The translations under genes and the position numbers were made by a program. A stretch of DNA of 64,000 bases from Haladaptatus sp. QDMS2 (GTDB lineage Archaea; Halobacteriota; Halobacteria; Halobacteriales; Halococcaceae): positions 310,001 through 374,000 of the forward strand of contig NZ_CP119791.1 of assembly GCF_029338295.1 (NCBI RefSeq), in the 5' to 3' direction. Under the pieces are notes generated by a model. It had not been told where the DNA came from and ran no database searches. It was given only the letters and a program-made list of their open reading frames with translations. Shown piece after piece: positions 1 through 64,000 of the stretch. Numbering within the stretch: the stretch's first letter is position 1; each line of letters begins with the position of its first letter.

Positions 1-109
1 GCAGGCCGTCTTCGTGCCAGACGAGTCGCGCATCCAGTCCGAGTTCGGTGAACGCCCGCAGCGCGTCCCGGTCGCAGTTACTGCCGCCGAACTGGACGAT
101 AGCGATCAC
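1..109 (-). CDS. purQ: Phosphoribosylformylglycinamidine synthase subunit PurQ (5' fragment)
   Basis: Only the first ~36 codons lie in the window; the gene runs off the left edge. From the GTG at 109 the protein begins with a typical PurQ class-I glutaminase N-terminus (IAIVQFGGSNCDRD). PurQ supplies ammonia to PurL in step four of purine synthesis. The GTG overlaps the purS stop codon by 4 bp (GTGA), so the pair is translationally coupled. Partial, but the N-terminal motif and the PurS neighbour make the call safe. Confidence 0.9.
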   Translation of the reverse strand, partial: MIAIVQFGGSNCDRDALRAFTELGLDARLVWHEDGL

Positions 110-357
110 CGTTCTTCCACCTCGACCGCGTAGTCGTGGATGGTGGGATTGGCGAGCAGGCGTTCTGCCATCTCAGTCGCCTGGTCTGCTGCACCGTCGG
201 CGTCGGTCGCGTCGAGGTCGATTTCGTACCGTTCTGCAGACCGCAGGGCCTCCAGGTCGTACCCGAGGCGCTCTAAGGCGCGCTTGGTCGTTTCGGCTTC
301 CGGGTCGAGTACACCCTGCTTCAGCCGGACGGTGACGGTCGCGGTGTAGGCAGTCAT
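106..357 (-). CDS. purS: Phosphoribosylformylglycinamidine synthase subunit PurS
   Basis: An 83-aa protein, the usual PurS length. It starts MTAYTATVTVRLKQGVLDPE, the family's first beta strand and helix, and carries the conserved run of residues before the helix (RALERLGY). PurS bridges PurQ and PurL and helps channel ammonia in the multi-subunit FGAM synthase. The start is the ATG at 357; longer frames have no supporting similarity. It precedes purQ with a 4-bp overlap and is divergent from purU across a ~150-bp control region with a palindromic element at 405-426. Confidence 0.93.
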   Translation of the reverse strand: MTAYTATVTVRLKQGVLDPEAETTKRALERLGYDLEALRSAERYEIDLDATDADGAADQATEMAERLLANPTIHDYAVEVEER

Positions 358-404
358 CGGTTGAGGGTGCGCGGTCATGCGCAAAAGACCTTTTGGAACG
401 ATTT

Positions 405-426
405 GTGTATACACATTCGTGTATAC
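405..426. promoter_or_regulatory. Operator-like 22-bp element between purS and purU
   Basis: Two GTGTATAC half-sites lie at 405-412 and 419-426, 14 bp apart. The first is the core of a perfect palindrome, GTGTATACAC. The site is ~48 bp upstream of the purS start and ~26 bp upstream of a TATA-like sequence (about 452-459) for purU. A copy matching at 18 of 22 positions, in reverse orientation, lies at 4066-4087 in the purC/cofH divergent promoter. I infer a binding site for a purine-pathway regulator; the regulator is unknown. Confidence 0.6.
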
Positions 427-510
427 ATAGTCTCGTTTGTCGACCAATAGCCATATACTTCGGCGTTGTTGAGTGCATCCAATGAACGTCTGTATGTCGG
501 AGGTGTGCCG

Positions 511-1458
511 ATGACTGGCAAACTCACCGAACTCACTGTCGTCGGCGACGACAAGACGGGTCTCATCGCCCGCGTCACGTCGTTGCTGTTCGACCACGGC
601 ATCAACATCGAGGACCTAGACCAGGCCGTCCGGAAGGGCATCTTCCGCATGACGATGCACGTCGATGCGTCGGGGATGACCACGACGAAAGACGACCTGC
701 GAGCCAAACTGGCCGCGCTCGGTGACGAACTCGACGTGGACGTGACCATTCGCTTCCCCGCCGACCGCGAGACCAAGCAGATTGCCGTCCTCGCCACGAA
801 AGAGTCCCACTGTCTCGAAGCCCTCCTCGGTGCGTGGGCGAACGGCGACCTCGGCGCGGACATCTCGGTCATCATCGCGAACCACTCCGCGCTCAAACCG
901 GTCGCAGAGTACTACGATATCCCATTCTACGATATCGGCGACGAGAAGGGGACGCCCGACGAGGACGCCATCCTCTCGCTGCTCGAAGATTACGACGCAG
1001 ACCTCATCGTCCTCGCGCGGTACATCCGCATCCTCTCGCCGAACGTCGTGTTCCGCTACGAGGGGCGCATCATCAACGTCCACCCGTCGCTCCTACCTTC
1101 GTTCCCCGGCGCGTCGGCCTACCGACAGGCCATCGAGGAAGGCGTGCGCATCGCTGGCGTCACCGCCCACTACGTCACGACGGACTTAGACCAGGGGCCA
1201 ATCATCACCCAACGAGCCTTCTCGGTTCCTGACGACGCCGAAGTCGAGGACTTACAGCGAAAGGGCCAGCCGCTCGAAGCCGACGCGCTGCTCGAAGCCG
1301 TGCGTCTCCACCTGAACGACGACGTGACGGTTCACTGGGGGCGGACGAACCTGCGCGATGGTGCGGAAGGATACCAACTCGGACTGCCAGAAGCAGCAGA
1401 CGCCGCCAACCCGGACCGGCCCGTGGACGGGCTGGCCGACGTGCTCGCAGACGACTAA
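511..1458 (+). CDS. purU: Formyltetrahydrofolate deformylase PurU
   Basis: A 315-aa protein with an N-terminal ACT domain (about residues 6-80, GDDKTGLIARVTSLL) and a C-terminal formyltransferase fold. The catalytic signature NVHPSLLPSF puts Asn and His near 189 and 191, and the Asp is in DQGPII near 227. Known activity of the family: hydrolysis of 10-formyl-THF to formate and THF; formate can feed formate-dependent purine formylation. The ATG at 511 is preferred because GGAGGTG sits at 499-505. Divergent from purSQ, which fits a purine role. Its stop overlaps the convergent lipoprotein gene's stop. Confidence 0.9.
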   Translation: MTGKLTELTVVGDDKTGLIARVTSLLFDHGINIEDLDQAVRKGIFRMTMHVDASGMTTTKDDLRAKLAALGDELDVDVTIRFPADRETKQIAVLATKESHCLEALLGAWANGDLGADISVIIANHSALKPVAEYYDIPFYDIGDEKGTPDEDAILSLLEDYDADLIVLARYIRILSPNVVFRYEGRIINVHPSLLPSFPGASAYRQAIEEGVRIAGVTAHYVTTDLDQGPIITQRAFSVPDDAEVEDLQRKGQPLEADALLEAVRLHLNDDVTVHWGRTNLRDGAEGYQLGLPEAADAANPDRPVDGLADVLADD

Positions 1459-2369
1459 CGTTCCGCCGTCGGCAACGATTTGCTGAGGGCGAGTTTCTCT
1501 GTCGGCTCTTTGCCGGTTACGAGGACGACCTTCCCGGTCTGTGCGGCCTTGATGTTGTTCACGTCAGAGAGCGACGCTTCCGCCCACGACTTGACGGCTT
1601 GCTCGCGCGCTTCGGCGGCCGATTCGCTCTCGAAGACGATGAGCCACTGGCCCGGACTCTCGGTCTTCTTGAACGTCCGTGAGATGCCCCAGCCAACCGC
1701 ACCCGCAAAGGTTCCCTGTTCGGGGGCCGTCTCCTCGTGCGGTTGGTGAACCACCCCGGTGAGGAAGTGGCCGTTGTTGAGCCCCTCGGTGAGCGTCCCG
1801 AAGGCCTCACTCGCCGATTTGTACTGCTCGGCTTCGTCAGCGTGGGTCGTGATGACCGTCTGAAGTCGGTCGGCCGCAGAGTCGGTATCCCCATCGACGT
1901 AGACGATGGTCTCCTCTTTGAGACCAACCGCCGCCGACGTCTCCGTGTTTGCGTAGATGTCGAACCCATCGAGCGACGTTTGCTTCGAGAACTGCCGCCC
2001 CGTCAGCCGGTCTGCGAGCGTCTCGGTTTCGAGCGACGTGACGCCGACCTTGAATCCGGGGCCGATGGTAAATTCGCTCACGTCCTGGTGCTGCAAGTCG
2101 AGTAGCGACCGCAGCGAGGAGCCGTACTTCGTGACGTTCTCCCACGTCTCCACACGCATCGCGTCCTCGTACTGGACGAATTTCGTCGGGCTGACGCGGA
2201 AAAACTGATAGTCGTCCCCATCCGGGAGCGCGGCGGGAGCGGGCAGCCACCGCCGGTAGGACCCCTCGTCCGTCCCGGGCAGCGGCGTCACCTGGTCGAT
2301 ACAGCCCGCGAGGCCAGTCGCTGCACCTGCACACCCGTATCGCAGTACGTCGCGTCGTGAGAGCTCCAT
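1455..2369 (-). CDS. Tat-exported lipoprotein of unknown function
   Basis: A 304-aa protein. The N-terminus MELSRRDVLRYGCAGAATG has the twin-arginine motif SRRDVL, followed by a lipobox (LAGC), so it should be exported folded and lipid-anchored. The mature part has no motif I recognise; it is acidic with many Thr/Ser/Glu and no obvious catalytic residues. The start at 2369 is chosen because it places the Tat signal at the very N-terminus. It lies 53 bp downstream of the PRTase gene on the same strand and may be co-transcribed. Confidence 0.8.
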   Translation of the reverse strand: MELSRRDVLRYGCAGAATGLAGCIDQVTPLPGTDEGSYRRWLPAPAALPDGDDYQFFRVSPTKFVQYEDAMRVETWENVTKYGSSLRSLLDLQHQDVSEFTIGPGFKVGVTSLETETLADRLTGRQFSKQTSLDGFDIYANTETSAAVGLKEETIVYVDGDTDSAADRLQTVITTHADEAEQYKSASEAFGTLTEGLNNGHFLTGVVHQPHEETAPEQGTFAGAVGWGISRTFKKTESPGQWLIVFESESAAEAREQAVKSWAEASLSDVNNIKAAQTGKVVLVTGKEPTEKLALSKSLPTAER

Positions 2370-2422
2370 TGCTTGTGTGTGTCCTCCCACGGGCCAGTCA
2401 GGGCAAAAGTATTCTGGCAGCC

Positions 2423-2938
2423 TCACTCCCAGTGGAGCGCGTGGACGCCGTAGTCCTCGTCCAACTGCAGAACCGTCTCGCGCTCGTCTGCACCGAGTAC
2501 GGCGATACCGACGACGTTCCCACCAGCGGCGGAGACGAGCGCCACGGCCGCAGCTAGCTGTGAACCGGTTTCCGTCCAGTCGTCTACTACCAGCACTCGC
2601 GCCCCGTTCGAAACGCTCGTCCGGTCCAGTTCGAGGGTCTTCTCCGTCCCCGTGTAATCGACCACCGTCTCGGTGAGTCGATTCTTGGAAGCGATGGGGA
2701 GTTTCCCACCTTTTCGTATCGGGCAGAATCCCACCCCCAGTTCGCGAGCGACCGCGGCCCCGAACAGGAAGCCAAGCGCGTCGATTCCTGCGACGGCGTC
2801 TACGGATTCGGCGGAGAACGGGGCTGCGAGGTCCGTGACCACCGCGTCGAATGTGTCGGGGTCAGTGGCGAGATTGCCCGTGTGATAGCGCCCGCCGGTT
2901 CCGGTGTCGATTTGCGCAACGATATCCGGCCACTCCAT
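2423..2938 (-). CDS. Purine phosphoribosyltransferase family protein (Apt-like)
   Basis: A 171-aa type-I PRTase. The PRPP-binding signature is VLVVDDWTETGSQ around residues 114-126, with the flexible-loop region before it (PIRKGGKLP). Haloarchaeal relatives are annotated as adenine or hypoxanthine/guanine PRTases of the Apt type; the substrate cannot be read from sequence. A purine-salvage role fits the nearby purC and purSQ/purU. It lies 35 bp downstream of purC on the same strand, so an operon with purC is likely. Confidence 0.82.
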   Translation of the reverse strand: MEWPDIVAQIDTGTGGRYHTGNLATDPDTFDAVVTDLAAPFSAESVDAVAGIDALGFLFGAAVARELGVGFCPIRKGGKLPIASKNRLTETVVDYTGTEKTLELDRTSVSNGARVLVVDDWTETGSQLAAAVALVSAAGGNVVGIAVLGADERETVLQLDEDYGVHALHWE

Positions 2939-2973
2939 GCACTGAGCAGTCGGGCGGGCGAAAAAAGCGTTCC

Positions 2974-3993
2974 TCAGAGGTCGCGAACTGCGGTGACGGC
3001 CTCGTCCAGCGAGGGGGCCGCGAACAGGTCGTGGCCGGTGTACGCGTTCGTGCCGGCGGCGTACATGTCTCGGACCACTGTGATAACGTCTGCTGAGAGC
3101 GGTTCGGGGGACGCCTCACAGAGCGATTTCCAGTCTGCAACGTCCCGTCGCTTCGCCTCGGCTTTCGCCTCGCTCACGGCCTCGACCCAGTCGGGCTGGG
3201 TACGCTTGTGGTACTGGCGGACGACTTCCTTCGAGAGTTGCTGGCCGTCGAAACTGAAGCGGTTCTCGTCGAACGTGCCGACCACGTCCGCGACCCGAAT
3301 TTCGCCGTCGAAGTAGAGACACTCGATTTTGCCGTCCTCGTGGGTGAGGCCTGCTTTCGCGGCCTGTTCGGTCACGAGTCGGTTCACGTCGCGGGCCACG
3401 TCGGCGATGTCAGCGAGGGAGGCGACGCCGGCGATTTCGGCCGCCTCCTCGTCATCGAGGTAGCGGTCGCCTTTCTCGTACTTCGTGGAGAATTCGACGA
3501 TTGGCTCGTCCAGTTCGACGACGCCCTCTGGCCACTCGTCTGCGTCGAGGCCGTGGTCTGCCGGGTCGGTCCGGCGGCGGAGGCTCGAACCCACCGGCAC
3601 CGTGTTTCGGAAGATGATTTCGAGCGGGATGAGGTAGTTCTCGCCCGCAGTCTCGTGGTAGGCGTCGTAGTCGTAGGTGCGCCCGTCGTTGGGCAGTTCG
3701 GGAACCTGTGTGAGGTCGATGGCCATCTCTCGGGGCGGTTCCGTGGCGTCTGCGAGGGGCACGACTTCGTCGTCGCTGACGACGCCCCTGTAGTGCGTCG
3801 GGATTCCCTCGGCTTCGAGCAGTTCGAAGTTGAACGCGCCCATCGCACAGAGGCTCGCGCCTTTGTCGGGAATCTGGTCGGGCATCTTCCCCCAGTCGAA
3901 CACGGAGTAGTCGTCGGTGAAGTAGAACGCACCGCGGCCCAGTGATTCGGGAGTGGCCGCCTCCTCGATGCGGAACTCCTTGACGCTCGTCAT
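2974..3993 (-). CDS. purC: Phosphoribosylaminoimidazole-succinocarboxamide synthase
   Basis: A 339-aa SAICAR synthase, which ligates aspartate to CAIR in purine synthesis using ATP. The N-terminal nucleotide-binding strand has the family pattern [18 protein letters not shown], followed by [15 protein letters not shown], and [17 protein letters not shown]-like acidic residues come later. It is longer than bacterial PurC (~240 aa), as usual for haloarchaea. The start at 3993 follows a TATA-like sequence near 4017-4025, suggesting a leaderless mRNA. Divergent from cofH, with the shared 22-bp element in between. Confidence 0.92.
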
Positions 3994-4065
3994 ACCAGTA
4001 CGCGTGTGGCCCCGGGTAATGAAACTTTCACTCTCGTGCCCACCTTGTCCGATTTCCTCGACAAA

Positions 4066-4087
4066 GTATACACGAACGCGCACACAC
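4066..4087. promoter_or_regulatory. Second copy of the purine-locus 22-bp element
   Basis: Read on the minus strand, this stretch ends TTCGTGTATAC and matches 405-426 at 18 of 22 positions. The four differences are all A-to-G transitions in the left half. It lies 73 bp upstream of the purC start and upstream of the TATA-like ATTATACC (about 4112-4119) of cofH. The right half-site is conserved intact and the left is degenerate. I infer co-regulation of purC with purSQ/purU; cofH could be affected too. Confidence 0.58.
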
Positions 4088-4144
4088 TTCTTGCCCTACC
4101 GCAATCCCCCGTCATTATACCCTCCGAGCGAAAAGCATCCGTCC

Positions 4145-5518
4145 ATGGCAGACGCCTACCCCACGCGAACGAACGTCCCTCGCGGGCTCTTCGACTTCGA
4201 CCACCGCCCCGAGACGGACCAGTCGTTCGAAAACGCGCTCGCAAAGGCGCGGGCAGGCGACCGACTCACCGTCGCCGACGGGGTGGAACTCATCACGACT
4301 GGAACGGAGACGGAAACCATCGACCCGGGGCGGATGGAACGCGTTCTCGAAGCTGCAGACCGCAGGCGCGCCGAGGTGTGCGGAGAGGACGTCACCTTCG
4401 TCGCGAACCTGAACAACAACGTCACGACGGCGTGTAACGTCGGCTGTCTGTTCTGTAACTTCAAGGACCCCGCCGGACAGTTCGAAGCCGAGTATCAGGG
4501 GGAGATGGGCGGCTTTACGAAAACGCCCGCAGAATCACGGGAAATCGTCCGCGACGCGGTGGAGATGGGCATCTACGAGGTCTGTTCGGTCTCAGGGTTG
4601 CACCCCGGGTTCGCCCTCAACGACGAACACCACGAGATTCTCGCCGCCGCCGAGGAACCGGTGAACTACAAACCGCCATCCGCGTACAAGACCTCCCCCG
4701 GAACCTACGTCGAGCAGATGCAGGCGATGAGCGTCGATGGCGTCCACCTCCACTCGATGACGCCCGAAGAAGCCTACCATGCAAGCCGCGGAACCGACTG
4801 GTCGTACGAGAAAATCTACGGCGAACTCAAGGCTGCGGGCCTCGACAGCGTGCCCGGAACCGCAGCAGAGATTCTCGTCGACGAAGTCCGCGAAGCAATC
4901 TGCCCCGGGAAAATCGACACGCAGGGCTGGCTCGACGCGATGGAAGCCGCCGCGAACGTCGGCCTCGACACCACCTCGACCATCATGTACGGGCACGTCG
5001 AAAACGAGATGCACCGCGTGCTGCATCTCGAACAGATTCGCGACCTGCAAGACCGTACGGGGAACATCACCGAGTTCGTCCCGCTCTCCTTTATCCATCA
5101 GAACACGCCGCTCAAAGAGAAGGGAATGGTCGACGCGGGGGCGAGTCGGGCCGAAGACTTGCTCATGATTGCCGTCTCACGCCTCTTCCTCGACAACGTC
5201 GAGAACATCCAGTCGTCGTGGGTCAAGTACGGCAACGAACACGGCCTCGCCATGCTCAACGCCGGGGCGAACGACTTCATGGGGACGATTCTCTCCGAAG
5301 AAATCACCAAACGCGCCGGGGGCCAGTACGGCGAAGTTCGAACTTTCGACGAGTACGTGGACATGATAACCTCGATTGGGCGCGTCCCCGTCGAACGCTC
5401 GACCGACTACCGGCAGAAACGTCGTATCGACCCCGACGTGCGCCCCGCCGGGCCGCTGTTAGGCCCGAAGGCAGACGGCACGCCGATGTTCACGAAGAAG
5501 TCGCCGAAGGCCGACTGA
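4145..5518 (+). CDS. cofH: CofH, 5-amino-6-(D-ribitylamino)uracil-L-tyrosine 4-hydroxyphenyl transferase
   Basis: A 457-aa radical-SAM enzyme. The cluster motif C-x3-C-x2-C (CNVGCLFC) is at Cys97, Cys101 and Cys104, followed by family blocks GLDSVPGTAAEIL and TSTIMYGHVE that separate CofH from CofG and MqnC. It makes the first intermediate of FO, the deazaflavin chromophore of coenzyme F420, from tyrosine and 5-amino-6-ribitylaminouracil. The ATG at 4145 lies ~28 bp after ATTATACC, so it is probably leaderless. It converges with cofG, overlapping its 3' end by 29 bp; together they replace the fused FbiC of actinobacteria. Confidence 0.95.
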   Translation: MADAYPTRTNVPRGLFDFDHRPETDQSFENALAKARAGDRLTVADGVELITTGTETETIDPGRMERVLEAADRRRAEVCGEDVTFVANLNNNVTTACNVGCLFCNFKDPAGQFEAEYQGEMGGFTKTPAESREIVRDAVEMGIYEVCSVSGLHPGFALNDEHHEILAAAEEPVNYKPPSAYKTSPGTYVEQMQAMSVDGVHLHSMTPEEAYHASRGTDWSYEKIYGELKAAGLDSVPGTAAEILVDEVREAICPGKIDTQGWLDAMEAAANVGLDTTSTIMYGHVENEMHRVLHLEQIRDLQDRTGNITEFVPLSFIHQNTPLKEKGMVDAGASRAEDLLMIAVSRLFLDNVENIQSSWVKYGNEHGLAMLNAGANDFMGTILSEEITKRAGGQYGEVRTFDEYVDMITSIGRVPVERSTDYRQKRRIDPDVRPAGPLLGPKADGTPMFTKKSPKAD

Positions 5519-6611
5519 GTACCCGTCGATAGCGCTCCCCTGCCTCGCTCTCCTCGCGAATCGCCTCCGTAATCTGCGCCGAGAGCCAGTGGTTCGCCGT
5601 CTCGTCTTCGGCTGGGAGGAACCGCTCGTACACGGGGAGACGCTCGCGGAGTGGCACCCCCGCATCAGCCGCGATGGCCTCCAGTTCGCGCAGCGCCGGC
5701 CACTTGTAATCTGGATTGATGTAGTCGTCCGTGACCGGGGACACCCCGCCCAAGTCGTCGATGCCACAGTCGAGCAACTCGCGGACGGGCGCCAGATTCG
5801 GCGGCACTTGCACAGAAATCTCCTCGGGAAGACAGACGCGGGCCATCGCTACGACGCGGCGCATGGTTTCGAGGGATGGGCCGTCCTGCTTCCAGCGCTC
5901 GTTCGGACTCACGTTCTGGACGATGACCTCCTGAATGTGGCCGTAGCGTTCGTGCATCGCGCGGATGGCGAGCAGGCTCTCGGCGCGGTCGCGCCACGAC
6001 TCGCCGATGCCGACGAGGATGCCAGTCGTGAACGGGACGCCGAGTTCTCCGGCGGTCCGCAGGGTGGCGAGGCGTTGGCCGGGCGACTTCGCCCGAGGGC
6101 CGCCGTGGGCCTGCACCTCGGCGGTGGTTTCGAGCATGACGCCCATGCTCGCATTTACGTCTGCGACGAGCTCCATCTGCTCGCGGGTCTGGTCGCCGGG
6201 GTTCGAGTGCGGGAGCAGACCCTCGCCGAGGGCGATTTCGCAGGCTTCCCGGAGATAGCTGTGAATCGAGTCGTGGCCCCACTCCTCCAGTTGCGCGTGA
6301 ATCTCGGTGTAACGATCGTCGGGGTCGTCCCCGAAGGTGAACAGCGCCTCCGTACAGCCGGCGTCTGCGCCCATGCGACACTGTTCGCGAATCCGGTCGG
6401 GCGTCATGAGGCTCGCCTGTCCGGGCACGTCGTAGTAGGTGCAGTAGGTGCAGGTGTACCGGCAGGCGGTCGTGAGGGGCAGGAAGACGTTCTTCGCGAA
6501 ACTCAGCTCCGGAGCCGGGTTCACGTCGGCGGGCGTCACCGCGAGCAGTCGCTCTACGTCCGCCTCATCCAGAGTGATGTCGATGTCGTACTCGCTGGCC
6601 CCGGGTAGCAT
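5490..6611 (-). CDS. cofG: CofG, 7,8-didemethyl-8-hydroxy-5-deazariboflavin synthase
   Basis: A 373-aa radical-SAM protein. The cluster cysteines are in CRYTCTYC (Cys50, Cys54, Cys57), followed by the CofG block GCTEALFTFGDDPDDRY and SNPGDQT. It closes the deazaflavin ring of FO from the CofH product. It follows cofC by 37 bp on the minus strand, so both F420 genes are likely one transcript with the cetZ1 group upstream. The 3' end overlaps that of cofH, leaving no room for a terminator between them. Confidence 0.95.
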   Translation of the reverse strand: MLPGASEYDIDITLDEADVERLLAVTPADVNPAPELSFAKNVFLPLTTACRYTCTYCTYYDVPGQASLMTPDRIREQCRMGADAGCTEALFTFGDDPDDRYTEIHAQLEEWGHDSIHSYLREACEIALGEGLLPHSNPGDQTREQMELVADVNASMGVMLETTAEVQAHGGPRAKSPGQRLATLRTAGELGVPFTTGILVGIGESWRDRAESLLAIRAMHERYGHIQEVIVQNVSPNERWKQDGPSLETMRRVVAMARVCLPEEISVQVPPNLAPVRELLDCGIDDLGGVSPVTDDYINPDYKWPALRELEAIAADAGVPLRERLPVYERFLPAEDETANHWLSAQITEAIREESEAGERYRRVLSRPSATSS

Positions 6612-6647
6612 CTGTCTTCGACTCGCCCGTGGAACACAAAAAGGCTG

Positions 6648-7250
6648 TCACTCCCGGCAGACGCCGACGCGCCCCTGCCCCGTGTCGAGGCGAATGCCCG
6701 CGTCCACGAGCCACTCGCGGGCGGCCCCGTCGCCGTGTAGGAGTAGTTCCGCGAGGTCGACCCGTTCGTCCACGTCCGTGGCGAGGCGGTAGGAATCGAG
6801 CACCGCCCATTCAGCACCGATACGTCGGGCGATTTCTCGGTGGTCACGAAACGACGCGCCGTGGTAATCGACGGAAAACTCCGGGTGGCGGGAGACGAGC
6901 GCGTTGGTTCCGCCGCCGATACCGGGGGCGACGACCACCTCGCCCTCGGCGGAAAACAGCCGAGAGAGCGCCGCAGGCGTCGCCAGTGCGAGGTCGGCCA
7001 TCACGACGGCAGTGTTGGGTTCAAGGTGCGCGTTCACCGCCGCAGAGAGCGGCCGGTCGTCGACGACCACCGACGCGTCAACGTCGAGCGGTGCCGTGGC
7101 GAGCACGACGGGGGTTCGGCCGGTTCGACGAATCGATGCGAGCACGTCCCCGAGCATCAGCCGGGAGAACTCGCGGCGCTCAGTAGGCGAGAAAAGAGAC
7201 GCGAGGCGCGTCTTCGGGTCTGTTTCGTCGTAGGGGACGAGGACACGCAT
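6648..7250 (-). CDS. cofC: CofC, 2-phospho-L-lactate guanylyltransferase
   Basis: A 200-aa nucleotidyltransferase beginning MRVLVPYDETDPKTRLASLF. The Lys/Arg region after residue 9 matches the CofC pattern (KTRL), and VVVAPGIGGGTNAL plus the acidic residue in VVMADLAL fit the nucleotide site. It activates 2-phospholactate (or phosphoenolpyruvate in some lineages) with GTP for transfer to FO. cofD and cofE are not in the window. It lies 32 bp downstream of the secreted-protein gene and 37 bp upstream of cofG. Confidence 0.9.
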   Translation of the reverse strand: MRVLVPYDETDPKTRLASLFSPTERREFSRLMLGDVLASIRRTGRTPVVLATAPLDVDASVVVDDRPLSAAVNAHLEPNTAVVMADLALATPAALSRLFSAEGEVVVAPGIGGGTNALVSRHPEFSVDYHGASFRDHREIARRIGAEWAVLDSYRLATDVDERVDLAELLLHGDGAAREWLVDAGIRLDTGQGRVGVCRE

Positions 7251-7282
7251 TTGCAGTGTGTCCGCGTTCCGCCTACAAGCGA

Positions 7283-8062
7283 CTATCGGAGTTTGTCGTA
7301 GGTGTCCTGCTGGGACCGCCAGTAGAAGACGCCGCCGACCACAGCGAGCAGTGCGACGACGCCGACTGCCCCGTAGAGGAGCAACTGGGTGCGCTCCTGG
7401 GACTGCTTTGAGTCTGTGGCCGACTGCTCTGCGTCCTGTGCGAGGTCCACGGCGTTCTCGAAGTTGCCGTTGTTGTACGAGGAGATGGCGCGGTTGACCT
7501 GTTGTTGGGCATCCTCGTCACCACCGGCCTGTTCGATGGCCGATTCGGCGCTCGAAATCGCCTCGCGGGCCTGCTTGCTCTGTTCGGTGTAGTGGTGGGT
7601 TTCCCACGATTCGAGCTGCTCTGTGTTCTCGCCCTGCTGGCGCGAGAGCGTGGCGAGCGTGAACGACTCAGCAGGGTCGTAGGTGAATTCTTCGACGGTC
7701 GGAACCGTACCAGTGACCGTCACCTCGACGCGAGTCACGTCGTCTGCGGCCTTCACGTCGGCCGAGAACGACTGGCCGCCGTAGGACTCTTTCGACAGTT
7801 GGCTGTCGTCTAGTCCGTACTTCGTGGCCGTCCACGAGACGTTCTCCAGTTCGGTTTCGCCGCCGAGCGTCCACTCGTTGCTGGACTCCTTGTAGAGTTC
7901 CGTGAGCGTGAACGTCGCAGACACCTCAGAACCGGCCTGCGCTTCCTGTGGAACGCCGCTCTCGGCGATGGACACGGCGGCGACGGGGGCCGCAAACAGG
8001 GAGAGTGCGAGCGATACGACGAGAAGTAGATTAAAAGAGTGGTTCGAGTTCATCAGAATCAT
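7283..8062 (-). CDS. Secreted, C-terminally membrane-anchored protein of unknown function
   Basis: A 259-aa protein with a Sec-type signal peptide (LLLVVSLALSLFAAPVAAVS), a beta-rich N-terminal half, a Gln/Glu/Ala-rich helical segment (about residues 150-220) and one C-terminal transmembrane helix (LLLYGAVGVVALLAVVGGVFYW) with a short basic tail. The topology puts most of it outside the cell. No catalytic motif is seen. Starts at 8062 and 8053 are in frame and both overlap the 3' end of cetZ1, so it is translationally coupled to it. Confidence 0.75.
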   Translation of the reverse strand: MILMNSNHSFNLLLVVSLALSLFAAPVAAVSIAESGVPQEAQAGSEVSATFTLTELYKESSNEWTLGGETELENVSWTATKYGLDDSQLSKESYGGQSFSADVKAADDVTRVEVTVTGTVPTVEEFTYDPAESFTLATLSRQQGENTEQLESWETHHYTEQSKQAREAISSAESAIEQAGGDEDAQQQVNRAISSYNNGNFENAVDLAQDAEQSATDSKQSQERTQLLLYGAVGVVALLAVVGGVFYWRSQQDTYDKLR

Positions 8063-9206
8063 CTTCGACGAGGGATTTGAGATTCGCTTCAGACTGTCGG
8101 CGGATATCTTCGATGTTGTCTTGGGCTTCGATTGCGACTTGCTGGAGTTCCTTGATGCGCGGGACGTTGGTCACCCCAGACAGGAGGATGACGCTCGCGA
8201 CGTAGCGAGATTCGGAGACGGGGTAGTCGCCACCACGGACTTCCATGCTGCCGGTCTGCTCCTCTAACCACTTGCGGCCGCGCTCGATGCCTTTCCGATT
8301 TAAGTGCTCCGGCGGGCCGCTCATGACGAGCAACGCGCGCTCTGCGCCCTCGATTTCACACGGGAGCGTCAAGCGGCCCAGTGCGGCCTTGCGCACGAGG
8401 CTGGTGATTCGGTTTGTCGTGTGGGCCGTGTCTACGGGTTCGTCGTTGCCGCCTTTGAATCGGGAGAGAAGGCCGCCAGAGGACTTCTTCTCGACTTCTT
8501 CTGCGGCGTAGCCCACGGTGGAGACGCCGCCGCCCGCGAGCGTGTTGATGATTTCACTGGAGTCGACGACGCTCTCTGCGACTTCGCCGCCGGCTTTCAC
8601 TTCGCCCGCCCCGAAGAGGATGCCAAAGCGACGGACGATTTCTTCGTTGATTTCGCTGTACCCGCTTTCCATCGACTCGCCGGTCTTGCGCCAGGAGTCG
8701 TTGTCGAACACGAGGAGGTTGTCCACCTCGCGGACGAACGTCTGGAAGCTACGTGCGGCGTTCAGCGTGTAGATGCCACCTTCGTCCGCCCCCGGCAGGA
8801 TGCCCAGTCCGTACACGGGTTCGGTGTAGATGCGTTTCAGGTGCTTTGCGAGCACGGGCGCACCGCCGCTGCCGGTTCCGCCGCCCATCCCCGAGATGAT
8901 GAGGAACGCGTCCACCTCGTGGACGGGGATGTTGTCTATCGCACCCTGAATTTCGTCGATATCTTCCTCTGCGACCTCCGCGCCGAGTTCGTTGTCGGCA
9001 CCGACGCCGTGCCCCTTGACGCGGGCCTGGCCGATGAGGACGCGCTGTTCCTGTGGTATGTTCTTGAGTCCGAGCAGGTCGGCTTTGGCCGTGTTCACGG
9101 CGACGGCGGCGCGGACGATGCCGCTCCCCGTACGCTGGTCGTACTCGAGGAACTTGTCCACGATCTTCCCTCCTGCCTGTCCGAACCCTATCATCGCGAG
9201 TTTCAT
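8031..9206 (-). CDS. cetZ1: Tubulin-like protein CetZ1
   Basis: A 391-aa FtsZ/tubulin superfamily GTPase. The tubulin signature GGGTGSG is at 108-114, the N-terminal GFGQAGGK loop is intact, and the sequence follows the CetZ1 pattern throughout (NTAKADLLGLKNIPQEQRVL, IYTEPVYGLGILPG). In Haloferax volcanii CetZ1 controls cell shape and is needed for rod formation and motility rather than division (known). A TATA box (TTTATATTAT, 9244-9253, read on the minus strand) lies ~42 bp upstream. It heads a minus-strand run ending in cofC-cofG. Confidence 0.95.
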   Translation of the reverse strand: MKLAMIGFGQAGGKIVDKFLEYDQRTGSGIVRAAVAVNTAKADLLGLKNIPQEQRVLIGQARVKGHGVGADNELGAEVAEEDIDEIQGAIDNIPVHEVDAFLIISGMGGGTGSGGAPVLAKHLKRIYTEPVYGLGILPGADEGGIYTLNAARSFQTFVREVDNLLVFDNDSWRKTGESMESGYSEINEEIVRRFGILFGAGEVKAGGEVAESVVDSSEIINTLAGGGVSTVGYAAEEVEKKSSGGLLSRFKGGNDEPVDTAHTTNRITSLVRKAALGRLTLPCEIEGAERALLVMSGPPEHLNRKGIERGRKWLEEQTGSMEVRGGDYPVSESRYVASVILLSGVTNVPRIKELQQVAIEAQDNIEDIRRQSEANLKSLVEDDSDELEPLF

Positions 9207-9243
9207 AATTTGCCCATTCGTTGCAGAGAATACTGTGCCAACA

Positions 9244-9253
9244 ATAATATAAA
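9244..9253 (-). promoter_or_regulatory. cetZ1: TATA box of cetZ1
   Basis: TTTATATTAT on the minus strand, in an AT-rich patch that stands out from the GC-rich surroundings. Transcription would begin ~25 bp downstream (about 9224), giving a short leader before the ATG at 9206. Confidence 0.55.
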
Positions 9254-9374
9254 GTTTGTGATGCGGAAAGTACTTGCAACAAGAATATCATACCCGAAAC
9301 TCGCTTACATCAGGCGGTTTAGGACGGTCGTAACCGCGTCAGAATTGGGCTACAACTCGCTCATCACAGTTGAT

Positions 9375-10262
9375 TTATTGGTTCTCGCGGAGGTATGTTC
9401 CGAGTGTTGTTAAGTCAGATTCACTAACACCAAACGCGTTGATGTCATTTTCTGAGGTAGTGTTGTCGAGTTTGAGCGAACGGGCCTGGTCAGGGCCGAA
9501 TGGGATGAACGGGAGCGGGGCGGTTATTGTCGCGCCGACCTTGACGAGCGAGAGCGGAACGGGGACGACGGACACCGATTTCCCCTTCGACTGGTAAATG
9601 AGGCGCGTCACGTCACCGAGCGTCAGCACTTCGGGGCCGCCGATTTCGTAGACGTGTCCGACGTGTGCGTCGTCGTCGACGGCGTCTGCGAGCATCGGGA
9701 CGAAGTCCCCAATCCAGATTGGCTGGAATTTCGCGGTGTTGGCCCCGGGAAGCGCTGTCACGACCGGCGTGGTGAGCGATTTCGTAAAGGAGATGAACTC
9801 GCCACCGTCGCCGAATATGATGGAGGGGCGGAAGATAACCCAGTCCAGGCCGGAGTCACGGACGACCTGTTCTGCCTGTCCCTTCGTCCGGATGTAGGCG
9901 GTGGGTCCGTTCGGGTCTGCGCCGAGGGCACTCTGCTGGACGATTTTGGAGACGCCGTGTTCCTTGGCCGCCTTCACGACGTTTCGCGTCCCGCCGAGGT
10001 GGACTTTCTCGTGGCTGAGGCCACCTTTCGGCTTGAACAGCGGCGAGAGGGCGACGAGGTTGACCACCGCGTCCTGTCCCTCGAACGCGCCTTCGATGGA
10101 GTCGTAGGCGGTGACGTTCCCACGGACGGTGTTGACACCCTCTGGAAGGGCGGCGTCGTCGGGAGACCGAGCGAGGGCGGTGACGTCGTGGCCACGCGCT
10201 GTGAGTTCTTTACACAGGGCCGAGCCGACGAAACCGGTTCCACCAGTAACGAGAACCTTCAT
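9375..10262 (-). CDS. NAD(P)-binding protein, complex I NDUFA9-like / atypical SDR
   Basis: A 295-aa Rossmann-fold protein. The glycine motif GGTGFVG (residues 7-13) is at the N-terminus, then a region typical of NDUFA9/NmrA-like atypical SDRs (VVNLVALSPLFKPKGG, YIRTKGQAEQVVRDSGLDWVIFRPS). The usual YxxxK is present as YIRTK. Haloarchaeal homologues are often annotated as NADH dehydrogenase subunits or epimerases, but a metabolic role is not established. The ATG at 10262 is used because the longer open frame is antisense to tmk. Divergent from tmk. Confidence 0.8.
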   Translation of the reverse strand: MKVLVTGGTGFVGSALCKELTARGHDVTALARSPDDAALPEGVNTVRGNVTAYDSIEGAFEGQDAVVNLVALSPLFKPKGGLSHEKVHLGGTRNVVKAAKEHGVSKIVQQSALGADPNGPTAYIRTKGQAEQVVRDSGLDWVIFRPSIIFGDGGEFISFTKSLTTPVVTALPGANTAKFQPIWIGDFVPMLADAVDDDAHVGHVYEIGGPEVLTLGDVTRLIYQSKGKSVSVVPVPLSLVKVGATITAPLPFIPFGPDQARSLKLDNTTSENDINAFGVSESDLTTLGTYLRENQ

Positions 10263-10361
10263 GCTCGTTGATAGGCGGGATGGACTCAAAAGGATGGCCC
10301 CTAACGATGTCCTTCGACGCGATTCGCGAACTCTTTTCTCGAGGGCGAGCAATTGCCGCAT

Positions 10362-10943
10362 ATGCTCATCACGCTCGAAGGTCTGGACGGGAGTGGGAAG
10401 ACGACGGTCTGGGAGGCCCTCCACGACACCGTCCCGGACGCCGTCTTCACCCGCGAGCCGACCGATTCGTGGTACGGCGACGCCGTCTATCGGTCGATTC
10501 GCGACGACGATGCCGACCCGGTCGCGGAACTCTTTCTCTACACCGCAGACCACGCAGACCACCTCTCGCGGGTCGTCCGGCCGGCCCTGGACAATGGCAA
10601 AGTCGTCATCTCGGACCGCTATTCTGACTCCCGCTACGCCTATCAGGGAGCGACGCTCGACGGAGTCGTGAAACGACCCGTCGAATACATCCGGGGCATC
10701 CACCTGCCGTTTACCCGCGAACCGGACGCGACAATCTACCTCGACGTGGACCCGGAGACGGGTGCCGAGCGAAGCGGCGCGACCAACAAATTCGAGCAGG
10801 CGGCGTACCTCTCGGCCGTCCAGCAGAACTACGAGCGCCTGATGGACGTCTACCCGGAGCGATTCTATCGCATCGACGCCATGCAACCGCCAGAGGACGT
10901 CCTCGACGAGGCCGAGGCAATCGTAGCCGAACTACTCGCCTAG
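10362..10943 (+). CDS. tmk: Thymidylate kinase
   Basis: A 193-aa P-loop kinase. Walker A is GLDGSGKT (residues 7-14), the dTMP-binding motif is [12 protein letters not shown], and TREPTDSW is the substrate-site Arg region. It phosphorylates dTMP to dTDP for DNA synthesis. The ATG at 10362 is preferred over the TTG nine bases upstream because it places MLITLEG at the N-terminus as in the family. The stop overlaps the convergent small membrane-protein gene by 4 bp. Confidence 0.93.
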
Positions 10944-11260
10944 CGCAGCGTGTCCGGAACCTCGATTTCGTCGGGTGACGGCATCCAGAAGTAATCGAAC
11001 GCGACCCCGAGGGCGAATGGGAGGGCGACGGCGATGGCCATCACCGCACCGGGACTGCCGAGGTCGATGCCGAGTCGTGCGACCCCGCTCAGAACGATGG
11101 TGAGGGCGATGAGGACGAGCGGGATGAGGACGAGCGCGTAGAGGGCGGTTCCCCACGTCGTCGAGAGGCGGACGCGGAAAAAGCGCGTCATCAGCGCGGC
11201 GACCAGCGAGTTGACGCCCACGATGACGAGCAATCCCACGAGCCCCAGGGTCGAGACCAT
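10940..11260 (-). CDS. Small integral membrane protein
   Basis: A 106-aa protein with three predicted transmembrane helices: residues ~1-25, ~37-62 ([20 protein letters not shown]) and ~72-95. It ends in a short acidic cytoplasmic tail. No functional motif. It is divergent from the E1-alpha gene with ~70 bp between them. Confidence 0.75.
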
Positions 11261-11331
11261 GCCCGAACTAGGGACTCCGGAGGCTTTGGCGTATCGGAAC
11301 GGCTTTTGCCGAATCGTGTCATCTGTTTACT

Positions 11332-12372
11332 ATGAACAGAATCGTCGGCGAGCGTCCGCTTGCAGAGACGCCGTTTTCGCCCGACGAGGCTCGGGCGATG
11401 CTCGAAGACATGGTCAGAGCGCGGCGGTTCGACGAGCGGGCCATTGCCCTCCAGCGTCGCGGGTGGATGAGCGGCTATCCGCCCCACGCCGGACAAGAAG
11501 CCTCGCAGGTCGGCGCGGCCCACGCAATGGCCGCGGACGACTGGCTGTTTCCCACCTACCGGTCGAACGCGATGCAACTCGCCCGTGGGGTTCCCACGAG
11601 CGACCTCCTCCTCTTTCGCCGTGGACACGCCGAGTTCCACTCCGGACACGACATTCCCATCTTCCCGCAGACGGTTCCAATCGCCACCCAGATACCACAC
11701 GCGACGGGCGTCGGTATGGCGGCCAAACTCCGAGGCGCAACTCACGCTGTCGTCTGTTGCTTTGGTGATGGGGCGACCAGCGAGGGCGACTTCCACGAGG
11801 GACTCAACTTCGCGGGCGTGTTCGGGACGCCGACCGTCTTCTTCTGTGAGAACAACAACTGGGCCATCTCGATGCGCCGCGACAAACAGACGGCCGCCCC
11901 GATCATCGCCCAGAAGGCCGTCGCCTACGGTTTCGAAGGTGTGCAGGTAGATGGGAACGACCCACTCGCCGTCTGTGAGACGGTTCGTGACGCGCTCACT
12001 GCTGCCCGAGCTGGCACGCCCGTCCTCATTGAGAGTCTGACCTACCGTCAGGGAGCACACACCACCTCCGACGACCCTTCGGTCTACCGAGACGAGGACG
12101 AGGCGCTTCCGGAGTGGCGGACGGCGGACCCACTCGACCGATTCGAGGCGTACCTCGGAGAACAGGGCGTCATCGACGACTCGTTTGTCCCGGCGGCGAC
12201 AGCGCGGGCGAACGAGGAACTCACCGCGGCCGTCGAGTACGCGGCCTCGATACCAACCCCCGCGCGGGACAACGTGTTCGACTACGTGTATGCACAGCTC
12301 ACGCCTCGGTTGTCACGACAAAAATCGGCGCTCCGCGAGTTCACCGAACGACACGGCGTCTCGACTGAATAG
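11332..12372 (+). CDS. Thiamine-dependent 2-oxoacid dehydrogenase E1 component, alpha subunit
   Basis: A 346-aa protein. The ThDP/Mg motif starts GDGATSEGD (GDG at 145-147) and ends in ENNN (173-176), and the phosphorylation-loop-like region is YRQGAHTTSDDP. This is the alpha subunit of pyruvate or branched-chain 2-oxoacid dehydrogenase E1. No beta subunit, E2 or E3 gene is adjacent, so partners must lie elsewhere. Haloarchaea carry several such paralogues whose physiological substrates are mostly unknown; I do not assign one. A single-gene transcript is likely, between a divergent and a convergent neighbour. Confidence 0.88.
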   Translation: MNRIVGERPLAETPFSPDEARAMLEDMVRARRFDERAIALQRRGWMSGYPPHAGQEASQVGAAHAMAADDWLFPTYRSNAMQLARGVPTSDLLLFRRGHAEFHSGHDIPIFPQTVPIATQIPHATGVGMAAKLRGATHAVVCCFGDGATSEGDFHEGLNFAGVFGTPTVFFCENNNWAISMRRDKQTAAPIIAQKAVAYGFEGVQVDGNDPLAVCETVRDALTAARAGTPVLIESLTYRQGAHTTSDDPSVYRDEDEALPEWRTADPLDRFEAYLGEQGVIDDSFVPAATARANEELTAAVEYAASIPTPARDNVFDYVYAQLTPRLSRQKSALREFTERHGVSTE

Positions 12373-12603
12373 CTATTCGAGGGAGATGTACGTTTTCGTG
12401 TCAGAGACGCCTTCCATCGCACGCAACCCGGAGGAGACGGTATGCATTACCTCGTACACCTCCGGGGCGTCCACCTCTGCGATGATGTCGTAGTTTCCGG
12501 CGACGATGTGCGCTTCCGCCACGTGTTCCATGTCGAGGATCGACGCTAACAGTTGCTCTGACTTCCCCGCGGCGGTTTTCATCATGATGAACGCGTGGAC
12601 CAT
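12373..12603 (-). CDS. Stand-alone Lrp/AsnC ligand-binding (RAM) domain protein
   Basis: A 76-aa protein made only of the AsnC C-terminal RAM fold: MVHAFIMMKTAAGKSEQ, then the ligand-pocket strand and GNYDIIAEV. It lacks the DNA-binding helix-turn-helix. Such proteins may oligomerise with full-length Lrp regulators or sense small molecules. It is divergent from trkA, and a paralogue follows trkA directly at 13388. The two share the pattern AYVMVKA/AFIMMKT and VAGDVDLIAKV/VAGNYDIIAEV. Confidence 0.88.
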   Translation of the reverse strand: MVHAFIMMKTAAGKSEQLLASILDMEHVAEAHIVAGNYDIIAEVDAPEVYEVMHTVSSGLRAMEGVSDTKTYISLE

Positions 12604-12702
12604 AACCGACGTGTGATACCACGGGTCAAGGTAAAAAGGTTTGTCCGCGACTCCGCTGTGGGGTGGGTAACATTATTCAACCACCTCGGCGTATGGGTGC
12701 GT

Positions 12703-13386
12703 ATGCGCTTCGTTATCATTGGTGCTGGTCGTGTCGGTCTCCGGACGGCGCGTGTGCTGAGAGAGGAAGGCCACGACGTCACGCTCATCGAGGAAAACGA
12801 GACTGCCGTGGAGCGCGCCCGCAACATGGGATTCGAGGTGGTCCAGGGGGACGGTTCCGTAGAGGAGAACCTGGAGGCGGCCGGCATCGCGGAGGCAGAT
12901 GCGCTCGGAGCGCTTTCGGGAGACCTCAACGTAAACTTCGTCGCCTGCATGATTGGCAAGCACCACGGCTGTCGGACCATCATGCGCATCGACGAGGACT
13001 ACCGCGAAGACATCTACCGCAAGTACGCAGACGAAGTGGACGAAATCGTCTACCCCGAGCGCCTCGGAGCCATCGGCGCGAAAAACGCCCTCGTCGGCGG
13101 GAACATCCGCGCCATCGCCGACATCGCCCAGAATCTACAGGTGGTCGAGTTGACGATAACGGACGCCTCGCCCATGCTTGGCTACTCGATTAGCGAACTC
13201 GAACTCCCCGCCCACGCCCGTCTCATCGCGTTCGGCAAGGAGGACGGTCGGCTTCGACTGCCGCTTCCGGACGACTCGCTCGAACTGCACGACCGACTGG
13301 TCGTGCTCACTGACTTCGACGTGCTAGAGGACGTTCGGCGCATCATCGTGGGCGACGCCGCCCCCGCAGCCCCAGGAGGAAACTAA
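12703..13386 (+). CDS. trkA: TrkA-type potassium-uptake regulatory protein (NAD-binding)
   Basis: A 227-aa protein with an N-terminal TrkA-N/RCK Rossmann domain (GAGRVG, residues 7-12) and a C-terminal TrkA-C ligand domain (about 140-220). It gates K+ uptake channels such as TrkH by binding nucleotides at the cytoplasmic face. No channel gene is adjacent. The start at 12703 puts MRFVIIGAG at the N-terminus. The following RAM gene begins 1 bp after the stop, so they are surely co-transcribed. Confidence 0.9.
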   Translation: MRFVIIGAGRVGLRTARVLREEGHDVTLIEENETAVERARNMGFEVVQGDGSVEENLEAAGIAEADALGALSGDLNVNFVACMIGKHHGCRTIMRIDEDYREDIYRKYADEVDEIVYPERLGAIGAKNALVGGNIRAIADIAQNLQVVELTITDASPMLGYSISELELPAHARLIAFGKEDGRLRLPLPDDSLELHDRLVVLTDFDVLEDVRRIIVGDAAPAAPGGN

Positions 13387-13387
13387 C

Positions 13388-13618
13388 ATGGTACGAGCAT
13401 ACGTGATGGTCAAAGCGACCACAGGCGAAGCAGACCGACTGAAACAGGCAATCGAAGACATCGAGGGCGTCACGAGCGCTTCCATCGTCGCGGGAGACGT
13501 CGACCTCATCGCGAAGGTGGACGTAGAGACGCCGGCACAGGTAAAAGACGTCGCCGCGACCCGGATTCAGTCCATCCGTGGTGTCGAAGACACGCAAACC
13601 TACATCGCGATGGACTGA
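13388..13618 (+). CDS. Stand-alone Lrp/AsnC ligand-binding (RAM) domain protein, trkA-linked
   Basis: A 76-aa RAM-only protein, paralogous to the one at 12373-12603. It starts 1 bp after the trkA stop and so is expressed with it. No DNA-binding domain. The tight linkage suggests a role in the potassium system, perhaps sensing a ligand or modulating TrkA; this is inference from position only. Confidence 0.88.
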   Translation: MVRAYVMVKATTGEADRLKQAIEDIEGVTSASIVAGDVDLIAKVDVETPAQVKDVAATRIQSIRGVEDTQTYIAMD

Positions 13619-13636
13619 CCCGGTTCCGGGGTACGG

Positions 13637-14137
13637 CTACAGCGGCGATCCGCCGCTCGATTGGTGGGCGCGCGAGACCATGTCGGCGACCGGCGGGAGA
13701 TACGTGTAACCCGGAATCACGCCCTCCATGTACGTCCCCTCAACGTAGTCGATGAGTGCGTGGGCGATTTCGGGCGCGTTTCCGGCGTTGCCGTACTCGA
13801 AGCCGAAGGTGACGATTGCGTCGCCGCCGCTTCGGCGCACCTCGAATTCGCCGAGTTCGATGTTCTGGACGACCGCGCCGGGGGCGTCTTCGAGCCGGAG
13901 CTCGAAGGTCTCGAACCAGCCGTCCTCGACGACTTCGTGGACGTCGTCTTCTGTCACCGAAGAGAGCAGCGGCGCGTGTACGGTAACGAGATAGTGGAGG
14001 TCCCAGTCGTCGGTTTCAGACACCGTTACGTGGGCGTCGAATTCGGTGGCCGTCGAGACGAATCGCGACCCGTCTGCAGTGAAATCTGCGTGCTCGTCGA
14101 ACGCCCGAACAGCGCGGTCTGGAACGTCGTCAGTCAT
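13637..14137 (-). CDS. Conserved haloarchaeal protein (DUF5813-like)
   Basis: A 166-aa acidic cytoplasmic protein with no signal or membrane segment. The pattern FDEHADFTADGSRFVSTATEFDAHV and the C-terminal YVEGTYMEGVIPGYTYLPPV resemble a family found, to my knowledge, only in haloarchaea (DUF5813). Function unknown. The start at 14137 is chosen over an upstream TTG-like extension that is mostly basic. Confidence 0.7.
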   Translation of the reverse strand: MTDDVPDRAVRAFDEHADFTADGSRFVSTATEFDAHVTVSETDDWDLHYLVTVHAPLLSSVTEDDVHEVVEDGWFETFELRLEDAPGAVVQNIELGEFEVRRSGGDAIVTFGFEYGNAGNAPEIAHALIDYVEGTYMEGVIPGYTYLPPVADMVSRAHQSSGGSPL

Positions 14138-14200
14138 TGGTCGATGTATGTGACAGAGCGAGAAAAGGGCGTTGCGTCTGAATGCAGGCGACACCGAACT

Positions 14201-14545
14201 CTACAACTGCTCGACGCGCTCTGCGTACCAGCCGTTCGGGCGAATCTGAATCTCGCCGTCGCTGTAAATCGCGACTTCGTGCCCCTCGATGGAGAGATAC
14301 AGCGGTCCGGCCTTGTAGTGGTCGCGGTCGGGCCGGGATTTGAACAGTCGGTCCAGCGCATCCGGGTCGACGTATTCTGAGAAGCGGGGGATGACCTCGT
14401 GTAACTCCATCCCCGTCACTTCGGCCATCGCTTTCGTGACCGTGAACGTCAGGCCGTCCTCGTCCATGTCGTGATAGGCGTAGTATATTCCGTCCTCTAG
14501 ACCGAGGGAGACGGACTCAGGGGTGGCATCGAGTGGCTTTGACAT
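14201..14545 (-). CDS. HalOD1 output-domain protein
   Basis: A 114-aa protein matching the haloarchaeal HalOD1 output domain. The N-terminal hydrophobic strand is SVSLGLEDGIYYAYHDMDEDG, then helices and the ending VAIYSDGEIQIRPNG. HalOD1 is often an effector module in two-component-like proteins; here it stands alone. Function unproven. It begins at the edge of the gene-poor region 14546-15479. Confidence 0.75.
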   Translation of the reverse strand: MSKPLDATPESVSLGLEDGIYYAYHDMDEDGLTFTVTKAMAEVTGMELHEVIPRFSEYVDPDALDRLFKSRPDRDHYKAGPLYLSIEGHEVAIYSDGEIQIRPNGWYAERVEQL

Positions 14546-15040
14546 CCTCTCACCGAGACTAATAGTGACATATTCCCCCATCCCCAAAAGTGTATTCCAT
14601 TCGAACACGATTTTCTGTCTCTGCTTGGCTCACCAGACTCTCTGTAAACTCTGATAGTAACTATTTGATACTATTCAACAGAATCTGTCACGTGAACCGC
14701 GCAAAAATCGACACTCCCCAAAGACATTCCGCAATACGGTGGCGCGATAATTGCAACCGCCCGCAGATTCGCTCCTCACGGACTATCATGTCTAGATGTT
14801 TTTATGACGGAAGGTAAAGAGCGGTGCGTTCGAGAATCACAAAAATCTCGATATTTTAATTTCTTTGATACTACGAAAGAAACAAAACTCATAATATATT
14901 TGTTGTCCTTGTCATGTTCGCCTGAAAGTGGCGGTGTCTGAAAACCCGTGTCGGCGTCGTCACCTGTGTCGCACACTGGTGGCTCCTCCGCCCGACGTGC
15001 CCATGCGACACGTGAATCCCACTCCTGTCGGCAGACAGGG
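14546..15040. other. Gene-poor, AT-rich intergenic stretch
   Basis: About 500 bp with AT content well above the surroundings, especially 14820-14915. I see no convincing gene: the open frames are short, Cys/Arg-rich and have atypical codon use. It lies directly before the tRNA-Leu remnant array. Together with that array it resembles the decayed flank of an integrated element; no integrase is left. Confidence 0.5.
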
Positions 15041-15440
15041 AGGTGGCAGCAAGTGCGCCGAGGGAGGGGACTGAGCAAACGCTTCGCGTTTGCGAAGCAG
15101 AGAGAGCCGGAGGCTTTCCAGTGTTTGAACGCCACTCGCTCACTGCGTTCGCTCGTTTGTTCGAACCTCCTCAGTATGAGTTCTGCTGCTCACCGATTAG
15201 TTCACAGCAAGAAATGCGAGGGAGGGGACTGAGCGAAAGCGCTGCTTTCGCGAGGGTCGATGCGGCTTCGCCGCATCGGGATTTGAACCCCGGTCGCAAC
15301 TCTTCGAGTTGCTCCCTGCTTCAAATCTCCTCCAGTACGAGTTCTGCTGTTCACCGATTGGTTCACAGCAAGAAATGCGAGGGAAGGGATTTGAACTTCA
15401 GTCACTCCCTGACGGTCGTTCCCTATTCAAATCCCTCGTC
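15041..15440. repeat. Array of degenerate tRNA-Leu 3'-end copies with hairpins
   Basis: Three imperfect units upstream of the intact tRNA-Leu carry the tRNA 3' end: at 15047-15076, 15205-15234 and 15368-15395. Units 2 and 3 also share ~58 bp (15166-15223 and 15326-15384) with few differences, period ~161 bp; units 1 and 2 share ~30 bp. Each unit contains small perfect inverted repeats, for example around 15077-15098 (arms GCAAACGC/GCGTTTGC), 15258-15277 and 15297-15314. Unit 3 is also bounded by AGGGATTTGAA (15385-15395) and its inverse (15426-15436). Probably remnants of repeated integration at the tRNA. Confidence 0.65.
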
Positions 15441-15479
15441 CGATTCGCACGGCTCTCATGTCCATTCGAGCCGAGAGAA

Positions 15480-15564
15480 TGCGAGGGAGGGGATTTGAAC
15501 CCCCGAACTCCTTCGAGAGCGGATCTTAAGTCCGCCGCCTTTGGCCTGGCTCAGCCACCCTCGC
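15480..15564 (-). tRNA. tRNA-Leu (anticodon TAA)
   Basis: An 85-nt tRNA with acceptor stem GCGAGGG/CCCTCGC, discriminator A, and anticodon stem GCGGA/TCCGC around loop CTTAAGA, giving anticodon TAA. The long variable arm (TCTCGAAGGAGTTC region) confirms a class II leucine tRNA. T-loop GGTTCAAATCC. CCA is not encoded and no intron is seen. It lies downstream of the ferredoxin gene on the same strand. Its 3' end is the parent of the repeats at 15041-15440. Confidence 0.95.
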
Positions 15565-15617
15565 GCGACCACACTCACTCTTGTCGGGTACGGTGAAAAA
15601 TGGGTTTCGGTCTGTGG

Positions 15618-15956
15618 CTACCAATCGACCGACAACGAACCGTCGCCGTTGGGGTCGGGTGCAATCTCTTTGTTCGTCCGCCGGTCGACGATGTGGATGA
15701 CGCCGCGGTCCTTCTTCGCGGGACACACCTCCGCGGCCTTGATGTTGTGCTCCAAGTCCTCTTCGCCGATGAAGTAGGAGACTGGCTTTGCGAGAGCGGT
15801 GGTGATGTCCATCTCCCAATTCCGAGAGACCTCTGCGCATTTGCCCGCGCCGATGCACTTGTTGGCCTCGAAGATGATTTTGTAGGGCTTTTCCTCGACC
15901 GGCGGCGCATCGGCCTCCCCGATGGTGCTCGGGTCTATCGGTCCGTCGTCGCTCAT
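15618..15956 (-). CDS. Ferredoxin with a three-cysteine cluster motif
   Basis: A 112-aa protein. The cluster ligands appear as CIGAGKC (C-x5-C) and a distal C-P (EVCPAKK). The second cysteine of a classical C-x2-C-x2-C motif is replaced by Ala, as in the [3Fe-4S] ferredoxins that serve cytochromes P450. It is therefore likely a one-cluster, perhaps [3Fe-4S], electron carrier; partner unknown. It is not the plant-type [2Fe-2S] ferredoxin that dominates in haloarchaea. A 31-bp gap follows the cyclophilin gene, so they may be co-transcribed. Confidence 0.82.
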   Translation of the reverse strand: MSDDGPIDPSTIGEADAPPVEEKPYKIIFEANKCIGAGKCAEVSRNWEMDITTALAKPVSYFIGEEDLEHNIKAAEVCPAKKDRGVIHIVDRRTNKEIAPDPNGDGSLSVDW

Positions 15957-15987
15957 TGTCGGGAAAACGTGCTGGGTGAATTTGCGT

Positions 15988-16503
15988 CTATCGGTAGACC
16001 TGTACCTGCTCTAAGACGACGTCCTCTTTTGGCTTGTCGCGTGGCCCGGTGTCTACGTTGCCGATTTCACGGACGACGTCCATGCCGTCGGTGACCTTCC
16101 CGAACACGGCGTGGCGGTTGTCGAGGTGCGGCTGTGGGGCGAGCGTGATGAAGAACTGCGACCCGTTCGTGTTCGGCCCGCGGTTCGCCATCGAGAGGAC
16201 GCCCTCGTCGTCGTGTTTGAGCTCGGGGTGGAACTCGTCTTCGAACGTGTAGCCCGGACCGCCCGTCCCGTCGCCTTTCGGGTCACCGGTCTGAATCATG
16301 AAGTCCTCGATGATTCGGTGGAACAGGATGTCGTTGTAGAGCGGTTCGCTCATCTCTTCGCCCGTCTCCGGGTGGGTCCACGACTTCGAGCCTGTTGCGA
16401 GGCCGATGAAGTTCTCGACCGTCTCCGGGGCACGGTCCTGGAAGAGTTCGACTTCGATGGTCCCGTGGTTCGTCTGAATCTTGGCGGTTGGGTTGTCGCT
16501 CAT
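15988..16503 (-). CDS. Peptidyl-prolyl cis-trans isomerase, cyclophilin type
   Basis: A 171-aa cyclophilin. The catalytic Arg region is FHRIIEDFMIQTGDP, the core motif GSQFFITLAPQPHLD, and HAVFGKV is the C-terminal strand. No signal peptide, so it is cytoplasmic. It speeds proline isomerisation during folding. Length and motifs are complete. Confidence 0.93.
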   Translation of the reverse strand: MSDNPTAKIQTNHGTIEVELFQDRAPETVENFIGLATGSKSWTHPETGEEMSEPLYNDILFHRIIEDFMIQTGDPKGDGTGGPGYTFEDEFHPELKHDDEGVLSMANRGPNTNGSQFFITLAPQPHLDNRHAVFGKVTDGMDVVREIGNVDTGPRDKPKEDVVLEQVQVYR

Positions 16504-16543
16504 GCCCCCAACCTAGCAACGGCGTCAGAAAACGATGCCGGTG

Positions 16544-17608
16544 TTAGAACGATTGGAGGTCGGAGAGAACGGCCGCCGCACTGCCGTCGTCGAGCACTTC
16601 GCGGGCCTGTTCGAGGCCGGCGTCGAGCGAATCGACGTCGCCACGGGTGAAGATACGGAACGCCCCGTTGAGGACGATTGCATCGGCGAACTGGTCGGTG
16701 CGCTCGCCAGAGAGCACTTCACGGGTGATGGTCGCCGAATCGGCGTCCACGTTCTCGACTTCGAGGTCCTCACTCGCGAAGTCCATGCCGTACTCGGCGG
16801 TCTGAATCTCGAAGTCCGAGAAGTCGCCCTCGTCCCAGACGGCGACCTTCGTCGAACCGGGGCGGATGTCGTCGTAGCCCTCCATCCCCTGGAACATGAC
16901 GACGCGCGAGCGGTCCTGCGTCTCGCACTCCTGGAACGTGTCGATGATGCGCTTTGCGAAGGCGAGGTGGTAGAAACTGCCGAGGTGAACGTCCGCATTC
17001 GCGGGGTTCGCGAGCGTCTCGATGGTGTTCACGAAGGTGCGCACGCCCATCATGTCACGGCGCTCCCAGAGGCCGTGGATGCCGGGGTTGAAGTTCGGCT
17101 GGTAGTAGAACCCGAAGCCGGTTTCGTCGACCATGTCCGCGCTCTCCTGTGGCGAGAGGTCCGTGCGGACGCCGAGTTCGTCGAGCACGTGCTTGTAGGC
17201 GGTCGCCTTCTGGGTCGGGACGCGGTCGCCACTATGGACGACGACCGGAGTTCCGGCCGCGGCTGCGACGAGTCCTGCACCGACGCCGAGCAGTGCCGTC
17301 GAGTGTTTGCCGTCGTAGTTTGCCCCGCAGTCTACGGGGTCTACCTTCGGTTCTGCAACCTCGACCGACTCGTCTGTCATCACGTCGGTGAACGCGGCGA
17401 GTTCCTCTGGTGTGTTGCGCTTCCAGCGGTTCGCGAGCCAGAACGCGCCGAGCGTCGTGTGGTCCGGTTCCTGGGCCAGAATCCGGGAGAAGGCTTCGCG
17501 GGCCTGCTCGCGGGTCATGTCGTCTGCGGATTTGTGCCCCGAGCCGACGACCTCCGTCATGAGGCGCTTGAGCGGCCAATCGCCAAACTCCTGGGTCGAT
17601 TTCGTCAT
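16544..17608 (-). CDS. TrpD2-like phosphoribosyltransferase family protein
   Basis: A 354-aa protein of the anthranilate phosphoribosyltransferase/glycosyltransferase-family-3 fold: N-terminal helical domain (to about residue 70) and alpha/beta domain. The TrpD PRPP motif GTGGD is replaced by CGANYDGK, and KHGNR by VHSGDRVPT, as in TrpD2/YbiB paralogues, which lack anthranilate activity. No trp gene is adjacent. I therefore do not call it TrpD; activity unknown. The start at 17608 gives MTKSTQEFGDWPLKRLM. Confidence 0.75.
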   Translation of the reverse strand: MTKSTQEFGDWPLKRLMTEVVGSGHKSADDMTREQAREAFSRILAQEPDHTTLGAFWLANRWKRNTPEELAAFTDVMTDESVEVAEPKVDPVDCGANYDGKHSTALLGVGAGLVAAAAGTPVVVHSGDRVPTQKATAYKHVLDELGVRTDLSPQESADMVDETGFGFYYQPNFNPGIHGLWERRDMMGVRTFVNTIETLANPANADVHLGSFYHLAFAKRIIDTFQECETQDRSRVVMFQGMEGYDDIRPGSTKVAVWDEGDFSDFEIQTAEYGMDFASEDLEVENVDADSATITREVLSGERTDQFADAIVLNGAFRIFTRGDVDSLDAGLEQAREVLDDGSAAAVLSDLQSF

Positions 17609-17686
17609 GGTCGCGGGTTGGGAAGCCGCGAGCAAAAGCGTCCCGCTTGCGCTGGGGAAACGACCTTCGTGTCCGCCATCGAACTA

Positions 17687-18202
17687 ATGGGCATGGTTGG
17701 CCTCACGCCCCTCGTTCCGGACACTCCGGAGTTCGAGACGGCCATCCGCCTTTACTGCGACATCTTCGACAACGACTACGACCTCGTCAGCGGGCGCTTC
17801 GAGCGCCACACCACCTATCCAGACTACCGGGGCTTTCTGGCACTCGACGGCGACGAGGTCGTCGGGTACGTCTACGGTTACACCTCCGCCCGGGGGCAGT
17901 TCTACCACGAATCGCTTCGCGCGGTCATGCCCGAAGAAGTCGCAAACGCGTGGCTCGCAGACTGCTTCGAGTTCGTCGAACTCGGCGTCGCCGCCCACGC
18001 GCGCAGAAACGGAATAGGTAGACTCCTCCACGACGCGCTCCTCGATGGCCTCCCCCACGAAACGAGCGTCCTGACCACGCACGTCGAAAACGACGCCGCT
18101 CGCTGCATGTACGAAGGGCTGGGCTGGCAGGTCATCCACCGCCCGTTCGTCCTCGACGGCGGGAGCGAGATGGTCGTAATGGGCAAACGGCTCCGCGATT
18201 AA
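17687..18202 (+). CDS. GNAT-family N-acetyltransferase
   Basis: A 171-aa GNAT. The acetyl-CoA motif A is ELGVAAHARRNGIGRLLHDAL (Q/RxxGxG/A as RRNGIG), with motif B ending in MYEGLGWQVIHRP. Substrate unknown. The start may be the ATG at 17687 or 17693. It is divergent from the TrpD2-like gene and convergent with the SDR gene, with overlapping stops. Confidence 0.85.
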   Translation: MGMVGLTPLVPDTPEFETAIRLYCDIFDNDYDLVSGRFERHTTYPDYRGFLALDGDEVVGYVYGYTSARGQFYHESLRAVMPEEVANAWLADCFEFVELGVAAHARRNGIGRLLHDALLDGLPHETSVLTTHVENDAARCMYEGLGWQVIHRPFVLDGGSEMVVMGKRLRD

Positions 18203-19077
18203 TCGAGCGGCAATTCGGCGCGCAATCCCAACTGCTCCACGCTCCACGTCCAGAGTCGCTTCTGGGCGTCGGTGTCGTACGTGTTCGACGCGCTCCTGAC
18301 TGCCTTCTCGCCGTCGAAGTAATTCCCCAAAACGCCCGCCACCTCGGGAGACGCGGCGAGGTAGATGCTCGTCTGTGCCCCGCCACGCTCGGAGGTGGTG
18401 AGTCCCGGAACCAGTCGCATCGCGTTGAATCCAGCCCGCGCCATGAGCGAGGAGTTTCGCGTGAGCCCAGTCTGGGGAATCACGCCCGGGTGGAGCGCGT
18501 TCGCGGTGACACCTGTTCCCTTCAACTGCCGGGCCAACTCGTAGGTGAACAGCACGTTCGCGAGTTTCGACTGGCCGTAGGCCTTCATCCCCGAGAACGA
18601 CCCTTCGAGCGAGAGGTCGTCGAAGTGCATCCGTGCACCGCGGTGGGCATCCGAGGAGACGACGACGATGCGACCTTGGATTGCGACCAGCATGTCGATG
18701 AGTTCGTAGGTGAGCAACATCGGCGCGAGGTGGTTCACGGCGAGTGTCTTTTCGACGCCAGTAGCAGTGAGTGTGCGTGTCCCCTCGAACGTCCCCGCGT
18801 TGTGGACGAGTATGTTGAGGCGGTCGTACTGCTCGCGGAACTCGCGTGCCAGTCGCCGTACCTCGTCTGGCTCGGCGAAATCGGCGATGAGGAGAGTCGC
18901 GCTTCCGTCGGTTTCGGCTTCGATGGTCGCGACAACTTTCTCGCCCGCCGCTCGATTTCGGCCGGTGATGACCACGTGCGCGCCCATCTCTGCGAGGCCG
19001 CGGGCTGTTTCGCGGCCGATGCCACTGGTCGCACCAGTGACCATGATGACCTGTCCCGAGAGGTCAACGGGTACCAT
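18199..19077 (-). CDS. Short-chain dehydrogenase/reductase
   Basis: A 292-aa classical SDR of the retinol-dehydrogenase/WWOX-like group. Cofactor motif TGATSGIG near residues 14-21; NAG at HNAGTF; catalytic Ser in VVSSDAHRG; catalytic YxxxK as YGQSK. An Arg after the first strand (TGRNR) suggests NADP preference. Substrate unknown. The start at 19077 gives MVPVDLSGQVIMVTG. Confidence 0.88.
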   Translation of the reverse strand: MVPVDLSGQVIMVTGATSGIGRETARGLAEMGAHVVITGRNRAAGEKVVATIEAETDGSATLLIADFAEPDEVRRLAREFREQYDRLNILVHNAGTFEGTRTLTATGVEKTLAVNHLAPMLLTYELIDMLVAIQGRIVVVSSDAHRGARMHFDDLSLEGSFSGMKAYGQSKLANVLFTYELARQLKGTGVTANALHPGVIPQTGLTRNSSLMARAGFNAMRLVPGLTTSERGGAQTSIYLAASPEVAGVLGNYFDGEKAVRSASNTYDTDAQKRLWTWSVEQLGLRAELPLD

Positions 19078-19156
19078 GGTTTGGTTTCGGGGTTGGACGT
19101 TGATAATCCCACTCCAGACCGACAAAGGGTAATTTCCCGAGTCCTATCTGCAGACA

Positions 19157-20194
19157 ATGAGCAGGCCGGCCGACTGGCGCGCCAGCATCGAGGACGTAGA
19201 CGCCCGCCTTGTAGACGAGTATCAGAGTGGCTTCCCCGTCTGTGAACGCCCCTTCCGCGTCGTGGGCGAGCAACTCGGCATCTCCGAAGAGGAGGCCCTC
19301 CAGCGAGTGCAGACCCTCCGCGAGCTGGGCGTGTTCCGACGCTTCGGCGCGGTGCTCAACCCGCCGGTCATCGGGAGTTCGACCCTCGCCGCCGTCAAGG
19401 CCCCCGAAGACCGCTTCGACGAGGTAGCCGAGGTCATCAATAGCTACCAGCAGGTGAACCACAACTACCGCCGCGACCACGAGTGGAACATGTGGTTCGT
19501 CGTGACCGCCGGCTCCTTAGAGACACGCGACCGCATCCTCGCAGAAATCGAGGAGCGCACTGGCTGTGACGTGCTGAACCTTCCGATGCTCACGGACTTC
19601 TACATCAATCTGGAGTTCCCCGTGGTGAACGAGGATCGGTTCGCGCGCGAGAGTGGGGTTGCTTCGGAAATCGAAGCTACGAACATCTCGGAGCAGGCGA
19701 CGGGCACACTCTCGAAACTCGACGCGCGCCTCCTCGTCGAAATCCAGGCCGGCTTCCCGCTCACGCTGACTCCCTACGCCGACATCGCGGCGGCAATCGA
19801 CGCCACCACCGCGGAGATCATCGATGCCATCACGCGCCTCACCGAGGACGGCGCAATCAAGCGAATCGGCTGTGTCGTCAATCACATCGTCACCGGATTC
19901 GACGCCAACTGCATGGTCGTCTGGGACGTGCCCGACGACGAACTGGACGCCCGTGGCCTCGAAGCGGGTGGCCTGCCCTACGTCACGCTCTGCTACCACC
20001 GTCCGCGCCGCCCGGAGCAGGGCTGGCCGTACAACCTCTTTACCATGATTCACGGACGCGACCCTGAGGCGGTGGACGAGAAAATCGACGAGTTGGCCCG
20101 TGACGTGCTGCCGTTCGACCACGAACGTCTCTACTCGACTGCGACGCTCAAACAGACGGGTGCGCAGTACGAAGAACTGGTCGGAAGCGAGTAG
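19157..20194 (+). CDS. ahbAB: Siroheme decarboxylase, fused AhbA-AhbB type
   Basis: A 345-aa protein made of two Lrp/AsnC-like modules: about residues 1-165 (GFPVCERPFRVVGEQLG) and 185-345 (GFPLTLTPYADIAAAI). Each has a winged helix followed by a RAM-like domain containing the family's FRRFGAV / IKRIGCVVNH strand. AhbA and AhbB convert siroheme to 12,18-didecarboxysiroheme in the archaeal alternative haem pathway; haloarchaea often carry the fusion. Earlier annotations call these AsnC regulators. The downstream hairpin plus T-run at 20236-20265 looks like its terminator. Confidence 0.85.
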   Translation: MSRPADWRASIEDVDARLVDEYQSGFPVCERPFRVVGEQLGISEEEALQRVQTLRELGVFRRFGAVLNPPVIGSSTLAAVKAPEDRFDEVAEVINSYQQVNHNYRRDHEWNMWFVVTAGSLETRDRILAEIEERTGCDVLNLPMLTDFYINLEFPVVNEDRFARESGVASEIEATNISEQATGTLSKLDARLLVEIQAGFPLTLTPYADIAAAIDATTAEIIDAITRLTEDGAIKRIGCVVNHIVTGFDANCMVVWDVPDDELDARGLEAGGLPYVTLCYHRPRRPEQGWPYNLFTMIHGRDPEAVDEKIDELARDVLPFDHERLYSTATLKQTGAQYEELVGSE

Positions 20195-20235
20195 TCGCGG
20201 AGAATCAAGCAAAAACCACGTTGCAAGCAATTGTC

Positions 20236-20268
20236 CCGCCGCGACCGAAGGGAGCGGCGGCCTTTTTC
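20236..20268 (+). terminator. Hairpin plus T-run after ahbAB
   Basis: Perfect 7-bp arms CCGCCGC (20236-20242) and GCGGCGG (20254-20260), followed by CCTTTTTCG. A second hairpin with arms GTGCGC/GCGCAC is at 20291-20305 between this site and the convergent small gene. Confidence 0.55.
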
Positions 20269-20323
20269 GTGAACGTTTTTGCAACGAGTGGTGCGCGAAG
20301 CGCACCCGAGTTGTAAAAAGGTT

Positions 20324-20581
20324 CTATCGATTCGCGGTCGTGAGCAGAACCGGCCCGACGAGCAGCAACACGAGGCCGAGCAGTGCCCAGTGGAACGGGC
20401 CGTCGACCGCCGGGATGATCATGAACAGGACCCCGAACATGGTCGTCTGGAGCGCGAGGACCTTCTGCGATTTCAGCGGAAGGACGCCCAGCGTCGCCAG
20501 GATGAACAGGAAGAAGATTGCCTGTCCCAGGTCGTACTGGAGCAGGAAATTGTCAATCACCTGCATCGGTAGCGCGAACAT
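20324..20581 (-). CDS. Small membrane protein, three helices
   Basis: An 85-aa hydrophobic protein with predicted helices at residues ~18-36 (GQAIFFLFILATLGVLPL), ~42-60 and ~64-80. No known motif. Starts at 20581 or the inner Met at residue 6 are both possible. It lies 41 bp after the next small membrane-protein gene on the same strand. Confidence 0.7.
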   Translation of the reverse strand: MFALPMQVIDNFLLQYDLGQAIFFLFILATLGVLPLKSQKVLALQTTMFGVLFMIIPAVDGPFHWALLGLVLLLVGPVLLTTANR

Positions 20582-20622
20582 TCTTGGTCGATACTCCCGC
20601 CGTTTAGGCCTTTAAACTTCCG

Positions 20623-20844
20623 TTACCCGGTTGGACTCGAGATGTCGAGCGGCCGAATCCAGACGTACCAGATGATGAGTACCATCGTCACGTACCCCGT
20701 CGCCCAGACGGCCCGGCCGATGCCCGGATAGCCGGACGTCGTGAGGAAGTAGTCGGCGAGGCCGGAGCCAAGCACGCCCACGACGAGCACGAGCGCGAGC
20801 TTTACTTTCTCGGAAACGAGAATCGACCCCTGTGGCTGGTCCAT
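20623..20844 (-). CDS. Small membrane protein, two helices
   Basis: A 73-aa protein: a short hydrophilic N-terminus (MDQPQGSILVSEKVK), one helix at ~15-35 (LALVLVVGVLGSGLADYF) and one at ~45-63 (WATGYVTMVLIIWYVWI). Function unknown. The start at 20844 is chosen because the upstream extension is Arg-rich and antisense to the next gene's control region. Confidence 0.7.
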   Translation of the reverse strand: MDQPQGSILVSEKVKLALVLVVGVLGSGLADYFLTTSGYPGIGRAVWATGYVTMVLIIWYVWIRPLDISSPTG

Positions 20845-20921
20845 ACCGGCGGTTAGGGCTGGAAGGGCCTGAATCGCACGGTTTCCACGTGCTTTTTCGT
20901 GTGAACCAGCTAACTCTTCGT

Positions 20922-22118
20922 ATGGACTACCGCCCGATACCCGACTCAGACGAACGGGCCTTCTTCGACATCGGTCAGTATGCCTTCCGTCCTGAGGAAC
21001 ACCCAACAGACGAGGCCTTCGAGGAGCGAAAGCCCTACGACCGCGAGAACCGCGGCCTCTACGACGGCGACGATTTACTCGCGATAAGCGGCTGGCACGA
21101 CTTCACGCTCTCGCTGCGCGGCGAGTGGGTGCGCGTCGGCGGCGTGTCGAGCGTGGCGACCCCGCCAGAACACCGGCGCAAGGGCTACGTCCAGCGGATG
21201 CTCGCCGCGATGCTCGAGGAGTTCCGCGAAGCTGGCATCGACTACTCTGCGCTCTGGCCCTTCGAGTACGAGTTCTACCGCAAGTACGGCTGGGGGACGT
21301 GCAACAAGCGCACCCAGTGGACGTTCGAGACGGAGGCGCTCGAAGGCGTGATTCCCGCGCCGAAGGGCGAGTTCCGCCGCCTCTCGAAAGACGACATTTC
21401 GGCGCTTCGGGACCTCCACGAGCAGTTTTCGACGGGGTGGAATCTCGCCATGCGCCGAACCGAGAACTGGTGGACCCATCGCATCTTCGAATCGTCGTGG
21501 ACAGACCCGTACGTGTACGGCTGGGAACTGGACGGTGAACTGCGGGCCGCAGTCGTCTACAGCGTCAAATCAGCGACCACCGGAATGGCGGAGGAGCGCA
21601 CACTCCGCTCGTGGGACATGGCATATACCGACGACGAAGCATACCAGCAGCTCTTGCGATTTTTCTATCACCATCTCTCGCAGATGGACAAGATTCACCT
21701 GTTCGCGGCGGCGGATACGTCGCTGTTCGACCGGGTTCGTGACCCGCGCGCGCTCGACTGCGAAGTCGTGACCGGCCCGATGTTCCGCCTGACGGACGTG
21801 CAATCCGGTCTCTCACGGCTTCTCTATCCCGAAGACGCCGTCGGAAGCGTTGTCCTCGATGTGACCGACTCGCTCGTGTCCTGGAACGAGGGAACCTTCG
21901 AATTCTCCGTCGGGGAGGGGCGGGCGACGTGCGAACCGACGGACGCGGAGGCGGACGCAGCGGTCGATATCGCTACTCTCTCACAACTTGCTGTGGGCTA
22001 TCTCACTCCCGAGGAAGCGCGTCGCTACGGCGGCCTTTCGACCGATTCAGAAACGGTGATGGACCTGCTCACGGCGGCGTTCCCGCGCTACCGAACGTAC
22101 CTGCGCGAGTTCTTCTAG
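20922..22118 (+). CDS. Eis-like GNAT acetyltransferase with SCP2-like C-terminus
   Basis: A 398-aa protein. The N-terminal GNAT domain has VSSVATPPEHRRKGYVQRML (acetyl-CoA motif RRKGYV) and the YGWGTCNKRTQW region. A second GNAT-like half and a C-terminal SCP2-like domain follow (about 300-398, FEFSVGEGRATCEPT). This three-part layout matches the Eis/DUF4111-type family of multi-acetylating enzymes. Substrate in archaea unknown. The start at 20922 gives MDYRPIPDSDERAFF. The stop overlaps that of the convergent lipoprotein gene. Confidence 0.82.
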   Translation: MDYRPIPDSDERAFFDIGQYAFRPEEHPTDEAFEERKPYDRENRGLYDGDDLLAISGWHDFTLSLRGEWVRVGGVSSVATPPEHRRKGYVQRMLAAMLEEFREAGIDYSALWPFEYEFYRKYGWGTCNKRTQWTFETEALEGVIPAPKGEFRRLSKDDISALRDLHEQFSTGWNLAMRRTENWWTHRIFESSWTDPYVYGWELDGELRAAVVYSVKSATTGMAEERTLRSWDMAYTDDEAYQQLLRFFYHHLSQMDKIHLFAAADTSLFDRVRDPRALDCEVVTGPMFRLTDVQSGLSRLLYPEDAVGSVVLDVTDSLVSWNEGTFEFSVGEGRATCEPTDAEADAAVDIATLSQLAVGYLTPEEARRYGGLSTDSETVMDLLTAAFPRYRTYLREFF

Positions 22119-22936
22119 GCCGCGCAGGATTCTTCGACGAACGACACGAGCAGGTCGGTGAGTGTGTCTGCGTGAGGCGACTCGAAGATGCGTTGGGCGT
22201 GAGTGTCGCTTTCGAGCATCACGAGGCGCTTCGGGTCGGACGCGTTCTCGTGGAGTTGTTTCGCCGTGTCCACGAATCGTTGGTCGTCGTCTTTGCCCAC
22301 GACGAACAGTTTTCGTCCCTGCAACTGGGGGGCGACGTCTACGCCACCGGCGGCGGAGATGCCCATCACACCCGCGACAGCGCCGTTTTCTGCCTGCGCG
22401 TTCGCATGGACGACCGCTTCGCCGCCGGAACTCCCGCCGACGAGAACGACGTTCGAGACGCCCGCTTTGGATTTGAGATAGGAGACTGCGCCGAGGACGG
22501 CCCCTGCCGGGTCGTCTCTCTCGTCTATCGGGAGTGCGGTGTAGCCCGCGGCGGCGAGCAACTGCGCCTGTGGTTTCCAGCTCTCGCGGTCGAGATTTAT
22601 CTGTGGGACCATGACGACGCCGCAGTCGCCACTCCCGAACAGGGTACCTTCGATTTCAGCGTCTGCGGTTGAGGTGAACGTCACGTCAGCCCCCTCGAAG
22701 GAGGCGGGTTCTGGCGTGGCCGTGGTCTTCTCGGTATCTGCGTCGGTTTCCGCTTCGATTTCGGCGGCCGTCGTCTGTGCCGCCGTCTGCGTCGTGGTGG
22801 TCCCATCGTCCGCCTCTGACTCGGACGTGGTCGCATCATCGGCACCTCCCTGCGAGGAACACCCCGCAAGTGGAACGGCGAGCGCAGACCCGGACAGCAC
22901 CAACAGTCGTCGTCGCGACAGATTCTTCCCGGTCAT
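22115..22936 (-). CDS. Tat-exported lipoprotein with alpha/beta-hydrolase fold
   Basis: A 273-aa protein. The N-terminus has SRRRLLV (twin-arginine) and lipobox LAGC, then a Thr/Ser/Glu-rich linker (~residues 35-75). The hydrolase domain has nucleophile elbow GGSSGG, an acid in VVGKDDDQRF and a candidate His in DTHAQRIF. It would act on the outer face of the membrane. It resembles dienelactone-hydrolase/dipeptidyl-peptidase-like esterases; substrate unknown. The start at 22936 puts the Tat motif near the N-terminus. Confidence 0.82.
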   Translation of the reverse strand: MTGKNLSRRRLLVLSGSALAVPLAGCSSQGGADDATTSESEADDGTTTTQTAAQTTAAEIEAETDADTEKTTATPEPASFEGADVTFTSTADAEIEGTLFGSGDCGVVMVPQINLDRESWKPQAQLLAAAGYTALPIDERDDPAGAVLGAVSYLKSKAGVSNVVLVGGSSGGEAVVHANAQAENGAVAGVMGISAAGGVDVAPQLQGRKLFVVGKDDDQRFVDTAKQLHENASDPKRLVMLESDTHAQRIFESPHADTLTDLLVSFVEESCAA

Positions 22937-23123
22937 TATCGTCCTTCCGTCCTTCAATTCCGTTATTATCTGGGGCCTAAAACCGACGTTTCACGTTAGT
23001 TCATCTTTTCAGACTGTCCCAATTCGCTATCCTGGGCTCGGTTGTGCGCACCGTCCTCCCAGTCGAGGGGGTCTCGCGCTTAGCTGACGGATAATAATGG
23101 GGATACAGCCGTCAGTACCTGGT

Positions 23124-23972
23124 ATGACACAGAAGAAATCCCGACGACGAATCCTCCAGTTGACCGGCGGCGCGGCCCTGTTCGGTCTCGCGGGCTGTTC
23201 TAGTATCGCAGACATGGGCGACGACCAGTACCAGGCTGACAACACGCCCGCGGACAACCAGTCCCAGCAGACTCAAACGCAGACGACCACGCAGGAGTCC
23301 ATCGACCAGTCGCCGGACGATGGCGAAAACAACGGCGAAAGTCAGGCGGTCACCCGCAAGAGCGAGGAAATCGTCCAGCCGGCCGGGGCGGTTCTCGACG
23401 CACCAGTCGAAGACACCGACTCCACGTACGCGGTCATGGGTTCGGCAGACGCGAGCGCGAAGATGACCCTCTACGGCAACTGGAAGTGCCCGTACACCCA
23501 GGAGTTCGCCGTCGGTGGTTTCCTCGACGAGATCGTCCGTGAGTACGTCGAACCGGGCGACCTGCAAATCGAGTACCGGTCGCTCTCCTATCTCGGTGGC
23601 GAACCGTTCCTCGGCCCGGACGCCCCACTCTCCGCACAGGCTGGCCTCGCCGCCTGGAACGAGGACCCGGAGAACTACTGGACGTACTTCGCGTACGTGT
23701 TCAAGAACCAGCCACAGGAGCGCTTCGACTGGGGGACCGTCCCACAGATGAAACTGTTCGCAGAGGAAGCTGGCATCTCGAACGTCGAGGCGTTCACCTC
23801 CGCGCTCGAAAACGACGAGTACCTCTCGGCCGTCGAGGCGACCACCGAGGCCGCAGCAGAAGTCAACGTCGCCACGGTTCCACGCATCGTCTTCGAGGAC
23901 GGCACGACGGTTCGTCCGACGGTCGACCCCGACGAGACGCGGTCGGAAATCGAAGCGCAAATCGACGCATAA
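23124..23972 (+). CDS. Tat-exported lipoprotein with DsbA-like thioredoxin fold, single active-site Cys
   Basis: A 282-aa protein. Tat motif SRRRILQ and lipobox LAGC, then a Gln/Asp/Thr-rich linker (~30-80). The DsbA-like domain begins YAVMGSADASAKMTLYGNW and has CPYT in place of CxxC, so the resolving cysteine is missing. The cis-Pro loop is VATVPRIVF. It may work as a monothiol oxidoreductase or isomerase, or as a partner-binding protein. Apart from the lipid cysteine it has no other Cys in the mature form. The structured RNA region follows 50 bp downstream. Confidence 0.85.
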   Translation: MTQKKSRRRILQLTGGAALFGLAGCSSIADMGDDQYQADNTPADNQSQQTQTQTTTQESIDQSPDDGENNGESQAVTRKSEEIVQPAGAVLDAPVEDTDSTYAVMGSADASAKMTLYGNWKCPYTQEFAVGGFLDEIVREYVEPGDLQIEYRSLSYLGGEPFLGPDAPLSAQAGLAAWNEDPENYWTYFAYVFKNQPQERFDWGTVPQMKLFAEEAGISNVEAFTSALENDEYLSAVEATTEAAAEVNVATVPRIVFEDGTTVRPTVDPDETRSEIEAQIDA

Positions 23973-24021
23973 AAAATCCGATAGTTGGCAGCAATACTTA
24001 TGCCTGTGGCTAATTAACCAT

Positions 24022-24365
24022 CAATCGCGGTTTGAAATAAACCCGCCATCCAACGTTCGCAATTCGTGCGGTCTCGCGCCGACACCTTTGCCCGGGGTGT
24101 CGCCGCACATCTCTCTCGCACGCGCGACGTTGACGCGGGGGTCGGTGGCCGTCACGCCCGTGACTGGACCGCCGACCATCGACCGAACGCGACGTATCTG
24201 CCCGGTACGTCGTCTTCGTGTCCGCGTGGCTGTTACTGTTCTGTCACGTGGGCGGGCCGGAACGCTCCGCCGGACGAACTTTGCCCGGGTTCGTCTGGCA
24301 GCACCCACGTTCGGCCTGCCCACCACCACGCTTTCGACGCCCGAGAGCGAGTGCCACGTCTCCTG
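24022..24365 (+). ncRNA. Predicted multi-hairpin RNA with three identical-loop stem-loops
   Basis: This ~345-nt stretch before moxR has no plausible gene but folds well. Three hairpins share a 9-nt loop, UUUGCCCGG or UCUGCCCGG: 24080-24102, 24190-24212 and 24270-24298. Their stems differ (CGACACC, CGACGUA, CCGGACGAAC) yet each pairs with its own partner. A 16-bp helix (24248-24264 with 24308-24323, one bulge) encloses the third. Others: 24027-24046, 24140-24177, 24329-24349. Wobbles G24072-U24296, G24254-U24317, U24146-G24171, U24333-G24345 and G24189-U24213 would be A-C mismatches on the minus strand, so plus is favoured. No RNase P or SRP signature seen. It may be a separate RNA or the moxR leader. 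Confidence 0.6.
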
Positions 24366-24415
24366 ACCGATTTAGCCTGCTGATAATTAAAGGGGTAGAG
24401 ACGCAGGCTCAGTAC

Positions 24416-25381
24416 ATGCGAGTTGCCGAGGCATACGAGTTGAGCGGCCGCGTGACCGATACCATCGGAAATGCGGTCATTACCGAGCAAGAATTTCTTG
24501 ACACCGTTCTCACTGGACTGCTGGCCCGCGGGCACGTCCTGTTAGAGGACGTACCCGGGACGGGCAAGACACTCACCGCCCGGAGTCTGGGGAAAGCCCT
24601 CGGACTGTCGTTCTCGCGTATCCAGTTCACCCCCGACCTGCTGCCGGCCGACGTGACGGGCACCCACGTCTTCAACGAGAAGACCCGCGACTTCGAGTTC
24701 AAGAAGGGACCCATCTTCGCGAACGTCGTGCTCGCCGACGAAATCAATCGTGCGTCCCCGAAGACGCAGGCCGCCCTCCTCGAAGCCATGGAGGAAAAGC
24801 AGGTGACGGTTGACGGTCAGACCCACAAGCTTCCCGACCCATTCTTCGTCATCGCGACGCAGAACCCGGCGGAGCGAAACGAGGGAACGTTCCCCCTGCC
24901 GGAAGCCCAGAAAGACCGCTTCATCATCAAGACGAGCATGGGTTATCCCAGCCGCGACGGCGAGCGAGAACTGCTTGCCCGCCGTGAGTCTCGCGACGCC
25001 CGCAGTCCGAGCGTCAACACCGTCTGTGACCCACAGGAAGTCCTCGACCTCCAGCGCGTCTCAGAGCAGGTGCGCGTCGAGAAGGACGTCCAGGATTACA
25101 TCGTCGACCTCGTGCGAGCGACCCGCGAGGACGAGCGGGTGACCGTCGGTGCGTCTCCGCGTGCGACCCAGCGTCTGTTCGAGGCGGCCCGCGCCCGCGC
25201 CGTCCTCGAAGGCGAGGAGTACGTGACGCCCGACCACGTCAAACGCGTCGCCCACCCCGTCCTCGACCACCGCATCGTGCTCACTGCTGATGCGCGAGTA
25301 AACGGCGTCGAAAAGTACGACGTCATCGAGACGGTGTTGTCGTCGGTGGACGTGCCGACGATTACCTATGCAACGCGATAG
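24416..25381 (+). CDS. moxR: MoxR-family AAA+ ATPase
   Basis: A 321-aa MoxR. Walker A GTGKT (48-52) is in EDVPGTGKT, Walker B is VVLADEIN (Asp108, Glu109), sensor 1 is IATQNP and the C-terminal lid contains GASPRATQRL. MoxR ATPases act as chaperones, usually with a DUF58/VWA partner; the DUF58 gene here is on the opposite strand just downstream. The ATG at 24416 lies ~28 bp after TGATAATTAAA, so a short or absent leader is possible. Its 3' end overlaps the convergent operon by 20 bp. Confidence 0.93.
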   Translation: MRVAEAYELSGRVTDTIGNAVITEQEFLDTVLTGLLARGHVLLEDVPGTGKTLTARSLGKALGLSFSRIQFTPDLLPADVTGTHVFNEKTRDFEFKKGPIFANVVLADEINRASPKTQAALLEAMEEKQVTVDGQTHKLPDPFFVIATQNPAERNEGTFPLPEAQKDRFIIKTSMGYPSRDGERELLARRESRDARSPSVNTVCDPQEVLDLQRVSEQVRVEKDVQDYIVDLVRATREDERVTVGASPRATQRLFEAARARAVLEGEEYVTPDHVKRVAHPVLDHRIVLTADARVNGVEKYDVIETVLSSVDVPTITYATR

Positions 25382-26048
25382 TCAGGACGAGCACTGCGGC
25401 GAGTAAGCCGAGCAACGCGGCGAGCGGGACACCGGGCGTCCCGAACCCTTCGACTGCTTTTGTGGCGAGATACGCGACGACCCCCATCGCGACCGTCCCG
25501 GCGAGGTGGGTCACTTCGACCTGTGCGGTCTTCGCACCCCGGCCGAGTTGCGTCCCGAGCGTGATACTGTGGTCTGCGGCGTCCCACGCGACGACGACGG
25601 CGATGGTGGCGAGCAGGAAGGTCTGCAGGTCGCCCATCTGGACGACGCCAGCCATGATGACACCGGCGAGCAGGACGAAGCTCCCGGCTTTCACGAGCCA
25701 GCGCGACCCCTTGCGGACCGGAACGACGCCGAGACCCAGCAACCACGCGCCGAGCAGCGTCGGCCCGACGACGACCATGTAGCGTGGACTCGGTGCGGCG
25801 GCGAACCCACGGGCGACGCCGACGAAGGCGACTACGGCTCCGACGAGGACGATGGTCCGGCCCGTCCAGCGATAGCTCCGGGTGCGGACCTCGTCACCGA
25901 GGCCGCCCACGACGTGGCCGACGAGGATGAACGCGAGCGCCATCGTGATGGCGTCGAGCGCGGAGAGGATGAAGAACGCGGGGAGGAGCGCGGCGAGCAC
26001 GGCCGCCAGACTCGCGATACGAGTCGGCTTGCGGATTGGGCCGCTCAT
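25362..26048 (-). CDS. Multi-pass membrane protein of the DUF58 operon
   Basis: A 228-aa protein with about seven transmembrane helices (for example SLAAVLAALLPAFFILSAL, ITMALAFILVGHVVGG). No catalytic motif. It starts at 26048 in a 4-bp ATGA overlap with the DUF58 gene, so the two are coupled. It is the last gene of the DUF4129-(DUF7269-like)-DUF58 run. Confidence 0.78.
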   Translation of the reverse strand: MSGPIRKPTRIASLAAVLAALLPAFFILSALDAITMALAFILVGHVVGGLGDEVRTRSYRWTGRTIVLVGAVVAFVGVARGFAAAPSPRYMVVVGPTLLGAWLLGLGVVPVRKGSRWLVKAGSFVLLAGVIMAGVVQMGDLQTFLLATIAVVVAWDAADHSITLGTQLGRGAKTAQVEVTHLAGTVAMGVVAYLATKAVEGFGTPGVPLAALLGLLAAVLVLTIALHR

Positions 26049-27307
26049 TGTCGCCACCTCCCGATGTCCTCGAGGGCGGCCTCGAGTGCGCGGTCTGGGT
26101 CCCAGTCGATGACCGGGATGTCACCGGCGCGCAACTGGCGAATCCGCTGGTCGCGCTCGACGTGGGCGACCTTGCTCCCGAGCGTCTCGCCGCCGGTGAC
26201 GCGCGGACTGAGCACCGTCACGCGGTGGCCGTGGGCGTCGAGACGTTTTACCTCCTCTACGATGTCGTCGTCCACGAGGGGCGAGATGACGACCAGTTGG
26301 GTCGTCGCGGCGAGTTGCGTTCGCAGTTCGGTGAACTGCGCAGAGTCGTAGTCTTCGCGCGCTGGCGGCCGCGGCGCGAGCGTGGCAGAGGTCGCGAGCA
26401 GGGTCTTTCCGCGGGTACGCTGTTCGCGGCCAGCACCCGGTTCGAGGAAGGTAAACTCCCGACCCACGGCGGCGAGACCGACCTGGTCGCGGGAGGCGAG
26501 CAGCGACTCGAACAGCTGCTCTGCGGCGTAGCGGGCGAAGGCGACTGCATGCGGGTCGTCTTCGTTGGCCCGCCGATAGGACTGCTCGCGGGCGTCTACG
26601 AGGACGACGACGCGCGCCGCACGTTCCTGGCGGAACTCGATAGTGGAGAGTTCCCCCGTCCGGGCGTGTCGGTTCCAGTCGATCTGGTGGATGGAGTCGC
26701 CGGGGCGGTACTCGCGGGTCTGATGGAACTCGACGCCACTGCCGCCGTCTGCGGTGAGGATGCGCCCCGAGAGTTGACTCGTCTGCTGGCGAAGCGGCAT
26801 CTCTGTCACGTCAGCGTCACAGCGAAGTTCCGTCTCGGTGGCGACCGTCGTCTCCACCTCGCGCGCCCCGGCGATGTCGTTCAGGACGACCGTCGCGGGC
26901 GTGAACGGGTGGGCACCGCGTTTCGCGGTAATCGTGTACGTGAACGTGGTCTCTCGCCCCGGTAGAAGCGTCGCGCTGTGTCGGGGCGTTCCCTCGCTCA
27001 CGGTGAGCGTTTCCGGAACACCATCGACGATTCGCACGTCGGGAAGAATCGACGACCCCGTATTCCTGAGGGTGGTCGTCACCTCGACCGGTTCGTCGTG
27101 GTCGGGCGAGTCGGTGTTCAACCGGCGTTCCAGTTCGAGCGTGCCCGCTGGCGTCCCGGTCACCCGGGGGTAGACGAGGTAGACGACGCCCACGACAGAG
27201 ACGAGCAGGAGCAGCGGACGGTTCGCGAGGAGGCCACCCATCGCCGCGAGGAGCGGAATGGCGGCAACGCCACGCCAGCGTTTGGTCTCACGCAGCACGG
27301 CCACCAC
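26045..27307 (-). CDS. DUF58 domain protein, MoxR partner
   Basis: A 420-aa protein: two N-terminal membrane helices (~15-45), an extracellular-type immunoglobulin/CARDB-like region (residues ~55-150: EVTTTLRNTGSSILPDVRIVDG) and the DUF58 core GVEFHQTREYRPGDSIHQIDWNRHARTG, followed by a VWA-like half (VVVLVDAREQSY). DUF58 proteins pair with MoxR. It overlaps both neighbouring genes at start and stop, indicating an operon. Confidence 0.9.
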   Translation of the reverse strand: MVAVLRETKRWRGVAAIPLLAAMGGLLANRPLLLLVSVVGVVYLVYPRVTGTPAGTLELERRLNTDSPDHDEPVEVTTTLRNTGSSILPDVRIVDGVPETLTVSEGTPRHSATLLPGRETTFTYTITAKRGAHPFTPATVVLNDIAGAREVETTVATETELRCDADVTEMPLRQQTSQLSGRILTADGGSGVEFHQTREYRPGDSIHQIDWNRHARTGELSTIEFRQERAARVVVLVDAREQSYRRANEDDPHAVAFARYAAEQLFESLLASRDQVGLAAVGREFTFLEPGAGREQRTRGKTLLATSATLAPRPPAREDYDSAQFTELRTQLAATTQLVVISPLVDDDIVEEVKRLDAHGHRVTVLSPRVTGGETLGSKVAHVERDQRIRQLRAGDIPVIDWDPDRALEAALEDIGRWRQ

Positions 27308-27890
27308 CTCCAGTGCGCCGGACGATTTCGGCTGCCGTGTGGCGCGCCCCGCGCTGGGACAGCGTCTCGAACCTGACCAGCGTCGAGAATCGCCGCAGGA
27401 TTCCTGGCGAGGGAGCCTGACTCCCGAGGAAGTGGGCCGCGTACGGGTCGTCGGTCCACGTCCCTCGGTCGATTCGGTCCTCGGCTTCGGCTTTCGTACA
27501 CCCCATCTCGGACTGAACGAGTCGAGTCGTCGTCGCTTTCAACTGCTCGTAGGCCGCCGTCCGCTCCTCACGATGGGTCAGCGCCCACAGCCCGGAGTTC
27601 GTGAATAGGTCGTCGTAGTGGTCGCCCGCGAGCGGGACGTTCGTCACTTCCTCTGCCTCGGGTGGCGTGGTGTGGTCGCGCGCGCCGTTTCGAGCCGAGA
27701 CGGTCACGGCCAGCGTGAGGAGGACCGCGACGAGTGCCACCACCACGAGGACCAGATAATCGTTTCCGAGGAGGGCAACGAGCGTCCCGACTGGGATGGC
27801 GCTCGCAATGCTCGGGTTCGTCGTCGCGAGGTAGCCACCGACGAATGCGACGACGCCGAGAACGCCGAAGAAGAAGCGTCTGAACGTCAT
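27288..27890 (-). CDS. Membrane protein of the DUF58 operon (DUF7269-like)
   Basis: A 200-aa protein with two N-terminal membrane helices (residues ~5-25 and ~40-65) and a soluble C-terminal domain containing CTKAEAEDRIDRGTWTDDPYAAHFL. Homologues sit between DUF4129 and DUF58 genes in haloarchaea. The 3' end overlaps DUF58 by 20 bp and the start overlaps the upstream stop (ATGA). Function unknown. Confidence 0.78.
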   Translation of the reverse strand: MTFRRFFFGVLGVVAFVGGYLATTNPSIASAIPVGTLVALLGNDYLVLVVVALVAVLLTLAVTVSARNGARDHTTPPEAEEVTNVPLAGDHYDDLFTNSGLWALTHREERTAAYEQLKATTTRLVQSEMGCTKAEAEDRIDRGTWTDDPYAAHFLGSQAPSPGILRRFSTLVRFETLSQRGARHTAAEIVRRTGGGGRAA

Positions 27891-28651
27891 TTGCTGGCCA
27901 CCCGATTCGCTCTGAGTTGTTCCTGGACTCGCGACGCGAGGTCGCGGTCTACGTCGGTTAGCTGTGCGCCTCCGTACCGAATCCGTTTGAACGTCTGTGT
28001 CAACTCCATGAGTGCGTCGTCGTCGAGTTCGACCTGTCCGCGCACCGCCGCAGCGACCTCGTCAGGCGTCATGGCTTTTCTGCGCTCGTACGGGATGACG
28101 CTCGCCACTTCGTGCCACGCTTCGTACACCTCGTTATCCGGCCGGGCGACGACGGTCGCCGTGGTTTCGGTCGTCGAATCGCGGTCTGCGGTCTCCAGCC
28201 ACGCGGCGATGGTCTTTCGTTTCTTCACGACCACCGCGAGCACCGCGCCGATGAGGATGAACGGCAGGATGCTCATGAGCAGGGCGAGCAGTTTGTCGAG
28301 GAGACTCTCTTCGAGGATTTTCGGTCTGGACCCGGAGTTTTGTGCCTCGACGGTTTCGTCGCTCGGCTTGTTCTGCTGGTCGTCACCGTTGCCGGGTTGG
28401 GGTTGGGCCTCCGCAGTCTTCTTTTCACTCTCCTCTGCGGGCGTCGCCGTCGAGTCGGGGTCCGCTGTCTGGACGTTGTCGCCCTTGAACTCCTCTGCCT
28501 CCTGTGGATTGATGGGGAGTTTGTCGTAGTCGATGTCGATGACGTCCTCGGGTTTCGTCTCGATGGTGTCGTCGAGGGTCGTCGAGGCGAATCCGACAGA
28601 GAGGATACAGAGCACCGCAACCACCGCAGAAAGGATTCTGTCCGTATCCAT
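27887..28651 (-). CDS. DUF4129 domain membrane protein
   Basis: A 254-aa protein: N-terminal signal/anchor (residues ~5-25), an acidic Gln/Pro/Glu-rich extracellular stretch, one transmembrane helix (ILPFILIGAVLAVVV, ~150) and a C-terminal DUF4129 domain (EVYEAWHEVASVIPYERRKAMTPDEVA pattern). DUF4129 often neighbours transglutaminase/DUF58/MoxR genes. No transglutaminase is present here. It is the first gene of the minus-strand operon. Confidence 0.83.
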   Translation of the reverse strand: MDTDRILSAVVAVLCILSVGFASTTLDDTIETKPEDVIDIDYDKLPINPQEAEEFKGDNVQTADPDSTATPAEESEKKTAEAQPQPGNGDDQQNKPSDETVEAQNSGSRPKILEESLLDKLLALLMSILPFILIGAVLAVVVKKRKTIAAWLETADRDSTTETTATVVARPDNEVYEAWHEVASVIPYERRKAMTPDEVAAAVRGQVELDDDALMELTQTFKRIRYGGAQLTDVDRDLASRVQEQLRANRVASK

Positions 28652-29005
28652 TACTATCTGGCCTCGTGAGGTGTGCCTCGCCGCGCGGACGGTCTCATTA
28701 TCGCAGGCCACGAATACTACGCCCATTATTATGAAGTCGATAATCGGTCAACTCGCCGAAACCGTGCGACGACTCAACAATGTGGTGTGTTCACAACTCA
28801 CTCGAAACGAACTGCCCCTGGTAGGATGATACTGACACCATAACAACTTTGTGGTACCAATGAATCGGTGAGGGTGGCCAGTAATTCACGCGAGAATTAC
28901 TGTCATCGAACCACGAATGTCCGGTTTAACGGTAATTACGGGCCGGTATCTGCTCCACTCATACAGCATCTAGCAGTCCGGAAAGCAATCATCTACGGGT
29001 TATCA
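28652..29005. other. Divergent intergenic region between the DUF4129 operon and the beta-helix gene
   Basis: About 350 bp with no credible gene. It holds the promoter of the minus-strand operon and a strong palindrome at 28879-28902. AT content is higher than in flanking genes. Confidence 0.6.
28879..28902. promoter_or_regulatory. Perfect palindrome, operator-like
   Basis: Nine-base arms CAGTAATTC (28879-28887) and GAATTACTG (28894-28902) around a 6-base spacer. A partial echo, GGTAATTAC, occurs ~30 bp downstream. It lies ~105 bp upstream of the exported beta-helix protein. Either a dimeric regulator's site or an RNA hairpin; I favour the former because no T-run follows. Confidence 0.45.
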
Positions 29006-30574
29006 ATGACCACGCGCGACACGAACCACACAGCCGACACGACTCACGAATCGAACGACTCCCACACGAAACTTGGCCGACGAACCTTCCTTGGTGCGGT
29101 CGGGGCAACCGCAGCCGGCGCTTCGCTTCTTGCAACGGGAACCGCACGCGCTCACGACCACTGGGACGACGACTACGACCGTGTCATCGACATGGTCGAA
29201 GATGCGGGAGCCGACAACACAGGTAACGAATCGATTACCCCGAAACTCGAACAGTACGCGGCGAACGACACCTTACTCAAATTCCCACCAGGTCGGTACT
29301 TCATGGACTCGCAGTTCCGGTTTACCGACTTCCGGCACTTCGGGATGATGGGCGACGACGCGACGCTCGTCCCGGCGAACTACCACAACTTCGACGGGCC
29401 ACAGTATCGCCTGTTCCGCCTCGGCGTCGATTACGACCCCGGCGTCGACCTCCGAATCCAGGGGTTCGACGTCGACCTGCGGGCGGACGATACCGGCATC
29501 CGCGTCATCGAAGCACAGGTCAAAGATGGGCTGTTCGTCGACGACATCACCGTCGTCGGCCAGCACGACTCGGGGACGTACGGCCCCGGCCTGTTCAACG
29601 TCCTCGACCCGGACGGCAAGGGTATGGTAAAGCGGTTCCGCGCCAACTACGGTGGGGCGTTCTCCGCGAACACGCCAGGCGACATCTGGCGCGGCCCATC
29701 CGGTCTCATGACCACCCGCCAGCACAAAGGCCAAATCGAGTACAAAGACTGCGAACTGGATGACTGGCCAGATAACGGCCTTTACGCCCTGACGAACGGG
29801 CGAGTCATCGTCAACGGCGGGCGCTACGCCAACAGCGAGGCGGCGAGCATCCGTCTCGGCGGGACGAACAATCTCGTCACGGGGGCGCGAATCGTCGTGA
29901 ACAAACAGCGTCCAGAGAACCAGAACCAGCGTGGCATCCGCCTCGACGAAGGACCGGGGAACGCCGTCGTCAACACCGACATCATCCTCGACCGGCCGAA
30001 CGGCCACGCTATCACCGTGATGAACGACTGTGAGGACGCGTACCTGCGAAACCTCGACATCAGAATCGGCAACGAAATCAACCACGGCATCGTCGTCCAG
30101 TCGAAAGCCGGGCCGACGAAAATTCTCCGTTCCGACATCAACATCAACCGCGGTGGCAACGCGATTCAAATCAACGGTGACAACGCCGGCAAAGTCCACT
30201 GTGAGTATCTCGACATCACGGGGGAGGCAGACGGCGATTCTTGGCGACACGCGATTCGCTGCAACCGCAACGACTGCGAGTTCCGCGTCGTCAACGTGAA
30301 CCAGCAGGGGACGAACAAGCGCCGTGCGATAGTGATAAACGGCAACGACAACCTCGTCTACCGCGGGAAACAGACCGCGACGCACATCCCAATCGTCGTA
30401 AACGGCGAGGGAACGTGGATTGAGCGCATCGACTCCCAGTCCTCCGAGGACCAGCGCGCAGCGAAACTGAACGACCAGAGTTCGAACGTGACCCTGAAAC
30501 ACAGTCACATCAAGCGAGGCATCTGGGACAAGGGCTGTGACGGACTGCGAATGTACGGCAACGACACCAGCTAA
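29006..30574 (+). CDS. Tat-exported right-handed beta-helix protein
   Basis: A 522-aa protein. Tat signal GRRTFLGAVGATAAGASLLA with an Ala-x-Ala cleavage site (TARAH). The rest shows repeated beta-helix coils rich in Asn and Gly (NGRVIVNGGRYANSEAASIR, GGNAIQINGDNAGKV). Related folds are found in polysaccharide lyases and glycosidases, but I see no clear catalytic residues. Position at the head of a surface-glycan locus suggests glycan binding or cleavage outside the cell. The ATG at 29006 places the Tat motif ~22 residues in. Confidence 0.83.
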   Translation: MTTRDTNHTADTTHESNDSHTKLGRRTFLGAVGATAAGASLLATGTARAHDHWDDDYDRVIDMVEDAGADNTGNESITPKLEQYAANDTLLKFPPGRYFMDSQFRFTDFRHFGMMGDDATLVPANYHNFDGPQYRLFRLGVDYDPGVDLRIQGFDVDLRADDTGIRVIEAQVKDGLFVDDITVVGQHDSGTYGPGLFNVLDPDGKGMVKRFRANYGGAFSANTPGDIWRGPSGLMTTRQHKGQIEYKDCELDDWPDNGLYALTNGRVIVNGGRYANSEAASIRLGGTNNLVTGARIVVNKQRPENQNQRGIRLDEGPGNAVVNTDIILDRPNGHAITVMNDCEDAYLRNLDIRIGNEINHGIVVQSKAGPTKILRSDININRGGNAIQINGDNAGKVHCEYLDITGEADGDSWRHAIRCNRNDCEFRVVNVNQQGTNKRRAIVINGNDNLVYRGKQTATHIPIVVNGEGTWIERIDSQSSEDQRAAKLNDQSSNVTLKHSHIKRGIWDKGCDGLRMYGNDTS

Positions 30575-30643
30575 CACGGCCCTTCCGGTTTCACCTCGTT
30601 TATGCGGCGAATAAGAAAGGTGGTCGCTAGAACAGTCCCCACT

Positions 30644-31558
30644 ATGCAGAAGTCCGCACTGACGAACCGCATCCGACGCGGCCTGAACGAGCCCCATCTG
30701 GTCGTCCGTGAGTTGAACAAGTACTACTACCGCTCGCGAAAGCGCAAGGGCAAGAACGTCGGCGTCGAGATGTTCGAGGAGGACTGGGACAACCTCATCA
30801 TTCTGGACGCGTGTCGCTACGACACCTTCGCCCAGCGCCATACCCTCCCCGGCACGCTGGAGCAGAAGAAGTCGAAGGTCAGTTCCACCATCGAGTGGCT
30901 CGACACCTATCTCGACGGCGCAGACCTGCGTGACACGGTGTACGTCACCGCGAACCCACAGCTCTATCGCAAGCGCGACCGCGTGGACGTCCAGTTCCAC
31001 GCCGTCGAACACATCTGGCAAGACGACGGCTGGGACGACGAGTTCCGCACCGTCCGCCCCGAAACCGTCGCAGACCGGATGAAACAGGCCGCAGAGAAGT
31101 ACCCCAACAAGAAGATTGTCGGCCACTTCATCCAGCCCCACTACCCGTTCATCGGCGAGACGGGACAGGAGCACATGGACTTGGACAGCCTCGACTTCTG
31201 GAATCGCGTGCTGAACGGCGAGGTCACGCTCGACGACGAAATCCTCTGGCAGGCCTACGAGGAGAACTTCGACATCTGTATGCCAATCGTCGAAGACCTG
31301 CTCGAAACGCTCCAGGGCAAGACCGTCGTCACGGCAGACCACGCCGAGATGATCGGCGAGCGCTCCTCGCCCATCCCGATGAAGGAGTACGGCCACCCCA
31401 CCGAACTCCACACGCCCGAACTCACCACGATTCCGTGGCACACCTACCAGAACGGGGAGCGAAAAGAGGTTACCGTCGGCGACAGTGATGAAGAGAGCGC
31501 CCGCGAAGAGACGGCAGATGTTGTCGAACAGCGGCTACAAGACCTCGGCTACGCGTAA
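30644..31558 (+). CDS. Sulfatase / alkaline-phosphatase superfamily protein
   Basis: A 304-aa protein. The metal-site strand LIILDACRYDTF and the distal TADHAEMIGE match the haloarchaeal sulfatase-like family seen in glycosylation clusters; a third site block is FIQPHYPFIG. The fold hydrolyses or transfers phosphate or sulfate esters, or phosphoglycerol. No signal peptide, so it may act at the cytoplasmic face. The ATG at 30644 is preferred; 30602 is in frame but overlaps a TATA-like sequence. Confidence 0.8.
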   Translation: MQKSALTNRIRRGLNEPHLVVRELNKYYYRSRKRKGKNVGVEMFEEDWDNLIILDACRYDTFAQRHTLPGTLEQKKSKVSSTIEWLDTYLDGADLRDTVYVTANPQLYRKRDRVDVQFHAVEHIWQDDGWDDEFRTVRPETVADRMKQAAEKYPNKKIVGHFIQPHYPFIGETGQEHMDLDSLDFWNRVLNGEVTLDDEILWQAYEENFDICMPIVEDLLETLQGKTVVTADHAEMIGERSSPIPMKEYGHPTELHTPELTTIPWHTYQNGERKEVTVGDSDEESAREETADVVEQRLQDLGYA

Positions 31559-31649
31559 CCCCCTATTACTTTAGGGAGGCCCCTAAGGGGCAACCGCCCA
31601 ACCTTAACCCCCGTATAATAAACACCCCGTGAATACAAGCGAGAAGCGA

Positions 31650-31739
31650 ATGACCCCTGGCGTCCGCCGAACCAGTGTGCGGGCCCACCTCGAAGACCCC
31701 ACCGTAACGAAGGTGATATCGTGCAACGCAGCATCCTGA
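31650..31739 (+). CDS. Possible 29-aa leader ORF before the flippase
   Basis: ATG at 31650 to TGA at 31737-31739, overlapping the flippase start (31721) in another frame. Codon use is typical of the host (GC-rich third positions). It lies downstream of a TATA-like GTATAATAAAC near 31613. It could be a coupled leader peptide or simply untranslated leader. Weak call. Confidence 0.25.
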   Translation: MTPGVRRTSVRAHLEDPTVTKVISCNAAS

Positions 31740-34045
31740 GCGGCTTTCTCTCGGTTTTCGGCTCCAAGGTCTTCATCCTGATATTGGGCCTTGTTACCAC
31801 GCCTATCCTCTACCGGCTGATGGGACCCGCCGAGTACGGTGAGTACGCGTTCGTGCTCTCGATTTTCATGATGTTCATGATCTTCGTGAGCTCGGGCGTG
31901 GCTGACGGGGTCCGCAAGTACATCCCCGAGGAACGCCCTATCCAAAACTGGAGTGGCCACGTCATCGGCTTCTACTTCCGAATGGGGCTCATCCTCGCGC
32001 TCGGTGGCGGCGGCCTCCTCGTCCTGTTCGCCGAGAGCGGCCTCGTCGGCCGCTTCTTTGGTGACGACCTCGTTCCGTACTTCTACGTCCTCGCGCTCCT
32101 CGTGTTCGTCGCGCAGTTCCGGACGTTCGTTCGCCGGACGCTCATGGGATTCGGCCTCGAGAAGTACTCAGAACCGCTCAAAATCCTCTACGAAGTCTCG
32201 TTCGTCGCCATCGCTATTCCGGCTGTCTACTACGGCTATGGTGTGATGGGCGCACTCGGTGGGCAGGTGCTCGCGAGTGCGATAGTGATGTTCATCGGGT
32301 TCATCGTCGTCCATCGGAAGAGTTCGTTGGTGTACGCCGTTCGGCGCGCGCCGGAGGGCTTCCCGTGGCGGGAACTGGTCGCGTTCAACTCGCTGTCTAT
32401 CGTGCTCATCTTCTGTCTGATGTCTCTCTACCACATCGACATTCTCCTGCTCGGTGCACTGACAACCAGTACAGACGTGGGCCACTACAAGGCGGCGCTC
32501 AAGCTCGCCGAGTTCCTGTGGTTCGTCCCAACCTCGATACAGATGGTGTTCGTACACTCGACCTCGAAACTGTGGTCGCAAGGCCGGACTGGACAGATTT
32601 CCGAACTCGCGGCTCGCGCGACGCGTTACACACTGCTCCTGACCGCCGTCATGGCGCTCGGGCTGTACTCCATCGCGCACATCGCGGTTCCGGTGTACTT
32701 CGGTTCCGAGGCGACACCAGCGGTCGAACCGCTGTTGCTCCTCCTGCCCGGGGCACTCGGCTTCGCGGTTGCCCGCCCCATCCTCGCCATCGGCCAGGGG
32801 AAAGGCGACCTGAAACTCCCGATTCTCGCCACGGCGTCGGCGGCGGGTATCAACCTCGTCCTGAACCTCATCCTCATCCCCCGGTTCGGCATGCACGGAG
32901 CGGCCATCGCGACGAGCACCGGGTACGCGTCGATGTTCGTGTTCCACATCTGGTCTGCCCGAAAAATCGGATTCAATCCACTCTCTGACGCCCGCCTCGG
33001 CCGGGTCGCACTCACGACGGTTCTCGCTGGCATACCAATCCTCGCGTTGCCGGGGTACATCCCACAGAACCTCGTCCCGTTCGTCTCCGGCGACATCGTG
33101 ACGCTCATCGTCGTTCCGCCGGTGGGACTCGCCATCTTCCTCACGTTCGCGTTCGTCACCGGCGCACTCGGCATCGGCGAGGTACTCGACATTCTCTCGT
33201 CTGCGCTTCCCGGTGGCCTCGCCACACCGGTCGTGAGCCTGCAAGAACGCTATGCGAACCGCGGTCGGTTGTTCGCTGACGACTCCATCCAGTACGTCCT
33301 CGTGTTCCTCGGGATGGTGCTGTTCATCTCCGGTATCGCCTTCGCAGTCATGGGACCGGACCTCAGCCCGACCGATGGCCCAGAGGTGAGCGTTCCCGGA
33401 CTGAACCAGACCAACGAGAGTACGATGGCAACCTCCCAGACCCCGACGACTGGCGGCGATACGACCGCCGGCCAGCAGACCGGAACGTCCGACCAGGCGA
33501 CCACGACGGCAGGTGATGGAACCACGACCGACGGCGGTGGCGGAACGACAGCGACGACCACGGACACCACCACGACGGACGACGGCACCATCACCGAGGA
33601 GCCAACGGACGAACCAACCGATGAACCGACGGACGAACCGACGGAGGAGCCAACGGACGAACCGACGGAGGAACCAACCGAGGAGCCAACGACGACGACG
33701 ACCGAAGAACCGACGGCTACCACCACGACCGCGACGCCGACCGAGACGCAGACGCAGACGTCGACCACTTCGACGGCGATTATCACGTCAGCTACGGAGA
33801 CTACGACCGAATCCACCTTGACGTCGACCACGAGCACCACCGAATCCACGTCGACCTCAACCACCCAGTCCACGTCAGAATCCACCACCGAAAGTGGTGG
33901 CTCGACGACGACAGCCGCCGCGTTCTCCGTTCCTGTGGGTATCGGCCTCACCACGTTAGGATTGGGAGTGCGTCGCATGCGCCGCGAGGACGAGGCGGCT
34001 TACGGCCCCGATAATAAAGGTCGAGAGGAGTCTGGTGACAACTGA
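31721..34045 (+). CDS. Polysaccharide flippase fused to a mucin-like Thr-rich domain
   Basis: A 774-aa protein. Residues ~1-480 form a Wzx/MATE-like flippase with about 12-14 helices (SVFGSKVFILILGLVTTPILYRLMGPAEYGEYAF). A further helix near 525-545 follows. About 150 residues rich in Thr/Ser come next, with eight (T[DE]EP) units coded by 33593-33688. A C-terminal hydrophobic segment (AAAFSVPVGIGLTTLGLGV) is followed by basic RRMRRE. The Thr-rich part should be outside the cell and O-glycosylated. The GTG start is supported by AAGGTGAT at 31710-31717. The fusion is unusual for flippases, which normally end at ~480 aa. Confidence 0.85.
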   Translation: MQRSILSGFLSVFGSKVFILILGLVTTPILYRLMGPAEYGEYAFVLSIFMMFMIFVSSGVADGVRKYIPEERPIQNWSGHVIGFYFRMGLILALGGGGLLVLFAESGLVGRFFGDDLVPYFYVLALLVFVAQFRTFVRRTLMGFGLEKYSEPLKILYEVSFVAIAIPAVYYGYGVMGALGGQVLASAIVMFIGFIVVHRKSSLVYAVRRAPEGFPWRELVAFNSLSIVLIFCLMSLYHIDILLLGALTTSTDVGHYKAALKLAEFLWFVPTSIQMVFVHSTSKLWSQGRTGQISELAARATRYTLLLTAVMALGLYSIAHIAVPVYFGSEATPAVEPLLLLLPGALGFAVARPILAIGQGKGDLKLPILATASAAGINLVLNLILIPRFGMHGAAIATSTGYASMFVFHIWSARKIGFNPLSDARLGRVALTTVLAGIPILALPGYIPQNLVPFVSGDIVTLIVVPPVGLAIFLTFAFVTGALGIGEVLDILSSALPGGLATPVVSLQERYANRGRLFADDSIQYVLVFLGMVLFISGIAFAVMGPDLSPTDGPEVSVPGLNQTNESTMATSQTPTTGGDTTAGQQTGTSDQATTTAGDGTTTDGGGGTTATTTDTTTTDDGTITEEPTDEPTDEPTDEPTEEPTDEPTEEPTEEPTTTTTEEPTATTTTATPTETQTQTSTTSTAIITSATETTTESTLTSTTSTTESTSTSTTQSTSESTTESGGSTTTAAAFSVPVGIGLTTLGLGVRRMRREDEAAYGPDNKGREESGDN
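33593..33688 (+). repeat. In-frame 12-bp tandem repeat (8 units, T-D/E-E-P)
   Basis: Eight tandem 12-base units encode TEEP or TDEP in the flippase's extracellular tail. Units differ mostly at third codon positions, so selection keeps the peptide while the DNA drifts. Copy number could vary by slippage without a frameshift. Confidence 0.8.
34005..34021 (+). promoter_or_regulatory. Promoter-like GATAATAA element before the DUF1616 gene
   Basis: GCCCCGATAATAAAGGT, inside the 3' end of the flippase gene. It matches 35692-35708 at 16 of 17 positions. It sits ~30 bp before the ATG at 34045, the right spacing for a TATA box of a leaderless transcript, although it is also coding sequence. Confidence 0.4.
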
Positions 34046-35109
34046 TGAGTGAGACGAGAACGCCGTTTCCGTTCGACCTGTTGCTGGTCGTGGGGCTCAC
34101 GCTCCTCGCCGACGCCGCCATCCTCGTCGTCGGTGTGACCGGCACGCTCCGCATCCTCGTGGGCCTGCCGCTCATTTTGGTGCTCCCCGGCTACGCCATG
34201 GTCGCGGCCCTATATCCGGGTCGCGTCCCCGAGGAAGGATCACAGGAATTCGACAACCCCTCGAAGGGGCTCCGGAAACTGCCCGGAAACTACGGGATGA
34301 GCCCGATAGAACGCATCGGCCTTTCGGTTGTAGCGAGCGTCGCCCTCGTTCCGTTTGTCGTCTTCGTGCTCAACTTCGCGTGGACCATCGCCGCAACGCC
34401 GATTCTGCTCGGCGTGAGCGTACTGACGCTCCTCCTCGCGTTCATCGCGCTGGCCCATCGCCTCATGCTGCCCGCAGAACGGCAGTACCGTCCCTCCCTC
34501 GGAATGCGTGCCGACGCGCCGAGCCACACCGGCTCCCACCGCGACAGTCGGTCGAAACTCCCGACCATCCTGCTGGCGGTCAGCCTGATTCTGGTCGCCG
34601 CGAGTGCGGGCTACGCCGCGACGGTTCCCCCGCAATCTGAAGAGTTCTCCGCGCTCTACTACGCGTCCGTGCCGACGGGACAATCAGAGGAAGCACCCGG
34701 ACCGTTCGCCGCCGGCCAGGCGGCGGAGGTGCCAATCGGCATCAACAACGAGGAGGGCGAAGAGGTGACCTACACCGTGGTCGGCGAACTCCAACGGGTC
34801 GAGCAGGCCGACAATGGTGAGTTGCAGGTCGTAGAGGAGGAGGAACTCGTCCGCCAAGAGATAACCGTGGGAGACGGCCAGAACGCCACGCAGAATCTCA
34901 CGGTAGAGCCGTCACTGACCGGCGGCAACCTCCGCATGGCGTTCTACCTCTACAAGGGCGACGTGCCACAGAACCCGAGCGAGGATAACGCCTACCGCAG
35001 CATCCACCGCTGGGTGACCGTAAACGGCGGCGGCGCGGACCTCGAACCGCCCGCTTCGCCGGGGTCACAACAGCTATCAGCGCAGCCCAGTTACGCTCGC
35101 CCAAGCTAA
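34045..35109 (+). CDS. DUF1616 domain membrane protein
   Basis: A 354-aa protein with four N-terminal membrane helices (residues ~10-150), another near 178-195, and a C-terminal extracellular domain (EVPIGINNEEGEEVTYTVVGEL). This is the DUF1616 layout seen in archaeal glycosylation/polysaccharide clusters. Function unknown. The start overlaps the flippase stop (TGATG). Confidence 0.8.
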   Translation: MSETRTPFPFDLLLVVGLTLLADAAILVVGVTGTLRILVGLPLILVLPGYAMVAALYPGRVPEEGSQEFDNPSKGLRKLPGNYGMSPIERIGLSVVASVALVPFVVFVLNFAWTIAATPILLGVSVLTLLLAFIALAHRLMLPAERQYRPSLGMRADAPSHTGSHRDSRSKLPTILLAVSLILVAASAGYAATVPPQSEEFSALYYASVPTGQSEEAPGPFAAGQAAEVPIGINNEEGEEVTYTVVGELQRVEQADNGELQVVEEEELVRQEITVGDGQNATQNLTVEPSLTGGNLRMAFYLYKGDVPQNPSEDNAYRSIHRWVTVNGGGADLEPPASPGSQQLSAQPSYARPS

Positions 35110-35684
35110 TGTGGCCGTGGGAACACCTCGCCTTCGCGTACCTTCTGTACTCGCTTTTCGCGCACACCGTCTACCGTCGCTCACCTGACGGTGCAGCGGC
35201 GTTCCTCGTCGTGCTCGGCTCACAGGCCCCTGACCTCGTGGACAAGCCCCTAAGCTGGACGTTCGGGCTGACGCCGACGGGCCACGGCTTCATGCACTCG
35301 ATTCTCATCATGGGGCCGTTGCTCGCCGGAGCGCTGGTGCTCACGAGCGGGCGGACACGCAGGCTGGTCGCCGCCTACACCATCGCACACTTCTCGCACC
35401 TCGTAGGTGACCTCATCTACGAGCCACTGCTGCTCAATGAACCATTAATTCTCGGGCGGGTGCTCTGGCCGGTGGTGTCGCTTCCAGCCTACGGCACCGA
35501 CCAGGGTGGCCTCGTCGGTCGCGCAGCGGTGTACTTCGTCCGCTGGATCGGTCACATCGCCTCGCAGGGACTCACGCCGCTGGTCATCTTCGAGTTCGCG
35601 CTGGTGTTCGGCGTCATCGCCCTTTGGCTGTACGACGGGGCACCGGTGCTCTCTGACCTGATTCGCTACGCTCGCGCTGAGTGA
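35109..35684 (+). CDS. Membrane-bound metal-dependent hydrolase family protein (DUF457/YdjM-like)
   Basis: A 191-aa membrane protein. Conserved polar residues sit at helix ends: WEHLAFAYL, GSQAPDLVDKP, GHGFMHS and HFSHLVGDLIYEP, the pattern of YdjM/DUF457 proteins, predicted metal-dependent hydrolases. Substrate unknown; related proteins appear near polysaccharide genes. The ATG overlaps the DUF1616 stop (TAATG). Confidence 0.75.
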   Translation: MWPWEHLAFAYLLYSLFAHTVYRRSPDGAAAFLVVLGSQAPDLVDKPLSWTFGLTPTGHGFMHSILIMGPLLAGALVLTSGRTRRLVAAYTIAHFSHLVGDLIYEPLLLNEPLILGRVLWPVVSLPAYGTDQGGLVGRAAVYFVRWIGHIASQGLTPLVIFEFALVFGVIALWLYDGAPVLSDLIRYARAE

Positions 35685-35691
35685 CCTTAAT

Positions 35692-35708
35692 GCCCCGATA
35701 ATAACGGT
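35692..35708 (+). promoter_or_regulatory. Promoter-like GATAATAA element before the GT2 gene
   Basis: GCCCCGATAATAACGGT, 16 of 17 identical to 34005-34021. It is ~30 bp before the GT2 start at 35735 and lies in intergenic DNA, so here identity with a TATA element is clearer. Confidence 0.45.
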
Positions 35709-35734
35709 GGCAGAGCGTCTGCCTTCGAACACTG

Positions 35735-36733
35735 ATGCCCACCGTAAGCGTCGTCATTCCAACTTACAACCGCAGCGAAGAGGTCACACACGCCATCGAC
35801 AGCGTCCTCGCGCAGACCTACGACGACTTCGAGTTGCTCGTCGTCGACGATGGCTCGACGGACGACACGGAGGAAGTCGTCACGAGTTACGACGACGACC
35901 GCGTGAAGTTCATCGAACACGAGGAAAACCAGGGTGCACCTGCCGCCCGAAACACTGGTATCGAGCACGCAGAAGGCGAGTACGTCGCCTTCCTCGACTC
36001 CGACGACGAGTGGCTTCCCCTGAAACTCGAACGACAGGTGGACTACCTGCGCTCGAAAGGTGACGACTGGGTCGCCGTCTACTGCGACGTGGACATGAAG
36101 ACGAAGGGCAAGAGCGGCCCGTTCCGCTCGATTGCCGCTGCGATTCTCTCGAAATCCGACCCCGACACGCCGAGCGAAGGCGGCGACGAACTCGTCGAAG
36201 AAGTGCTCGCAGACCGCTTACACACGAGCGCCGGCTCGACCCTCATGGTTCGCACCGACGTCGCCCGCGAAATCGAGGGCTTCGACACGACCTTCCGCCG
36301 GTTCCAGGACCCCGAGTTCCTGATGCGCGTCCTCCGGAAGGGGAAACTCGCCCACGTCGCAGAACCGCTCGTCGTGCGTCACGAATCTGGCGACCCGCCC
36401 GCCGACGTGGTGCGCGAAGCAGACGAGAAGTACTTAGAGAAGTTCTCCGACGTCGTCGACGACCTCGAATCGAAGGGCCACGACGTGCGCGGCAGCCACA
36501 ACCTCGTCCTCGCAAAACTCTACCTCGACGAGGGTAACATCACGACCGGTATTCAGTATCTCGTCCGGTCGAACGCCCGCCCTCGCCACTACCCTGGCGT
36601 CCTCTGGTCTGCACAGAACGGCGTCCGCGAGAACGGACAGGGCAAGGCCATCCTCGCCGCGGGTGTCGGCTTAGTCGCGTTCCTCGCCATCCTGTTCGTC
36701 GTCCTTGGGAGCAGTTCCGAAACCGAAAACTGA
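35735..36733 (+). CDS. Family-2 glycosyltransferase with C-terminal membrane helix
   Basis: A 332-aa GT2. The GT-A domain starts VSVVIPTYNRSEE, has VVDDGSTDDT and the metal-binding DSDDEW (the DxD-like motif), and then acidic helices. A C-terminal transmembrane helix (AILAAGVGLVAFLAILFVVLG) anchors it. It would add a sugar to a lipid-linked glycan at the cytoplasmic face. Confidence 0.9.
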   Translation: MPTVSVVIPTYNRSEEVTHAIDSVLAQTYDDFELLVVDDGSTDDTEEVVTSYDDDRVKFIEHEENQGAPAARNTGIEHAEGEYVAFLDSDDEWLPLKLERQVDYLRSKGDDWVAVYCDVDMKTKGKSGPFRSIAAAILSKSDPDTPSEGGDELVEEVLADRLHTSAGSTLMVRTDVAREIEGFDTTFRRFQDPEFLMRVLRKGKLAHVAEPLVVRHESGDPPADVVREADEKYLEKFSDVVDDLESKGHDVRGSHNLVLAKLYLDEGNITTGIQYLVRSNARPRHYPGVLWSAQNGVRENGQGKAILAAGVGLVAFLAILFVVLGSSSETEN

Positions 36734-36739
36734 CCGACG

Positions 36740-37381
36740 CTATCCGAACACGCCGACGAGGGCTGCGAGGCCGTCCAGCCCTCGTACTTCGACGGGCAAT
36801 TCTGCACCGCCGTCCACGAAAATAGGCATGAATCCGGCCTCGACAGCGGGACGCATGTCGGCATCCTTGTCGTCGCCGACCATGACGTACGCCTCGGCCG
36901 GGATCCGGTCTCGCGCCGTCTCGAACATCGACGGGTCCGGTTTGTGGGCACCCACGTCGTAGGAACAGACGACGGCATCCAGATACTCGTCGAGTCCGTG
37001 ACGGGCGAGTTTTCGTTTCTGGACGTGAGTGACGCCGTTGGTCAACACGCCGAGTCTGTGGGTTTCTGAAAGTGCGTCGAGAATGTCCGTCGCGGCCCGT
37101 GCCGGTTTCGTCGCCTCGATTTCACAGTCCAGCCACGCCGCGGCGAGCGTCTCGGGCGACTCGTTCAGATTTGCGTGTTCGATGACGGCGGCCATCCCCG
37201 CCTCGTAGGGGTTCGGGTCGAAGTTCTCGAAGGCGTCGAAGAATGCCTGACTGCGAATTTCGTGCCATTCAGGTTCACAGCGCCCGACGGTGCGCTCGAA
37301 TGCGTCGGTCACGATGCGCTGGTAATCGCCGTCGAACTGCAACAGCGTCCCATCCAAATCGAAGTACAGCGCTTTTTCCAT
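36740..37381 (-). CDS. HAD-superfamily hydrolase
   Basis: A 213-aa HAD phosphatase. Motif I FDLDGTLL (nucleophile Asp near residue 8), motif II LTNG, motif III Lys in AHKPDP and motif IV GDDKDADM. Cap is helical (C1). Substrate unknown. It converges on the GT2 gene and is divergent from the lipoprotein at 37463. Confidence 0.9.
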   Translation of the reverse strand: MEKALYFDLDGTLLQFDGDYQRIVTDAFERTVGRCEPEWHEIRSQAFFDAFENFDPNPYEAGMAAVIEHANLNESPETLAAAWLDCEIEATKPARAATDILDALSETHRLGVLTNGVTHVQKRKLARHGLDEYLDAVVCSYDVGAHKPDPSMFETARDRIPAEAYVMVGDDKDADMRPAVEAGFMPIFVDGGAELPVEVRGLDGLAALVGVFG

Positions 37382-37462
37382 ACCGGCGAATCTCGGGGCA
37401 GGCGGGAAAGAGTTGGGGACGACAGAAAACTTATACGAGCGTATTGTTGATTCGACAACCAG

Positions 37463-38512
37463 ATGCCCGCTCCTCCCACGCGTCGCCGCCTTCTCTCTGC
37501 GTGTGTTGGCGCACTCTCCGCGGCGCTCGGTGGGTGTGCCGGCGCATTCCAGGAGTCAGACTCGACGCCCGAGACGAGCACGCCGACGCCGGTTCCCGTC
37601 CCAACCGACGAACTCACGGAGACGCCGGAACCGACTACGGAGACGCCAGAGCCCACGAACGAATTCTACCGGTCCATCAAAATCAGGCTGCACGAGATTA
37701 CCGACGAACAGCTCGGCATGATGGCGACGACGCGCCTCACGACGGTCGGCCCCGAAACGACGGCCCTGCTTTCGCGCATCATCGACAACGGGCCGTTCAC
37801 GGAAACCACCCTTCGTGGTCCGCTCGTGAGAAAACGCGTGTTTGTCTCGCGGGACGAAACTGGCTACATGGTGACCGCAACCGAACAGGCGCGGACGCAG
37901 GTGACAGGCTACTCGTTCACGCTCGATTCGGTGACCACCTGCGGACGCGATGACCAGTGGGACGACTGGCCGGGCAAAGCGGATGCGGTGGCGTTCGAGA
38001 ACCTCCCCGAGGTTGACCAGCAACTATTCACGCGCCTCGGTCGGGGGCGATTGGAGGAACAGTCCTGTTTGAGTTCGGGGTTCGTCCACGTCTTCGACTC
38101 GGCGGCCGAGGCCGACCAGTCCCAGTTCACGGGGGCTGAACGAACCACCGTCGAGTACGACGGCGAGTATTACTGGGTCGATTTTCGCGGAACGCGACCC
38201 ATCGACGAGGTGTCGTACCGTTACGCAGCGGAGGAACTTCCCGCGTACTCGTCGGCCGCACTGGGCCATGCCGTCGAACCCTACGTGGTCTCCTACGTAG
38301 ACCCCGACGCGCTCCCAGAGCCAGAGCGCGAGATATACACTGACCTCATTGCGAACAATCACTACGAAGCGACGAATCCCATCCCGGATGCCGTGGGGGA
38401 GTTGCGCTCTCGTTTGACCGCCAAGGGCAGGTGGGGCACCCCGCCGTATGCCTTCTTCTCGCCGGACGAGGAGACGTTCTATAGTGTTCACCTGACCGAG
38501 ACGGTCTCGTGA
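37463..38512 (+). CDS. Lipoprotein of unknown function, paralogue 1
   Basis: A 349-aa protein: TRRRLLSACVG Tat-like signal and lipobox LGGC, then a Thr/Pro/Glu linker (~30-70). The soluble domain shares blocks with the next lipoprotein: TGYSFTLDSVTTC, a DQQ-containing stretch, ADQSQF and a C-terminal RLTAKGRWG. A TATA-like AAAACTTATAC (37426-37436) lies ~31 bp before the ATG. No known fold recognised. Confidence 0.82.
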   Translation: MPAPPTRRRLLSACVGALSAALGGCAGAFQESDSTPETSTPTPVPVPTDELTETPEPTTETPEPTNEFYRSIKIRLHEITDEQLGMMATTRLTTVGPETTALLSRIIDNGPFTETTLRGPLVRKRVFVSRDETGYMVTATEQARTQVTGYSFTLDSVTTCGRDDQWDDWPGKADAVAFENLPEVDQQLFTRLGRGRLEEQSCLSSGFVHVFDSAAEADQSQFTGAERTTVEYDGEYYWVDFRGTRPIDEVSYRYAAEELPAYSSAALGHAVEPYVVSYVDPDALPEPEREIYTDLIANNHYEATNPIPDAVGELRSRLTAKGRWGTPPYAFFSPDEETFYSVHLTETVS

Positions 38513-38621
38513 TGGCTGTGGCACACTCGCAGGCGGAGCGCACAAAACCCGGCGCTTGTAGGCGATTTAAGACGTTCTGCCTTCACAAAACTTATTCTGA
38601 AGTGTAACCGAATTATCATCC

Positions 38622-39656
38622 TTGAACCCGCGCTCTCGCCGCTCCCTCCTGACTACCTGTGCGCTCGCCCTCTCGGCCGGTCTCGCGGGCTGTTCCAGCC
38701 TCTCTTCAACTACCAACCAAACGCCGTCTGGGACGACGGTCACACCCGCTCCCGTCCCGACTGACGACCCGACTCCCACTGAGACGCCGACGAGCACACC
38801 CACTGCCACTCCGGAATCGCTCTGGCTCCACTTGCGCGCGACGCCAGTAACCGAGACGGAACTCAAGGCCGCCCTGTTCTGGGAGCTCGACGAACTGAAC
38901 GCCGCGAACAGCGACCTCGCCGCGTCGATTCTCGAGGTGGGCACCGTCGAACATTCCGCGAAGGACAGTTCCGTGCTCGGTCCCGTCACGTTCGTCGAGA
39001 ACGATGAGACGTACTACCGAATCGAGCGGACGGACGTTGCTGAGCCTGCACCGCTCGAATTCGCCATCGGATTCACCGTCGTTTCTTGCCCCGAATACGA
39101 GGGCGAATATCCTGGTGTGGAGAACGTCGAACCTGCTCCGCTCTCGTCGCTCTCGGCGGCGGACCAGCGAATCCTCCCCGAGAAATTCTTTTCCTACGAT
39201 TCCGATGGAAGATGCGGGTCGTTCACATTCTGGCACGAGTTCGAATCCCACGAAGCGGCTGACGAGTCGGTGTTCACCGCCTCAGAACCGTTCTACCTCT
39301 CGCATAAAGAAGAGGTTATTCGCGTCTCTTCAGAACCGGCGAAGTACGCGATGAAATATCCGCGATATCGCTACACGGTGGCCGCACAATCTGACTCTCC
39401 CGCGGATTTCGAACTGCCCGACTCCGTCGTCGCGAACGTCGACCTATCGTCACTCTATAGCCCTGAACAAGAACACCTCAAGACGTTGCTCGAAGCCGGG
39501 CACCTCCGCGTCGAAGACGAATCAGAGAACTCGGTCGGGGTGAGCCACCTCATCAACCGTCTGACTCGGGGTGACCAGCAAGGGCCGGAGAAACTGTTCT
39601 ACTTCACAGCCGAGGAGTCGTACTACGAATTCGACTTCTGGTACACGCAGTGGTGA
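38622..39656 (+). CDS. Lipoprotein of unknown function, paralogue 2, TTG start
   Basis: A 344-aa protein, diverged paralogue of the gene at 37463. Signal SRRSLLTTCALALSAGLAGC with lipobox LAGC, then a Thr/Pro linker and a domain with DQRI, ADESVF and RLTRGDQQG in the same order as its partner. The only start that gives the signal peptide is a TTG at 38622, located at the same distance from an AAAACTTATT element as the partner's ATG is from its own. Function unknown. Confidence 0.8.
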   Translation: MNPRSRRSLLTTCALALSAGLAGCSSLSSTTNQTPSGTTVTPAPVPTDDPTPTETPTSTPTATPESLWLHLRATPVTETELKAALFWELDELNAANSDLAASILEVGTVEHSAKDSSVLGPVTFVENDETYYRIERTDVAEPAPLEFAIGFTVVSCPEYEGEYPGVENVEPAPLSSLSAADQRILPEKFFSYDSDGRCGSFTFWHEFESHEAADESVFTASEPFYLSHKEEVIRVSSEPAKYAMKYPRYRYTVAAQSDSPADFELPDSVVANVDLSSLYSPEQEHLKTLLEAGHLRVEDESENSVGVSHLINRLTRGDQQGPEKLFYFTAEESYYEFDFWYTQW

Positions 39657-39689
39657 GAAAAGGCGCGCGAATCGACGACCGAATGACGC

Positions 39690-41675
39690 CTATATCGCGC
39701 CGTTCGAACAGAGCATGACGTCTCCGTTCGAGTAGAGGTTGTCCATCCCCGTGCGACAGAGTCGCTCTGGCGGGATGTCGCGAATCGTGGCCACGCTCGT
39801 GTTACTGCCTTCCGGGAAGTTCCGGAAGAACGTCGCCTTCTCGCTTTGCGCCCCGCGATACATCACCACGTCGTGGGTGACGGGGTCGGTGTCGTTTATC
39901 GTGGCCGCGCCGGCCATGTAGGTGTCAGACCTGAAGAACACCGTCTGGTACGGATGGTCCGTGTAGATCACCTCGTTGGGCAGAATCTCCTCTGAGTCAG
40001 GCCGTCCGGTCATCGTGCCGACGGTGTGGACGGCGTCGAGTTCCTGTTCGGTGTACGAGAGGCGAGCGCGGTTGTCGTCGAACACCGGGTTGTCGATGGC
40101 CCCGTGGCTGGACATGAGCATCATCCCCGGGAACACGAGGACGAAGATGAGCATGACCGCCACCACGACCTTCGGGTAGAGGTTGAACGACATGTGGCGC
40201 ACGCCGATCGCGCCCATGATTGCGAGTGGTGCGTAGAGGAACGCGAACCACCGCTGTGGGATGAAGTTCCGAATCCCGAACATCGGCAGGCCGAGCACGA
40301 ACACGAGCATGATGACGCTCGCGATGAGCAGGGTGAACACGGAGTGGCGAGAGCGTTCGCGCCGGAGGACGTAGAGACAGCCGACGATGGCGACGAACAG
40401 CAACAGCAGGAAGCCGACGGTGTCCACGTACTGGGCGATTTGTTCGATGAGGGTCGGCCCCTCGCCCGCGACAACCCCACTGGCCCCGCCACCGCCGCTC
40501 GCCAGGTTCAGGAACCCAGCACTGTCGGCGACGGTTTCTCTGAGGTAGTTGAGGACGGTTTCGAGGAACGAATTCCCGCGATACGGCGTGAACGACCACA
40601 TGAACGTGATGAACCCGGCGTCGAACACGAGCAGGCCGGAGAGGTTCACCGCGGGGGTGAAACTCACCACGTCGGGGCGGACGGGGGTCGGACTGAACAG
40701 GTCGATGCTCAGGATGACCTGGGCGACGACAGCGGCCCCGATGACCACCATCATGATGAACGACGACACCTGGTGGGTGAGGATGAGCGCGACGCTGAAG
40801 AACAGCAAGAGCGCAAGGTCCTTCAGTTCGTGTTCGGTCTGCATCACCCGAACCATCGCGTAGAGAACACCGAGGAACAGCAGGAGGCCGTGACTCGTCG
40901 GAATGAGGTGCATACCCCACTCGATGACGTAGTCGCCGATGCCGTACATCACGGCGGCGAACAGCGCCCACCGCGTTGCCACGAGCAGGCGCGTCGTCAT
41001 GTAGATGAGCAGCGCCGCGAACGGCATCGCGAGACCGAGCGAGAGGTAGAGCGCGTCACGCAGGGTCACGTCGAAAAGGATGGCGACGCCGGCCACCAGC
41101 AGGTGGAAGAACGGCGCGGCGAAGTGCTTGTTGTCGCTAATCGCGCTGAGACTACGCTGTTCGTAGACTGGCCGGGCAATCTGCTCCATGTGGGTCCAGA
41201 TGTCGATGCCGATGTAACCCGGCGAGGTGAACAGCGCGGCGAGACGGAGCACGCCCACGAACGCCAAAATCTGGATGAGCATCCAGCGCGGACGCAGGTC
41301 TGAATCCGGCGCGAACAGCACCTGAATCAGAATGAGCGTCCCGATGACGGCCGACACGTCCATGAACAGGCCGACGCGTCCCCCGAAGATGGAGGCAATC
41401 ATGATGAGCGCGGCGATGCCGGTGAACACCACGCTCGGGAGGAGTCTGGCGATACCCGGCGGGAGCGTCGGGTGGCCAACGGTCTCTCCGCCCTCGAATC
41501 GCAGGGTCAGGAGATAGAGGATACACGCCGTCCCGAGGACGAGCGGAATCGTTTTGATGTAAATCTGGGAGGCGAAAAACCGCAGCGGGAACAGCAGTAT
41601 CGCCATCAGCAGGCCGAGGACGGCCGCGTCTCTGTCGAGGTGGCGGTAGGCCAGCATCCGGCGGAGTCTACCCAT
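39690..41675 (-). CDS. Large multi-pass membrane protein, GT-C-like
   Basis: A 661-aa protein with about 14-16 transmembrane helices and a C-terminal soluble domain (~530-661). The loop GYIGIDIWTHMEQIARPV has an acidic pair region reminiscent of GT-C glycosyltransferases, and YRGNSFLETV follows in another outer loop. It may be a glycosyltransferase using a lipid-linked sugar or a glycan polymerase. Assignment is by topology and context only. The ATG at 41675 overlaps the GT4 stop by 8 bp, so it is the last gene of the glycan operon. Confidence 0.65.
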   Translation of the reverse strand: MGRLRRMLAYRHLDRDAAVLGLLMAILLFPLRFFASQIYIKTIPLVLGTACILYLLTLRFEGGETVGHPTLPPGIARLLPSVVFTGIAALIMIASIFGGRVGLFMDVSAVIGTLILIQVLFAPDSDLRPRWMLIQILAFVGVLRLAALFTSPGYIGIDIWTHMEQIARPVYEQRSLSAISDNKHFAAPFFHLLVAGVAILFDVTLRDALYLSLGLAMPFAALLIYMTTRLLVATRWALFAAVMYGIGDYVIEWGMHLIPTSHGLLLFLGVLYAMVRVMQTEHELKDLALLLFFSVALILTHQVSSFIMMVVIGAAVVAQVILSIDLFSPTPVRPDVVSFTPAVNLSGLLVFDAGFITFMWSFTPYRGNSFLETVLNYLRETVADSAGFLNLASGGGGASGVVAGEGPTLIEQIAQYVDTVGFLLLLFVAIVGCLYVLRRERSRHSVFTLLIASVIMLVFVLGLPMFGIRNFIPQRWFAFLYAPLAIMGAIGVRHMSFNLYPKVVVAVMLIFVLVFPGMMLMSSHGAIDNPVFDDNRARLSYTEQELDAVHTVGTMTGRPDSEEILPNEVIYTDHPYQTVFFRSDTYMAGAATINDTDPVTHDVVMYRGAQSEKATFFRNFPEGSNTSVATIRDIPPERLCRTGMDNLYSNGDVMLCSNGAI

Positions 41676-42597
41676 GGCGCACCTCCACCATCGGACAGGT
41701 AACGTCGTGATAGACCGAGAGCAGACGGTCGGTCATCTCGTCGATACTCAGACAGTCGATGGTCTCGCGGCCGTCAGAGCGGTCGCCGGATTCTGCGACC
41801 TGCTGGATGCCGGCCACGAGTTCGTCGTCGGTGTCTGCGACGATGCTGTTCGCCACCGGTTCGAGCACGTCGCGGGCGAACCCGACGTCGGTCGAGACCA
41901 CGGGCACGTTGCACGCCGCGGCCTCTTTGACGACCATGGGTCCACTCTCGCGTTTCGAGGTGACGAGCAACAGGTCGCTCGCGTTGAAGTAGTACGGCAT
42001 CTCGTCGTAGTCAACTCCTGAAATCGGTCTGAGGGTGACGTCACCCTCTGTGGCGTCGACCACTCGCTTCGCTCGCGAGTAGTCTTTCACGTCGCGCTCG
42101 GTGTCGTATGGGAACAGGGCGACGGTTTCGTCTGCGTCCCAGCCGAGTTGCTCGCGCGCCTCGGCCTGGTCGATGGGCCGGAACAGGTCGGTGTCCACGC
42201 CGAACGGAATCACGGTGTGGTCCACGTCGAGTCGCTTTGCGAGGGTCTTCGAGGGTACTACCACGGCGTCGGCGCGGCGGGCGCACTGTTCTGAAAGTTT
42301 CTGGAGCCACGTCGGCCCCATGAGGTCCGTCCCCCAGAACGTCAGGACGACGGGCCGCCGAGGCTGGGCGAGCGCGAACGGGGCGGTCAACCCGAAGTTC
42401 GCGTGCACGACGTCGGCTCCAGAGAGCGAGGCGCGAAGCACCTCGGGGACGTATTCGGCGAACTCGCGGGGGCCGCGGCCGCCGGTTTCGGGGCGTGGAA
42501 TCGGGTGGACGGGGGCGGCAACGCCGCGAGATTCGAGTCCCTCGACTTGCTGGTCGAAAAATGGCCGCGGGGTCGTCACGAGTTGGAGAGCCTTCAT
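41668..42597 (-). CDS. Family-4 glycosyltransferase
   Basis: A 309-aa GT-B glycosyltransferase. N-terminal Rossmann half (VVLTFWGTDLMG) and C-terminal half with the GT4 signature ESGPMVVKEAAACNVPVVS. It is somewhat short at the N-terminus relative to typical GT4 (~370 aa). The ATG at 42597 overlaps the DUF354 stop (ATGA). A longer open frame upstream is antisense-type Arg-rich and rejected. Confidence 0.88.
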   Translation of the reverse strand: MKALQLVTTPRPFFDQQVEGLESRGVAAPVHPIPRPETGGRGPREFAEYVPEVLRASLSGADVVHANFGLTAPFALAQPRRPVVLTFWGTDLMGPTWLQKLSEQCARRADAVVVPSKTLAKRLDVDHTVIPFGVDTDLFRPIDQAEAREQLGWDADETVALFPYDTERDVKDYSRAKRVVDATEGDVTLRPISGVDYDEMPYYFNASDLLLVTSKRESGPMVVKEAAACNVPVVSTDVGFARDVLEPVANSIVADTDDELVAGIQQVAESGDRSDGRETIDCLSIDEMTDRLLSVYHDVTCPMVEVRHG

Positions 42598-43613
42598 GCA
42601 GTCACCTCCTGAAGGTGGTTCAAAATCACGTCGGTCGTATCGACCTTGTCCGCGAGAAGCGTCTCGCGTTTTGTTGCCCAGTCGTCGTCGTTTTCGAGGA
42701 TGGAGACGGCCTGTTCGAGTGCCTGTTCGTGGCGGCCGTCGCCGTTGCAGTTGAACAGGAGGCCGTATTCCTCGTCGAGTTCGTCTGTGTAGCCCATAGT
42801 GAGGGTGTTTACGTAAACAGCGGGCGTGCCGAGGACCGCACTCTCCGCGGCCATCGTCGCGCCCTCGCCGATGAAGAGGTCGGCCGCGCCGAGCAGGTGG
42901 TGAATCTCGTGTGGCTCGACCGAAATCTGCTTCTCCCGCAGTGATTCGGGGAAGTCGCCTTCGGCGGTGATGACGACGTCTGCGCCTGTGGCTTCGAGTC
43001 GGGAGACGACTTCTTCGACGTCGTCGAAGCCGCCATTGCCCACGTCGTGGGACGCGCCCCACTCGACGAGGCGGAGGACGACGAGTTTGTCGTCCGTCTC
43101 GGCTACTTCGGGGACTTTCGACTCGTCTACCTCGAATCGGTCGGGGTGGAGATAGGCGAGTTCGTGGTAGCCCGGATAGCGTTTCTGGTGGGGGCCGATC
43201 GTGTCGCGGTAGCAGTCAGGGGTCGCAATGCGGTGGGCGAACGGATAGGCGAGGCCCTTGATGATGGCTGCGTGTTCCGTGTCGTAGAACACGAGGCTCT
43301 TCGCGCCGACGAGTCGGGAGACGTGCGCCGCGGCCACCCCGCCGATGGCGGTGATGACGTCGGGCTGAATCTCGCGGGCTCGGTTGAGCAGACGGGCCTC
43401 GTAGACGGCCTGGACGCGGGCGAGCTGTGAGAGGCCGCTACCCGCGCCGGCGAGCACCTCGTGGTTGATGTCGAAGCGGTCTAAGAGCGCGAGGGCCATC
43501 TCTTTGTCCCGGGCGAAGACGTGGACCTCGTGGCCCTCGGCTTCGAGTTCCGCGATTGCGTGGCGGAAGAAGTGTACGTGGGCCGGGTGCTGGATGGTGA
43601 CCATCACGCGCAT
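42594..43613 (-). CDS. DUF354 family protein (GT-B fold)
   Basis: A 339-aa protein. N-terminus VMVTIQHPAHVHFFRHAI and the block DLFIGEGATMAAESAVLGTPAVYVN match DUF354, a UDP-GlcNAc-2-epimerase/GT-B-like family common in archaeal glycan loci. It is likely a glycosyltransferase or a sugar epimerase; the sequence does not decide. Start and stop overlap neighbours by ATGA on both sides. Confidence 0.82.
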   Translation of the reverse strand: MRVMVTIQHPAHVHFFRHAIAELEAEGHEVHVFARDKEMALALLDRFDINHEVLAGAGSGLSQLARVQAVYEARLLNRAREIQPDVITAIGGVAAAHVSRLVGAKSLVFYDTEHAAIIKGLAYPFAHRIATPDCYRDTIGPHQKRYPGYHELAYLHPDRFEVDESKVPEVAETDDKLVVLRLVEWGASHDVGNGGFDDVEEVVSRLEATGADVVITAEGDFPESLREKQISVEPHEIHHLLGAADLFIGEGATMAAESAVLGTPAVYVNTLTMGYTDELDEEYGLLFNCNGDGRHEQALEQAVSILENDDDWATKRETLLADKVDTTDVILNHLQEVTA

Positions 43614-44617
43614 CAAGCGGGCACCTCCAGGTGTTCGTTGGCCGCGTGGTCGAAGCTAATCGCCAGCAGGACGAACAGCGTCGCGAACAGCCCCGACACG
43701 ATGGTCGTAGCGAACGCCACCAGTGCGGAGCCAACCGTGAACAGCGTTACGAGCGTTGCGACCAGCAGAACGCCGGTCAGGCCGATGGTGGCCAGCCCGG
43801 CGAGGTAGAACAGCGCCAGCGGGTGAAAGCCCGTGACGAGGTACTTTTTCTTCAGGCGGCCGAGGAAGTTCCGGAACAACATTCCCGACACCTTCGGGAT
43901 GTAGGAGCCGTAGTCGATGGAACTCTCCTCGTCGCCGTACTCTGCGGGCATCGCCACGTCGGCGACCCGCATGTCGTGGACGTTCAGTCTGACGAGCAAC
44001 TCGTTGCAGTAGCCGTAGTACTCGTACAGGCTCTGGATGTCCACGGCGTTGAGTGCGTCGTGGCTGATGGCGGTGTAGCCGTTTTGCGAATCGGCGATTT
44101 GCCAGTAGCCACTCGCGATTTTGGTCAGAAACGAGAGCATCACGTTTCCGATAAGCCGGAAGCGAGGCATCGCGTCGAGGAACGCCGGCTCTGCGAGCCG
44201 GTTGCCCTTCGTATAGTCTGCCTCTCCGGCGACGATAGGATCGAGAAGGTCGGTGAGTCGGTCGGGGTCCATCTGGCCGTCGGCGTCCAACGTAGAGGTC
44301 ACGTCGACGCCGTCTTCCAGTGCCCGGCGGTAGCCCGTCTTCAGGGCACCGCCGGCCCCCCGGTTGATTTCGTGCTGTATCGGGACGACACGACGGTCGA
44401 ACGCGACGCCGCCGTCTGCAACAGGTGCCGTTTCGCGGTCGGCGCTGTTGAGGCGGTCTGCGGCCTCGCGAATCTCCGTCCAGGTTTCGTCGGTGGAGGC
44501 GTCGTCGATGGCGTAGATGCGGTCTACGTACTCGGGGATGCCGTCGATGACGTCACCGACGAATCCCGCTTCGTTGTAGGCTGGCACGACGACGCCGACC
44601 GTGTGCCCCCGATACAT
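43613..44617 (-). CDS. Family-2 glycosyltransferase, dolichol-phosphate-sugar synthase type
   Basis: A 334-aa GT2: VVVPAYNEAGFVGDVI, IDDASTDET and the DxD TLDADGQMDPD. Two C-terminal helices (~265-325) anchor it, as in dolichol-phosphate mannose/glucose synthases such as AglJ. The conserved GYTAISHDAL and GYCNELLVRL fit that group. It probably loads a sugar onto the lipid carrier. It begins 2 bp after the dehydrogenase stop. Confidence 0.9.
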   Translation of the reverse strand: MYRGHTVGVVVPAYNEAGFVGDVIDGIPEYVDRIYAIDDASTDETWTEIREAADRLNSADRETAPVADGGVAFDRRVVPIQHEINRGAGGALKTGYRRALEDGVDVTSTLDADGQMDPDRLTDLLDPIVAGEADYTKGNRLAEPAFLDAMPRFRLIGNVMLSFLTKIASGYWQIADSQNGYTAISHDALNAVDIQSLYEYYGYCNELLVRLNVHDMRVADVAMPAEYGDEESSIDYGSYIPKVSGMLFRNFLGRLKKKYLVTGFHPLALFYLAGLATIGLTGVLLVATLVTLFTVGSALVAFATTIVSGLFATLFVLLAISFDHAANEHLEVPA

Positions 44618-44619
44618 TC

Positions 44620-45969
44620 TCAGACCCTCCGGAACGTGAACTCCAGGCCGTCTGCGTCCGCTGGGTCGAAGAAGTTGTCCACGTCGACGATGACGGGGGT
44701 ACCGCTCATCTGACCAACTATGTCGGGTAGGTCGATGTCCGTGAACGCCGTGTGACCCGTCGTCAGCAGAACGCCGTCGATGTCGCTGAAGTCTAGTTCT
44801 TCCTGGATGTCGATGCCGAAGGCATCACGCATCGCCTCGGGTTCCGCGTGGGGGTCGAACCCGGAGATGTCGATCTGGTACTCGTCTAAGGCCTCGATGA
44901 TCTCCTTTACCTTCGAGGTGCGGATGTCTGCGACGTCCGGCTTGTAGGAGAGACCGAGGATGAGGATGCGGCTGTCCTTCAGGACTTTGCCGCTCTCGTT
45001 GAGCGCCTTGATGGTCTGGTTTGCGACGTGTGCCGGCATTCGCTCGTTGACCTCGCGGCCAGTGAGCGTCAGGTCGGGGGAGACACCCTCCTGTTCTGCG
45101 CGGTAGGCGAGGAAGAACGGGTCCACTGGGATGCAGTGGCCGCCGACGAGGCCGGGGCGGTAGTCGTGGAAGTTCCACTTCGTTCCGGCGGCTTCGAGCA
45201 CCGCGTGGGTGTCGATGTCGATTTTGTCGAAAATCATCGCCAGTTCGTTTACGAGGGCGATGTTGATGTCACGCTGGACGTTCTCGACTGCCTTCGCGGC
45301 CTCTGCAGTCTCGATGCTCGGGGCCTTGTGGATGCCAGCATCGACGACGGTACCGTAGAGTTCGGCGAGGTCGTCGCGAACCGCGTCGTTCTGGCCGGAG
45401 ACGATTTTCACGACCTGCGCGAGGCCGTGTTCTTCGTCGCCGGGGGTGGCGCGTTCCGGCGAGTAGCCGACGAAGAAGTCCTCGCCGTTTCGAAGTCCGG
45501 ATTCCTCTTCGAGAGCGGGAACGACCACGTCGCGGGTCGCGCCGGGGTAGACGGTCGATTCGAGGACGACGGTCGTGCCGGGGGACATGTGCGTGCCGAC
45601 GGTCCGGGCAGCGCTCTCGACGAAGTCCAGGTTCGGGTTCTTCAGGTCGTCGATGGGCGTCGGGACGGCGATGGTGACGTACTGGGCCTCGTTGATCGCC
45701 TTCGGGTCGGTCGTGAAGGTGACTTCACTCCCCTCGATGGCGTCGTCGCCGAGGTCGCCGGTGGTGTCCGTGCCACCGTTCAGGGTGTCTACTTTCTGTT
45801 CACTGATGTCGAAGCCGATGACGGAGTGACCCGCCCGGTCGAACGCGACGGCGAGTGGCAGACCCACGTAGCCGAGGCCGACCACGGCGATGGTCGCTCC
45901 GTCTGCGATGTCCGTGCCCTCTGTGGCAGCTGACTGCTGAATCTCGAGGTCGTCGATGGTGGAATTCAT
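44620..45969 (-). CDS. Nucleotide-sugar dehydrogenase (UDP-GlcNAc/ManNAc 6-dehydrogenase type)
   Basis: A 449-aa protein. NAD motif VVGLGYVGLP near residue 29; conserved VPTPID; catalytic Cys in GGHCIPVDP (about 280); C-terminal half with GLSYKPDVADIRTSK. It oxidises a UDP-sugar C6 to the uronate. The motifs fit the WecC/WbpA/TviB group rather than UDP-glucose dehydrogenase, but the sugar is uncertain. This would supply acidic sugars to the glycan. Confidence 0.88.
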   Translation of the reverse strand: MNSTIDDLEIQQSAATEGTDIADGATIAVVGLGYVGLPLAVAFDRAGHSVIGFDISEQKVDTLNGGTDTTGDLGDDAIEGSEVTFTTDPKAINEAQYVTIAVPTPIDDLKNPNLDFVESAARTVGTHMSPGTTVVLESTVYPGATRDVVVPALEEESGLRNGEDFFVGYSPERATPGDEEHGLAQVVKIVSGQNDAVRDDLAELYGTVVDAGIHKAPSIETAEAAKAVENVQRDINIALVNELAMIFDKIDIDTHAVLEAAGTKWNFHDYRPGLVGGHCIPVDPFFLAYRAEQEGVSPDLTLTGREVNERMPAHVANQTIKALNESGKVLKDSRILILGLSYKPDVADIRTSKVKEIIEALDEYQIDISGFDPHAEPEAMRDAFGIDIQEELDFSDIDGVLLTTGHTAFTDIDLPDIVGQMSGTPVIVDVDNFFDPADADGLEFTFRRV

Positions 45970-45971
45970 GA

Positions 45972-46085
45972 TTATGCGGTTTCGGGGGTAGACTCACCGG
46001 TTTCGCCGGGTGAGCGGCGGCGTTTGAGCGCGAGTACGATTCCGACCACACCGATGATGGCCAGGAGTTTTCTTGGGGGTTTCAT
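45972..46085 (-). CDS. 37-aa single-pass membrane protein
   Basis: ATG at 46085, TAA at 45972-45974, ending 2 bp before the dehydrogenase start. The protein starts MKPPRKLLAIIGVVGIVLAL, then KRRR and a polar tail (SPGETGESTPETA). It is one hydrophobic helix flanked by positive charges. Codon use is normal for the window. Its position as first gene of the glycan operon makes it likely real; function unknown. Confidence 0.6.
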   Translation of the reverse strand: MKPPRKLLAIIGVVGIVLALKRRRSPGETGESTPETA

Positions 46086-46397
46086 AGTTCTCGATCTCCC
46101 GAGCCGGGGGCGACCCAGCTTTCGGGCTCTGTTCTTCGCTCAAGCAGCTAACCTCCTTATTATACGGCAGCTAAGGCCCTGGCTGTGTGATTGCGTACCG
46201 TGGCTTTGCCCCCCCGTAAGCGCCAGTTCAGCTGGGAGGTAGCAAATTTTGCCGCCAAAACGGTGCAAACCTCAAATCCTGGGGTTATGAACGCTTAGAA
46301 ACGGTTTTACAACCGAATTAAACGCTTGAAACCCGACGTAACCTACTGCAAACACCGGCTCCCTTTATCATGTACTCTCCAGTAAGCTTGAGCAACC
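46086..46397. other. Divergent control region of the glycan operon and the HTH protein
   Basis: About 310 bp. It contains TATTATAC near 46158 (toward either strand), a T/A-rich stretch 46240-46330 and CTTTATCATG before the plus-strand gene. No gene seen. Confidence 0.5.
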
Positions 46398-47036
46398 ATG
46401 AGCACCCAACCCCACGATGCAGAATCCGGCGCTGCGGCCGATATCGCAGACGTTGTGACAGCGCCCGTCGAACCGTTGTCGAAAGACGACACGTTCCATC
46501 TCCTCCAGAACGAGCGCCGTCGAATGGCACTCGCGTACCTGAACCAGCAAACGGGCACCGTCGAGATGCGTGACGTGGCAGAGCAGGTGGCCGCGTGGGA
46601 GAACGACACGACGGTCCAGCAGCTCCACTCTGACGAGCGCCAGCGCGTGTACATCGCGCTCTACCAGACCCACCTCCCCAAGCTCGACGACTCCGGCGTC
46701 ATCAGCTACAATCAGAGCCGCGGTCTTATCGAGATGACCTCCCACGTTGCCGACCTCTGTGAGTACATCGACCTCCCACAGGTCGACGACGCGCCCTCAA
46801 GCTCCGCGGCTCAGACCGCTGACGCCACAGACGCAGACGCAGCCCAGCCAGCCTACGACCTCGAATGGAGCGACTACTACCTCGGGCTCTCGGGCGTGAG
46901 CACCCTCGCGCTTCTCGCCTCCGCTGCCGGGTTCATTCCGGCGACGATAATCCCTCAATTTGCGATAGTTGTTCTCGTCGTGGCCGCCTTCACCCTGAGT
47001 GCGGCGGGGCAGGCGTTCCTCGCTCGAACCGCATAA
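46398..47036 (+). CDS. Membrane-anchored winged-helix protein
   Basis: A 212-aa protein. Residues ~28-120 form a winged-helix-like domain common in haloarchaea (FHLLQNERRRMALAYLNQQ ... RQRVYIALYQTHLPKLDDSG). An Ala/Asp-rich linker is followed by two C-terminal helices (LSGVSTLALLASAAGFIP and IVVLVVAAFTLSAAG). Such proteins are thought to be regulators held at the membrane; targets unknown. Its location between glycan operons suggests control of surface genes. Confidence 0.78.
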   Translation: MSTQPHDAESGAAADIADVVTAPVEPLSKDDTFHLLQNERRRMALAYLNQQTGTVEMRDVAEQVAAWENDTTVQQLHSDERQRVYIALYQTHLPKLDDSGVISYNQSRGLIEMTSHVADLCEYIDLPQVDDAPSSSAAQTADATDADAAQPAYDLEWSDYYLGLSGVSTLALLASAAGFIPATIIPQFAIVVLVVAAFTLSAAGQAFLARTA

Positions 47037-47413
47037 CCGCTGGCGATTTGACGGCTCTCCGCCACATCTTTTGTATCCACTAATCATTAAATTCTACCTT
47101 TCTTATATTTTCCAAAAGACTAATACAGCAGACAGACCTTCTCTTATCTGTGACCGTCGGGGCTCCCAGACGAAATATATTAACCTACCTCTCTCATCTA
47201 TCCAGTATTAAGGCCGTTCCCACACGGGGTCATAACCCGGCACATTTGGAAGCCTCGGCCACCGTTACGTGGATACGAGTACGAACATAATGAGCCACTA
47301 TTCACGACACTCCGGCTGCACCGCATCGGGTGCCAGGAGCGTCGGGTACTGGTCGGCAAGCGGACAGCGAGACGGCTCACGGGTAGCCCGTCTCACTGGA
47401 GGGCAGCCCGGGT
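47037..47413. other. AT-rich intergenic region upstream of the Ca-repeat HTH protein
   Basis: About 380 bp. 47085-47215 is strongly AT-rich and includes AAATATATTAAC (TATA-like). Closer to the gene is a hairpin with arms GAGACGG (47369-47375) and CCGTCTC (47388-47394), then GGAGGG before the start. The long leader and hairpin may be regulatory. Confidence 0.5.
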
Positions 47414-48847
47414 ATGAAAACTGAGCAACTCCGACGAGTGCTGGTTCTTTTTGCTGTCTGTCTCGTTTTCGCTTCCGGACTGGCAGCCCCCGCAGCGGCC
47501 AGTACGCACGCCCTTCCCGGCGTCGAGATAACGAACGTTTCCCACGGTGGCGGCGGCATCATCGAGACGGACAACGGAACGACGTACGTCTGGCAAGATG
47601 GCGCCCAATCGCTCGACGTAACGTTCACGCCATCGTCCGAGGTGAAGAGCTATCGCGTCTGTGTCTCCCACGTTGCGAGCGACGGAACCTCGACACAACT
47701 TGCCTGTAAGGACAAGTCCACGAGCGCAGAAGAGGAGACGCTCTCGCTTTCGTACGACAGCCTCCCAGAAGGCGCAACGGGCGCGGGGTCGCTCAAAATC
47801 GACCTCTACAACATCCAGTCGTTCGACCGAGAGAAGGTCGATTCGAAGTCCATCTCCACCTACGTCCTCGTGAAAGCCGCAGACGAGGACGGCGACGGCC
47901 TGACGAACCAGGAAGAGGTCAAAATGGAACTCGATTTCATGACGGCCGACACCGACGGTGATGGGCTCGACGACGGGGTGGAAATCGCCGATTACCAGAC
48001 GGACCCAGCGACCGCAGATTCCGACGAGGACGGTGCCCGTGACGGCATCGAAGTCCAGCGCGGAACGGACCCGACGGACCCCGATTCTGACAACGACGGC
48101 GTTCTCGACGGCGAGGAACTCGAAGTCACTGACCCACTCGATAACGATACTGACGACGATGGCCTGAACGACGGTAAGGAGGACTCCATCGGGACTGACC
48201 CGACCCGAGTCGATACCGACAGCGACGGGCTGGACGATGCGGCCGAAGTCGAAGCACACACCGACCCACTCAACGGGGATTCAGACAGTGACGGCCTCGA
48301 CGACGGCGCGGAAGCCCGTCTCGGCACGAACCCGCTTTCGCCCGATACCGACGACGACGGGCTCTCAGACCGCACGGAAATCGACTGGGGGACCGACCCG
48401 CTCAACGGGCTCACCGTCTGGTTGCTCGGTACCGGAACACTGCTCGGTCTCGGCGGTATCGCGGGACTCGTGTGGTGGCAACGCGACGAGGTTCTTCCGC
48501 CGAGCAACCCCGTGCAACGGCCACTCGACACGGCTGTCCCCTCAGAAGTCGCAGACGTGAGCGACGACGACCCGGAACCACTCGTCGAACCGGCAGCCGA
48601 GTCAATTCCGGACACGGACCTGCTGCCCCCAGAGCAGTACATCAACCGTCTGCTCACCCAGCGAGGCGGCCAGATGAAGCAGACGGACATCGTCGACGAA
48701 ACCGGCTGGTCGAAGGCGAAGGTCAGCCGCGAGCTCTCGAAGATGGAGGAAAACGGCACCATCAGCCGATTCCGCATCGGGCGCGGCAACATCGTGACCC
48801 TCTCTGGCCACGAACCGGAGGCGGCGAAGTCCCAGGTCGAAGACTGA
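47414..48847 (+). CDS. Transmembrane protein with extracellular Ca-binding repeats and cytoplasmic winged helix
   Basis: A 477-aa protein in four parts. Signal peptide (1-29, VFASGLAAPAAAS). An extracellular region with eight thrombospondin-type-3-like calcium loops (DxDxDG, residues ~156-325, e.g. DTDGDGLDDGVE). A transmembrane helix (~333-355, WLLGTGTLLGLGGIAGLVWW). A cytoplasmic winged helix (~410-465, GGQMKQTDIVDETGWSKAKV). This suggests a one-component regulator reading an external signal such as divalent cation, or surface-glycan binding. The DNA target is unknown. Confidence 0.85.
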   Translation: MKTEQLRRVLVLFAVCLVFASGLAAPAAASTHALPGVEITNVSHGGGGIIETDNGTTYVWQDGAQSLDVTFTPSSEVKSYRVCVSHVASDGTSTQLACKDKSTSAEEETLSLSYDSLPEGATGAGSLKIDLYNIQSFDREKVDSKSISTYVLVKAADEDGDGLTNQEEVKMELDFMTADTDGDGLDDGVEIADYQTDPATADSDEDGARDGIEVQRGTDPTDPDSDNDGVLDGEELEVTDPLDNDTDDDGLNDGKEDSIGTDPTRVDTDSDGLDDAAEVEAHTDPLNGDSDSDGLDDGAEARLGTNPLSPDTDDDGLSDRTEIDWGTDPLNGLTVWLLGTGTLLGLGGIAGLVWWQRDEVLPPSNPVQRPLDTAVPSEVADVSDDDPEPLVEPAAESIPDTDLLPPEQYINRLLTQRGGQMKQTDIVDETGWSKAKVSRELSKMEENGTISRFRIGRGNIVTLSGHEPEAAKSQVED

Positions 48848-49167
48848 CGGCGGCCCTCAGTCGCTCGGAATCACACACTTGTCCACATTTCAGGCCACTT
48901 TCGCCCGCGAGTGGTAAGCTTAGATGATAAATAAACCGCTACTTAGCCGGTGTATAGTAAGGGAGGGAGAGTTTCATCGATAGGTTACGGGTCGCCCGCT
49001 GGCCCCATCCAACCCATGCCCATGAACTCATCCAATCCATCCATGGACCGAAAGCCAACCACCGCCACGACTGCGGTTGCCGCCTCGCAGCACGCCTCCA
49101 CGTGGCTCTCGACGACAGCGCAATCGGTACAGCCAATTGACCTTGCTCACGGTGGGAGGGCCGGATA
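48848..49167. other. Long leader of glmS
   Basis: About 320 bp. A TATA-like GATAAATAAAC near 48925 points to transcription start about 48950, giving a ~215-nt leader before glmS. A possible 50-aa frame (ATG 49016 or 49022 to TAA 49166-49168) overlaps the glmS start as TAATG. It is not a strong gene, so the leader may instead be an RNA control element. Confidence 0.4.
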
Positions 49168-50985
49168 ATGTGCGGTATCATTGCCCGCATCGGCCGAGAC
49201 GATGCATTCGACGAGATTCTGACCGGCCTCGAGAACCTGGAGTACCGCGGCTACGACTCCGCCGGTATCGCGATCCAGAACGGTACCGGCATCAAAATCC
49301 GCAAGGAAGCCGGTGAAATCTCCGAACTCAAGAACCTCATCGGCAACAACGCACCGAACGGGAACGCCGGTATCGGCCACACGCGCTGGTCGACCCACGG
49401 CGAACCAACCCAGAGCAACGCCCACCCTCACGAGGACTGCACGGGCGACATCGCCGTCGTTCACAACGGCATCATCGAGAACTACGAGACCCTGCGAAAG
49501 GAGCTCAAAGCGAAAGGCCACGAGTTCACGAGCGAGACGGACACCGAGGTCATCCCGCACCTCATCGAGGAGTACAAGGCAGACGGCCTCACCACCGACG
49601 AGGCGTTCCGCCAGACCGTCGCCGACCTCGAAGGCAGCTACGCCATCGCGATGCTCCCCGAGGGCGAGAAGAAGATTTACACCGCCCGTCAGGGGTCGCC
49701 GCTCGTCGTCGGTATCAGCGACGGCGAATACTACATCGCGTCAGACGTCCCGGCGTTCCTCGACTTTACGGACCAGGTAATGTTCGTTGAGGAGGGCGAC
49801 GTCGTCATCGTCGACGAAGACGGCGTTTCCGTCACTGACCTCGCTGGCAACCCCGTCGACCGCGAAATCGAAGAGGTCGAATGGGACGCAGAGGACGCAG
49901 AGAAGGACGGCTACGACCACTACATGCAAAAGGAGATCTTCACGCAGCCAGAGGCCCTCGCGAAGACCATCAAGGGTCGCGTGGACGTAGACAACGAGCA
50001 GGTCACCTTAGAGGACTTCCCACCAGGTACCTTCGAAGACGTCGACCACGTCCAGTTCGTCGCCTGCGGGACCTCCTACCACGCCGCGATGTACGGTGCC
50101 CACCAGCTTTCGGAGGGCGGCGTCCACGCCCAGCCGTTCCTCGCGAGCGAGTACAACGGCCAGTCGGAACTCCTCACCGAGGATTCGCTAGTCATCGCCG
50201 TCACGCAGAGCGGTGAGACGGCGGACACGATGAGCGCGCTGCGCCTCGCAAAGGAGTGTGGCGCTCGCACCCTCGCCGTGACGAACGTCGTCGGTTCGTC
50301 TGCGGCCCGCGAGGCGGACGACGCGCTGTTCATCCGCGCCGGCCCGGAAATCGGCGTCGCCGCGACCAAGACGTTCTCCTCGCAGGCCGTGACGCTCACG
50401 CTGCTCGCAGAGCGCGTCCTAGACGACGTTCCGAACGCCCAGCCGACCGACGACCGCAAAGAGCTGCTCAAGGACATCGACGCGCTTCCGCGCCACATCG
50501 ACCAGGTGCTGGAGACGACGCGCGCAGCCCACCTCATCGAGGAATATGTTGGCGACGAGTCGTTCTTCTTCATCGGCCGTGGCCTCGGCCACCCGACGGC
50601 CCTCGAAGGCGCGCTCAAGTTCAAGGAAATCACCTACGAGCACGCAGAGGGCTTCGCAGCGGGCGAACTCAAGCACGGCCCGCTCGCGCTCGTGACCGAC
50701 AAGTCGCCCGTGTTCGCCATCCTCACGGGCAACAAGGACGAGAAGACGATTCAGAACGCAGAGGAGGCTGCCGCCCGAGGCGCGCCGGTCATCACCATCG
50801 GCAAACAGCCGGGTGAGGACGTCGCAGTCGCAGACGCCCACCTCGCCGTTCCCGACACCCACCCGAAACTGTCGGCGCTGCTCTCTAACGTTCACTTGCA
50901 GTTGCTGTCGTACCACATGGCGGCGATGTTAGATCGCTCCATCGACAAGCCGCGCAACCTCGCAAAGAGCGTCACGGTCGAATAA
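49168..50985 (+). CDS. glmS: Glutamine-fructose-6-phosphate aminotransferase (isomerizing)
   Basis: A 605-aa protein. Class-II glutaminase domain with the catalytic Cys2 (MCGIIARIG), YRGYDSAGI and HTRWSTHGEP. Two SIS domains follow (CGTSYHAAMYG, SQSGETADT-like TQSGETADTM, GVAATKTFSSQ). It makes glucosamine-6-phosphate for UDP-GlcNAc synthesis, feeding the glycan locus. GGAGGG lies just before the ATG. The asparagine-synthase-like gene follows 27 bp later. Confidence 0.96.
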   Translation: MCGIIARIGRDDAFDEILTGLENLEYRGYDSAGIAIQNGTGIKIRKEAGEISELKNLIGNNAPNGNAGIGHTRWSTHGEPTQSNAHPHEDCTGDIAVVHNGIIENYETLRKELKAKGHEFTSETDTEVIPHLIEEYKADGLTTDEAFRQTVADLEGSYAIAMLPEGEKKIYTARQGSPLVVGISDGEYYIASDVPAFLDFTDQVMFVEEGDVVIVDEDGVSVTDLAGNPVDREIEEVEWDAEDAEKDGYDHYMQKEIFTQPEALAKTIKGRVDVDNEQVTLEDFPPGTFEDVDHVQFVACGTSYHAAMYGAHQLSEGGVHAQPFLASEYNGQSELLTEDSLVIAVTQSGETADTMSALRLAKECGARTLAVTNVVGSSAAREADDALFIRAGPEIGVAATKTFSSQAVTLTLLAERVLDDVPNAQPTDDRKELLKDIDALPRHIDQVLETTRAAHLIEEYVGDESFFFIGRGLGHPTALEGALKFKEITYEHAEGFAAGELKHGPLALVTDKSPVFAILTGNKDEKTIQNAEEAAARGAPVITIGKQPGEDVAVADAHLAVPDTHPKLSALLSNVHLQLLSYHMAAMLDRSIDKPRNLAKSVTVE

Positions 50986-51012
50986 CCCACAGGTCTCTCA
51001 GGAGGGATTACA

Positions 51013-52701
51013 ATGAAAAAAGAACTATTCGGCGTGTTCGGCGACCGAGAAGACTTCACGCGGTACCGCTCTGAGTACGAATTCGACCGCGTCGTAAGCG
51101 GCGAGGTCGTCACAGTCGGCGTCAGGGACATCGGCCTCGGACTGGATGGCCGAACGTCCATCTACAGCGGCGACGACGGTGTCTGCGTCATCTGGGGTGA
51201 AGTGTTCCCGCCACACCCGATTTCGAAGCCGCCGGCAGAGTGGCTGTTAGAACGGTACGCCACGGACGGAGACGAGGCGTTCGACGAGATAAACGGCTCG
51301 TCGGTCGTCCTCATCGAACACGACGGCGAGGCAAAGGTCGCCGTCGACACCATCCGCTCGTGGGAGGTGTTCTACACGGATTCGCCCGGTCTCCGCGTGT
51401 TCGGGACGGACGCCTCGCAGGTAGCGCGACCGATTCAGACCCCAGAGGTCACCCAGAAATCGCTCTACGAGTTCCTGCACCTCGGATTCGTCCTCGACGG
51501 GCGGACGGTGTTCGACCAGCTCCGTCGGGTTCCCTTCGACGGCTACCTCACCGAGACGGGAACCGAAACCCTCCGGCGGTTCGTCTACGAACCCGAGGAG
51601 TTCGACTACGTGGAGGAACTCGCCCGCAGGCTCAGACGGGCCATCCGTCGGCGCTCGCACCTGCCGGGTCGCAAGGGCCTCCTGCTCAGCGCGGGCTACG
51701 ACTCCCGGTGTATCCTCTCCCAACTGCCGGAAATCGACGAGACGTTCACCATCGGCACCTCCGGGACGCCCGAAGTCGAGGTGGCAAAGCGCCTCGCAGA
51801 CCAGTACGGCGTCGGACACAAGGTCCTCGAAACCAACGACAAGTACCTGAACACCGGCGACGAGATTATCAAGCACACGAACGGCGTCAAAGAGTCGCTA
51901 CACATCCACCACGGCGGTTACGACGACGAGATGCAGGTTGATACCGTGTTCCACGGCTTGCTGTTCGACACCCTCCTGCGCGGGCACTTCCTGCCCCGCG
52001 ACGGCATCGAAATTCTCGGCAAGACCGTCCCACGCGAGCGCCTCGACCCCGACCCACAGCCAATCGAACACCTCGCGACCACCCTCGGGATGTTCAGCAA
52101 CAACCAGAATCTGGACCTTTCGGGCGCGTCGGTGGCCGCAGACGACGCCTCGACGTTCATCCGCGAGCAGATTCGCTCTGAGTTCGGGCGCTTCACCGAC
52201 CGCTGTGAGTCCGTCTACGACGCCATCGAACTGTTCACGGTCCGCGCCATGCCGACGCAGGCGTTCCACACGCACCTCGCGTCGAACTATCTGGACGCGT
52301 TCATCGCCGCGGACAAGGAACTCATCGAGTGGCACTTGAAGACGCCGCCCGAGCATCGAAACGAGCAGACGTACCTGAAGGCGCTGCGAAAACTCGACGA
52401 CGAGATGCTGAAACACCGGCCGCCGGACCGCCCGCACGACTCCTCGCAGCTGAACGAAGTCGAGACGTTCATCCGCCGCGTCGTCCCCGGCCTCGAAGCC
52501 GCTGGCAACCCGTGGCCCGACCGCAACGACGTGTACAACCAGTACAACTTAGACCAGAAACTGTTCCCCGGCTACAAGTCGGTCCACTCGCTGCCAGTGC
52601 GGATGAAACTCCGCATCAACGACGTCAGTCGGTGGATGCGCCTCTCGACCAGTGAATCTCAGCTGACCCCCGAAGAGGTCATCAGCCCACCCCGCGTCTG
52701 A
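51013..52701 (+). CDS. Asparagine-synthase-like protein without the glutaminase cysteine
   Basis: A 562-aa protein. N-terminal part keeps a glutaminase-like layout but starts MKKELFGVFGD, with no Cys2. The synthetase domain has LLLSAGYDSRC in place of the usual SGGxDS PP-loop, and the later block is reminiscent of the AsnB adenylation domain. It may use free ammonia or another nucleophile, or amidate a sugar acid like AsnB-type enzymes of capsule loci. Substrate unknown. It is linked to glmS, 27 bp downstream. Confidence 0.8.
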   Translation: MKKELFGVFGDREDFTRYRSEYEFDRVVSGEVVTVGVRDIGLGLDGRTSIYSGDDGVCVIWGEVFPPHPISKPPAEWLLERYATDGDEAFDEINGSSVVLIEHDGEAKVAVDTIRSWEVFYTDSPGLRVFGTDASQVARPIQTPEVTQKSLYEFLHLGFVLDGRTVFDQLRRVPFDGYLTETGTETLRRFVYEPEEFDYVEELARRLRRAIRRRSHLPGRKGLLLSAGYDSRCILSQLPEIDETFTIGTSGTPEVEVAKRLADQYGVGHKVLETNDKYLNTGDEIIKHTNGVKESLHIHHGGYDDEMQVDTVFHGLLFDTLLRGHFLPRDGIEILGKTVPRERLDPDPQPIEHLATTLGMFSNNQNLDLSGASVAADDASTFIREQIRSEFGRFTDRCESVYDAIELFTVRAMPTQAFHTHLASNYLDAFIAADKELIEWHLKTPPEHRNEQTYLKALRKLDDEMLKHRPPDRPHDSSQLNEVETFIRRVVPGLEAAGNPWPDRNDVYNQYNLDQKLFPGYKSVHSLPVRMKLRINDVSRWMRLSTSESQLTPEEVISPPRV

Positions 52702-52725
52702 TTTTGCGGCCTGCGTACCCGTGTC

Positions 52726-53175
52726 TCACACCGCGTCAGCCATGCGTTCGCTGTAGTCCCACGAGTAGACCTTGTCCGACGCAATCGCGATACGCACCTC
52801 TTCACGGTCGTCTGCGAGCAGTCGCTTCGCGAGTGAGGAGTCCGTCCCACCGAGATAGCGCTCGATGAGGCGCTTCAAGAGGGATTTGTCGGCATCTTCT
52901 GTGAGCGTCGCTACGCCCCGACCTCGCACGCCGTGATACGGCGGTTCGTTCGTCGATATTTCGAAGGCGACCTCGGGTGCGGCTTCGAGGTACCGGACGA
53001 CCTCCGCGTCGCGGCCGGTCGCACACAGCAGTTCGCCGTCCTCGTAGCTGAACCACAGCGAGAGCATCCAGAGGTCGCCACGCGGCGTGGTGCAGGCGAG
53101 GCGAAGGGGAACTGTGGTTTCTGCGAGATACGATTCGACTTCCGCTTCGGTCCACGCTCCGGCGAACGTCGTCAC
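52726..53175 (-). CDS. Pyridoxamine-5'-phosphate-oxidase-like (flavin-binding split-barrel) protein
   Basis: A 149-aa protein. Beta-barrel pattern ATTVPLRLACTTPRGDLWMLSLWF and VAFEISTNEPPYHGVRGRG fit the PPOX/FMN-binding family, some of which use F420. GTG start at 53175 overlaps the UspA stop (GTGA). It may bind FMN or F420; the substrate is not known. Confidence 0.78.
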   Translation of the reverse strand: MTTFAGAWTEAEVESYLAETTVPLRLACTTPRGDLWMLSLWFSYEDGELLCATGRDAEVVRYLEAAPEVAFEISTNEPPYHGVRGRGVATLTEDADKSLLKRLIERYLGGTDSSLAKRLLADDREEVRIAIASDKVYSWDYSERMADAV

Positions 53176-53609
53176 CGGACGACCACCACCGGGGTCGGAG
53201 ACCGCCGCGTGACCGATTCGGCGACGCTTCCGAGCAGGATTCGCGAGACGCCCTCGCGTCCGTGGCTTCCCATGACGACCAAATCGAACCCGTGCGTGTC
53301 GAGGTAGTCGAGAATGGTGCGACTCGTCGGCCCGACGACCGAATCGTGTTCGATTTCGCGGTCGTACTCGGCGGCAATTTCGTCTGCTTGCTCGAGGAGA
53401 GCCGTCTCGGCCGCACGTGCCTCTTCCATCCACGCTTCCCACGTCCCGGGGGCTTCACCCCACCCGCCGGGATAGCTCTCACTCGCTCTGAAATCGATTA
53501 CATGGAGCGCGGTGATTGCCGCGTTCGGATACTCCACCAGCGCGTGGCGCAGGGCCTCCACAGCAAGGGGTGTGCCGTCAGTCGGGACCAGAATCGTCTC
53601 GATGGCCAT
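53172..53609 (-). CDS. Universal stress protein (UspA family)
   Basis: A 145-aa protein. ATP-binding motif G-x2-G-x9-G(S) in GSHGREGVSRILLGS, and N-terminal ILVPTDGT. Dimeric nucleotide-binding stress protein. Coupled to the downstream PPOX-like gene by overlap. Confidence 0.92.
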   Translation of the reverse strand: MAIETILVPTDGTPLAVEALRHALVEYPNAAITALHVIDFRASESYPGGWGEAPGTWEAWMEEARAAETALLEQADEIAAEYDREIEHDSVVGPTSRTILDYLDTHGFDLVVMGSHGREGVSRILLGSVAESVTRRSPTPVVVVR

Positions 53610-53651
53610 ACCACCTGTACGCCCCGCAACAAGATAGCCGTCACCGCGGGG

Positions 53652-53852
53652 TCACGGTCGGCGCTTGACCGGCAGCGGCATCTCGCGCAGCAAGACGAAC
53701 AGCAGGCCGAGACTCACGAGTCCGACGAGGAAGAATTCGATTCCCGGTACCGTCCCCTCTCGAAGCCACACCAGTGCGTCCTCCCAGAGAAGCAGCACGG
53801 AGAGGACGAGAAACAGCGCCCAGACCGCCCACCCGAAGGTTCCTGAGGCCAT
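53652..53852 (-). CDS. Small membrane protein, two helices
   Basis: A 66-aa protein: helices at residues ~5-25 (WAVWALFLVLSVLLLWEDAL) and ~38-58 (IEFFLVGLVSLGLLFVLL), ending in basic KRRP. ATG at 53852 chosen; the upstream extension is implausible. Function unknown. Confidence 0.7.
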   Translation of the reverse strand: MASGTFGWAVWALFLVLSVLLLWEDALVWLREGTVPGIEFFLVGLVSLGLLFVLLREMPLPVKRRP

Positions 53853-53898
53853 AGGTGTGCCTACGCGGGGTCGGTATTCGTAGGTTGTGGTCGGTAGG

Positions 53899-54216
53899 TT
53901 ATAGGTAGTCCTCTCGAGGTGGAGCGAACACGTCGATGACGACCCCGGATTCGAGGATTTCGTACGAATGCTCGACGCCACCGGGAATCGAGTAACTGTC
54001 CCCGGCTTCGAGAAGCTCGTCGTACTCACCAAACTGGAGGCGATACCGCCCCGAGACGACGTACCCGCTCTGCTCGCTGTCGTGGCTGTGACGGGGCACG
54101 TCTTTCCCCTGCTTGAAGTGCATCTTCGTGACCATCGAATTCTCGCCGATTGCGAGTACCTCGAAGGTGGTCCCCCGGAACGATTCCGCCCTCGCGTCTT
54201 CGGCTTTGACTATCAT
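53899..54216 (-). CDS. Cupin-domain protein
   Basis: A 105-aa small cupin. Metal-site motif PRHSHDSEQSGYVVSGRY (two His and a Glu/Gln) and second motif GDSYSIPGGVEHSYEI (His). Function unknown. Confidence 0.88.
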   Translation of the reverse strand: MIVKAEDARAESFRGTTFEVLAIGENSMVTKMHFKQGKDVPRHSHDSEQSGYVVSGRYRLQFGEYDELLEAGDSYSIPGGVEHSYEILESGVVIDVFAPPREDYL

Positions 54217-54333
54217 TTCGGCTCATCGAGAACTACGAGTGATGAGGCGATAAAACGGCTCGCAGCCCGCCTTGCAATGACGGCTTGCACAGAAAGGCCG
54301 TGACTACATCTGTTCGAAGAACGACTAGACTGT

Positions 54334-54477
54334 ATGTCGTATCAAACGACGCTCGGGTGGTCACTCATCAGCTCTGGTCTCGTTACACTTCTGCTTCTGG
54401 TGCTACCGGGCGACTCGCTGTGGTGGGGAATCGGGTTGTTACTGGCGGGCATCGCCGTGTTCTTCGCGAGGCGGTAG
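54334..54477 (+). CDS. 47-aa membrane protein
   Basis: ATG 54334 to TAG 54475-54477. Two hydrophobic helices: SLISSGLVTLLLLVLPG and WWGIGLLLAGIAVFFAR, with a short turn containing DS and an ending RR. Codon use is normal. Unlike random frames here it is strongly hydrophobic and has balanced ends. Function unknown. Confidence 0.6.
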   Translation: MSYQTTLGWSLISSGLVTLLLLVLPGDSLWWGIGLLLAGIAVFFARR

Positions 54478-54594
54478 CTGTGCGGGTCGGTTTTCGGGGA
54501 GCATAGAGCGGCGGCTCAGGCGTGTAGTGTTCCGAAAGTTAGGTGGCTGGGGAGTTTCAGGCCCAACCACCATGGCGACGAATGTCGCCCGTAG

Positions 54595-54668
54595 TGGGCC
54601 AACGCGGATTTGAACCGCGGACCTCCCGGTTATCAGCCGAGCGCTCAACCTGACTGAGCTATTGGCCC
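54595..54668 (-). tRNA. tRNA-Ile (anticodon GAT)
   Basis: A 74-nt tRNA: acceptor GGGCCAA/TTGGCCC, discriminator A, anticodon stem CTCGG/CCGGG with GAT in loop CTGATAA, T-loop GGTTCAAATCC. No intron and no encoded CCA. A hairpin with arms GGCGAC/GTCGCC (54574-54589) lies just past the 3' end. Confidence 0.95.
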
Positions 54669-54726
54669 AGGTTGGCGCATTTTATCGTTGCGCGGTGTTG
54701 TGTTTAAGCGTTTCTTTTCTCCAGCC

Positions 54727-55251
54727 CTATGGGGAGTCGTGACTACCCGTGCCGCGGCGCTCGTCGTCGGCTTCGCTTTCCACTGAGAACCCGTCCACAT
54801 CGACGGTATCGTCGTCGTAGTCGTCGTCCTGGTTCGGGAACCCGCCGGTGTAGACGTTCCCGGTGACGAAGCCGTTGACGCGCTTGTCGAGGTACGGCGT
54901 CACGAACCAGCGTTTGACGGCCATCCGAATCGGGATGCGCGTGAGGGGGATGATGAAGATGAAGCCCACGAGGTCGGTTACGATGCCCGGCGTGAGCAAC
55001 AGCGCGCCCGCCACGAGCAGGAGGCCGCCGTCCAGCAGTTCGTCGGTCGGTGGCGTTCCGCTCTCCAGTTTGCGGGAGATCTTCCGCAGGGTGTGGCGAC
55101 CCTCTGCTCGCACGAGGAGCATTCCGATGAGGGCGGTGAGCACGACCAGTGCGACGGTTGCGACGCCTCCGATGCGTCCGGCCAGCAGGACGAGGAGCAT
55201 CGCGTCGAGCACGGGAATCAGCAGCAAGACGGCTGCAATCCGCAGCAACAT
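54727..55251 (-). CDS. FxsA-family membrane protein
   Basis: A 174-aa protein. FxsA core: helices at the N-terminus, GRIGGVATVALVVLTALIGM, and TPGIVTDLVGFIFIIPLTR, then a charged C-terminal tail rich in Asp. FxsA is a conserved inner-membrane protein of uncertain role. The ATG at 55251 is divergent from the DUF255 gene. Confidence 0.88.
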   Translation of the reverse strand: MLLRIAAVLLLIPVLDAMLLVLLAGRIGGVATVALVVLTALIGMLLVRAEGRHTLRKISRKLESGTPPTDELLDGGLLLVAGALLLTPGIVTDLVGFIFIIPLTRIPIRMAVKRWFVTPYLDKRVNGFVTGNVYTGGFPNQDDDYDDDTVDVDGFSVESEADDERRGTGSHDSP

Positions 55252-55327
55252 GGTTCGCCCTAACGGTGGCAGCGTGAAATACTTGCGGATGGGAACCCAT
55301 TTCCCCGACCCTTCCCAAGCCCCGCGC

Positions 55328-56944
55328 ATGGACGACCCTGCAGTCGAGACGCTGGTCGAGTGGCGCGAGTGGGGCCCGGACGCCTTCGCCGAGGCCGACG
55401 ACGCGAAAAAACCCCTCTTGCTCGCGCTCTCGGCCACGTGGTGTGACTGGTGTCACGAGATGGACGCCGCGACGTACGCAGAACCCCGCATCGCCGCCCA
55501 CCTGAACGACGGCTTCGTGCCGATGCGCGTTGACGTTGACCGCCAGCCGCGCATCCGCGACCGGTACAACATGGGTGGCTTCCCTTCGACCGTGTTCCTC
55601 ACTCCGGAGGGGAAGCTCATCTCGGGGGCGGGCTTTCTCGACCAGGACGGGATGCGACAAGTGCTCGACAGCGTGCGCCGGACGTGGGACGGGAAGGGCA
55701 ATTCAGCCGGGCGCGTTCCGCGTGCGCTCCAGGGCGCGGACACGCCTCACGCGCCGCTCTCGCCGAACGTCGAGGGTGAACTGTTCGCCCAGCTCGCGGG
55801 CGAATTCGACGAAGAACACGGCGGCTGGGGCGAGAGCCCGAAGTTCCCACTGGCCCGCACCATCGAATTCGCGCTCAAGCGCGAGCAACAACAGGCCATC
55901 CGGACGCTCGACGCGATTCAGGCCCACCTCTACGACGACTTCGACGGCGGCTTCTTCCGGTTCGCGGAGAACGCAAACTGGAGCGACCCCCACCGCGAGA
56001 AGGTCCTCGACGTGAACGCCGCGCTCGTGCGCACCTTCGCGACGGCCTACCGATACACGGGTCACGAGGAGTACAAGGAGACGGCCGAAAAATCGGCTGA
56101 GTATCTCGTGACCACGCTCTGGAATGGCGACGCCTTCGCCGGCAGCCAGCGCCCGAGCGACGAGTACTACACTCTCCCCATCGAGGAGCGAACCGCCGAC
56201 AAACAGCCACAGGTGGACGAGACGGCGTTCGCAGATTGGAACGCCCTCGCAATCGACGCCCTGCTCACGCTCTACGCGGCGACGGGCAACGAACAGGCAA
56301 AGGCCTTCGCAGAGCGCGCCCTCGACTTCCTCACCGAGTCACTCGTCGACGAGGACGGCGCTGTCACGCACTTCGACGACGACACGAGCGAAGTCGGCCT
56401 GCTCGCAGACCAGGCTCGGGTGCTCGACGCGCTCACGACCGCGATGCAGGTGCTCGGCGAGTACGAGGACCTCGCCCGCGCCGTCGCCGACTACACTATC
56501 GAACACCGCCGCGATGGGACCTCCTTCCTCGACGGTCCCACAGACGGTCTCGGCCTGCTCTCCGCGCCACTGCGCCCGCTCGACGCGAACGCGGAGTTCG
56601 CAGACGCTCTGCTCGACCTCGCGATTCTCACCGGCGATGAGTCGTACAGAACCGTCGCCCGGGAGGCGGTCGAAGCGTTCGCCGGGGCCGCAGACCGCAT
56701 GAGCGTGCAGGTCGCGGGCTACGCGACGACTGCCGCACGCCTCACCGACCAACCGCTCACCGTCGATGTTGGCGCGGTCGGGTCGCCGCTCCACCGTGCC
56801 GCCCTCCAGTTACCCGACCACGAAAAGGTGGTCATTCCGAACGCGGACGTCGAATCGGGAACCGCAACCGTCACACTCGACGGAACGTCCACGACGGTCG
56901 AAACCCCGGACGAGTTGCTGGCTGCCGTCGCCACGGATGAATAA
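55328..56944 (+). CDS. DUF255 thioredoxin-fold / AGE-barrel protein (YyaL-like)
   Basis: A 538-aa protein. Thioredoxin-like N-terminus with CxxC as WCDWCHEM near residue 39, and the conserved KPLLLALSATW; middle and C-terminal alpha/alpha barrel like N-acylglucosamine epimerases (GGWGESPKFPLARTIEF, WNALAIDALLTLY). Haloarchaeal and bacterial YyaL-type proteins have no proven activity. Shorter than bacterial YyaL (~680 aa). The ATG at 55328 starts MDDPAVETLVEW. Confidence 0.85.
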   Translation: MDDPAVETLVEWREWGPDAFAEADDAKKPLLLALSATWCDWCHEMDAATYAEPRIAAHLNDGFVPMRVDVDRQPRIRDRYNMGGFPSTVFLTPEGKLISGAGFLDQDGMRQVLDSVRRTWDGKGNSAGRVPRALQGADTPHAPLSPNVEGELFAQLAGEFDEEHGGWGESPKFPLARTIEFALKREQQQAIRTLDAIQAHLYDDFDGGFFRFAENANWSDPHREKVLDVNAALVRTFATAYRYTGHEEYKETAEKSAEYLVTTLWNGDAFAGSQRPSDEYYTLPIEERTADKQPQVDETAFADWNALAIDALLTLYAATGNEQAKAFAERALDFLTESLVDEDGAVTHFDDDTSEVGLLADQARVLDALTTAMQVLGEYEDLARAVADYTIEHRRDGTSFLDGPTDGLGLLSAPLRPLDANAEFADALLDLAILTGDESYRTVAREAVEAFAGAADRMSVQVAGYATTAARLTDQPLTVDVGAVGSPLHRAALQLPDHEKVVIPNADVESGTATVTLDGTSTTVETPDELLAAVATDE

Positions 56945-56971
56945 AACGAACCGGAGTAAACTGCCCCTTCG

Positions 56972-56978
56972 TTTATAA
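56972..56978 (+). promoter_or_regulatory. TATA box of the TrmB gene
   Basis: TTTATAA centred ~29 bp before the ATG at 57004, the spacing of a leaderless haloarchaeal transcript. Confidence 0.55.
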
Positions 56979-57003
56979 TCCCTCCCGATAAATCGGTGTG
57001 TAT

Positions 57004-57807
57004 ATGGCGAGTCTTAGAGATCTGGGGCTGTCTGAGTACGAAGCGCGGGCGTACCGGGCGCTGTTGCAGACCGGCCCAACCACCGCGAAGGAACTCTCCC
57101 GGGCGAGTGACGTGCCGATGGGTCGCATCTACGATATTCTCAACAGCATCGAGACGTACAATCTCGTGCGCTCACAGAGCGCGAGCCGGCCGAAGAAGTA
57201 CGTCGCCGTCGAACCCTCGACCGCCCTCGACCGCCTGCTGGAGGACAAGAAACGCGAACTCGAACAGAAAAAAGACCAGTACGAGGGCATCGTCGACGAC
57301 CTCGTCGGCGAACTCGACGCCGCAGAACCGGTCGAACAGACCTTCTGGACGGCCGCTGTCGGCCCCGAAAAGACCCTCGACCTGCTGCTCGAACGACTCG
57401 CGGCCGCAGACGAGTCGATTATCATCGTCGCCTCCACGCTCAGCCAGCAGTTCGACATCGGCGAAGTCGGCACGCTCGTCGTCGAACAATTGCAGAAAGC
57501 CCTCGACCGCGGCGCGACGGTGAAGGTGCTGATGCGCCCAGAACTCGTGGACCTGCTGCCCGAATCGGTCGGCGAGCACTACGCGGCGTCCCTCTCTGCG
57601 CACCCTGATTTCGAAGTCCGGACGAGCGCCGACGTGAGCGGGACGTTCAACATCATCGACGGCACGGAAGTCGTCATCGAGGTTCCCCACCCCTTAGACC
57701 AGGAAGAAATTTTCGCGATGATAGACCTGAAAGACCGGGAGTTCGCGACGGGTATCACAGAAGAGTTCGCCCCACGGTGGAAGCAAGCAGAAAACCTCTC
57801 GTTTTAG
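57004..57807 (+). CDS. TrmB-family transcriptional regulator
   Basis: A 267-aa protein. N-terminal winged helix [25 protein letters not shown], coiled coil ~80-105 ([14 protein letters not shown]) and a C-terminal TrmB-like effector domain (from ~115). TrmB proteins sense sugars or related ligands. The effector and targets are unknown; MptA follows on the opposite strand. The ATG at 57004 fits the TATA spacing. Confidence 0.9.
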
Positions 57808-58742
57808 AATTCGCCGTTCCCGTTGATTTCTGCCCGCAGCGTCCCCATCTCAGCGACGCGTTCTGCATGGGCGTTGTGCTGGTGGATGGATTCGTCGTTC
57901 GACTGCTTCATCGTGACCACCGTTCCGTCGGGGAGTTGGTCGAACTGTTTTACGACACCCTCCGCCATCGCGCGGACGCAGTCCTCTACGAACTTCGCAT
58001 CGGCGTGGGCCTCGTAGGTCATGTGGTCTTCGTCCGGGCGTTTTGCGAGGTTGTAGATGCGGGCACTCATCGAATCGCGAGCGATTTCCACGATGTCCAT
58101 CAGGTCTACCTTCGGCGCGTCACGACACTTGACCGTCAGGGTAGCGTGGCCGCGCTGTGAGTGGCCCGGCTGGGGGACTTCAGAGAGGAACGCTTCGATG
58201 GTATCGTCGTCGACGGCGAGTTGTCGCAGCGTCTCTCGCGCTCTCGATTCTGACATCCCCTGCGAGCACGGACACACCGTCATGCCGACGACGTGTGCGC
58301 CGATCTCCTCGAAGGTTTCCTCCTCGGTGGCTTCTGCAGAGGCGATGATGTCGATGACGCTCTGGGTTTCTAAGTTGCTCGCCGGCGTGTGGTCACGGAT
58401 GACGAGTTCCGCCTCCATATGAACTTCAGCACGGGTCGTGTACTCGTGTTTCTGGAGGAGGCGCTCTGCGGCGTCGCCACAGACGTCTTCGACGCGATAG
58501 GCCGGTTCGCTCACCGCCTGTTCTAACACCTCGTCGATGACCTCCATGTTTCTCGACATGTCTGCACCCTTTCGCCAACTGGGAAGGTCGACGAAAACTG
58601 AGAAATCCGCCATCAGTACGATCGGGCGCTTGTTAGGACGGGCGAGTTTGACGAGTTTTTCGACGCCAGTGACACCGACGCGGTTCAGCCCGACGGTGAC
58701 GTCAGGACTGGTTGCCTGCACGTCAGGCAGTTGATGGGCCAT
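57804..58742 (-). CDS. mptA: GTP cyclohydrolase MptA
   Basis: A 312-aa protein of the FolE2/MptA group. Conserved HKEYTT-like [11 protein letters not shown], metal-site GMTVCPCSQ (Cys) and [10 protein letters not shown]. It converts GTP to 7,8-dihydroneopterin 2',3'-cyclic phosphate, the first step to methanopterin-type or folate pterins; haloarchaea use it for tetrahydrofolate. It starts at 58742. Confidence 0.93.
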
Positions 58743-58792
58743 TGGACGCCTAGAGAACCTGCGCGTGATTATGGGTTACGGAAGGCGACACA

Positions 58793-59617
58793 TTAGTCGA
58801 GTTTTCCGAGCGCTTTGAAGAAATCGAGCGGCGGGCCGGCCACGTGCATCGGCGTGTCCGCGACGGTCACGCTGATTGTTGCCGGTGGCGTGACGTATTC
58901 TTTCGTCCGTCCGTCGCTGATAACCACCGCCGTATCCGCGCCGTCGACGCGGATGTCGATTTCGCTCGCGAGGTCCGTCACGAGCGGGGGCATCGGCTCT
59001 GTCGCGCACATCTCTGTCACGACCAGCCCCGACACTGACGGGTGGACGAGTGGGCCGCCCTCGCTCAGGTTGTAGGCGGTCGAACCGGTCGGCGTTGAGA
59101 CGAGCACGCCGTCCGCGTGCCCGCCGGTGTACAGCGACCCGTCGATTCTGACCTCCACGTCGAGTCCTTGTCCGTGGCCGCGCTGTTCGCCCTGCACGAC
59201 GACTTCGTTGAGCGCGGGTGGCAGTTCCCAGCCGTCTCCTCGCGCCTGGAGTCGCGGAATCGATCGCGTTCGAATCTCGCCGGTTTCGCGGAACGGTTCG
59301 ACCTCGTTCAACACGGCATCGACTGCTTCCTCGGGCGACACCGCGTTCAGAAAGCCCACCTCGCCGAGATTCACGCCCACGACCGGCGTGTCTTCTGCAC
59401 CTCGGGCGGCGAACAGGAACGTCCCGTCGCCGCCGATGCTCACGACGAGGTCACAGTCGCGCATCGCGGGGATGTCGTGACCCTCGATGTCGAGGGCGGC
59501 GGCCATCTCGTGGTCCACCCAGACCGTTACGCCGATGTCGAGGAGGCTCTCGCGAATCTCGTCGGTGAGCGACGCCGCCCGCGGATTGCCTCGCTGTCCG
59601 ACGATACCGACTCTCAT
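58793..59617 (-). CDS. nadK: NAD kinase
   Basis: A 274-aa protein: GGDGT (62-66) in [22 protein letters not shown], and [15 protein letters not shown]. It phosphorylates NAD to NADP. The start at 59617 gives [11 protein letters not shown]; the longer frame is not supported. Confidence 0.95.
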
Positions 59618-59728
59618 ATGTGGCGATTCGTCTGGCGGTGTAAAAACCTGCCCACGTTCGGGCAACATTAATCAGGCATGGGCGCAAGGTTCTGATATGT
59701 CAACGCGGCCAGTCCGGAGGCGAAGTTC

Positions 59729-60814
59729 GTGAGCGACGACGAACAGCCGACTGACGCGGCAGACGACTGGTTCGAACGCGGCCTCACAGACGACGAGAAA
59801 GAATCAGCAGACAAAGGAGTCACCGCCGACGAAGATTCATCAGCCGAGGACGACGACGCGGAATCGGTCTTTTCGAGCAGTAGTCCCACCGGTTTCGGCA
59901 GCGACGGTGAACCCGACGATTCGGCATCCGGCTTCGGCTTTGGCGACGAGGAGCCAGCCGGCTTCGACGACTTCGGCTTCGACGAGGGGGAGGACTTTGG
60001 CATGGGAAGTGACCTGTTCGATGACGACTTCGCGAGCGCGTTCGCCAGCGCGCCCGGTCCCGACGGTTCCGGCGGCTTCGGCGGGACTGACTTCGAGGAC
60101 GAGGCCTTCGAGTCGAACATCCCGCGCATCGACATCGGCATCCTCGGGTTGGACGACATGATTCAGGGAGGCGTTCCCGAGAGTTCGCTGATGGTCACCA
60201 TCGGGAGTGCCGGGACGGGGAAGACCACCTTCGGCCTCCAGTTTCTCCACCACGGCCTCGAAAACGGTGAGAAAGCCATCTACATCACGTTAGAGGAGAG
60301 TCGGAGGCAGGTCATCAACACCGCCGTCGAGAAGGGCTACGACTTCGACACCTACATCGAGGAGGGCAGCCTCGCCGTCGTCGATTTAGACCCCGTCGAG
60401 ATGGCAAACAGCCTCGACAACATCCGCTCTGAACTCCCGAAACTCATCTCTGAGTTCGGTGCCTCACGATTCGTCCTCGACTCCGTCTCCCTCCTCGAGA
60501 TGATGTACGACCAGCAGGCAAAGCGCCGCACGGAGATTTTCAACTTCACGCGGGCGCTCAAGCAGGCCGGCATCACCACCATGCTCACGAGCGAGGCCAG
60601 CGACGACAACCCCTACGCCTCCCGCCACGGCATCGTCGAGTACCTCACCGACGCCGTGTTCATCCTCCAGTACGTCCGCCCCTCCGACTTCCGAGAAACC
60701 CGCCTCGCCGTCGAAATCCAGAAGATACGCAACGCGAACCACTCCCGCGAGACCAAACCGTATGAGATTACGGGGAGTGGCATTAGTGTGTATCAGCAGG
60801 CGAATATCTTCTGA
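59729..60814 (+). CDS. KaiC-like / RecA-superfamily ATPase with long acidic N-terminus
   Basis: A 361-aa protein. Residues 1-~130 are Asp/Glu/Gly/Ser/Phe-rich and likely disordered (GFGFGDEEPAGFDDFGFDEG). The RecA-like domain follows: GLDDMIQGGVPESSLMV, Walker A GSAGTGKTT (159-167), Glu pair in ITLEESRRQ, and the Walker B strand FVLDSVSLL. Family of single-domain KaiC/RadA-like ATPases common in haloarchaea. Role unknown. GTG start at 59729. A T-run and hairpins follow at 60822-60904. Confidence 0.88.
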   Translation: MSDDEQPTDAADDWFERGLTDDEKESADKGVTADEDSSAEDDDAESVFSSSSPTGFGSDGEPDDSASGFGFGDEEPAGFDDFGFDEGEDFGMGSDLFDDDFASAFASAPGPDGSGGFGGTDFEDEAFESNIPRIDIGILGLDDMIQGGVPESSLMVTIGSAGTGKTTFGLQFLHHGLENGEKAIYITLEESRRQVINTAVEKGYDFDTYIEEGSLAVVDLDPVEMANSLDNIRSELPKLISEFGASRFVLDSVSLLEMMYDQQAKRRTEIFNFTRALKQAGITTMLTSEASDDNPYASRHGIVEYLTDAVFILQYVRPSDFRETRLAVEIQKIRNANHSRETKPYEITGSGISVYQQANIF

Positions 60815-60821
60815 ACGCATC

Positions 60822-60904
60822 TTTTTGCTGCGAGGGGTCGCTACGCGACCCCCGTTTGCAAAAACTTGCATGAAAAAGGCCGAGAGCGACACCGTCGCTC
60901 TCGG
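60822..60904 (+). terminator. T-run and two strong hairpins after the KaiC-like gene
   Basis: TTTTT at 60822-60826, then arms GGGGTCGC/GCGACCCC (60834-60841, 60845-60852) and CCGAGAGCGA/TCGCTCTCGG (60880-60889, 60895-60904). Poly-U ends are used by archaeal polymerase; the hairpins may be processing or protein sites. Confidence 0.5.
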
Positions 60905-61013
60905 GTGCCCTACTTGCGGGCTACCGCAACCGCACCGCAACTGAACACAACCGTTGGAAAGGAATCCGGAGCAGCGCGAGACTTTTTATAGCAATGCGCG
61001 AGCAACGTGTGGT

Positions 61014-61448
61014 ATGAAGCGCGGTCGCCTCACGAGCGTGGCTACTCGAAAACCGATGCAGATAGCCGTCGTCGCGGGTCTCGCCCACGCTGTGGTGGTC
61101 CTCTGGGGGCGGTCGGCACTCGGCATCTACACGCCTGTGTTCGACCTCTTCTTCCCATGGGCTTTTATCGGTCTCACGCTCGTGGGAGGGGTGGTTACAT
61201 ACTCAATCCTCGAAATGCGACTCTACTCGCCGGCCATAGGAGTAGGTGTACTTCTGGGTTGGGCGGTCCTCAGCCAGTGGTACTACCTGCGTGGGTTAGA
61301 CGGCGCAGTCTGGGCAACTGCTCCGCAACCACTCTACTTCTACATCACACTCTGGCCACTCCCACTGCTCGTGTGTTTCCTCCTTGCGAGACTGGAACGA
61401 ATAGGCCGAGACCGATTGCGTATGCGCCGCGACTCAACTGTGGACTGA
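61014..61448 (+). CDS. Membrane protein, four helices
   Basis: A 144-aa protein with helices at ~17-33, ~42-65, ~72-92 and ~105-125 (TLWPLPLLVCFLLARL). No known motif. TATA-like TTTTTATA (60983-60990) lies ~27 bp before the ATG, so the transcript is probably leaderless. Confidence 0.75.
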   Translation: MKRGRLTSVATRKPMQIAVVAGLAHAVVVLWGRSALGIYTPVFDLFFPWAFIGLTLVGGVVTYSILEMRLYSPAIGVGVLLGWAVLSQWYYLRGLDGAVWATAPQPLYFYITLWPLPLLVCFLLARLERIGRDRLRMRRDSTVD

Positions 61449-61574
61449 CTACCCAATCGAGACAGCCCCCGAGACGCTCTTTCCGGCCTGAATTACGAAT
61501 ATCGTCTTGGCCGTCGAATCTAGTGGTACGTCTCCGGCAGGGGATTCGTCGCCGAGAGACGAACGAGGGAAAAC

Positions 61575-62039
61575 ATGGCAGTTTCAACAGCGGCACAGAA
61601 CAAGGAACTCGTAGAGCGCACGCTCGACGAATGCTGGAACAAGGGCGACTTCGACGCACTTTCGGACCTCTGCCACGACGATATCCGCGTCCTCGACGAC
61701 GACGGAAACACGGTGGCGCACGGCCCACAGGAGTTCCAGAAACACGTCGAAGCGTGGCGGACGGCCTTCCCGGACTTCAAGGTCGAAACGAAAGAACTCG
61801 TCGCCGAAGACGACACGGTCGTCGTGCGCTTCATGGAAGAAGGCACGTTCAAAGACAAACTCACGCGCGGCGAACTGATGGGGATGGAACCGACCGGCAA
61901 GCACTATCGCTCGTCGGGCGTCGCGTTCCACCGTATCAAGGACGGCAAACTCGCCGAGTTCTGGGTCATCGACGACAGCCTCAACTACGCACAACAACTG
62001 GGCGTCCTGCCCGACGACCTCTCTTCGGTCGGAAGCTGA
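61575..62039 (+). CDS. SnoaL-like / NTF2-like polyketide-cyclase family protein
   Basis: A 154-aa alpha+beta barrel protein. Pattern VERTLDECWNKGDFDALSDLCHDDI, KHVEAWRTAFPDFKVE and GVAFHRIKDGKLAEFWVIDD fits the SnoaL/ester-cyclase family. Function unknown. It converges on a UspA gene, 9 bp apart. Confidence 0.88.
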   Translation: MAVSTAAQNKELVERTLDECWNKGDFDALSDLCHDDIRVLDDDGNTVAHGPQEFQKHVEAWRTAFPDFKVETKELVAEDDTVVVRFMEEGTFKDKLTRGELMGMEPTGKHYRSSGVAFHRIKDGKLAEFWVIDDSLNYAQQLGVLPDDLSSVGS

Positions 62040-62048
62040 CCACCTTTT

Positions 62049-62477
62049 TTAGCGAACGATGGTTACCGGAAGTGGCGACCGCCTGACGACAGATTCAGCA
62101 ACGCTCCCGAGCAGAATCCGCGACACGCCGGTACGACCGTGACTTCCCATCACGATTTGGTCGAACTCGTTGTCCACAGCGAAATCGACGATTTCGTGTG
62201 CGGGCCGTCCCACGACCGTCTCCGTATCTACGCCGCGGTCGTACTCTGCGGCCACGTCGTCGGCTTCGAGGAAGATGTCTTCTGCGATGCCTTCGGCGCG
62301 TTTGTACCACTCCTCTGCGTAGCCCGGCAGCGACGCCTGTGGACTGAACCCGGTGTCGATTGGGTTGATGACGTAGAGGACCGTGATGTCCGAACTCGGA
62401 AACTCCTTCAACCCAAAGCGGAGCGCGTGGGCGGCTTGTTCAGAGCCATCCATCGGAACCAGCAGACGCTTTCCCAT
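62049..62477 (-). CDS. Universal stress protein (UspA family)
   Basis: A 142-aa protein with GSHGRTGVSRILLGS (ATP motif) and LLVPMDGSEQ. A second UspA of the window, clearly paralogous to 53172-53609. The start at 62477 is preferred. Confidence 0.92.
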   Translation of the reverse strand: MGKRLLVPMDGSEQAAHALRFGLKEFPSSDITVLYVINPIDTGFSPQASLPGYAEEWYKRAEGIAEDIFLEADDVAAEYDRGVDTETVVGRPAHEIVDFAVDNEFDQIVMGSHGRTGVSRILLGSVAESVVRRSPLPVTIVR

Positions 62478-62520
62478 AGTGGCTGATACGGTACCACACC
62501 TCAAAAACACTCCTCAGAAA

Positions 62521-64000
62521 TCAGGCCCCGCGACCGTGACGCGTGAGACAGGTCGAGAGGCCGATGAGTTCGACTGGTTCAGAGTTGTCCGGCGAGTAGA
62601 CGACCATCTGCCCTTTCTCCATGTACGGCACCTTCTTCTCCAGATTCGCGGGGATGTTCACGCTCTTGATGGCGTCCTCGTCACCCAGGTTCAGCACGAT
62701 CTTCGTGTTCACTTGCTTGAACACGGGTTCGGCGATGTCCTGTGGGTCCTGCGTGATGAGGAAGAGGCCGAGGCGCTCTTTGCGCCCCTGTTTTGCCGCC
62801 TCGGTGAACTTGCCGATGACCTTCCGGGCCTGGGCGCTCTCCGCGTCGGCGAGGAAGTTGTGGGCCTCGTCCATCCCGACGACGAGCGGCGTCTCCTTGA
62901 TGCGGTCGTACTGAGCGTCGTTCGAGAGCTTCTGGTCGATGAGTAGACTGGCCACCGCGAGGACGACGACCTCCGTCGCCCGACTGTTGTTGACGTGATA
63001 GGTCGGGACCACCGTCAGGCCGCCGGGGCGGACGAGGCGGTGAATCTGCTCCGTAATCGGTTCTGCGTCCTGGTCGAACACGCTGTCGAAGGCGGGAGAA
63101 CGCACCCGTCGGTGGACCGCGTCGAACGTGGCCTCGTGGACCCGCCCGCTCTCGTCTAACTGCTCGCGGAGCGCCGTGTCGTCGAGAAAGTCGAGAAAGC
63201 CACGATACGTGTGCTCGCCCGCCGTGCGGAAGTAGCGGTCGAGCAGGAAGTCGAGTGCGTTGTACTGGTTGTCGTTGAGGCTGCCGCCGGCCACCAGCCA
63301 GCGGTTGCGCCGGACGAGCGAGAACGGGATGGTGAATTCGACTTGCTCTGCGCGGTGGTGGTCTGCGGCGTAGGTGGACCCCTCGACTTTCGGGACGAAT
63401 GCGATGGTGTCGTCGTGGCCGCCGTGGGCGACGTTCTCGCGCTCACATCGCCGGGCGAACTCCTGCGTCAGTTTTGGGTTGTCGTCGTGCATCTGGGCGT
63501 ACTCGTCCTGTGGGTCGAACTGGACGACGGCCATGCGACGCTCCTGTGAACTCCCCGCCTCGACGGGGTAGGTACGCTCCTCGCTCAGATACTGGCGCAA
63601 CACGTTCTTCGCGCTGTGGGTCTTCCCGGACCCGGTCCCTCCGGCGATGAGCGTGTGGCGGAACACGAGCGGGTCGCCCGCCTCGTAGTCGTCTTTGACC
63701 CGGTAGTCGATGGTCGGGGGCTGGGCGCTGGTACGTACCTTCTCGCCGCCGACCGAGAGGTGGCCGAGGAAGACGCCTTCTTCGGGGATTTTGAGGCCGG
63801 TCTTGATTTCTGTCTGGTCGGTTGCCTCGCCGACGACAGTCTCGGGTTTCGGCACGCGGTCTGCCATCCGGCGTTTCAATTCGCCGTCGTCCTCGTAGAG
63901 GATGGCGATGGGTTCGAGCGTCGCCATGAACTTGTAGTCGTGTTCGTCGATGCCAGAAGAGCGCATCGCGCGGCGGGCGTGAATCTCCGTCGCGTCGTCT
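62521..64000 (-). CDS. HerA-like ATPase (5' end outside the window)
   Basis: At least 493 aa are visible; the frame stays open through the right edge, reading DDATEIHARRA before MRSSGIDEHD. HerA-type features: HAS-barrel-like N-terminus (VFLGHLSVGGEKV), Walker A GGTGSGKTHS, Walker B VVGMDEAHNFLAD, and FLITQDPQDI sensor region. HerA is a hexameric DNA translocase that pairs with NurA in end resection; nurA is not in the window. Some haloarchaeal relatives are not with nurA. Partial. Confidence 0.85.
   Translation of the reverse strand, partial: DDATEIHARRAMRSSGIDEHDYKFMATLEPIAILYEDDGELKRRMADRVPKPETVVGEATDQTEIKTGLKIPEEGVFLGHLSVGGEKVRTSAQPPTIDYRVKDDYEAGDPLVFRHTLIAGGTGSGKTHSAKNVLRQYLSEERTYPVEAGSSQERRMAVVQFDPQDEYAQMHDDNPKLTQEFARRCERENVAHGGHDDTIAFVPKVEGSTYAADHHRAEQVEFTIPFSLVRRNRWLVAGGSLNDNQYNALDFLLDRYFRTAGEHTYRGFLDFLDDTALREQLDESGRVHEATFDAVHRRVRSPAFDSVFDQDAEPITEQIHRLVRPGGLTVVPTYHVNNSRATEVVVLAVASLLIDQKLSNDAQYDRIKETPLVVGMDEAHNFLADAESAQARKVIGKFTEAAKQGRKERLGLFLITQDPQDIAEPVFKQVNTKIVLNLGDEDAIKSVNIPANLEKKVPYMEKGQMVVYSPDNSEPVELIGLSTCLTRHGRGA

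Follow-up and report, generated by a model that had tools for sequence, protein, structure and literature searches.

What is the structured element that separates moxR from a gene for a DsbA-like lipoprotein in the haloarchaeon Haladaptatus sp. QDMS2, and what might be served by a loop that it presents three times on stems of different sequence? We addressed these questions in a 64,000-nucleotide stretch of the genome (the window; contig NZ_CP119791.1, positions 310,001 to 374,000), in which the element, termed RNA1, occupies positions 24022-24365 of the plus strand. A sequence-only reading had described it as a plus-strand structured RNA without a believable gene, likened it to CsrB-type titrating RNAs, and offered a moxR leader as an alternative.

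Locus and predicted fold of RNA1

The genomic setting given in that reading was borne out by domain matches. The upstream neighbor (23124-23972, plus strand), also present in congeners, encodes a DsbA-like thioredoxin-fold lipoprotein (Pfam Thioredoxin_4, E 1.3e-15), and the downstream neighbor (24416-25381, plus strand) is moxR, encoding an AAA_3 ATPase (Pfam AAA_3, E 6.7e-65). Farther along the same strand, 28868-30574 is an ORF of 568 aa whose start is twin-arginine-like and whose repeats suggest a parallel beta-helix protein. In two congeneric genomes RNA1 is found at the same locus with ~74% identity (BLASTN), and all three of its UGCCCGG hairpins are kept.

RNA1 runs from ~24024 to ~24365, the 3' end being approximate. 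The TATA-like element AATACTTAT (23993-24001, plus strand; invariant in 3/3 species) lies ~25 nt 5' of the first conserved hairpin, a spacing that suggests a promoter element of RNA1, and the conserved stretch TAATTAACC (24011-24019, plus strand), whose TAATTAAC part is invariant in the three species, may have a promoter-proximal role. A separate TATA-like element of moxR, TGATAATTAAAGG (24381-24393, plus strand), lies ~25-30 nt 5' of the moxR ATG; TGATAAT-AAAGG near this start codon is conserved in all three aligned species, and the moxR start is probably leaderless. Because RNA1 has a TATA-like element of its own and moxR keeps another, the simplest reading is that RNA1 (~340 bases) looks like an independent non-coding RNA rather than a moxR leader, and the leader alternative is disfavored.

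The plus strand of RNA1 folds at -177.9 kcal/mol, compared to -141.8 ± 6.0 kcal/mol for dinucleotide shuffles (z -6.0; 0/100 shuffles as low), a result that excludes chance, whereas the minus strand, folded likewise, reaches a z of only -2.3, in agreement with the strand originally assigned. The three hairpins said to share a loop on different, still paired stems were located as described, with perfect stems of 7, 8 and 11 bp, respectively: hairpin 1 at 24080-24102 (loop UUUGCCCGG, 24087-24095; kept in congeners), hairpin 2 at 24189-24213 (loop UCUGCCCGG, 24197-24205) and hairpin 3 at 24269-24299 (loop UUUGCCCGG, 24280-24288), all on the plus strand. Folded singly, they give z values of -2.8 to -4.1. 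In the predicted fold, the two bases at either edge of the 9-nt loops can pair with each other (Y-U or C with GG), so that the tip reads UGCCC. A hairpin model (R2), whose training set included all three, ranked them as the top three in the whole 64 kb. The window also holds a weak UGCCCGG-type hairpin at 22284-22306 (plus strand; 20.4 bits; E 0.008 for a search of the window); it lies inside an alpha/beta-hydrolase-like gene in antisense orientation and is probably due to chance.

Around these hairpins the plus strand is predicted to form several further elements. Helix P2 (24051-24056 with 24127-24132) encloses hairpin 1, and its U56-A127 pair becomes C-G in both congeners. Single-stranded ACAUCUCUCUCGC (24107-24119), with ACATCTCTCTCGC invariant in the three species, is similar to CCAUCUCUCU in RNA3, a third RNA considered below. 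The long helix previously placed near 24248-24264/24308-24323 is present in the minimum-energy fold as 24248-24264/24308-24324, where it bears hairpin 3, and the 3' domain is closed by a GCGUGG/CCACGC helix (24224-24229 with 24326-24331) that is invariant in all three species and hence without proof from covariation. Among the additional hairpins in the sequence-only reading, the one at 24140-24177 (P4) held up, being in the fold with its stem kept despite sequence changes. The other two are less secure: 24027-24046 is weak alone (z -0.5), with invariant bases and an alternative partner at 24135-24139, and the 3' hairpin at 24329-24349 (7 bp here), also in the fold, is loosely kept in congeners, its sequence being unalignable among the three species. 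By eye, the 5' GUAAAG box could pair with the CUUUGCC loop, but these bases vary without matching changes and the pairing was rejected.

Across the three-species alignment, a 29-nt 5' stretch including GGTTTGAAATAAACCCGCCATCCAACG is invariant. Eleven pairs of a consensus structure, drawn across the whole alignment with flanks included, have both sides changed in at least one sequence; these include pairs in P2 and in the stems of hairpins 1 and 3, one pair of the latter reading G-C/U-G/C-G across species. The alignment also contains indels of 1, 2 and 3 nt, which rule out a conserved reading frame for RNA1 and uphold the view that the region has no gene. An Rfam 15 covariance search of RNA1 gave no family even at E 5 (RNase P and SRP RNA, neither of which the sequence-only reading had recognized here, included), apart from a sub-threshold guanidine-III match outside RNA1.

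As far as could be detected, the RNA1 architecture appears limited to one genus. BLASTN against relatives returned nothing beyond the two congeners, other than 27 bases of genome G037 that lie in coding sequence; extra-genus matches to R1, a model of the RNA1 3' half, were weak, within reading frames or at E ≥0.2; and the triple-TGCCCGG pattern at RNA1 spacing, sought in 392 genomes, was confined to the genus, with the remainder at the control level.

RNA2, a widespread haloarchaeal relative

When the QDMS2 genome was searched by pattern, one more strong instance, the fourth, emerged between genes: a hairpin whose 11-bp stem closes the loop UUUGCCCGGG. It belongs to RNA2 (C1 ~1141240-1141510, minus strand; locus L008 1615-1340), which is located between an aminotransferase gene and cutA and has a fold z of -4.5. 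In contrast to RNA1, it also has relatives in other genera. The RNA2 core comprises, in order, a TATA box, ~20-50 nt, the box RUGANGUAAAG (UGANNUAAA; matched by 31 of 49 RNA2 sequences and more loosely by another 13), an invariant stem-loop, GCCGG(g)GUGCCUCUGACA..CCGGC (the CUCUGACA stem-loop), which is the best conserved part, and then the UGCCCGG hairpins.

A covariance-model search of haloarchaeal genomes showed how far this family with the same loop extends: model R3 placed RNA2 in 39 of the 87 genera of the order (80 of 293 genomes), a few matches being marginal, and the holders include Haloferax, Natrialbaceae, Halonotius and relatives of Halococcus. The strict pattern GCCTCTGACA..TGCCCGG (GCCTCTGACAN15-45TGCCCGG) occurred in 62 of 392 genomes of the order, compared to ~15 hits for the reversed control. 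A named collection contained it in 82 stretches. Roughly half were haloarchaeal (~40 named haloarchaea, including Haloferax, Halogeometricum, Halogranum, Halonotius, Halohasta, Halegenticoccus, Natrialbaceae, Halostella, Halalkalicoccus and others); the others were scattered bacteria at chance level. Outside the order, 197 genomes sampled from the phylum gave a single match, which had neither motif and was judged to be chance. Neither RNA1 nor a three-hairpin RNA2 was matched on plasmids, the exact RNA2 pattern was absent from the viral contigs searched, and Rfam 15 returned only tRNAs from RNA2 and RNA3 loci.

The number of UGCCCGG hairpins varies: three in tandem per RNA2 in Halonotius, Halohasta and Natronocalculus, two in Halogranum, Halegenticoccus and Haloplanus, and one in Haloferax and Natrialbaceae. 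Some Haloferax genomes carry two or three further RNA2 copies with UGCCCG(G/C) loops. RNA2-like paralogues in two Haloferax-group genomes (G195 and G128; loci L286-L289) have AUGCCCGCU or UGCCCGG loops and a GC-rich 3' hairpin, and some paralogues of this group sit in locally AT-richer DNA. Halalkalicoccus paucihalophilus has, besides its regular RNA2 (L191), a second locus (L142, ~6162, plus strand) with GUGCCUCUGACA twice around one UGCCCGG. The neighbors of RNA2 differ by family (aminotransferase/cutA, DUF123, helicase and other genes); RNA2 is therefore not the leader of one gene, which argues for action in trans.

Covariation in the hairpins is overwhelming. Stems of at least 6 bp accompany 74 of the 88 UGCCCGG sites in RNA2 loci, whereas exchanging 3' flanks between loci (300 rounds) gave a mean of 16 such stems and a maximum of 23. 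In 41 one-register hairpins, RNA1's included, 94.4% of cells were paired, a percentage flattered by the choice of this register group for stem fit, a bias of which the flank-exchange control is free; 105 cells had double changes, and every pair was affected. The covariation score of these 41 hairpins was 0.99, compared to 0.27 when shuffled and ≤0.16 with the partner slid. Judged from this pattern of substitution, the UGCCCGG loop is selected, with the stem sequence free to vary. Loops and compensatory stems are kept in the two congeners and in the RNA2 hairpins alike, as anticipated for the fold first drawn from the QDMS2 letters.

How close is RNA1 to this family? R3 was trained on RNA2 alone, without RNA1, and searched over six sources; it nevertheless matched RNA1 at 24021-24109 (E 2.8e-5), as well as the congeners' RNA1 and RNA3 (E 6e-4 to 2e-3). 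RNA3, from the same genus, consists of two UGCCCGG hairpins around GUGCCUCUGACA, followed by a CCAUCUCUCU tail. Its loci (L117 1494-1590, minus strand; L118; L119) are convergent with a HerA-like ATPase gene, and its 5' region ATTCATGCCAAGGGGATATGCCC is strongly conserved. In RNA1, R3 aligns the 5' box UGANNUAAA common to RNA2 at 24033-24041 (plus strand), a nine-base pattern with just two occurrences in the 64 kb, both strands counted. An order-wide R3 scan under strict filters listed only RNA2, not RNA1, in the QDMS2 genome. RNA1 shares with the RNA2 class its UGCCCGG hairpins (three, 24080-24299) and a 5' box following a TATA element; the GCCGG-GUGCCUCUGACA-CCGGC stem-loop is absent from RNA1 in 3/3 species. 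Since it has no CUCUGACA stem-loop, we call RNA1, on these predicted features, a divergent relative of the haloarchaeal RNA2 family and not a member of the RNA2 class.

Possible roles of the UGCCCGG loop

We give even odds to the best-supported reading, that RNA1 is a stand-alone, trans-acting RNA with its own promoter, a divergent relative of RNA2 whose UGCCCGG loops dock a shared partner and thereby sequester or assemble it. RNA1 would be transcribed from a promoter of its own at ~24024 and act in trans, with every loop docking one and the same putative partner, most likely an RNA-binding protein. The sequences themselves establish the structure, its conservation, non-coding status, promoter-like elements, the common loop and 5' box, and the reach of RNA2; transcription, partner and titration are proposed on top of these. 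A multi-loop RNA could then bind several copies of the partner, sequestering or assembling it as CsrB and RsmZ do with CsrA, and if RNA1, RNA2 and RNA3 of a single genome answer to different promoters, different signals could act on one partner. Titration is the most economical version of docking because the loop copies are repeated within and between RNAs. The presence of one to three UGCCCGG hairpins per RNA and of several paralogues per Haloferax genome speaks in favor of the proposal; the many RNA2s with a single UGCCCGG hairpin weaken the case for titration by multivalency. More tentatively, and with confidence that falls short of even, we suggest that RNA1, RNA2, RNA3 and the Haloferax paralogues might form the first archaeal multivalent 'sponge' RNA system, titrating one RNA-binding regulator as an independent counterpart of Csr/Rsm. 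Within the genus, R2 scores the hairpins of RNA1 and RNA3 highest. Its lower-scoring matches that were inspected fall within reading frames, so the search gave no mRNA site for a titrated regulator.

The main rival, which we consider unlikely though still worth weighing, is that these are antisense sRNAs whose C-rich UGCCCGG loops (in RNA2 also GUGCCUCUGACA) are seeds pairing with CCGGGCA-type sites in mRNAs or rRNA. Several loops would then amount to several seeds, an arrangement known from bacterial sRNAs whose loops are C-rich. An invariant 7-nt loop on variable stems is the expected look of a kissing or seed loop, and CCGGGCA occurs three times in QDMS2 23S rRNA, compared to 0.19 expected (rRNA operon region C1:2678800-2685000). 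One of these sites adjoins CAGUUUGACUGGGGCGG, which we take to resemble the P-loop region. However, this was one of seven patterns tried, and 24 of 2578 heptamers match it in frequency, so the rRNA signal is weak; the complement of the CUCUGACA motif was not found in rRNA, and the strict retention of all seven loop bases across an order exceeds what most seeds show.

We think it quite improbable that the RNAs are self-associating scaffolds, in which the palindromic CCGG (CCCGGG in some loops) would mediate intermolecular kissing and build RNA oligomers, like the large bacterial ornate RNAs. CCGG is present in every UGCCCGG loop, and several loops per molecule would permit networks, but kissing requires CCGG alone and the 5' UGC is equally invariant; moreover, UGCCCGC in some Haloferax paralogues breaks the palindrome, and RNAs with a single hairpin could at most dimerize. 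Harder still to credit is an RNA1 that is genus-specific and of unrelated function (for example, its own RNP), having acquired the UGCCCGG loop by convergence with RNA2: it would fit the lack of detectable RNA1 relatives outside the genus and of the CUCUGACA stem-loop in RNA1, yet chance convergence is unlikely given the R3 match, the 5' box and three hairpins that all carry the invariant 7-mer. Least probable of all is a cis-acting leader or attenuator of moxR, for although RNA1 is directly 5' of moxR in 3/3 species, moxR retains its own TATA-like element near the ATG, the motif is absent 5' of moxR homologues in 27 other genomes, and RNA2 uses the same loop without moxR.

Comparison with known RNAs

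Docking of a shared partner by repeated loops has its closest parallel in CsrB, RsmZ and RsmY, which are likewise stand-alone RNAs with the same short loop repeated on different stems and several paralogues per genome. The original reading is upheld as to a repeated, selected loop; the loops here are UGCCCGG and not ANGGA, the GGA that defines CsrA sites is missing, and many relatives have a single loop. We know of no CsrA partner in archaea, and for RNA1 the CsrB comparison is only an analogy. GOLLD, ROOL and OLE (PMC12286853) are, like RNA1 and RNA2, large structured orphan RNAs, and oligomerization via palindromic loops is conceivable; these ornate RNAs are bacterial, larger and without sequence relation to RNA1 or RNA2.

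The literature searched held no description of a UGCCCGG loop. Among archaeal sRNAs, hts10, H225.2R and htsf359 of Haloferax volcanii are intergenic and reported in more than 10 haloarchaeal genomes (PMC3956466). Some such conserved sRNAs of H. volcanii, known by name and coordinates alone, could be RNA2, which many Haloferax species carry. For hts10 this is unproven either way: its neighbor HVO_2212 encodes a 78-aa protein, unlike the RNA2 neighbors seen. sRNA132 of Haloferax is an independent RNA of 138 nt with two stems and a 13-nt pyrimidine-rich linker, found by BLAST in Haloferax only (PMC6560208). Compared by description only, it is followed by a gene that has a promoter to itself, unlike Haloferax RNA2, which is convergent with a DUF123 gene; no UGCCCGG loop is reported for sRNA132 (PMC6560208). 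The novelty that we claim is therefore that of the structural class and its shared loop, not of every transcript.

Very few archaeal regulatory RNAs conserved past one genus are known. In a mutant survey of H. volcanii, 22 of 27 sRNAs were confined to that species (PMC3956466). Set beside these, the RNA2 class is present in at least 39 genera and absent from Rfam; its loop and a 12-nt motif do not vary, and its covariation is strong. Retention of a loop on a freely changing stem is the hallmark of a specific binding partner, and a haloarchaeal RNA-binding regulator therefore probably awaits discovery; the occurrence of RNA2 in several Haloferax species makes the question testable in a genetically tractable archaeon.
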